DNA of 25,505 bases from Halobacteriales archaeon QS_9_70_65. GTDB taxonomy: Archaea; Halobacteriota; Halobacteria; Halobacteriales; Haloarculaceae. The stretch spans positions 1-25,505 of the forward strand of contig PXSC01000013.1 in NCBI GenBank assembly GCA_003023535.1, written 5' to 3'. Numbering within the stretch: position 1 is the stretch's first letter; each line of letters opens with the position of its first letter. The position numbers and the translations under genes are program-made. Shown in pieces: positions 1 to 25,505 of the stretch. A model generated the notes under the pieces. It had not been told where the DNA came from. It made no database searches and saw only the letters and a list, made by a program, of their open reading frames with translations.

Positions 1-11
1 TGTGCCAGCAG

Positions 12-15
12 AAAA
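12..15 (-). terminator. weak T-run downstream of psmB
   Basis: On the minus strand a run of four T lies about 40 bases after the psmB stop codon. Archaeal transcription often ends at short T-runs. This one is short, and the window edge cuts off the context. Confidence 0.2.
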
Positions 16-56
16 CAGCGACTCGGTCGACCGGAGCCGCGAGAGAGCCGAGCGGT

Positions 57-776
57 CTACAGCAGTTCCTCGAAGTCCTTGTGGCCGGCGATGTCGACGC
101 CCTCCTCCGTGACCTCGGCGAGGTAGACGCCGTTGCCGGAGCCGGTGTCCCGCTCGACGGCGGCGTTGATGGCAGAGGCGGCGACGCGCTTTGCCTCCTC
201 GTTGGTCATGTCCTCTTCGTACTCCCGCTCGAGAGTGCCGTAGGCGACGGTCAGCCCCGACCCGGTGACGGTGTAGTCGTCGGCCATCACGCCGCCGGCG
301 GGGTCGATGGAGTAGACGTGGTGGCCGTCGTCGTCGACGCCGCCGAGGATGGGGTTGATGGCGAAGAACGGCCCGCCGCGGGCGAAGTTGCCCGCCAGCG
401 TCGCCAGCGCCTCGATCGAGATGTCCTCGCCGCGGCGCGCCTCGTAGAGGTTGCTCTCGGCTTCCAGCGAGCGGATGAACGACTGGGCGCCGCCGACGGA
501 CCCGACGAGCGTCAGCGCCGCCGTCGGGTGGATCTGCTCGACCTTCTGGACGTTCTTGTTGGAGACGAACCGCCCGCCAAGCGACGCCCGCATGTCCGTC
601 GCGACGACGACCCCCTCGGTGGTCGTGATGCCGACCGTCGTCGTTCCGGTCTTGTTGACGTTCTCGAGGTCGTCCGCCGAGAGGTCGTTCGACGGCATCT
701 CCCCGAGTTCGGGCTCGTACGGCGACGCGGTGTGGTCCTGGCCGGTGCGCGGCAACGAGAGATCTGGCTGTCGCAT
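57..776 (-). CDS. psmB: proteasome beta subunit precursor
   Basis: This is the catalytic beta subunit of the archaeal 20S proteasome, a self-processing threonine protease that degrades unfolded proteins together with alpha rings and the PAN/Cdc48 ATPases. The 239-residue protein starts with an acidic propeptide of about 44 residues. It is followed by the family processing site TG/TTTVG, so the mature N-terminal nucleophile should be Thr45. Asp61 and Lys78 align with Asp17 and Lys33 of the Thermoplasma subunit. The later segments SIDPAGG, TGSGLTVAYG and RDTGSGNG are typical of the fold. The ATG start fits a TATA-like box about 30 bases upstream. No damage is visible. A second beta paralogue elsewhere cannot be excluded. 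Confidence 0.95.
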   Translation of the reverse strand: MRQPDLSLPRTGQDHTASPYEPELGEMPSNDLSADDLENVNKTGTTTVGITTTEGVVVATDMRASLGGRFVSNKNVQKVEQIHPTAALTLVGSVGGAQSFIRSLEAESNLYEARRGEDISIEALATLAGNFARGGPFFAINPILGGVDDDGHHVYSIDPAGGVMADDYTVTGSGLTVAYGTLEREYEEDMTNEEAKRVAASAINAAVERDTGSGNGVYLAEVTEEGVDIAGHKDFEELL

Positions 777-802
777 TACCCGTGGGTAGCGGACGGCCGC
801 GG

Positions 803-808
803 ATAAAA
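803..808 (-). promoter_or_regulatory. TATA-like box of psmB
   Basis: The minus strand reads TTTTAT about 30 bases before the psmB ATG. This spacing puts transcription start at or next to the start codon, as in leaderless haloarchaeal genes. Confidence 0.55.
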
Positions 809-863
809 CCTTCCTGTCAGGCAGTCCTCGCCCGGTCGTAGGCGTCGCCGACCCGGCCGAGGA

Positions 864-878
864 GCCGGCTTCGCCGGC
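864..878. repeat. 6-bp stem, 3-nt loop hairpin
   Basis: GCCGGC-TTC-GCCGGC lies in the psmB/DUF555 divergent region. It has the same geometry (perfect stem, 3-nt loop) as the hairpins of elements A and B, but stands alone. Confidence 0.4.
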
Positions 879-922
879 ACCGGACGGTAACTTTCATCCC
901 ACCGTGAGACCACCGTCCGGTG
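878..922. promoter_or_regulatory. 11-bp inverted repeat around a TATA-like sequence
   Basis: CACCGGACGGT (878-888) and its exact reverse complement ACCGTCCGGTG (912-922) flank a 23-base spacer. The spacer holds CTTTCAT (891-897), which is centred about 30 bases before the ATG at 925. The right arm ends two bases before that ATG. The position suits an operator for a repressor, or a hairpin in a transcript that starts upstream. Confidence 0.45.
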
Positions 923-924
923 TG

Positions 925-990
925 ATGTCGAGACAGACAGCGATGATTCACGCCTGCCGCGGGACGGACCGTGAGGTGGTCGCGCCGTGA
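925..990 (+). CDS. 21-residue leader ORF upstream of the DUF555 gene
   Basis: This small ORF starts with ATG at 925 and ends in TGA at 988-990. The stop overlaps the GTG start of the DUF555 gene in the four bases GTGA. The peptide begins MSRQTAMIHACRG and ends TDREVVAP. The GTGA overlap is the same junction seen between traB and the M50 gene and between bioF and bioD here, so translational coupling is plausible. It may be a leaderless uORF, since a TATA-like sequence sits about 30 bases upstream. I recognise no family, and an ORF this short can occur by chance. Confidence 0.35.
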   Translation: MSRQTAMIHACRGTDREVVAP

Positions 991-1337
991 GCAACTACCT
1001 CGTCGCGATGGAGGCCGCCTGGCTCGTCCGGGACGTCGCGGAGATCGACGACGCCATCGGCGTCGCCGTCAGCGAGGCGGGCAAGCGGCTCAACGACGCC
1101 GAGATGGACTACGTCGAGGTCGACGTCGGTGCGACGCCGTGTCCGGCCTGCGGCGAGGCCTTCGACTCGGCGTTCATCGCCGCCGACACCGCACTGGTGG
1201 GGCTCCTCCTCGAGATGGAGGTGTTTAACGCCGACAGCACCGAACACGCCGCCCGCATCGCGAAAAGCGAGGTCGGCGGCGCCCTCCGGGACGTCCCGCT
1301 GACGGTCATCGAGACCGTCGAGCGCGAGGACGACTAG
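987..1337 (+). CDS. DUF555/UPF0212 family protein
   Basis: This 116-residue protein matches the archaeal DUF555 (UPF0212) family over its full length: SNYLVAMEAAWLVRDV at the N-terminus, a CPACGE motif around residues 52-57 that looks metal-binding, and ARIAKSEVGGALRDVPLTV near the end. The biochemical role is unknown. The start is GTG at 987, preceded by GAGGTGG (973-979), a plausible Shine-Dalgarno sequence at the right spacing. It overlaps the stop of a small upstream ORF by four bases. The stop overlaps the convergent XRE-CBS gene stop in the palindrome CTAG (1334-1337). Confidence 0.85.
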   Translation: MSNYLVAMEAAWLVRDVAEIDDAIGVAVSEAGKRLNDAEMDYVEVDVGATPCPACGEAFDSAFIAADTALVGLLLEMEVFNADSTEHAARIAKSEVGGALRDVPLTVIETVEREDD

Positions 1338-1876
1338 GACATGTGGGCCGCGACGTCGGCCTCGGTGATGATGCCGACCAGCCGGCCGTCGTCGACGACC
1401 ATCACGGCGTCCTGGTGGTTGAGGTGGGCGTTCAGCTCGTCGAGGGTGGCGTCGAGCTCGACGGCCGTGATCGTCTCCCGCATCGCGTCGGCCACCGGTA
1501 GGTCGCCGGCGCTTTCCGACTCCAGCTGGCGGACGTCGGAGTTGGAGACGACTCCCTGTGGCCGCCCGTCCCGGACGACCGGCAGCTGCGAGTAACCCTC
1601 CGTGACCATCACGTCGATCGCCTGCCGGACGCTGTCGTCCGGCGCGACCGTGACGACGCCCTCGTGCATGATGTCGGCCGCGTGCATGACGGCGTTTTCC
1701 GCCTGATCGAGGGCGTTGACGATGCGCCGCAGCGTCGACAGTCGCGGGTCGACGTCGCCGCCTTCGATGCGGGCGATCAGCGGCTGGGAGACGTCCGCCC
1801 GCTCGGCCAGCTCGCTTTGGGTCAGCTCCAGGTCCGTCCGTCGCTCGTGGAGGTCCGCGGGCGTCGGCAGGTCCAT
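1334..1876 (-). CDS. XRE-type HTH regulator with two CBS domains
   Basis: This 180-residue protein has an N-terminal Cro/C1-type helix-turn-helix (TQSELAERADVSQPLIARIE) followed by a pair of CBS domains (about residues 65-180, including IMHEGVVTVAPDDSV and AMRETITAVELDATL). CBS pairs usually bind adenosine nucleotides or S-adenosylmethionine, so it may be a metabolite-sensing transcription factor. I chose the ATG at 1876. A TTG nine codons upstream is in frame but lies inside the probable TATA box (TTTGTATA in minus orientation). The gene follows purM in the same direction after a short gap, so it may respond to purine nucleotide status. That link is inferred from position only. Confidence 0.85.
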   Translation of the reverse strand: MDLPTPADLHERRTDLELTQSELAERADVSQPLIARIEGGDVDPRLSTLRRIVNALDQAENAVMHAADIMHEGVVTVAPDDSVRQAIDVMVTEGYSQLPVVRDGRPQGVVSNSDVRQLESESAGDLPVADAMRETITAVELDATLDELNAHLNHQDAVMVVDDGRLVGIITEADVAAHMS

Positions 1877-1896
1877 ACCTGCCAATAACCCGGAGT

Positions 1897-1904
1897 TATA
1901 CAAA
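1897..1904 (-). promoter_or_regulatory. TATA-like box of the XRE-CBS gene
   Basis: The minus strand reads TTTGTATA about 25 bases before the ATG at 1876. It supports a separate promoter between purM and this gene, and supports the downstream start. Confidence 0.55.
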
Positions 1905-1918
1905 AGCGTTCCCCCGGT

Positions 1919-3022
1919 TCACAGCTCCAGGCCCCGCACCGCGACGGCGTCGCCGGCCTCGACCCGGCCGACGACGCGGGCGTCGTCCAGCGCCCCGACG
2001 ACGGCCCCGGCGTCGGCCTCCGGCAGCGCCGCGACGAACCCCGTCCCCATGTTGAACGTTCGGTGCATCTCCTCGTCGTCGACGTCGCCTTCCTCTTGGA
2101 CGAACGCGAACACCGGTTGCGGCGCGAAGGGGTCGTCGACGACGTAGCGGAACGCGCCCATCCGCGAGAGGTTCGTCCAGCCGCCGCCGGTGACGTGGGC
2201 GGCGGCGTGGGTCTCGACGGCGTGCAGCGGCTCCAGGACCTCCCGGTAGATCCGCGTCGGCTCCAGCAGGACCTCCCCGACCGTCCGGTCGTCGTACGGG
2301 AACGGGTCGGTGTAATCGAAGTTCCGGGTGACCGCCTCGCGGGCCAGCGTCAGCCCGTTGGAGTGGATCCCCGACGACGGCAGCCCGACGAGGACGTCCC
2401 CCTCGCGGGCAGTCCCGTCGAACAGCTCCGTCTCGGTCGCCAGGCCGACGCAGGCGCCCGCCAGGTCCAGCCCCCGGATCACCTCCGGCATCACGGCCGT
2501 CTCGCCGCCGACCAGCTCCACGCCCGCGCGGTCGGCACCCGTCGACAGCCCCTCGCCGACCGCCTCGGCGGTGGCGTCGTCGGGCGTCTCGACGGCGAGG
2601 TAGTCGACGAAGGCCACCGGCGTCACGCCGGCCGCGACGAGGTCGTTGACGTTCATCGCGAGACAGTCGATGCCGACCGTCGAGTAGTCGTCGAGCGCCT
2701 CGGCGACGAGCAGCTTCGTGCCGACGCCGTCGGTCGCCAGCGCGAGGTACCGGTCGCCGACCTCGACGAGACCGGCGTAGTCGCCCTCGAACTCGCCGAC
2801 GGCGCCGACCAGCGCCGCCGTCGCCGCCTCGCCGGCCTCGATGTCGACGCCTGTCTCCGCGTACGTGAGCCCTTCGGTCTCGTCGGCCCCATCGGGGTCG
2901 TCGGAGTCGCCGGTCCGGCCGGTCTCGTCGGCCCTGTTAGAGGCGCCAGTCTGGCCGGTCTCGTCGGCCTCGTCGAGGCCGCCGGGGTCGTCAGTGTCGT
3001 CGGCCTCGTCGGAGTCGTCCAT
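1919..3022 (-). CDS. purM: phosphoribosylformylglycinamidine cyclo-ligase (AIR synthetase) with acidic N-terminal extension
   Basis: PurM converts formylglycinamidine ribonucleotide and ATP to aminoimidazole ribonucleotide in purine synthesis, in the cytosol. The family motifs are present: LTYAETGVDI at the core start, ATDGVGTK, GGETAVMPE, LPSSGIHSNGL, HVTGGGWTNL and FNMGTGF. The core is preceded by about 50 Asp/Glu/Gly/Thr-rich residues with near-repeats (DETGQTG, DETGRTG). This is longer than the short leader I would expect in a haloarchaeal PurM and is probably disordered. I chose the ATG at 3022 because AAAAG around 3049 gives a TATA-like box about 27 bases upstream. A GTG at 3055 would overlap that box. 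The gene lies 50 bases after the M50 gene. Confidence 0.93.
   Translation of the reverse strand: MDDSDEADDTDDPGGLDEADETGQTGASNRADETGRTGDSDDPDGADETEGLTYAETGVDIEAGEAATAALVGAVGEFEGDYAGLVEVGDRYLALATDGVGTKLLVAEALDDYSTVGIDCLAMNVNDLVAAGVTPVAFVDYLAVETPDDATAEAVGEGLSTGADRAGVELVGGETAVMPEVIRGLDLAGACVGLATETELFDGTAREGDVLVGLPSSGIHSNGLTLAREAVTRNFDYTDPFPYDDRTVGEVLLEPTRIYREVLEPLHAVETHAAAHVTGGGWTNLSRMGAFRYVVDDPFAPQPVFAFVQEEGDVDDEEMHRTFNMGTGFVAALPEADAGAVVGALDDARVVGRVEAGDAVAVRGLEL
2861..3010. repeat. imperfect repeats encoding the acidic purM extension
   Basis: Copies of CCGGTCTCGTCGGCC and shorter GTCGTCGG-type units recur inside the 5' end of purM. They encode the near-repeated DETG-TG and DDPDGADE segments. 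Slippage between such units could change the length of the extension without breaking the frame. Confidence 0.5.
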
Positions 3023-3072
3023 GTCCCAGTCGGCGGCCGACCGGAGCAAAAGCACGTCGGTCGACGGCCCGG

Positions 3073-3714
3073 TCAGAACCGCGGGAAGCCGACGAACAAA
3101 AACGCCGCGGCCGCCATCGCGGCCGTTCCGACGAACGTCACGGCGAAGACCGGGGTGCTCCAGGCCCGGACCTTCCGGCCGTCCAGCGGGCCGAACGGGA
3201 TCATGTTGAACGCCGCGAGCACGGCGTTGATGGTGACGCCGAGCCCACCGAGGTCGCCGAGCGACCCGCCGAGGAGGGACAGCGGGAGGAACGCCACCAC
3301 GAGGACGACGTTCGTCAGCGGGCCGGCGACCGCGATGAGGCCGTTCTGTCGTTCGGTGATCCGGCCGCGGTGGTAGACCGCCCCGGGGGCGGCGAAGAGA
3401 AAGCCCGCCAGCGCCGCCCCGACACAGAGCGCCAACATTCCGTAGTTCGCCCGGAAGCCGGCGATCTGTCCGAACCGGACGGCCACCACCTTGTGGGCGA
3501 GTTCGTGCAGCAAGAAGCCGACGCCGACGGTCAGCATGCTGACCAGCAGCACCCGGGCGAACGCCGCCGACGCCAGCGCGCCGGCGACGTCCGGGAACAC
3601 CGGGTCCTTGAGGATGAGGATGCCGAAGGCGACGCCGAGGGCGACCCAGGCGACCGCCAGATCCCGGAGTTCGGCGGTCGAAAAGCGGACCTCGCCGACC
3701 CGGATCGCACTCAC
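3073..3714 (-). CDS. M50 family (site-2-protease-like) membrane metalloprotease
   Basis: This 213-residue membrane protein has the M50 signature HELAH in GFLLHELAHKVVAVRFG, whose two His and Glu would bind and activate zinc. The second conserved motif is FNMIPFGPLDG, whose Asp is the third zinc ligand in this family. About six hydrophobic segments are visible. Proteases of this type cut membrane-embedded substrates; the target here is unknown. The start is GTG at 3714, sharing the four bases GTGA with the stop of the upstream traB gene, so the pair is very likely co-translated. A longer in-frame ORF reading upstream is Arg-rich and is a shadow inside traB. Confidence 0.9.
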   Translation of the reverse strand: MSAIRVGEVRFSTAELRDLAVAWVALGVAFGILILKDPVFPDVAGALASAAFARVLLVSMLTVGVGFLLHELAHKVVAVRFGQIAGFRANYGMLALCVGAALAGFLFAAPGAVYHRGRITERQNGLIAVAGPLTNVVLVVAFLPLSLLGGSLGDLGGLGVTINAVLAAFNMIPFGPLDGRKVRAWSTPVFAVTFVGTAAMAAAAFLFVGFPRF

Positions 3715-5213
3715 GTCACCACCTCCAGGATGAACTCGACGCCCTTCTCGGCGCCGGCGAGCATCAGCCGGGCGACGCCGCCGGCGCCCTCGATGCCGGT
3801 GCCGGCGAAGAGATACGGCAGCAGGACCGTCGCGAAGAGGACGCTCCCGACGAAGCTGCCGACGTTCGTCAGCGCGACGACCATGATGAGCCGGAACAGC
3901 GGGACGTCGGTCAGCTCCCGCCACAGCTGCCCGAGCGGGGTCTCCTCGTCGGAGACGATCTCGTTCAGCGTCGAGATGTCGCCGACGTTGACGTCGAGAT
4001 AGCGCAGCTCGACGTAGCCGGCGAACCAGCCGGGCGCCAGTAGCGGGTTGACGCTCGTCAGCCAGGCGACACCGCCGCCGACGCCCGCCGACTGCCAGTG
4101 GGCGCCGGCCAGCTTCGCCAGCGCGAAGGCGATGACGCCGTTGACCAGAAACCAGGCGGCGAGCAGCTCGAACAGCAGCCGCCCGGAGGTGCCCTCCACG
4201 CCGGTGTAGGTGGCGATGGCGAGCAACAGGAAAAACGCCAGGAAGCCGAAGGTGAACAGGTAGCCGAACAGTTTGTAGGCCGAGACGCGCCGGCCGGAGG
4301 CCCGCCCGGTCAGCTCCGTCATCGCCGGCAGCCGCTCGGGGAACTCCAGGTACTCCTCGATGCCGGCCCGGTGGCCGGCACCGACCACGGCGACGACGCG
4401 GTTGTCCTGCTCGCGGAGCGCCAGCAGCCGGTGGGCGATGTAGGCGTCCCGCTCGTCGATGAGCGCCTCGGCGCCGCCCGGCGAGAAGCGGCGGAACTCC
4501 TCCATCATCGCGCCGACGACGTCGGTGTCGGTCATCCGCTCGACGTCGAACTCCTCGATGTCCTCGTCGGGGGCGAGCCGGACGAGGCCGGCGACGACGA
4601 TCAGCCCCAGCACCAGCCCGACGCCGAGGCCGACGACCAGCGTGTCCAGAATCGTCACGACGACCCCGGGTCCGAGCCCCGCCGGGACGACGAACGGGCC
4701 GGCGAGGGCGCTCGCGACGATCGTCCCCATCAGCCCGACCGCGACGCCGATCCCGAGGCCGACCTCCCGGGGGTCGCCGAGGCCGACCGCCAGGCTGCCG
4801 ACGAGCTGGAGCTTCTCGACGGTCGACAGCCGCGCCCAGAACCGCTGGATCGTCACCTGGATGTCCCGGTCGACGAGGGCGACGTCGGTGCCCTGCGCCT
4901 CGGCGGCGTCGACGGCCGCCTTCATGTCGGCTCCGGGGTCGATGTCGAACCGGTCGCCGAGCCGCGCCTGGACGTACGACAGCATCCAGTAGGCGAGGAA
5001 CTGAAACACCGTGTTGCCGTTCAGCAGGTCGCCGGCGTCGAGGTCGTCCGGTTCCTCGCCCTTCAGCTGGCGGTAGCGGCCCTCGTCGAGTTCGACGGCG
5101 ACGACGTCCGGCCGCTCGGCGTCGATGACCGACTCGACCTCCTCGACGCTCGCCTCGGAGACGTGGGCCGTCCCGACGACCCGGACGGACCCCCCCGCGG
5201 CGTTGTCGCTCAC
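3711..5213 (-). CDS. TraB/PrgY family membrane protein
   Basis: The 500-residue protein begins with the TraB domain (VRVVGTAHVSEAS, then DVVAVELDEGRYRQL). In the family this resembles an EreA/ChaN-like catalytic fold, and bacterial PrgY lowers peptide pheromone activity. The middle and C-terminal parts hold about eight hydrophobic segments, including LGIGVAVGLMGTIVAS and YLFTFGFLAFFLLLAI. The HRAGIEEYLEF segment closes the domain. I chose GTG 5213 over GTG 5222 because TTTAGG (5238-5243) gives a TATA-like box at the leaderless distance. It leads a two-gene operon with the M50 protease. The archaeal function is not known. Confidence 0.88.
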   Translation of the reverse strand: MSDNAAGGSVRVVGTAHVSEASVEEVESVIDAERPDVVAVELDEGRYRQLKGEEPDDLDAGDLLNGNTVFQFLAYWMLSYVQARLGDRFDIDPGADMKAAVDAAEAQGTDVALVDRDIQVTIQRFWARLSTVEKLQLVGSLAVGLGDPREVGLGIGVAVGLMGTIVASALAGPFVVPAGLGPGVVVTILDTLVVGLGVGLVLGLIVVAGLVRLAPDEDIEEFDVERMTDTDVVGAMMEEFRRFSPGGAEALIDERDAYIAHRLLALREQDNRVVAVVGAGHRAGIEEYLEFPERLPAMTELTGRASGRRVSAYKLFGYLFTFGFLAFFLLLAIATYTGVEGTSGRLLFELLAAWFLVNGVIAFALAKLAGAHWQSAGVGGGVAWLTSVNPLLAPGWFAGYVELRYLDVNVGDISTLNEIVSDEETPLGQLWRELTDVPLFRLIMVVALTNVGSFVGSVLFATVLLPYLFAGTGIEGAGGVARLMLAGAEKGVEFILEVVT

Positions 5214-5237
5214 TGTCGGCACCTGTCGGGCGACGGG

Positions 5238-5243
5238 TTTAGG
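5238..5243 (-). promoter_or_regulatory. TATA-like box of traB
   Basis: The minus strand reads CCTAAA centred 27 bases before GTG 5213. A second AT-rich sequence, ACTAAATAC, lies 25 bases further upstream at the edge of element A and could also serve. Confidence 0.4.
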
Positions 5244-5268
5244 TTTGACGGGACGCGGTCGGGTCGTA

Positions 5269-5516
5269 TTTAGTCAAGTGATGCTGGGCGAAAATCCACC
5301 ACTGGGCGGGACTGGAAGGGGCTGGGCTCTCGGCGAGCGAGACGACGCAAGCGGAGAGGGATCGAAGATCCCTCGGGCCGCTCGCGCGGCGACGCCGCGC
5401 GAGGAGACCGCAGGGAGCAATGCGACCGAGGACCACAGCGAGTCGCAGCCGCCGAGAGCGCAGGGGCTTCCGAGGTCTTGTCTACTCCGTTCACACCGTG
5501 TTCAGTCCTAACTAAA
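5269..5516. repeat. element A: gene-free hairpin element with inverted ends
   Basis: This 248-bp block fills most of the gap between the receiver gene and traB. Its ends are imperfect inverted repeats: TTTAGTCAAG (5269-5278) and, on the other strand, TTTAGTTAGG (5507-5516). Inside are perfect hairpins with 3-nt loops: GAGGGATC-GAA-GATCCCTC (5356-5374), and a 10-bp stem CTCGCGCGGC with loop GAC (5381-5403). Positions 5370-5432 match 20661-20723 of element B at 53 of 63 bases without gaps. Short reading frames cross it in several frames, none with convincing protein character. It could be a mobile non-coding element, or the gene of a structured RNA read leftwards from TTTAGTTA. Confidence 0.6.
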
Positions 5517-5536
5517 CACTATCGCGGTCGCCGCGG

Positions 5537-5941
5537 TCAGTTCGGCCGCTCGGTGCCCGGCGGCCACGAGGACTCTCCCGACGGCTCGCGGTACTCCGCC
5601 CGGTCGGTCAGCCCCTCGACGACCTCGACGACCTCCGAGCCCGTCACCGGCTTCGTGAGGTAGGTGTCGAACTCCAGGTCGACGATGTCGAACCCCGGGT
5701 CGACCGCGGTCACCAGCACCGCCGTCGGGTCGGCCGGCCGGTCGGCAAGCGCCCGGAGCACCTCGTCGCCGCTCATCTCCGGCATCCGGCGATCCAATAG
5801 CAGCACGTCGACGCTTTCGTCCAGCGCCTCGAGGGCGGCCTCGCCGCTCGTCGCCACCTCGACGTCGTGGTCTTCCTGCAGCCACATCTCGTAGGACTCG
5901 GCGATGTCGGGTTCGTCGTCGACGACGAGGACGTCGGCCAT
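5537..5941 (-). CDS. response regulator receiver protein, short form
   Basis: This 134-residue protein is a CheY-like receiver domain: acidic pair Asp8/Asp9, phospho-acceptor Asp50 in LLLDRRMP, Thr78 and Lys97 in LTKPV. A histidine kinase would phosphorylate it; none is in the window. The sequence resembles receivers of haloarchaeal HalX-type regulators, but after RAEYRE it ends in a 16-residue Pro/Ser/Gly-rich tail and has no output domain. The stop lies 20 bases from element A. The leader carries GGAGGT (5949-5954 on the plus strand as ACCTCC), a clear Shine-Dalgarno sequence, unlike most genes here. It follows the secretion membrane gene by about 43 bases and may regulate or be co-expressed with it. 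Confidence 0.88.
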   Translation of the reverse strand: MADVLVVDDEPDIAESYEMWLQEDHDVEVATSGEAALEALDESVDVLLLDRRMPEMSGDEVLRALADRPADPTAVLVTAVDPGFDIVDLEFDTYLTKPVTGSEVVEVVEGLTDRAEYREPSGESSWPPGTERPN

Positions 5942-5948
5942 GTCTGAT

Positions 5949-5954
5949 ACCTCC
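5949..5954 (-). promoter_or_regulatory. Shine-Dalgarno sequence of the receiver gene
   Basis: GGAGGT on the minus strand lies 7 bases before the ATG. Such a site is rare in this window and implies a leadered transcript, consistent with read-through from the upstream secretion genes. Confidence 0.6.
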
Positions 5955-5984
5955 GATACCGTGTGACGAGGCTTAGTCTTTCCG

Positions 5985-8057
5985 TCAAAGCGGGATCCAT
6001 ATCAGCAGCGACGCCGTCGCCAGCGCGACGACGAACTTCACGCCGGCGAGCACCCGCGCCTCCCGGAGGTAGCCGGAGATGAGCCCGGCCGACACCGCCT
6101 GCAGCGTCACCGCGTGGAAGAACAGCATCGACAGCCGGTTGACGTCGACGTTGCCGACGGAGTTGGTGGGGGCGCCGCTCCCGCCCGAGCCGGAACCGGA
6201 GCCGGAGCCCTCGGCGTCGGCGGCCGTCTCCGCCAGCTGGCCGACGACGTCGAGGAACTGCACCTTCAGCAGCGCCATCACCCCCAGAAGCGTCAGGAAC
6301 GTCATGATGATGATGGCCAGCTGCATCTGCGTCCGGGTTTTCCGCTCCTGTTCGATCTCGTCGTGGTTCTCGGAGGCCCGCGCCGCCGTCCGCAGGACGT
6401 CGCTGATCTGGCTGGAGGCCTCCTGGGCCTCCGCGATGAGGTTCACCGTCCGGGCCATCCGCGGGACCCGGTAGCGGTTGTTGAACGCGATGAGCGCGTT
6501 CTTGAGGTCGGCCCCGTAGTTGACGGTGACGTGGATGCGCTCGAACTCGCGGGCGAGCTTGCCGGTCGAGGTTTCGGCGACGTTCCGGAAGCTCTCCAGC
6601 AGGTTCATGCCGGTGTCGTTGGCGCTGGAGAGCTTCCGCAGCGCCTCCGACAGCTCGTCGAGCAGCCCCCGCCGCCGCCGCTGGTGGAGGCCGTCGAACA
6701 CCGCCAGCGGGCCCAACACGACGTACATCGGCAGGTACCCGTAGACGACCGTCCCCCAGACGGGGGCGTCGACGACTCCGTCCCAGGTGGTGGGCGCCAG
6801 CCCCGAGACGACGAGCCAGGCGACGAGCGCGGCCGCGATCGGGACGGTCACCACGACCGAGGACAGCGGCCGCTCGATGAACAGCTCCTGGGGGCTGGTC
6901 AGGAGACGTTTCACCCGGTGGAGCGTCTCCCGCCGGTAGATGTCGTCGAACAGCTGGTCGCTGTTCCGGTCGGCGAAGGACCGCGTGACGGTCCGGTCGA
7001 GCACGGAGTCGCCGCTGGTCAACCCCTCGACGGTCTCGCCGTCGCCGGAGAGGTGACCGCCGCCGTGGTCGTCCTGCTTGAAGATGGAAACGAGCACGAG
7101 AAAGACGGCGCCGATGCCCGGGATCAGGGCGTACACGGTCAGATACAGCAGTAGGTCGCTGGCGTCGCCCAGCATCGCCATCGTCACCAGCAGGATGATG
7201 AGCAGCAGCGGTAGCATGGAGATGGTGAGGTACATCTCCCCGAACAACTCCAGCGTCTCCAGGTTCTTCTCCTGCATGTTCTTGGCGTCCCGCATCATGA
7301 TCTCGGCCTTGCCGTCGAGGAACTGCGTCATGTCGCCGCCGGAGTTGATGATCGACAGCATGTCCGTCAGAAAGCCCGACAGCTGGCCGGACGGCGTCTC
7401 CAGGGCCCGGTTCCGCACGGCCGTCCGGTAGTCGGTGTCGAAGTACCGCGTCTCCTGGAGGATGGTCTGAAACTCCCGGGCGACCTCGCCGTAGACGTCG
7501 TCGCTGTCGGCGACGGCCTCCATGATCTCCAGCTGGTTCATCCCGCCGACCGACAGTGCGTACATGTAGGCGGTGGCGTCGGGCAACAGGACGTTGATCT
7601 CTCGGGCCCGGTCGTCGGCCTCGAGGTACAGCAGCGCGATGGGGGTCCCGAAGCCGGCGGCGAAGCCGATCCCCCCGAGGACGAGCCCCGACCCGACCAC
7701 GAGCACCGGGATCTTCAGCGCGTTGATGATCCCGAGCCACGGCTCCGACAGCGCGAGCCCGAAGATGACCGGCGGCCCGGTGAAGGCGAAGCTGGCGACC
7801 GCCCAGGCGGTCGCCCAGCCGGTGACCGCCAGCGCGACGGCCGCCAGCAGTCCGATCGCGACGGCCCGCGAGAGGAACAGCTCGACGGTCCGGTCGCGGA
7901 GCGCCTCGTCGAGCTTCCGGTCGACGCGCTCGACGAAGTCGTCGTCCTCGTCGAACAGCCGGCGGTAGACCGGGTACAGCAGCCCGGCCATCGTCCCGAG
8001 GACGCCCTCGCTGGCCGCCGCGCCGGCGAGACCGCCCGGTTGGGTTCCTGAGGCCAT
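5985..8057 (-). CDS. archaeal type II/IV secretion membrane protein (TadC/FlaJ/PilC-like)
   Basis: This 690-residue polytopic protein is the membrane platform partner of a type IV pilus-like secretion ATPase. It shows two T2SSF-like cytoplasmic domains, at about residues 165-300 (LLPDATAYMYALSVGG) and 465-600 (LLDELSEALRKLSSAND), each followed by strong hydrophobic segments such as MLPLLLIILLVTMAML and LAIIIMTFLTLLGVMALL. A Gly/Ser-rich linker lies near residues 615-628 before the last membrane helices. It starts at ATG 8057, six bases after the stop of the ATPase gene, so the two form an operon. It looks intact. No pilin is visible in the window, so the exported substrate is unknown. Confidence 0.9.
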   Translation of the reverse strand: MASGTQPGGLAGAAASEGVLGTMAGLLYPVYRRLFDEDDDFVERVDRKLDEALRDRTVELFLSRAVAIGLLAAVALAVTGWATAWAVASFAFTGPPVIFGLALSEPWLGIINALKIPVLVVGSGLVLGGIGFAAGFGTPIALLYLEADDRAREINVLLPDATAYMYALSVGGMNQLEIMEAVADSDDVYGEVAREFQTILQETRYFDTDYRTAVRNRALETPSGQLSGFLTDMLSIINSGGDMTQFLDGKAEIMMRDAKNMQEKNLETLELFGEMYLTISMLPLLLIILLVTMAMLGDASDLLLYLTVYALIPGIGAVFLVLVSIFKQDDHGGGHLSGDGETVEGLTSGDSVLDRTVTRSFADRNSDQLFDDIYRRETLHRVKRLLTSPQELFIERPLSSVVVTVPIAAALVAWLVVSGLAPTTWDGVVDAPVWGTVVYGYLPMYVVLGPLAVFDGLHQRRRRGLLDELSEALRKLSSANDTGMNLLESFRNVAETSTGKLAREFERIHVTVNYGADLKNALIAFNNRYRVPRMARTVNLIAEAQEASSQISDVLRTAARASENHDEIEQERKTRTQMQLAIIIMTFLTLLGVMALLKVQFLDVVGQLAETAADAEGSGSGSGSGGSGAPTNSVGNVDVNRLSMLFFHAVTLQAVSAGLISGYLREARVLAGVKFVVALATASLLIWIPL

Positions 8058-8063
8058 CCGTGA

Positions 8064-10328
8064 TCACTCCTCGTCGTACCGCGTCGTGCGGACGCCGTCG
8101 TCCGTTTCGTCGTCGTCGGACGCGAAGGCGACGTCGTCGGCGACGGGGTCGGGTCTGGCCGGCGGCTCCTCGCCGTCCGCGTCGACGGCGGCCCCGACGG
8201 CGTCGCCCAGCGACCGGTCGACGTCGATCTCCGTCGGCAGCGATCCGCCGACGTCGCCGCCGCTTTCGGTGTTCCAGTCCAGATCCGCCGGCAGCGCCGC
8301 CTCGACGCCCGGTGTCGACTCCTCGCGGTAGCTCTCCAGCATCGTCTCGGCCTCGGCGAGGATCTCCGCGGCCTGCTCGCCGGTTTCCTCGTCCGGCTTC
8401 GGCCGCGGGACCAGCGCCTCCGTCTCGTCGTCGATGTCCATGAACACCGTTTCCATCTCCCGGAGGTCGTCCAGGCTCGACTCCAGGCGGTCCTGGGCCA
8501 CCAGCGCGATGATGGTGTCGGGGTCGTTGATGAACGCCTGCAGCGTCGCCGACACCTTCTCGTAAGCGGAGATGCGGTGATCGATGAGATACGCCAGGAT
8601 GACCGTCCGCTTGCGGAGTTCGTCCTCCAGGCGGCGCCGCGACCAGCCGCGGTCGAACATGATCTCGCTGAGGATCTGCGGCCCCCGCTGGCGCTCGAAG
8701 CCGTCGTCGCCGGGCGCCCACTGGAAGACGTCCTGGACGTTGATCTCGTCGTTTTCGGCGTCGTAGCTGTTGATCTCGGTTATCTTCTGGTTCCGGCGGA
8801 CCTTCTCGCCGCGGACCCGCGTCTGCGCCTGTACCGACACGAGATCCAGGGCGGTGAACAGCGTCTTCGAGACGTTGATCGGGTCGGTGGTGAACCGCTT
8901 GACCACCTCGCCGACGGAGTCGGCGTGGAACGTCGTCAGCGTCGTGTGACCGGTCGACATCACCTGGAACAGCGTCCGACCCTCCTCGCCCCGGACCTCG
9001 CCCATCACGATGTACTCGGGTCGCTGCCGGAGGGCGGCCTCCAGTAGATCGAACTCGTCGACGTCGCCGGCCTCGTCGTCCGCGAACGACGGGCGGGTGA
9101 CGGAGGCGATCCAGTTACGCTGGGGGAGTTCGACCTCGCGGGTGTCCTCGATGGAGACGATCTTGGCCTTCGAGGGGATGAACCAGAGGAACGCCATTTC
9201 CTCGAGGGAGAAGGTGTGCCAGTTGATGAGGTCGACGGGCGTGAAGGGGACGTCTTTGAACTGCCGGATGGTGTAGTTCGTCCCGTGGTCGGAGACCTCG
9301 GTGCCGAGGGTCAACTGCGCGCGGGAGCCGTCGGGTAGCGTCGCGTCGACCTGTGGCTGGCGCTTGGAGATGCCCTTGCCGGACCGCTGGGCGAGCTTCA
9401 CCACGAAGTCGTCGAGGCTGTCGTCCTCGTAGGCGACGTTGCTGATGATCTGTTCGTACGCGGTGTGGTAGACGAACACCGGGGAGTTGTAGCCGTCGCA
9501 GGAGATGTCCTCGACGTTGATGTCGTGTTTGATGCCGTCGATACGCTCGTAGCCGACGAAGTCCCGCTTGAGGTAGTACAGTAGCTTTTCGATTTGGTAC
9601 TCGGTGAGGGCGTCGTAGCCGTCGGCCTCGACGGCCGGTCGTGGCCGTACGGCGATGCCGTCGGGGTCGCCGACCGCCTCCTCCGGCGGGTAGATGCCCC
9701 GCGTCTCCCGGACTGACCGGTCGTCGCCGTCTTCCTCGTCCTCGCCGAACAGGTCGGCGACGGAGCCGGCCAGCCGCGAGAACCGGCTGCCGCCCTCCAT
9801 GCCGAGCTTCTGTGCCAGCCCGTCGTCGATGAGGTTGTACCGGTCGAGCAGGCGCTTGGTCTCGGCCTCGATGACCTCGGCGCGCTCGGCCGTCGTCTCG
9901 TTTCTGTGTTCCGCCTCCTGGGAGTACTTGATCGCGTCGGCGAGCTTCTCGGTGAGAAACTCCAGCAGCTCCGACTCGACGTCGGTGAGGTGTGGCTCGA
10001 TCACGTAGTACTTCAGCTCGTTTTCCTTTTTCGACCGAAAGATGATGACGAAGGCGTACGGCCGGTTCACCCAGTAGCGCTCGACCTCGTCGAAGTGGCG
10101 CTTCTTGTGGGCCGGCACGGCCCGCTCGAGGTCGTCCCGTCCGACGAGCGTCTCGTTGCCGGCCACGTCCGTGAAGAACCCGTCTTCGTCGAGTGCCGGC
10201 GCCACGTTGACCGACCGTCGAGCCAGCGTCCGGGTCAGCCGCGCTGCCGACTCGACCGCCTCCGTGAGCTCTACACCCCCGCTGTCGTCCGAATCACCCC
10301 GCCCGCGACCCCACTCGGTTTCGCTCAC
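8064..10328 (-). CDS. archaeal type II/IV secretion ATPase (PilB/FlaI-like) lacking its Walker A segment
   Basis: This 754-residue protein belongs to the archaeal pilus/archaellum/secretion ATPases that power assembly through a TadC/FlaJ partner, here the next gene. Recognisable parts are the N-terminal domain, GSRAQLTLGTEVSDHGTNY, the Asp box KIVSIEDTREVELPQRNW, the Walker B region RPEYIVMGEVRGEE and the His-box segment TGHTTLTTFHADS. The family normally carries about 28 residues with a GGTASGKT-type P-loop between FLW and FIPS. Here the chain reads EEMAFLWFIPSKAKIVS, so the segment is missing in frame at W382/F383 (plus 9182/9183). Without it ATP binding should fail. The start is GTG 10328. 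This is either a defective gene or an assembly deletion. Confidence 0.88.
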   Translation of the reverse strand: MSETEWGRGRGDSDDSGGVELTEAVESAARLTRTLARRSVNVAPALDEDGFFTDVAGNETLVGRDDLERAVPAHKKRHFDEVERYWVNRPYAFVIIFRSKKENELKYYVIEPHLTDVESELLEFLTEKLADAIKYSQEAEHRNETTAERAEVIEAETKRLLDRYNLIDDGLAQKLGMEGGSRFSRLAGSVADLFGEDEEDGDDRSVRETRGIYPPEEAVGDPDGIAVRPRPAVEADGYDALTEYQIEKLLYYLKRDFVGYERIDGIKHDINVEDISCDGYNSPVFVYHTAYEQIISNVAYEDDSLDDFVVKLAQRSGKGISKRQPQVDATLPDGSRAQLTLGTEVSDHGTNYTIRQFKDVPFTPVDLINWHTFSLEEMAFLWFIPSKAKIVSIEDTREVELPQRNWIASVTRPSFADDEAGDVDEFDLLEAALRQRPEYIVMGEVRGEEGRTLFQVMSTGHTTLTTFHADSVGEVVKRFTTDPINVSKTLFTALDLVSVQAQTRVRGEKVRRNQKITEINSYDAENDEINVQDVFQWAPGDDGFERQRGPQILSEIMFDRGWSRRRLEDELRKRTVILAYLIDHRISAYEKVSATLQAFINDPDTIIALVAQDRLESSLDDLREMETVFMDIDDETEALVPRPKPDEETGEQAAEILAEAETMLESYREESTPGVEAALPADLDWNTESGGDVGGSLPTEIDVDRSLGDAVGAAVDADGEEPPARPDPVADDVAFASDDDETDDGVRTTRYDEE

Positions 10329-10342
10329 AATCCGAGGTACAT
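10325..10342 (-). other. five-codon mini-ORF overlapping the ATPase start
   Basis: ATG at 10342 opens a five-codon frame (MYLGL) whose TGA overlaps the GTG start of the secretion ATPase in GTGA. The arrangement copies the one before the DUF555 gene. A T-run (10356-10360, minus TTTTTG) sits about 30 bases before the GTG and could act as TATA-like box, or as a terminator for the upstream RecA-like gene. Confidence 0.2.
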
Positions 10343-10398
10343 GTGTTAGACCCTCAAAAACGTTCAGGACGCCACAGGCGCCGACCCCGGAACCGCCG

Positions 10399-11025
10399 CT
10401 ACGCGAGGTCCCGGGAGGTGTCGACGGTCACGTCGTCGGTCAGCTCCAGCTTGATCGGCTCGGTGAGGGCGCTGCCGCCGCGGAACTTCGAGACCAGAAG
10501 CGCCGTTTCGATCTCGCTGCTCGTGACGTCGCGACGGAGCTCGAACACGATGTCCGCCATGCCGAGCGTCACCGTCCGCCCCCCGGTCGGGTCGGTCCCG
10601 TGACAGTGCAGCAGCCCGAGGCTTCCGGTCCGCTGGACGTACGTGTGGAGCTTGTTGAGAAACGACTGGTAGTCGGCGCGGTCGCGCCGCTCGAGGGTGT
10701 CGGCGGTGTCGACGATGATGTTGGTCTCGGTGTTGGCCCGCCCGACGACGTCGCCGATCTCGTCGAACGGGGTATCCGGCTCGGCGTAGGCGACCATCGG
10801 GTTGCCGACGTCGATCGCCTGGCGGTTGAAGGCCCGCTTGACGCTGGTTTCGTTGCGCAGCGTCGAGAGATACAGCGTCTGCCGCTGTGCGGTGACCCGG
10901 TACAGCAGGAGCTCGCTCTGTGTCTGCGGCGGGGCGACGACGGCGACGAGCGACCCCGCCGGGATGCCGCCGTCGAGGTAGTCGTCGACGACGTCGACTC
11001 CGGTTTCCATCCGCCCACGCTCCAT
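10399..11025 (-). CDS. RecA/RAD55-superfamily protein with degenerate P-loop
   Basis: This 208-residue protein resembles archaeal RAD55/KaiC-like proteins: GVDVVDDYLDGGIPAGSLVAVVA at the start, a Walker B-like NIIVDTADTLERR, and a C-terminal strand-rich region with ELRRDVTSSEIETALLVSKFRGG. At the usual GxxxxGK(S/T) position it reads APPQTQSELLLYR, so the lysine and serine/threonine are absent and ATP binding is doubtful. It precedes the secretion ATPase by 70 bases on the same strand, and members of this group often accompany secretion or motility genes as regulators. That role is an inference. The start ATG 11025 fits GTTAAA (11052-11057) as TATA-like box. Confidence 0.75.
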   Translation of the reverse strand: MERGRMETGVDVVDDYLDGGIPAGSLVAVVAPPQTQSELLLYRVTAQRQTLYLSTLRNETSVKRAFNRQAIDVGNPMVAYAEPDTPFDEIGDVVGRANTETNIIVDTADTLERRDRADYQSFLNKLHTYVQRTGSLGLLHCHGTDPTGGRTVTLGMADIVFELRRDVTSSEIETALLVSKFRGGSALTEPIKLELTDDVTVDTSRDLA

Positions 11026-11051
11026 TCCGTGTCTACTACCGGGGCCGGCAA

Positions 11052-11057
11052 GTTAAA
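11052..11057 (-). promoter_or_regulatory. TATA-like box of the RecA-like gene
   Basis: The minus strand reads TTTAAC centred 29 bases before the ATG at 11025. It is probably the main promoter of the secretion cluster. Confidence 0.5.
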
Positions 11058-11131
11058 CCCGCGGTATCGTCCACCCCTTCTCCCGCCTGCGGACCGAAGC
11101 GGCCTTCGGCCGGCGGCCCCTTCTTCCGTCC

Positions 11132-11602
11132 ATGACAACTCTAGCCGAATCACGCACGGAGATGACCGAGATGCTGCTGCCGAACGAGACCAACACCCTC
11201 GGACGGGCGCTCGGCGGCGTCGTGCTGCACTGGATGGACATCTGCGCGGCCATCGCGAGCATGCGGTTCGCGGGCACCCAGTGCGTCACCGCCTCGATGG
11301 ACAACGTCGACTTCGTCAGCCCGATCGACCTCGGGGAGGTGGCGGTGATCGAGGCGTACGTCTTCGCGACGGGCCGGACGAGCCTCGACGTGAAGGTCGA
11401 CGTCCACGCCGAGGACCCCCAGGGCGGCGACCGGCGGCCGGCGACGTCGTCGTTCTTCACGTTCGTCGCCCTCGACAAGTCCGGTCGGCCGACGGCGGTG
11501 CCGGACGTCGACTGCCCGACCGACGCCGAGGCCGCCCGCCGGGAGGCCGCCCTCGAGGAGCGCCGCGAACAGCTCCGGCAGGTGGCCGACCGCCTCGACT
11601 GA
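11132..11602 (+). CDS. acyl-CoA thioesterase, hotdog fold
   Basis: This 156-residue protein belongs to the hotdog acyl-CoA thioesterases (YciA/ACOT-like), which hydrolyse acyl-CoA to free acid and CoA. The segment NTLGRALGGVVLHWMDICAA forms the conserved hotdog helix region with its catalytic Asp, followed by TASMDNVDFVSPIDLGE and the strand-rich second half. The C-terminus is a charged helix rich in Glu and Arg. It is transcribed away from the RecA-like gene and shares a 106-bp divergent region with it; I see no strong TATA box on this side. Its stop abuts the stop of the convergent gene at 11603. Substrate length is unknown. Confidence 0.87.
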   Translation: MTTLAESRTEMTEMLLPNETNTLGRALGGVVLHWMDICAAIASMRFAGTQCVTASMDNVDFVSPIDLGEVAVIEAYVFATGRTSLDVKVDVHAEDPQGGDRRPATSSFFTFVALDKSGRPTAVPDVDCPTDAEAARREAALEERREQLRQVADRLD

Positions 11603-12061
11603 CTACTCGAACTCCGGCAGGTCGTCCGGCGCTTCGTACTCCGTCTCCCAGTCGATGTAGTCGGCCTTCAGCGTCCGGCTCACCGTGTCGCCCAGCTCCG
11701 CCAGCGCCGCATTGATGCCCGAGACGGTCTCCCACGACTCCAGCCCGGGGTGGACGTTTCGCTCCTTCCAGTCCTCCGGCAGGCCCGGGGCGTGGTAGCC
11801 GACGCGGTCGGCGAAGGCGTCCCAGAAGAAGTCGTAGCGGTCGAACAGCTCCAGGTCGAGCATGATCCCGAAGGTCCGCTCGTCGACGCCGGCCTCGGCG
11901 GCCCACCGCTCGAACGCCTGCTCCCAGGCGCCGTCCGCCAGCAGCGTCTCGATCTCCTCGCGTCCGTAGTCGGTGTCGCCGACCACCTCCGCGTCCTCGT
12001 ACTGGTTGGGGTCGGTCTCCTCCAGCCGGGGCGGGTCGGGCGGGTCCACGTCGAGGGCCAT
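11603..12061 (-). CDS. conserved haloarchaeal protein of unknown function
   Basis: This 152-residue acidic, soluble protein has no membrane segment or signal peptide. It starts with a Pro/Asp-rich stretch (MALDVDPPDPPRLEETDPNQ) and has a helical core with many aromatic residues (ERWAAEAGVDERTFGIML, DRYDFFWDAFADRVGYHAPG). The style matches a conserved haloarchaeal family I cannot name or assign a function to. Asp, Glu and Trp are abundant and Cys is absent. An AATAAC sequence (12085-12090) gives a TATA-like box 27 bases before the ATG. The stop directly abuts that of the thioesterase gene with no gap, so transcripts of the two may overlap. Confidence 0.72.
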   Translation of the reverse strand: MALDVDPPDPPRLEETDPNQYEDAEVVGDTDYGREEIETLLADGAWEQAFERWAAEAGVDERTFGIMLDLELFDRYDFFWDAFADRVGYHAPGLPEDWKERNVHPGLESWETVSGINAALAELGDTVSRTLKADYIDWETEYEAPDDLPEFE

Positions 12062-12106
12062 GCGATCGTTTGGTCGAGCCGACGAATAACCGTGTCGTCG
12101 CCGCGC

Positions 12107-12661
12107 TCAGAACCGCTCGTAGGTCGCCCTGAGCCGGTTGCTCGAGACGACCCGCGGCTCGACGGCGTCGTCGAAGGCGTCCCGGCCGGCGCCCGCCTCG
12201 AGGTCGAGTTCGGCGTCCAGCGCCAGCACGCTGAACCGGTAATCGCCGTCGCCGGGCGTCTCGTGACACGGCGAACGGTAGCCGACGGACCCCCCGCCGT
12301 TGATCCCCTGGACGGCGCCGGCCGGCTCCTCGAGTCGTTCCGTTCGCGGGCGGTCGGCCGGAACCGAAAGCGGGTCCTCGGGCGGCAGGTTCCACACCGT
12401 CCATATCGTCCCGGGGTCGTACCCCCGGAGCCACTCGCCGAGCAGCGCGAGCGAGGCGGTGCCGTCGGGGACGCCCTCGACGACCAGCGGCGGCGACGCC
12501 CCCTCGCCGTCGCAGGTGAACCGCCGCGGCAGCGTCTCCTCGAAGGCCGGCGACGACAGCGTCAGCTCGTCCGTCGGCGGCGGCTCATCGCCGATGGTAC
12601 AGCCGGCGCTCCCGGCCGCGACCGCCGCGGGAACCGAGGCCAGCAGCGCGCGCCGGCGCAT
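12107..12661 (-). CDS. YbhB/YbcL (PEBP/Raf kinase inhibitor-like) lipoprotein
   Basis: This 184-residue exported protein begins MRRRALLASVPAAVAAGSAGC. That is a twin-arginine-like signal ending in a lipobox, so Cys21 is probably lipid-modified and the protein anchored outside the membrane. The rest fits the PEBP family: LSSPAFEETLPRRFTCDGEG, SPPLVVEGVPDGTASLALL, a Trp/Asn-containing central strand, GAVQGINGGGSVGYRSPC and ALDAELDLEAGAG. PEBP proteins bind small anionic ligands; the archaeal role is unknown. A CTAAT sequence (12684-12688) gives a TATA-like box 25 bases before the ATG. It is divergent from the HEWD gene. Confidence 0.85.
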   Translation of the reverse strand: MRRRALLASVPAAVAAGSAGCTIGDEPPPTDELTLSSPAFEETLPRRFTCDGEGASPPLVVEGVPDGTASLALLGEWLRGYDPGTIWTVWNLPPEDPLSVPADRPRTERLEEPAGAVQGINGGGSVGYRSPCHETPGDGDYRFSVLALDAELDLEAGAGRDAFDDAVEPRVVSSNRLRATYERF

Positions 12662-12744
12662 GCCGACGGCTCCGACCCGCGGGCTAATGACGCGTGCGGT
12701 TCGGCGCCGTGCCGTTGATTACGGTGGCCGTCCTCGGGCCGGAC

Positions 12745-12939
12745 ATGGACGCCGAGATCGTGCCTCCCGACCGCCGCCGGTGTCAGTGCTGCGGCCGCAC
12801 CGACGTCTGGGACGAGTCGGCCGGCAAGTGGGTCATCGCCGCCGAGAACGGCGAACGACGGGTCGGCGACAAGCACTGCATCCACGAGTGGGACATCAAC
12901 GGCCAGTACAATCCCATCGACCGGGGTGACGAGGGATAG
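12745..12939 (+). CDS. HEWD family small zinc-finger-like protein
   Basis: This 64-residue haloarchaeal protein is named for its HEWD motif (CIHEWDINGQYNPI). It has a CQCCGRTDVWD segment whose cysteines could bind zinc with the later Cys-Ile-His. The function is unknown. The ATG at 12745 is preferred to one at 12694 because TGATTAC (12716-12722) lies 26 bases upstream as a TATA-like box, and the extra N-terminal residues look unrelated. It shares an 83-bp divergent region with the PEBP lipoprotein. The cutA remnant starts just after its stop. Confidence 0.85.
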   Translation: MDAEIVPPDRRRCQCCGRTDVWDESAGKWVIAAENGERRVGDKHCIHEWDINGQYNPIDRGDEG

Positions 12940-12952
12940 GGGTAACCCGGGG

Positions 12953-13248
12953 CCGACCGCCGACGCGACGGCGCCGCCGGCGGCCGACGACATCGCGGCC
13001 GCGCTCGTCGAAGAGGAGCTGACCGCCTGCTCGACCGCCTCGACCGCCGGTCGACCTACCGCCGGGAGAGAGGTCGTCGCCGAACCGGAGGTCGTCCTGC
13101 CCGCGGAGACGACCGCCGACGGCTACGGGCCGCTCCGCGACTGCGTCGTCGAGTTCCACCCCGACGAGGTGCCGTGCGTCGAGCGGTCCGACAGAGCGAC
13201 CTCCTCGGGGCCTTCAGCGAGTGGGTGGCGACGAGCGTCGACGTCTAG
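12953..13248 (+). pseudogene. cutA: cutA remnant with several frameshifts
   Basis: The pieces spell a CutA (divalent-cation tolerance, PII-like trimer) protein across frames. Frame 1 gives PTADATAPPAADDIAAALVE and TAC. A second frame from about 13030 gives LDRLDRRSTYRRE. Frame 1 returns at about 13065 with EVVAEPEVVLPAETTADGYG and VVEFHPDEVPCVER. A third frame from 13195 gives SDLLGAFSEWVATSVDV and the stop TAG at 13246-13248. At least three frame changes are needed. The N-terminal strand is also altered (ADA where CutA usually has VYV), which favours real decay over a single sequencing slip. Its stop overlaps the convergent membrane-protein stop in CTAG. Confidence 0.75.
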
Positions 13249-14306
13249 AGGCCGAGCGTCGGCAGCAGCGACTGCTGGAAGACGCCGATCAGGTCCAGCA
13301 GGACGATCAGCGACGTCCCGACGAGGATACCGACGGCCGGCGGATCGAGGTGGGTGTCGGCGTGGGCGTACAGCAGCCGCTGTGCGAGTTCGGCGGCCAG
13401 CGCGGTCACGGCGCCGAAGACGGCCCCCACGAGGAGGGCGACCGCCAGGCTCGTGGCGGCCGCGAACGCCGTCGGCGTCGCCGCTCCGCCCGCCAGCCCG
13501 ACGACCGCGAGCGAGGCGACCAGCGCCGCGTGGTGGGTGACGGGGACCCGCTCGACGCCGGCGCAGTGAAACAGTAGCGTCGCGGCCGCCAGCCCGAAGG
13601 CGAGAAACGGGCTGCCGGTCCGGTAGGTGAGGAAGGCACCGACGACGCCGACGACCGCCCCGAGCAGCGCCGCCCGCGCCGGGTCGGACTGGCCGGGGAG
13701 CCACGGCTCGACGGCGAACCGGCGCCGGTTATCGCCGCCGTCGGCCCGGGGCGGTCGCCGGATTCGCCGCTCGTACGGCGTCATGTCCAGCGGCGTCTCC
13801 CCGCGGACCGTCCCGACCAGCGGGAAGCCGAGCACCAGTCGGTGCAACAGCCCGGAGACGACGATCCCGAACGAGATGGGGTCGAACGGCAGCCCGAGCC
13901 GGACCGACGCCGCCACGAGGCCGACGCCGACGACGCCGAAGGCGCCGCCGACGGCCATCACGTCGGCCCGCGGGCCGAGCGCCGCGGTGACGTGTTTGGC
14001 CTCGTGGTAGTCGAAGTCGGAATCGAGATACCCCTGGCGGGCGGCGAAGGCGGTGGCGGCCGCGCCGCCGGCGAAGGCGACGTGTGGGCCGAACAGCGGC
14101 CCGAGACCGGTGAGGGCGGTCAGCCCGCTCGATCCCAGCGCCGCCGGATCCCCGCTCGGTCCCGGAACGCCGTCGGCGGCGACGTCGACGGCCTCGCCGA
14201 CGACGACGAGCACGCCCGCCAGCGAGAACGCCTCGAGGGCGCCGACGGCGGCGCCGAAGGCCCCGCCGGCGAAGGCGACGACGACGAGTTCGAGCGGGTC
14301 AACCAC
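13245..14306 (-). CDS. conserved haloarchaeal polytopic membrane protein
   Basis: This is a protein of about 353 residues with some nine hydrophobic segments, for example ELVVVAFAGGAFGAAVGAL, VMAVGGAFGVVGVGLVAA, ALLGAVVGVVGAFLTY and VGILVGTSLIVLLDLIGVF. Two cytosolic-like loops contain DYHEAKHVTAALG and MTPYERRIRRPPRADGG. It resembles no transporter I recognise, and the function is unknown. The start is uncertain: GTG 14306 (MVDPLELVV) and GTG 14315 are both possible and neither has a clear TATA box. A longer ORF running upstream on this strand is Arg-rich and not real. The gene is intact although its neighbours on both sides are damaged. Confidence 0.7.
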   Translation of the reverse strand: MVDPLELVVVAFAGGAFGAAVGALEAFSLAGVLVVVGEAVDVAADGVPGPSGDPAALGSSGLTALTGLGPLFGPHVAFAGGAAATAFAARQGYLDSDFDYHEAKHVTAALGPRADVMAVGGAFGVVGVGLVAASVRLGLPFDPISFGIVVSGLLHRLVLGFPLVGTVRGETPLDMTPYERRIRRPPRADGGDNRRRFAVEPWLPGQSDPARAALLGAVVGVVGAFLTYRTGSPFLAFGLAAATLLFHCAGVERVPVTHHAALVASLAVVGLAGGAATPTAFAAATSLAVALLVGAVFGAVTALAAELAQRLLYAHADTHLDPPAVGILVGTSLIVLLDLIGVFQQSLLPTLGL

Positions 14307-14618
14307 CGCGACCACCCGCGAACGTCGGCAGCATGGGTAGCCGGTGGCCCGCCGAGGCAGATAGCGTTGACGGTCGGCGGCACGGCCAGCGGGCGCCGCG
14401 GACGCTCGCGACGGCGCTCGACGTCGACGAGCCCGGGGGACCGGGACCGGAGCCGGAGCCGGACCCGGAACCCGGACCGGAGCCGGAGCCGGCGACCGGC
14501 GCCGACGCGACGCCGGAGGTGACGGAGACGAAGCCAGAGACGGAGGCGGACGCGGAGCCCGACCGAGCGGCCGTCCGCACCGGGAGGTTCTTGCTTCGTC
14601 GCCGCCACCGTCCCTCCC
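14307..14618. other. intergenic stretch with low-complexity coding-like sequence
   Basis: This 312-bp divergent gap contains a plus-strand frame from ATG 14333. The frame encodes a Pro/Glu repeat (PGPEPEPDPEPGPEPEP) and a Thr/Glu-rich acidic segment, with the high G/C third positions of haloarchaeal genes. The segment upstream of the repeat reads QIALTVGGTASG (14361-14393) in another frame, a P-loop-like string without the Lys. The frame runs on into the ybaK start and has no natural end. It may be the remnant of a lost gene or simple low-complexity DNA. I see no promoter in it. Confidence 0.35.
14444..14492. repeat. 19-bp direct repeat with 30-bp period
   Basis: GGACCGGAGCCGGAGCCGG occurs at 14444-14462 and again at 14474-14492, inside a tract built of GAGCCG-type hexamers. 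It encodes the Pro/Glu repeat on the plus strand. Confidence 0.75.
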
Positions 14619-15245
14619 ATGCATCCGCGCGCCGAAGAGTTCGCACGACGGGCGGCCGACGACCACGGCTTCGACGTCGACGTCCACGAGTTCCCGGAGG
14701 GGACGAAGACGGCGGCCGACGCGGCGGCGGCCGTCGGCTGTAGCGTCGCACAGATCGCCAGCGGTATCGTCCTGTCGGCCGACGACGACCTGGTCGTCAG
14801 CATCACCAGCGGCGCCAATCGGGTCGACGAGTCGACGCTGGCCGACCTCGTCGGCGCCGGATCGGCGACGATGGCCGATGCCGACGATATCAAGGCGACG
14901 CTCGGATGGGCCATCGGCGGCGTCCCGCCGTTCTGTCACGAGGCCGACGTCCCGGTGTTCATGGACGAGACGCTCACCGGCCACGAGGAGGTGTGGGCCG
15001 CCGCCGGCACGCCCGAGGCGGTGTTCCCCATCGCCCCCGACCGGCTGCGGGAGCTGTCGGGGGCGACCGTCGCCGACGTGGCTACGACCCCACCCGTATC
15101 GACGACGTCTCCCGGCACTGGGTCGAAGACGAATTGTCGAGGGACCGCTTCGCGGCGCCGCTCCGGCGGGCGTACGACGCGGTCGCCGAGGGCGAGGAGT
15201 TCGAGGAGTCCGTCTCGAAAGACCGTGGCGTCCCGGTCGACGTGA
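14619..15245 (+). CDS. YbaK/EbsC-type aminoacyl-tRNA deacylase with aberrant C-terminus
   Basis: The first 154 residues match a haloarchaeal YbaK/prolyl-tRNA editing domain protein, which hydrolyses misacylated tRNA: HEFPEGTKTAADAAAAVGC, VVSITSGANRVDESTL, KATLGWAIGGVPPFCHE and AAGTPEAVFPIAPDRLREL. The family normally ends just after GATVADV. Here the frame continues past 15080 for about 54 Ser/Arg/Thr-rich residues to a stop at 15245, because the sequence joins an unrelated remnant in another frame. The start ATG 14619 is natural for the family. The editing domain itself appears complete, so the protein may still work with a foreign tail, unless the join is an assembly error. Confidence 0.8.
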   Translation: MHPRAEEFARRAADDHGFDVDVHEFPEGTKTAADAAAAVGCSVAQIASGIVLSADDDLVVSITSGANRVDESTLADLVGAGSATMADADDIKATLGWAIGGVPPFCHEADVPVFMDETLTGHEEVWAAAGTPEAVFPIAPDRLRELSGATVADVATTPPVSTTSPGTGSKTNCRGTASRRRSGGRTTRSPRARSSRSPSRKTVASRST

Positions 15246-15322
15246 CGCCGCGAGTCGGGCGGCTGGAGGGCAGGTCGGCCGTCGGCGCGGAGACGGCCGT
15301 CGAGGTTCGCCGGCGGAAGTGA
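15080..15322 (+). pseudogene. unidentified gene remnant joined to the ybaK 3' end
   Basis: In the frame +2 relative to ybaK, 80 codons run to a TGA at 15322 and look like real haloarchaeal protein: GYDPTRIDDVSRHWVEDEL, RFAAPLRRAYDAVAEGEEF and RGVPVDVTPRVGRLEGR. No start codon or promoter precedes it. Its upstream part seems to have been removed by the event that took the ybaK stop. I do not recognise the family. Confidence 0.5.
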
Positions 15323-15494
15323 GCAGCGGCCGGCAGCCGGCGGCCAGCAGCGGGCAGCGGGCAGCCGAACCGCGCCGCGACCCGGCGCCGTTCCGGACGT
15401 ACGGCCGGCAGCCGTCCACTGACGGCACTCGCCTGGCACAGAGTTATATCGGTCGATATCGTACGATCGGGTGGAGCCTTCGGGCTCCGTAGTG
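15323..15494. other. convergent gap with CAGC-rich repeats and a palindrome
   Basis: The gap between the remnant and bioD holds a CAGCGGG-type tandem tract (about 15335-15365) and a perfect palindrome arm pair ATATCG-GT-CGATAT at 15446-15459. The bioD hairpin lies at its right end. I see no gene in it. Confidence 0.5.
15473..15488 (-). terminator. hairpin downstream of bioD
   Basis: GGAGCC and GGCTCC pair across a 4-base loop (CGAA in minus orientation), six bases after the bioD stop. There is no T-run behind it, so it may protect the 3' end rather than terminate by itself. Confidence 0.35.
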
Positions 15495-16175
15495 TCACAG
15501 GGGGAGTTCCTCCCCCATCCGTTCGTGCGGAAGTTCGTCGACGAGCGCCCCGTGTACACGACGATCGCCGAGGGCCGTCTCCGGCAGCGTCCCGACCGGA
15601 CAGCCGCACATCCGCTCGAGTTCGTCGGGGTTGGTCCGCTCGGCGACGGAGTCGCCGCCGTACCGGTTGAGCGCGACCCCGAGGACGTCGACGTCGCGCC
15701 GGCGCAGCGCCTCGACGGTCAGGGCCGTGTGGTTCAGCGTGCCGAGCCCCGACCGGGCGACGATCAGCGCCGGCAGCGACAGGTCGGCGACGAAATCGAC
15801 GATCTCCCGGCGGGGCTCGTTCGACAGCGGCACCCGGAGCCCGCCGGCGCCCTCGAGGACGCCGACCTCGGCGGCATCGAGCGCCGTGCGGCTCTCTTCG
15901 AGCAGCGGCTCGTAGGCGAGCGGATCGTCGGCTCGGCGGGCCGCCACCGCCGGCGCCAGCGGCTCGCCGAACGTCCGGAGCCGGCTCGCGGCCGCCTCCG
16001 TCGCGCAGACGTCCTGGACGTAGCCGGCGTCGTCGTCCTCGGGGAAGCCGGTCTGTGCGGGCTTGACCGCACGGGCGTCGACGCCGCGGCCGCGGAGCCG
16101 GGCGACGAGCGCGGCCGTGACGACGGTTTTGCCGACGCCGGTGTCCGTGCCGATGACGGCGACGGCCCCGTTCAC
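15495..16175 (-). CDS. bioD: dethiobiotin synthetase
   Basis: BioD closes the ureido ring of dethiobiotin from diaminopelargonic acid, CO2 and ATP. The 226-residue protein has the P-loop GTDTGVGKT near the N-terminus, the substrate-binding VKPAQTGF, the EGAGGLRVPLS loop and LIVARSGLGTLNHTALT, all typical of the family. It begins at GTG 16175, sharing GTGA with the bioF stop, so the two are translationally coupled. It is the last gene of the biotin operon. It appears intact. Confidence 0.93.
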   Translation of the reverse strand: MNGAVAVIGTDTGVGKTVVTAALVARLRGRGVDARAVKPAQTGFPEDDDAGYVQDVCATEAAASRLRTFGEPLAPAVAARRADDPLAYEPLLEESRTALDAAEVGVLEGAGGLRVPLSNEPRREIVDFVADLSLPALIVARSGLGTLNHTALTVEALRRRDVDVLGVALNRYGGDSVAERTNPDELERMCGCPVGTLPETALGDRRVHGALVDELPHERMGEELPL

Positions 16176-17377
16176 CGCGGGCCCTCCTCGGCGGCGGCCT
16201 CGAACGCCGCCAGACAGCGATCGATGTCGGCGTCGGTGTGGGTCGCCTGTGGCGCCAGCCGAATCCGGCTCGTCCCCTCGGGGACGGTCGGCGGCCGGAT
16301 GGCCGGCGCGACGACGCCCGCCTCGCGGAGCCGTTCCTCGAGGGCGAGCGCCTCGGCGCGGTCGCCGACGACGACCGGCAGGACGTGGGTGTCGCCCCAT
16401 ACCTCGTAGCCGAGCGCCTCGAGACCGTCCCGAAGCCGGTCGACGTTCGCCCACAGCGGCTCGCGCCGGTCGGGCGCGAGCTCCAGCGCCCGCTCGGCGG
16501 CGGCGGCCGCCGCCGGCGCCAGCCCCGTCGAGAAGACGAACGACCGGGCGGCATTCAGCAGGTGCTCGATCAGCGGCTCGGCGCCGGCGACGAAGCCGCC
16601 CTGTGCGCCCAGCGCCTTCGACAGCGTTCCGAGCTGGACGTCGACGCGGCTTGCGAGGCCGCGCTCGCCGACGACGCCGCCGTCGTAGACGCCGGTGGCG
16701 TGGGCCTCGTCGACCAGCAGCCACGCGCCGAACCGCTCGGCGACGTCGCAGATCGCCGACAGCGGCGCGACGTCGCCGTCCATCGAGAACACCGAGTCCG
16801 TGACGACGAGCCACGACCCCTCGGCGACGGCGACGCCGTCGGCCCGCCGTTCCATCGCCGCCGCGAGGTCGTCGACGTCGCAGTGGTCGTACACCTCGAC
16901 GTCGGCGCCGGACAGCCGCGCACCGTCGACGATGCTGGCGTGGTTCAGCTCGTCGGAGAAGATGACGTCCGGCGACAGCGCCGTGATGGTGCCGACGTTG
17001 GCCGCGTAGCCGGACGAAAAGACCAGCGCCCGCTCGGTGCCCTTCTCGGCGGCGAGCCGCCGCTCCAGCGACCGGTGGACGGGCGTGTCGCCGACGACGA
17101 GCCGGGAGGCGCCGGCGCCGGTACCGATCTCGCGGGCCGCGCGGGCGGCGGCGTCGGCCACCCGCTCGTCGCCGGCCAGCCCGAGGTAGTTGTTGGCCGC
17201 GAGGACGACCCGTTCGTCGCCGAAGGCCGGCAGGTCGCCGCCGGGGTCGTCGGCCGTCCGGGCGCGGGCGGCGACGGCGTCGACGGGGTCGAGGCTGCGC
17301 CGCAGGCCGACCCGTTCCCGCTCGGCGAGCCGCGTCTCGAGGTCGAAGCCGTGGTCGCCGCCGCGTTGCAGCGACAT
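16172..17377 (-). CDS. bioF: 8-amino-7-oxononanoate synthase
   Basis: BioF joins pimeloyl-CoA or pimeloyl-ACP with alanine in a PLP-dependent decarboxylating condensation, giving KAPA. The 401-residue protein carries AANNYLGLAGD, TGAGASRLVVGDT, the VDEAHATGVYD aspartate loop and the PLP lysine (Lys254) in GTLSKALGAQGG. I chose ATG 17377. A TTG codon directly before it is in frame but unlikely. It lies four bases after the bioU-like stop and overlaps bioD by four bases. Genes that make pimeloyl thioester are not in the window. Confidence 0.92.
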   Translation of the reverse strand: MSLQRGGDHGFDLETRLAERERVGLRRSLDPVDAVAARARTADDPGGDLPAFGDERVVLAANNYLGLAGDERVADAAARAAREIGTGAGASRLVVGDTPVHRSLERRLAAEKGTERALVFSSGYAANVGTITALSPDVIFSDELNHASIVDGARLSGADVEVYDHCDVDDLAAAMERRADGVAVAEGSWLVVTDSVFSMDGDVAPLSAICDVAERFGAWLLVDEAHATGVYDGGVVGERGLASRVDVQLGTLSKALGAQGGFVAGAEPLIEHLLNAARSFVFSTGLAPAAAAAAERALELAPDRREPLWANVDRLRDGLEALGYEVWGDTHVLPVVVGDRAEALALEERLREAGVVAPAIRPPTVPEGTSRIRLAPQATHTDADIDRCLAAFEAAAEEGPR

Positions 17378-17381
17378 CAAA

Positions 17382-18458
17382 TCAGAACCCGGGCATCAGG
17401 TCCGCGGGGCCGAAGACGCCGTACTCGCCGGCGCGGTTCCGCCGGACGCCGGCCGTCAGGTAGCCCAGCGCCGGCCCGTTGACGTTCGCTTCCATGCTGG
17501 TGTCGTCGTCGAGCTGGAACGTGTTCGTCCCGCGTTCGCCGTCGAAGGTCCGGCCGGTCACCTCGACGGTCGTCGTCGTCGGCTTCTCGTCGGAGCGGAC
17601 GTCCAAGATTCCGCCGACGGTGACGTCGTCGGCGTCGCAGATGCCGGCCCGCTCCAGCAGGACGTCGTCGGCGTGTTCCATGTCGGTGAACTCGATGCGG
17701 CCGTCGTGTTCCTCGACGATGGTCTCGATCTCCTCGTCGGTGAGGTCCCGGGCCGTCTCGATGTCGTAGCCGTCGAGGTGGGCGATGTCCTCCCGGACGG
17801 TGCCGCGGTTGTCCTCGTAGCCGGACTTCAGGCCGACGCCCCACCAGATGTCGACGGACTCGACCTCGACGAACGACTGGGCGGCGAGCGCCGCCGCGCC
17901 GGTCAGAAAGCCCGGCGTGGCGCCGGCGCCGCAGACGAACGTGATTCCGGACTCCTCGAAGGTCGCCTCCCGGTCGTCGAGGATGTCGATGACGCGGGAG
18001 CGCTTGAGCACGTCCACGAGGACGCCCCCGTAGCCGGCCTCGGCGAACCGCTCGCCGACCCGCGGGATGAAGTCGTGTTCGAGGTTCGGCAGCGCGACGA
18101 GAACGGCGTCGATAGCGTCGGACTCTGCAATTATGTCGTCGATGGGCGTCTCGGTGGGGTCGGCCTGCGCCGAGGCGGCCACGCCCTGCATCTGGCCGCT
18201 CCGTTTGACCGCCGCCCCGCCGTCGGGTCGCGGGTCGGCATCCTCCCCGCTCGCGTCCGAGGCCGCTCCGGTCTCACTCGCGACGTTGCCCTCCGTCGCC
18301 GCCAGCAGCTCGTCGACGTCGAGGCCGTCGTGGTCGACGGCCACGCCGTTGCGGTCGCAGGCGGCGACCGGCGTCAGGTCGTCCTTCGACGTGGAGTACT
18401 CGAGCGCTCGTCGTCCGATACCGCCCGTGCCGAGAACCGCGAAGTCGATGTCATTCAT
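17382..18458 (-). CDS. bioU: BioU-like NAD(P)-dependent protein, probable replacement for BioA
   Basis: This 358-residue protein has an N-terminal Rossmann motif (FAVLGTGGIGRRA) and an oxidoreductase-like C-terminal domain with GAGATPGFLTGAA. It lies between bioB and bioF in an operon without bioA. The known alternative for KAPA to DAPA conversion is BioU, first described in cyanobacteria, in which a lysine donates its amino group. Lys152 in VLVDVLKRSRVID is a good candidate. After removing an Ala/Asp/Gly-rich insertion near residues 60-98 it falls close to position 124, the reported lysine of the cyanobacterial enzyme. The assignment rests on context and this match from memory. A saccharopine-dehydrogenase-like enzyme of other function remains possible. 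Confidence 0.68.
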   Translation of the reverse strand: MNDIDFAVLGTGGIGRRALEYSTSKDDLTPVAACDRNGVAVDHDGLDVDELLAATEGNVASETGAASDASGEDADPRPDGGAAVKRSGQMQGVAASAQADPTETPIDDIIAESDAIDAVLVALPNLEHDFIPRVGERFAEAGYGGVLVDVLKRSRVIDILDDREATFEESGITFVCGAGATPGFLTGAAALAAQSFVEVESVDIWWGVGLKSGYEDNRGTVREDIAHLDGYDIETARDLTDEEIETIVEEHDGRIEFTDMEHADDVLLERAGICDADDVTVGGILDVRSDEKPTTTTVEVTGRTFDGERGTNTFQLDDDTSMEANVNGPALGYLTAGVRRNRAGEYGVFGPADLMPGF

Positions 18459-18471
18459 TGTCGTGTGTCCG

Positions 18472-19584
18472 TCAGTCGTCGAGTTCGGTGCTCGCGTTGC
18501 TCGTCGCGGTGCCGACGGCCGTGTCGGGTGCGGGCTCGCGGTGTCCGTCCCGTACCTCCTCGGGGTCGAAGTCGTTGACCTCGCGGTTCGGCTCCAGGCC
18601 GGCCCGTCGCATGATCTCGATGTCGTCGCCGGGGTCCTGGCCCTCGGTGGTGAGGTAGTCGCCGGTGAGGATGCCGTCGGCGCCGGCCTCGAAGGGGAGG
18701 TGCTGTTCGTCGGGCGCGAGGTTGACCTCGCGGCCGCCGGTCAGCCGGACCCGCGAGTCGGGGTGCAGGAAGCGGTAGACCGCGATGGTCTTCAACAGCG
18801 CCGGCTTCGAGATGTCGGCGTGGTCGCGGTCGCCCAGCGGCGTGCCCGCGACCGGGTTGAGGACGTTCACCGGCAGCGAGGAGACGCCGATCTCCTGCAG
18901 TTCGACGGCGGCGTCGACGCGGTCGGCCGGCGACTCGCCCATCCCGAGGATGACGCCGGCACAGAGGTCCATCCCGACGGCCTTCGCCCGCCGCAGCGTC
19001 TTCAACCGGTCTTCGAAGGAGTGGGTGCCGACGACCTCCGGGAAGTACCGCCGGGAGGTCTCGATGTTGTGATTGTAGTGGTTCAGCCCCTCCGCGGCGA
19101 GGATCTCCGCCTCCGTCTCGGTCAACAGCCCGAGGGAGGCGTCGACCTCGACGTCGGTCTCGTCGCGCACCAGCCGGATGGCTCGGATGATGTCGTCCCA
19201 CTCGTCGGGACGGTGCTTCCTGGAGACGCCCTTCTCGGCGACGACGATGCCGAACCGCTGGGCACCGTCGCGTTCGGCACGTCTCGCGGCCTCCAGGACC
19301 TTCTCGGGGCCGAGGAACCCGTAGGTGTCGATGCCGGTGTCGAAGTGGGCCGACTGCGCACAGAAGCCGCAGTCCTCCGCGCAGTCGCCCGCCTTCGCGT
19401 TGACGATGCTGCAGGCGTCGACGGCGCCGTCGGAGAACTCCCGCCGGACTAAGTCGGCGCCGGCCGACAGCGGCTCGACCGGCTGCGCCAGCAGCGCGAG
19501 CCCGTCGGTCCTGTCGAGCCGCTCGCCGTCGAGGAGCCGCTGGACCGCGTCGTCGACCGTTCGGTTGCCCGTCTCGTAAACCAC
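18472..19584 (-). CDS. bioB: biotin synthase, radical SAM
   Basis: BioB inserts sulfur into dethiobiotin. The 370-residue protein has the radical SAM motif CAEDCGFC (Cys68, Cys72, Cys75), YNHNIETS and VRLTGGRE. In E. coli BioB the second cluster, [2Fe-2S], uses Cys97, Cys128 and Cys188. Here the matching positions are Gly112, Asp148 and Cys208, so two of three are absent, while an extra Cys58 lies before the SAM motif in DACSIVNAK. This is the pattern I associate with the anaerobe/archaeal type of BioB with another auxiliary cluster. The start is GTG 19584, about 28 bases from a strong TATA box. It is the first gene of the operon; bioU starts 13 bases after it. Confidence 0.92.
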   Translation of the reverse strand: MVYETGNRTVDDAVQRLLDGERLDRTDGLALLAQPVEPLSAGADLVRREFSDGAVDACSIVNAKAGDCAEDCGFCAQSAHFDTGIDTYGFLGPEKVLEAARRAERDGAQRFGIVVAEKGVSRKHRPDEWDDIIRAIRLVRDETDVEVDASLGLLTETEAEILAAEGLNHYNHNIETSRRYFPEVVGTHSFEDRLKTLRRAKAVGMDLCAGVILGMGESPADRVDAAVELQEIGVSSLPVNVLNPVAGTPLGDRDHADISKPALLKTIAVYRFLHPDSRVRLTGGREVNLAPDEQHLPFEAGADGILTGDYLTTEGQDPGDDIEIMRRAGLEPNREVNDFDPEEVRDGHREPAPDTAVGTATSNASTELDD

Positions 19585-19603
19585 TCTAGTTCCGGCAGTT
19601 TAC
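19576..19603 (-). promoter_or_regulatory. BirA-like operator over the bioB start
   Basis: GTAAAC (19576-19581) and GTTTAC (19598-19603) form a perfect dyad with a 16-base spacer. The core and spacing agree with the BirA signal described for bacterial and archaeal biotin genes (TTGTAAAC, about 14-16 bases, GTTTACAA). The dyad starts next to the TATA box and runs over the GTG start codon, where a bound repressor would block initiation. Confidence 0.7.
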
Positions 19604-19608
19604 AGGAG

Positions 19609-19615
19609 TATAAAA
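19609..19615 (-). promoter_or_regulatory. TATA box of the biotin operon
   Basis: The minus strand reads TTTTATA about 28 bases before the bioB GTG. It is the clearest TATA box in the window and implies a leaderless bioB transcript. Confidence 0.7.
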
Positions 19616-19654
19616 CTACCGGGCGGCTTCGCAGTGACTACTGCGAGTCGCTAC

Positions 19655-19670
19655 CGCCCGGTGCCGGGCG
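19655..19670 (-). terminator. GC-rich hairpin between thioredoxin and bioB
   Basis: CGCCCGG and CCGGGCG pair across TG, about 67 bases after the thioredoxin stop and about 40 bases before the bioB TATA box. There is no T-run, so a terminator role is only a suggestion. Confidence 0.25.
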
Positions 19671-19736
19671 ACCCGGTCACTCAGCGTCAGTGCGGCTCCG
19701 CTTTCGTCGTGCCGAAACTCACCGCAGTAACCACCG

Positions 19737-20126
19737 TCAGGCGTGGGCCTCGATTGCCTCGACGAGCGTCTCCTCGTTTTGGACGCCGACCATCCGGTCT
19801 TCGGGCTCGCCGTCGACGAACAGATACAGCGTGGGAACGCCCTGGATCTGGTACCGAGTGGCGAGTTCCTGGTGGGCGTCGATGTCTACCTTGGCGACGG
19901 CCGCGGGCGTCGACTCGGCGACCGACTCGACGGTCGGCTCGAGCATCTCGCAGGGGCCGCACCAGTCGGCGTAGAAGTCTGCGAGTACGACCTCGTGGCC
20001 GGCCAGCAGCTCCTCGAGGTGGTCGCCGCTCTCGACGTGGACGGGCTCGTCGGGCGTGCCCGCCCGGTTGCGGAGTTGTTCTTTCTTCTGTTCGCGGATG
20101 TCCTCGATGTCTTCTGCGTCGCTCAT
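19737..20126 (-). CDS. thioredoxin
   Basis: This 129-residue thioredoxin has the active site WCGPC (Cys56, Cys59) after VLADFYAD, and cis-proline Pro98 in GVPTLYLF. It reduces protein disulfides in the cytosol; there is no signal peptide. About 30 N-terminal residues precede the fold, with a charged helix (REQKKEQLRNRAG) common in haloarchaeal thioredoxins. ATTAAC (20150-20155) gives a TATA-like box 26 bases before the ATG, fitting a leaderless transcript. The gene is followed by the biotin operon on the same strand after about 150 bases, with a separate promoter there. Confidence 0.93.
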   Translation of the reverse strand: MSDAEDIEDIREQKKEQLRNRAGTPDEPVHVESGDHLEELLAGHEVVLADFYADWCGPCEMLEPTVESVAESTPAAVAKVDIDAHQELATRYQIQGVPTLYLFVDGEPEDRMVGVQNEETLVEAIEAHA

Positions 20127-20214
20127 ACCGAACGGTAGGTCGAGACCGGATTAACTCCTTCGGGGAACTGTACCGGGCCGCACGGACCGCGGCGACGGGC
20201 GACGGTCGGCGGTG

Positions 20215-21009
20215 TTCAGATAAGCACCGGCGAGCCGGTCCGTTTCTGCCGGCTACGAAGCCGAACCCTGGCGGACCGAACGGGCGAGACGCCGCGTGGC
20301 GGCGTCGCCGTGGTTCGAGAGAGCGGAGCTCTCTCGTCATCTGCTCACGAGCGGCTCCGCCGTCCGTTCGCACGGGTCGCGGGACTCGACGAGTCCCGCG
20401 CATATCACGAACGGCGCGAAGCGCCTTTCGAACGACCACGGTATGAGGCAGCCGGTGAAACCGGCCGCCCACTCGGCGACCCCTGGCGTTCGCGGCGCCG
20501 TGCGCCGCGAGTTCGGGAGAGCAACGCTCTCCCGGTGACGTAAGCGGAGAGGGAGCCTACGGCTCCCTCGGGTAGTCGGCGCCGTGCGCCGACGACAGAG
20601 AGGGATCGGAGATCCCTCAGGCAGTCGGGCGTCGCCCGACGACCGCGAGGGACCGGCGGTCCCTCGGGCCGCTCGCGCGGCGCTGCCGCGCAAAGACACT
20701 ACAGGGGGCGAAGCGACCGAGGAGCGTGGTTCGAAAGATGTCGTGCGTCGTTCGTCAGTGCGGGAAATCGGAGATTTCCCGCTTGCGGCCAGAATCCGCC
20801 GGATTCCGGCACCGTCACGAGAGAGCGTCGCTCTCTCGAACGGCAGTGAATTCCGGGCAGCGAGGCGACGGCGTTGCCTCGGGCCAGGCGAGCGGGCCGT
20901 GCGAGGCGGGTTCACCGCCGCGAAGTCCCGGCGTGGAGCGCCGCGCATGGCCCGCGAGCAGCAGTCGGCAGCGCCGAGGGCTTTCTTGACTCCGGAATCT
21001 CTATCTAAA
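20215..21009. repeat. element B: array of 17 perfect hairpins with 3-nt loops
   Basis: This 795-bp gene-free block lies between thioredoxin and the next minus-strand gene. Its ends are similar inverted sequences: TTCAGATAAG (20215-20224) and, on the other strand, TTTAGATAGA (21000-21009). Between 20288 and 20880 are 17 hairpins, each with a 3-nt loop and stems of 5-10 bp. Examples are 20317-20335, 20379-20399 (9 bp), 20515-20533, 20549-20569 (9 bp), 20600-20618, 20647-20665 and 20760-20782 (10 bp). Stem sequences differ while the geometry is kept; the one at 20862-20880 needs a G-U pair. Positions 20661-20723 match element A at 53 of 63 bases. Reading frames crossing it look like chance. Confidence 0.65.
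20661..20723. repeat. 63-bp module shared with element A
   Basis: This stretch aligns without gaps to 5370-5432 with 53 of 63 identities. The first 22 bases are identical, and the block ends in GCGACCGAGGA in both. The GAGGGATC hairpin lies directly before the module in A but 43 bases earlier in B, with two more hairpins between, as if units had been gained or lost. Confidence 0.8.
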
Positions 21010-21026
21010 CATTACCCCGCTGCCGG

Positions 21027-21341
21027 TCAGGGCGCCGGGAGCACGTCAGCGTCGGGGTGGAGCACGCGGTAGTCGTCGTCGTCGACGCTGACGACCGCCC
21101 AGTCGTACTCCGGTTCGGCCGCCAGAAGGCGCTCGCGGACCTCGGTGGCCCGTTCGGCCCGGGCGACGAAACACCGGAGCTGTCCGTGTGTCGCCGCCTG
21201 CTCCGGGTCGGCGGTCGTGACGTGAACGGTCCGCCACTTCCGCTCGGCGCGGAGCTCCTCGCCGTCGTCGGTGACCTCGTACCCGAGGTTGCTGAAGATG
21301 GTGCGTGCCTCCTCGATCAGGGATGTGCTAACGGCTCCCAT
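21027..21341 (-). CDS. conserved small haloarchaeal protein of unknown function
   Basis: This 104-residue acidic protein begins MGAVSTSLIEEARTIFSNLG and continues with a beta-rich segment (EELRAERKWRTVHVTTAD), a GQLRCFVARAERATEV region and YDWAVVSVDDDDYRVLHP. There are no membrane segments and one Cys. The pattern looks like a conserved haloarchaeal domain family, but I cannot assign a function. The ATG at 21341 has AATAAAC (about 21367-21373) as TATA-like box roughly 29 bases upstream. A perfect dyad lies between box and start, so transcription may be repressed by a dedicated factor. The stop is 17 bases from the end of element B. Confidence 0.72.
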   Translation of the reverse strand: MGAVSTSLIEEARTIFSNLGYEVTDDGEELRAERKWRTVHVTTADPEQAATHGQLRCFVARAERATEVRERLLAAEPEYDWAVVSVDDDDYRVLHPDADVLPAP

Positions 21342-21344
21342 TCG

Positions 21345-21367
21345 TCCGGAGTTGTGCGTACTCCGGA
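21345..21367 (-). promoter_or_regulatory. 8-bp inverted repeat between TATA box and start codon
   Basis: TCCGGAGT (21345-21352) and ACTCCGGA (21360-21367) are exact reverse complements with a 7-base spacer. The dyad runs from the TATA-like box to the expected transcription start of the 104-residue gene, a classic place for a dimeric repressor. Confidence 0.5.
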
Positions 21368-21401
21368 ATAAACATTCGCACGTACTTGTTCGATGACCTG
21401 T

Positions 21402-21425
21402 CCGTCCGCCGGCATCGCCGGACGG
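21402..21425. repeat. 7-bp stem hairpin in the DUF5816-like 3' region
   Basis: CCGTCCG and CGGACGG pair across 10 bases, about 40 bases after the stop of the zinc-ribbon gene. It could end or stabilise that transcript. No T-run follows. Confidence 0.3.
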
Positions 21426-21464
21426 AACGGCCGCGGCGACTTTCTTTTGGACCTATCGGCGCGA

Positions 21465-21701
21465 TTACTCGTGGGCGGCGTCCCACTCCTCGGCCTTGTG
21501 GAAGTTCGAGCAGACGTTGCACTGGATGCGGCCCATCGAGTCGACGGCATTGTCGAACGACTCGCAGTTCGTGCAGTAGAAACCCCAGCGCCGCTCGCCG
21601 TCGGGACCGGCGTAGACGACGCGGAACGGACCCTTGTTGCCGCGCTCGGCCCGGTCGGCGAGATAGAGCGATTCGCCGTCCGGGCCGCGTCGCTGCTCCA
21701 T
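21465..21701 (-). CDS. DUF5816-like zinc-ribbon protein
   Basis: This 78-residue haloarchaeal protein has two Cys pairs, in GFYCTNCESFD and IQCNVCSNFHK, spaced as a zinc ribbon. Its first half is a beta-rich stretch with RGNKGPFRVVYAGPDGERRWG. I place it in the DUF5816 family from memory; the function is unknown. CAAAAC around 21725-21730 (GTTTTG on the coding strand) gives a TATA-like box 26 bases before the ATG. It is divergent from the nucleotidase gene with a 76-bp shared region holding both TATA-like boxes. Confidence 0.8.
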   Translation of the reverse strand: MEQRRGPDGESLYLADRAERGNKGPFRVVYAGPDGERRWGFYCTNCESFDNAVDSMGRIQCNVCSNFHKAEEWDAAHE

Positions 21702-21777
21702 GCCGGCGGGAGGCCGGCCGCCGGCAAAACCTTCACGGTCTCGACACGGTTTTGCGGCCGCCGTTTCTCGCTACGAC

Positions 21778-23118
21778 GTGCGTCTCCTCCACTACTCCGA
21801 CGTCGAGAACGCCCACGACGACCCCGAGCGGATCGCCAGGCTGGCGGGATTACTCCGGGAGCTGAACGGCGACGACGCCGTTGTCTGCGGCACCGGCGAC
21901 AACGTCGCCCCGGGCGTGCTCCCGCTCGTCACCCGCGGCGAGCAGGCGCTCGATTTCTTCGCGGCCGCCGACCCCGACCTCTCGACGTTCGGCAACCACG
22001 ACTTCGACTTCGGGCTCGACCGGACGGCCGAACTCGTCGCACGGTCACCCCAGCGGTGGCTCTCGGCGAACGTCTCCGTCGACGGCACCCCCGTCGCCGG
22101 CGCCGACCCCTGGACCGTCCGGTCCGTCGACGGCCGCCGCGTCGGCTTCCTCGGGCTGACGGACCCGACGACCCCCTCCGGCACCGACGACGCTGCCGCC
22201 CTGTCGTTCGACGACCCCGTCGCGGCGACGCGGCGGGCCGTCGAGGCGATGGACGACCCCGACGACGTCGTCGTGCTGTCGCATCTCGGCCGCGCCGACG
22301 ACCGCCTGGCGGCCGCCTGCGACGTCGACGTCGTCCTCGGTGGTCACGTCCACTCCGAGCGGATCGAACGCGTCGCCGGGACGCTGCTGACCCGGCCGGG
22401 CGACGGCGGTCGGACGGTGCTGGAGGTGGATCTCGCCGATCGGTCGGTGACGCGCTACCCGGTCGCCGACGGCCCGCCCGCGGCGGCGCTGGCCGAGCGG
22501 TACCGCCGCCGGCTCGACGAGGCCGGCCTCGACGAGGTCGTCGCCCGGGTCGACGAGCCGGTCGAGCGCACCGACCGGGAGGCGTTTCGCGGCGAGAGCC
22601 GCGTCGGCAACTTCGTCGCCGACGCCTACCGGTGGGTCGCCGAGCGAGACCTCGGCTCCGTGCCGCCGGTCGTCGGCCTGCAGAACAGCGGCGGCATCCG
22701 GACCGGGCCGCCGCTGGCCGGCGCGGTGACCGTCGCCGACCTCGTCGGCCTGGTGCCGTTCGGCGAGCCGGTGGCCGTCGTCGAGCTGTCCGGCCGGGCG
22801 CTGCGTTCGACGTTCCGGGAGGCCGCCGACACGACCGGCTTCGGCGAGGCCGACTGGTGGCACGCCCACGTCTCCGGAGCGCAGCTCCGTTATGACCACG
22901 CCGACGACGCCCTGCTGTCGGCGCGCGTCGACGGCAACCCGGTCGACGACGACGCCCGCTACCGGCTCGCGGTCTCGGCGTTCCTGCTGGAGACCGACGC
23001 CGAGTTCCCGACGCTCACCGACCGCGACCCGCTCGCCCGGTACGGGGCCCAATACGAAGTGCTGGTCGACTACGCCCGGACGGTCGGCGTCGAGCCGACC
23101 GTCGAGGGTCGGGTTCGT
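21778..23118 (+). CDS. 5'-nucleotidase / UDP-sugar hydrolase family metallophosphoesterase, natural stop lost
   Basis: This two-domain enzyme of the 5'-nucleotidase family hydrolyses nucleotides or related phosphoesters. The N-terminal calcineurin-like domain has HYSDVENAHDD, VVCGTGDNVAPG, TFGNHDFDFG and LGGHVHSERI as metal ligands. The C-terminal domain has GESRVGNFVADAY, LQNSGGIRTG and DLVGLVPFGEPV. There is no signal peptide, so it is cytosolic as read. GTG 21778 fits GGTTTTG (21748-21754) as TATA-like box. The family sequence ends near VEPTVEGRVRR (about 23118), but the frame stays open to 23916 through antisense of the next genes. The stop codon therefore seems to have been removed by the join at about 23115-23120. 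Confidence 0.82.
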
Positions 23119-23545
23119 CGAAGGCGCCCGGCGTCTCGGCGACCGTCTGGAAGGTGCCGCGGTCGCCGACCGGGACGCTCACCGCCGACCGGTACGGCCC
23201 CTTCGGCTCGGCCGCCGACATCCTCTCGAGGTCCGCAGCTGGATACGACTCGCCGGACCGGTAGGTCAGCTCGACCGGCCCCTCGTCGACGCCCATCGGC
23301 TCGACGTTCTCGGGGGCGTCGAATCCGAGATGGCCAGCGCCTCCAGCAGCCCCGTCGACTCCGGGTCGATCACGTAGATGCCAAATCGGGGATTGCGTCG
23401 GCGGCCTCGACGGTGTGCTCGCCGACCGCCAGCCGGCTCCGTAGGGTCCGCGATCTCGGCGGCGAAGTCGGAGCGCCCGCAGCGCTCGCTCCCAGTGGCC
23501 GCGTCTCGTCGCGTCCGGGGGAGGGCGGTCGCACTCGAATACCTG
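23105..23545 (-). pseudogene. fragmented remnant of a possible GAF-like sensor gene
   Basis: Reading the minus strand across frames gives a coherent protein: SDFAAEIADP, then TLRSRLAVGEHTVEAADAIP, then GIYVIDPESTGLLEAL, then HLGFDAPENVEPMGVDEG and YRSAVSVPVGDRGTFQTVAE ending in GAFDEPDP. At least two single-base losses (near 23334 and 23380) explain the frame changes. The last part, with a VPVGDRGTF strand and GAFDEPD helix start, resembles the end of GAF domains in haloarchaeal sensor proteins; this is a weak similarity. Both ends are missing. It lies tail-to-tail with the nucleotidase gene, and the join removes both stops. Confidence 0.55.
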
Positions 23546-23574
23546 CGCCGCGTTCCGAGTCCCGAGTCGGCCGG

Positions 23575-25078
23575 TCAGGGAAACGGGTGGTGGGCCCGAT
23601 CCGGCCGGGGCTCGAAGCCGAGCGCGGCCGGCACCGTCTCGGCCCGCTCGCCGAAGTACGGCTCGTCGGTGAACAGCGGCTGTGCGGCCGGGACGACGAC
23701 CCGGACGGCCTCGAAGCCCAGCGCGTCCGGACTCCTCGGCGGCCCGATCCGGTCCCATGCGGCGCAGCTCGAGCCAGTTCTGTACCGCCTCCGCCAGCGC
23801 CCCTCGGGCCGCCGCCGCCGGGTCCAGCGACGCCGACGACCCGGCCGCGAACCGCGGCCACGCGCCGTCGCGGTGGACGCAGGCCGCCACTACCGGTACG
23901 TCGACGTCCTGCGTGAGGAGCAGCGCCGTCGTCGACAGCCCCTCGCTGCCGGCCCGGGCGGCCAGCGTCCCGAATCCCTCGTCGTCGACGGCCAGCCCCG
24001 CCGGCTCGTCCGTCGAGTACCACGACAGCATCGCCGCGTCCCGCTCGAGGACCTCGTACAGCCCCGACAGCAGCGCCTCGACGCCGCCGTTGCCGAGCCC
24101 GAGCCCGGTCGTGATCGCCGGCCGTATCCGCCGCTCCGGCGGCGGGAAGACGACCAGCTCGGCCGGCAGCTGGACGGTCTCGCCCGACACGAGGTCATCG
24201 GCGTCGTGCCAGACATCGACCGCCGCCGTCTCGACGGGGTCGCCCGGCGCGACGAACCGTTCCGGCGGGACCGGCGACGCCGGCTCCCCGCGGAGGTCGT
24301 CGGTCCGGTAGATGGCCGCGGCGTACCGCTCCAGCGCCTCCCCGAGCGCCCGCATGAACGCCGGGTCCCACTCGCGGGCGACGCCGGCGGCGTGGTCCGG
24401 CGGGTCGGCGTCGGCGAACGGCGCCGACGCGAGCGTCGACAGGTAGTACGGCACCGGAAACGACTCCGCCTCGCCGACGGCGGCGACCGGGCCGAGCCGC
24501 TCGTCGAGGGCCGCCTCCGCCGACGCGAGCGCCTCCGTCAGCGGCCGCGCGCCGTCGTCGGTCCGCAGCGACCGGTCGGGCGCCGCCGCGCAGTCGCAGA
24601 ACGGGACCGGCAGCGGCCGGCGCCGGGCGTGCGGCACCTCGACGACGCCGCCGAGCAGCGACGACTCCCCGCCGCCGGCCAGCGCCGCCAGCTCCCGGCC
24701 GGCGACGGCACCGGCGAACCGCGCGGTCGCGGCCCCGGCGTCGCCGCCGTCGGTCCCGTCGCCGACCGCCTCGACCCGCCGGCGGAGGCAATCGTAACAC
24801 GCCGTCCCGGGGGCGTGTCCGGAGACGGCGGCGTCGACGCCGGCGACCGCCCGCCCGCCGATACCGCCGACTTCGACGACGACGACCGGCGTCTCCGAGT
24901 TCCGGGCCGCCGTCGCCGCGCTCCGGAGGTCGTCGTCGACGTCGCCCGCGACGACGGTGACGTCCGTCCGGCCGACGGCACCCGGGTCGACCGGTCGCGC
25001 GTCCGCGCTCCCATCGTCGATGGCCGCGCGGACGGCCTCGACGGCGGGGCCGGTGCCGACCAGCCCGATGGTCGTCAC
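23575..25078 (-). pseudogene. ycaO gene with an internal deletion and frameshift
   Basis: YcaO proteins use ATP to activate amide backbones (azoline or thioamide formation; also linked to ribosomal protein S12 modification). An N-terminal ThiF/ocin-like domain (TTIGLVGTGPAVEAVRAAI, with CYDCLRRRV) is followed by the YcaO domain with ALGEALERYAAAIYR, GLYEVLERDAAMLSWYS and GALAEAVQNWLELRRMG. After RAAEES (about 23735) the frame changes, and the next readable part is DALGFEAVRVVVPAAQPLF to HHPFP and a stop at 23575, the usual C-terminus. About 60 residues expected between them are absent. The start is probably GTG 25078 (MTTIGLVG); ATG 25135 is in frame but gives an unlikely extra N-terminus. 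Confidence 0.75.
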
Positions 25079-25231
25079 CGCGACCACCGTCGTCGCCGCG
25101 ATACCGTGCGGATCGACCCCGTCGCTCGGGGGCATCCGTCCCGGCCGCGAGTCGTGCGGTCGCGTCGCGAGACGGCCGCCGGCGCGCGGAGTGGAGATGT
25201 CCTCACGGCAGTGGCTACGGGGGCAGCGTCG

Positions 25232-25236
25232 AAAAA
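25232..25236 (-). terminator. T-run after the TbsP-like gene
   Basis: The minus strand reads CTTTTTCG about 25 bases after the stop at 25259. A run of five T is a common archaeal terminator signal. Confidence 0.5.
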
Positions 25237-25258
25237 GCTGAAGATGATCCGCCGGCCG

Positions 25259-25505
25259 TCAGGCCGCGAGCATCGACTGGGCGACGCTGGCGAGCTGACC
25301 GTTGTCGGTCCCCTCGAGCCGCTCGTCGCCGAGCTTCAGCCGGAGGCGCGGCCGGCCCACGTCGATGGGGACCTTCTCGGTGTCGATGAGCCCCGTTTCC
25401 TCGAGGCGGCTCTTGGTCCGGGAGAACGTGGCCTTCGAGGCGATGCCGATGTCCTCGCCCCACTTGGAGATGTCGTACAGCAGGTCCTCGTTCTTGGCGG
25501 CCACC
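25259..25505 (-). CDS. tbsP: TbsP-like transcriptional regulator, C-terminal part
   Basis: The last 81 residues of a gene entering from the right edge form a winged-helix DNA-binding domain: NEDLLYDISKWGEDIGIAS, KATFSRTKSRLEETGLIDTEK and VPIDVGRPRLRLKLGDERL. From memory this matches the C-terminus of haloarchaeal TbsP, described in Haloferax volcanii as a regulator acting with TrmB on the glyceraldehyde-3-phosphate dehydrogenase gene gapII and central carbon metabolism. The N-terminus and promoter lie outside the window. The gene is followed by a T-run terminator. It is the same strand as ycaO but separated by about 180 bases. Confidence 0.75.
   Translation of the reverse strand, partial: VAAKNEDLLYDISKWGEDIGIASKATFSRTKSRLEETGLIDTEKVPIDVGRPRLRLKLGDERLEGTDNGQLASVAQSMLAA

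Follow-up and report, generated by a model that had tools for sequence, protein, structure and literature searches.

The window, by which we mean the whole stretch of 25,505 nt that was analysed, carries two related elements on its plus strand. The longer one, element B (20208..21016), connects a DUF7116 gene to trxA, and the shorter one, element A (5262..5522), is a second copy of the same family, which is better preserved than B and contains two hairpins. A first-pass annotation had described the block around B as extending from 20215 to 21009. The block is real, but the terminal repeats extend a few bases beyond these limits, so that the true element is 20208-21016; its terminal repeats and its relatives identify it as a non-autonomous element of the IS6 type with a hairpin array. 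The left terminal inverted repeat (20208..20224, plus strand, GGCGGTGTTCAGATAAG) exactly matches the left end of the insertion sequence (IS) of the IS6 family in loci L064 and L065, and the right terminal inverted repeat (21000..21016) is degenerate and reads GGTAATGTTTAGATAGA on the minus strand. A stem-loop at the left end (20236..20280, plus strand) is visible in the sequence as GGTCCG ... CGGACC and has the form CAGTCCG ... CGGACTG in relatives. Remains of a core that recurs in the family were located on the plus strand: the 5′ anchor CGAACGGGCGAG (20277..20288), a decayed form of CTGAAAGGGCGAG, the conserved motifs GACGTAAG (20537..20544) and GAGGAGCG (20719..20726), and the 3′ anchor GGGCTTTC (20978..20985). 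With the covariance model R1 (described below) the core of B scores 13.9 bits (E 0.27) and, judged by this model, is decayed, while the RNA-like core unit of element A (5302..5475, plus strand) reaches 50.8 bits (E 1.8e-8).

Between 20288 and 20838, element B contains 16 perfect, non-overlapping hairpins with stems of 5-10 bp and loops of 3 nt throughout, and hairpin 17 (20861-20881) has one G.T pair in its stem. Our hairpin listing reproduced the positions, the loop sequences and the loop order of the 17 hairpins in the first-pass annotation. On the plus strand these are hairpins 1-4 (20288..20425; loops GTG, GGA, GAC, GAA), hairpins 5-7 (20451..20534; loops GAA, CGT, AAC), hairpins 8-13 (20549..20691; loops TAC, CGT, GGA, GTC, GGC, GCT), which are inserted at the GCAAG site of the core, and hairpins 14-17 (20760..20881; loops GGA, GCC, GTC, GGC). 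The array had been called near-contiguous; all 17 hairpins are present, but gaps of about 40 and about 70 nt lie within it. The sequence CACTCGGCGA (20470-20479, plus strand), situated amid hairpins 5-7, looks like the second half of a split arm of the core stem (compare L038). An overlapping hairpin at 20798 and a 5-bp hairpin at 20965-20977 had not been counted before.

With stems of at least 7 bp and loops of 3 nt, element B has 13 perfect hairpins, compared to a mean of 0.20 (maximum 2) in 200 dinucleotide shuffles of its sequence and a mean of 0.35 (maximum 2) in 115 other 800-bp segments of the 25,505-nt sequence, taken as overlapping segments with a step of 200. The number of hairpins in B is far above chance expectation. 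At this stem length no hairpin with a loop of 0, 2, 4, 6 or 8 nt was found in element B, and those counted with loops of 1, 5 or 7 nt are mostly the 3-nt-loop hairpins again, with a pair added or removed. Both strands of B fold better than their shuffles (z −8.7 and −11.8; 20 shuffles each). The first-pass annotation had seen no protein-like frame that explains the array, and a Pfam search of six ORFs in elements B and A (ORFs only partly overlapping B were left out) likewise gave no match; a coding explanation of the array was rejected on this basis.

Element A is flanked on both sides by CGCGGTCG (5254..5261 and 5523..5530), an exact 8-bp target duplication. Its site is empty in two related genomes, G012 and G008, where the two flank matches overlap by exactly 8 bp. 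The orthologous copy of A in genome G001 lacks a block of 54 bp, which corresponds to the two hairpins present in the window copy. The hairpin-free junction of the G001 copy, GCAAGGACCGCAG, is common to L262, another hairpin-free copy, and no short direct repeat was seen at the break of the 54-bp block. Where aligned, the two orthologous elements are 92.8% identical (192/207), and their flanks are 99.2% and 98.5% identical. We infer from these sequences that exchange between dispersed copies produced the 54-bp difference; insertion or excision may also have done so.

No target duplication was found at element B, where 4 of 8 flank bases match; shifted ends were also checked by eye. Synteny is broken at this element. 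In G001, G012 and G008 the gene next after DUF7116 encodes a dodecin, beyond which lies a gene for iron-sulphur assembly, and the gene after trxA is a PRC-barrel gene (Pfam check of the dodecin, iron-sulphur-assembly and PRC-barrel genes in G012). At the trxA site of G001 a short family member is present. The synteny break is most simply explained by recombination between copies; B would mark a chromosome rearrangement that arose when dispersed copies recombined, or through transposition of the IS6 type.

Copies, ends and target duplications of the family

A DNA search with element B gave matches in 33 of 40 related genomes, the richest being G001 and G012 with 37 and 39 matches. Such a search of haloarchaeal genomes had been proposed in the first-pass annotation, which regarded the lack of any similar array, together with the lack of a transcript, as an argument against its own reading; as to the first point, similar arrays are present in relatives. 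The matches in G001 and G012 cover different parts of the query in shuffled order, indicating that the copies are mosaics.

IS with the terminal repeats of the family are present in genomes G004, G006, G011 and G017. The IS6 IS of 696-697 bp in G004 have the ends GGCGGTGTTCAGATAAG ... CTTATCTGAACACTACC, and the 213-aa ORF of L064 is an IS6-family transposase by NCBIfam, reaching 194.9 bits with the IS6 equivalog (cut-off 125). An exact 8-bp duplication was seen for 6 of 20 IS of 696-697 bp (L049, L065, L067, L070, L077, L079), and the other 14 have no convincing target duplication. For the family itself, 61 end-to-end copies were available. The best of ±1 base shifts at each end was taken, and 22 copies match at 8 of 8 flank bases and 10 at 7 of 8, while re-pairing of the flanks of the 61 copies leads to an expectation of 0.07 copies with 8 and 0.57 with at least 7 matching bases. 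In a strict subset with both core motifs (n = 39), 15 copies have 8 and 7 copies have 7 matching flank bases (expectation 0.04 with 8, 0.19 with at least 7). These data show that the family has IS6-type terminal repeats and generates 8-bp target duplications. A convincing duplication is lacking for 29 of the 61 copies (17 of the 39 in the strict subset), and cointegration or decay could explain the missing duplications in copies and IS. The 61 copies derive from 76 collected end pairs, 15 of which were dropped before the count (11 without core motif, 4 shorter than 190 bp). Among the 61 are 22 without one of the two core motifs, including the wrongly paired ends L023 and L030, whose correctly paired elements score 8/8 and 7/8, as well as orthologues of one insertion (copy A and L263), and the set was partly ascertained through one hairpin.

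The 32 dated copies, i.e., those with 7 or 8 matching flank bases, have lengths of 191-690 bp, all below that of the parent IS (696-697 bp). Element B with its 809 bp exceeds the parent IS and is not a miniature element by this measure, so the term IS6 MITE denotes the mechanism and not the size. A search for the IS6 transposase in G001 and G012 revealed only broken, distant relatives with stops (33-40% identity). These assemblies are 76% and 88% complete; the family may have outlived its mover in the two genomes, or the incomplete assemblies may miss the transposase.

The available parts of two articles give GG ends, a TGTT motif, 8-bp repeats and a length of 700-750 bp for haloarchaeal members as IS6 features (PMC7986276, PMC6807381), and these agree with the ends and duplications of the family. 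One of them describes an ISH14-like haloarchaeal IS of 696 bp with 211 aa and an 8-bp duplication, and holds, in the part available, that archaeal members should stay out of the IS6/IS26 family (PMC6807381). As far as these descriptions go, the IS6-family IS of Halobacteria and the hairpin-element family are alike in terminal repeats, 8-bp duplications and hosts. Unlike these IS, the hairpin-element family has no transposase gene, its interior consists of a structured core and hairpins, and B (809 bp) is longer. Two IS6-family MITEs of 227 and 336 bp are attributed to ISfinder in the accessible text of PMC7986276, presumably the MITEBth2 and MITEHarch3 that are named in the accessible text of PMC6807381. 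They likewise have IS6 ends and no transposase, and one is haloarchaeal to judge by its name. The comparison is by description only: in the parts of these sources at hand no core fold or hairpin arrays are mentioned for them, and the family described here reaches 690-809 bp. MITEHarch3 may be a short member of the hairpin-element family.

Structure and range of the core unit

A core of about 100 nt underlies most copies of the family. The common unit consists of CTGAAAGGGGC, a stem of 12 bp whose sequence is free, GAA, a short stem and GACGCAAG, followed by a small stem, GAGGAGCGCAGCGAG, the return arms and GGGGCTTTC. For 20 core units, selected solely by their sequence anchors, 30 pairs were scored: 95.8% of the cells are paired compared to 76.0% in shuffles, and 20 of the 30 pairs have changed on both sides. 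The covariation score of these units is 0.519 versus 0.162 after shuffling (0/500). Sliding the partners by 1-3 columns reduced the score to 0.077 or less, which is a lenient control since the core structure was drawn from those same 20 sequences. A MAFFT alignment of 34 units mis-registered two sub-types, and for this reason 14 rows were left out and 20 units used. For 41 matches from other loci, sequences fitted to model R1, covariation was 0.633 versus 0.159. A covariance model had been suggested in the first-pass annotation; model R1 detects the core, and B itself only at the low score given above.

In 58 distinct anchored stems, the mispairs of the long core stem are 40 G.T, 12 A.C and 36 others, a count that retains some mis-registered rows where hairpins interrupt the arm. 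The whole fitted set of core units has 31 G.T and 3 A.C mispairs, a result that leans to G.T because model R1 rewards G-U. An excess of G.T over A.C is what folding of the unit strand as RNA would produce, and judging from the sequences the core is probably an RNA of known strand, the unit strand. The structured non-coding RNA considered in the first-pass annotation fits this core of the family, but not the array on which that reading was based, since the core of B is decayed and the hairpins are without strand preference.

Rfam 15 (4227 families) gave no match at the gathering score in the 25,505-nt window and no match up to E 5 in the region of copy A; for the region of B and three core-bearing loci the best matches reached 15-30 bits, compared to gathering scores of 40-77.5. 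Six matches below the gathering score (miRNA families in L276; PyrR208, radC and P17 in B) were treated as chance. The alignment was also inspected for a kink-turn or another named internal-loop motif in the core, without a convincing result. In some units (for example L263 and L248) the apical core stem closes a 3-nt loop and contains a tandem G-A/A-G mismatch (GGGAGC-NNN-GCGACC). This mismatch becomes full pairs in other copies (GGGCGC/GCGCCC, GGCCGC/GCGGCC). The apical core hairpin is perhaps the ancestor of the hairpin arrays.

With model R1 at E ≤0.001, a core unit was detected in 124 of 145 genomes of the class Halobacteria, some training units of R1 stemming from genomes later counted among the 145 (at least G001 and G021). 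Many genomes have at least 24 units, and up to dozens occur per genome, with at least 36 in each of two genomes. When 100 genomes sampled from the phylum were searched (E ≤1e-4), the core turned up in 13 of the 15 that belong to the same order and in none of the other 85. Relatives of one core unit are also present in 38 named plasmid records. Among the 30 plasmid matches listed, 27 have no annotated feature, 2 coincide with a hypothetical protein and 1 is in an unannotated record, the gene table being incomplete. We found no description of the core or of the hairpin arrays in the literature, a search confined to open-licence papers and therefore weak evidence of absence.

In other genera the core is often doubled, with two units back to back and 41-49 bp between them. 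Back-to-back units of L269, L276, L322 and others are joined by a central stem (CAGTCCCACCCG ... CGGGTGGGACTG in L276), and in several paired units the 3′ anchor continues as CTTTC-NNG-TGTT or similar. IS6 ends were recognised for the units of other genera in L276, L315 and L327, and one end in L309. Core units without recognised IS6 ends are those of L338, L339 (which has hairpins) and several of L308-L337. Two of these loci, on plasmids of DL31 (L338, 480-700) and Halomicrobium urmianum (L339, 500-720), have a similar stretch upstream of the core, around TTTAGCCCGG and then AATGGTCGGTCGCGAGCG, which may be another conserved non-coding element or a common gene end. The pattern of one hairpin type gave 0 viral contigs and the core unit of L268 gave 0 phage records, and an origin from a phage or virus was rejected on these two results. 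The 15-base core motif GGGACTGAAAGGGGC occurs in 16 viral contigs (L347-L362).

Hairpin content and maintenance of the arms

The shortest dated copies (191-220 bp; 11 of 32) lack perfect hairpins with stems of 7 bp or more, and the longer ones carry 1 to 13. Length rises with the number of hairpins over the 32 dated copies (r=0.91), which reach 690 bp and 13 hairpins. Hairpins interrupt the core after GCAAG, between GAGGAGCG and CAGCGAG, and before the 3′ arm; in L038 they lie within the 5′ arm of the long core stem (GGCGCT, two hairpins, CTCGACG). Of the three readings that had been offered for the array, that of a mobile element which grows as hairpins duplicate comes closest: the terminal repeats, the 8-bp duplications and the empty site of copy A demonstrate mobility of the family, and copies differ by whole hairpins, which may or may not have arisen by duplication.

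For the first hairpin after GCAAG, 69 contexts were retrieved via an exact neighbouring hairpin. A perfect 8-bp stem is kept in 40 of them, with at least six sequences of the stem arms (GAGGGACC, GAGGCGAC, GAGGCGGC, GAGGGAGC, GAGGGATC, AGGGAGCC) and many different loops. Four element contexts have one mismatch, and the remaining 25 are mostly bacterial or different, a few being element copies with a broken hairpin. That both arms change together, by selection or copying of the fold, had been noted within the array of B and also holds across copies.

Single mispairs in the hairpins are 7 G.T, 6 A.C and 18 others, and GNA and TNC account for 33 and 29 of 120 loops; element B is included in both counts. 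Loops and their reverse complements are nearly equal in number for GAA (32) versus TTC (22), GGA (26) versus TCC (27) and GAC (20) versus GTC (14), and unequal for AAC (9) versus GTT (3) and CGT (10) versus ACG (2). The hairpins look strand-symmetric, with a figure that rests on 13 G.T/A.C mispairs. Reverse-complement loops make up 114 of 1278 pairs with different loops (8.9%), compared to 5.3% in column-shuffled loops (0/500), a symmetry that could be inflated by wrongly oriented elements. There are 119 pairs of 40-nt contexts that differ in the loop alone; the loops are reverse complements in 18 of them, or in 15 of 116 once three uninformative pairs from self-complementary contexts are set aside. 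The counts of mispairs, loop flips and 40-nt contexts use loci that include a few bacterial records. Strand symmetry, free and flipping loops and complementary stems together argue for upkeep at the DNA level and not for RNA selection. With moderate confidence we infer from the sequences that small loop inversions and arm-arm correction occur in DNA hairpins.

Other hairpins were seen during this survey. In the related elements L137 and L145 one hairpin is lengthened to a perfect 20-bp stem, TTGCGGTGTCCTCGCGCGGC, with a 3-nt loop. In Roseomonas records (L124 807-1168, L180, L156, L121) a hairpin CTCGCGCGGC-NNN-GCCGCGCGAG recurs every 115-170 bp; in L124 it sits in a different repeat, and it possibly represents an unrelated dispersed hairpin family. 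Among the bacterial matches (Roseomonas and others), L124 was inspected and, with its different context, treated as chance or as another repeat.

Pneumococcal BOX elements are likewise modular: their ends are fixed, and the number of hairpin units inside them varies. They occur in other hosts and have a single inner unit type, whereas the family described here has dozens of stem sequences. In chloroplast DNA, small hairpin-loop inversions are known, in which loops between short perfect inverted repeats flip to their reverse complement. Here, unlike in chloroplasts, the loops have 3 nt and the hairpins stand in arrays on a mobile element.

Explanations and implications

Taken together, it is quite probable that element B belongs to a haloarchaeal non-autonomous family of the IS6 type, in which an RNA-like core gains hairpins, and that B is one of its long and partly decayed members. 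The family would be moved by an IS6-family transposase provided in trans. The core would act, or would once have acted, as RNA of the unit strand, and the hairpins would be secondary additions, exchanged between dispersed copies that recombine at the conserved core and spacer sequences. A process at the DNA level, such as template switching in hairpins or arm-arm exchange that also flips the loop, would keep the arms complementary, and not a requirement of the RNA.

RNA selection could also extend to the hairpins, each copy then being a giant multi-branched transcript under purifying selection. At one site stems and spacers are kept while the loops are nearly free, and the hairpins are positioned at junctions of the RNA-like core, as would be expected in this case. 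We nevertheless regard this as doubtful, considering mispairs without G-U bias (7 versus 6), similar numbers of GNA loops and their complements (33 versus 29) and reverse-complement loops above expectation. The synteny data could also be explained by an assembly artefact with contigs misjoined inside a dispersed repeat, since in G001, G012 and G008 the flanks of B continue from DUF7116 into dodecin, not trxA, and from trxA into the PRC-barrel gene. However, even the top matches of B in related genomes extend over no more than 303 bp and are 76-90% alike, which makes a clean misjoin over 809 bp less likely, and the family is independently real in many genomes; such an artefact is therefore unlikely. 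The strong folding of both strands, the covariation of the core and its wobble asymmetry would suit a large non-coding RNA gene encoded by the host, with incidental end repeats and with hairpins as selected RNA stems. Tens of dispersed matches with 8-bp duplications in the richest genomes, the lack of copy A at the orthologous position of two close relatives, strand-symmetric hairpins and the decayed core of B render this very unlikely.

An array that binds proteins or organises the chromosome, of the REP/BIME kind, would also consist of palindromes and be present in many places per genome, but the ends, the target duplications and the empty site reveal a transposed unit, and hairpin content is freely variable, so that we consider this highly improbable. 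PATEs and SMRs of Haloquadratum walsbyi are, like the family described here, transposase-free haloarchaeal repeats of many copies, and according to the available part of PMC3119063 PATEs are common and carry near-terminal IS605-like palindromes; one haloviral PATE is transcribed according to the part of PMC10544981 at hand. A derivative of PATEs or of IS200-IS605, or a fold like the omega-RNA of TnpB, is nevertheless hardly credible. Terminal inverted repeats and target duplications, both present in the hairpin-element family, are excluded by the definition of PATEs, and SMRs have no duplications, as described in the accessible text of PMC3119063. In addition, the core was absent at E <0.05 from 12 tnpB loci (best 0.1), a subset of the tnpB matches in five genomes. 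This definition and the TnpB test led us to reject an origin from PATEs or IS605.

The transposition side of the hairpin-element family is of a known kind, and the new part is the core together with growth by hairpins. Our findings extend beyond the earlier observation of one array to a non-autonomous family of the IS6 type, an uncatalogued core found throughout the class, and hairpin accretion. A structured element in 124 of 145 haloarchaeal genomes without Rfam match represents a class-wide annotation gap, and the loci with core units are a ready set for functional tests. The comparison of an RNA-like core with strand-symmetric hairpins also demonstrates that covariation by itself is no proof of RNA. 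How large folded molecules gain helices is usually a speculative question; the size series from hairpin-free copies to copies with 13 hairpins, together with a two-hairpin block that is present or absent at one locus, makes helix gain testable. Only tentatively do we propose the wider view that Halobacteria harbour class-wide mobile structured RNA units, which would be the archaeal equivalent of short non-autonomous repeats that bear RNA, in most genomes and in up to dozens of copies, with IS6-type and perhaps other ends, which would grow by accreted hairpins with 3-nt loops, their arms being kept perfect and their loops flipped by a DNA process. If this is true, arrays like that of element B would be living records of the stepwise gain of helices by a structured sequence.
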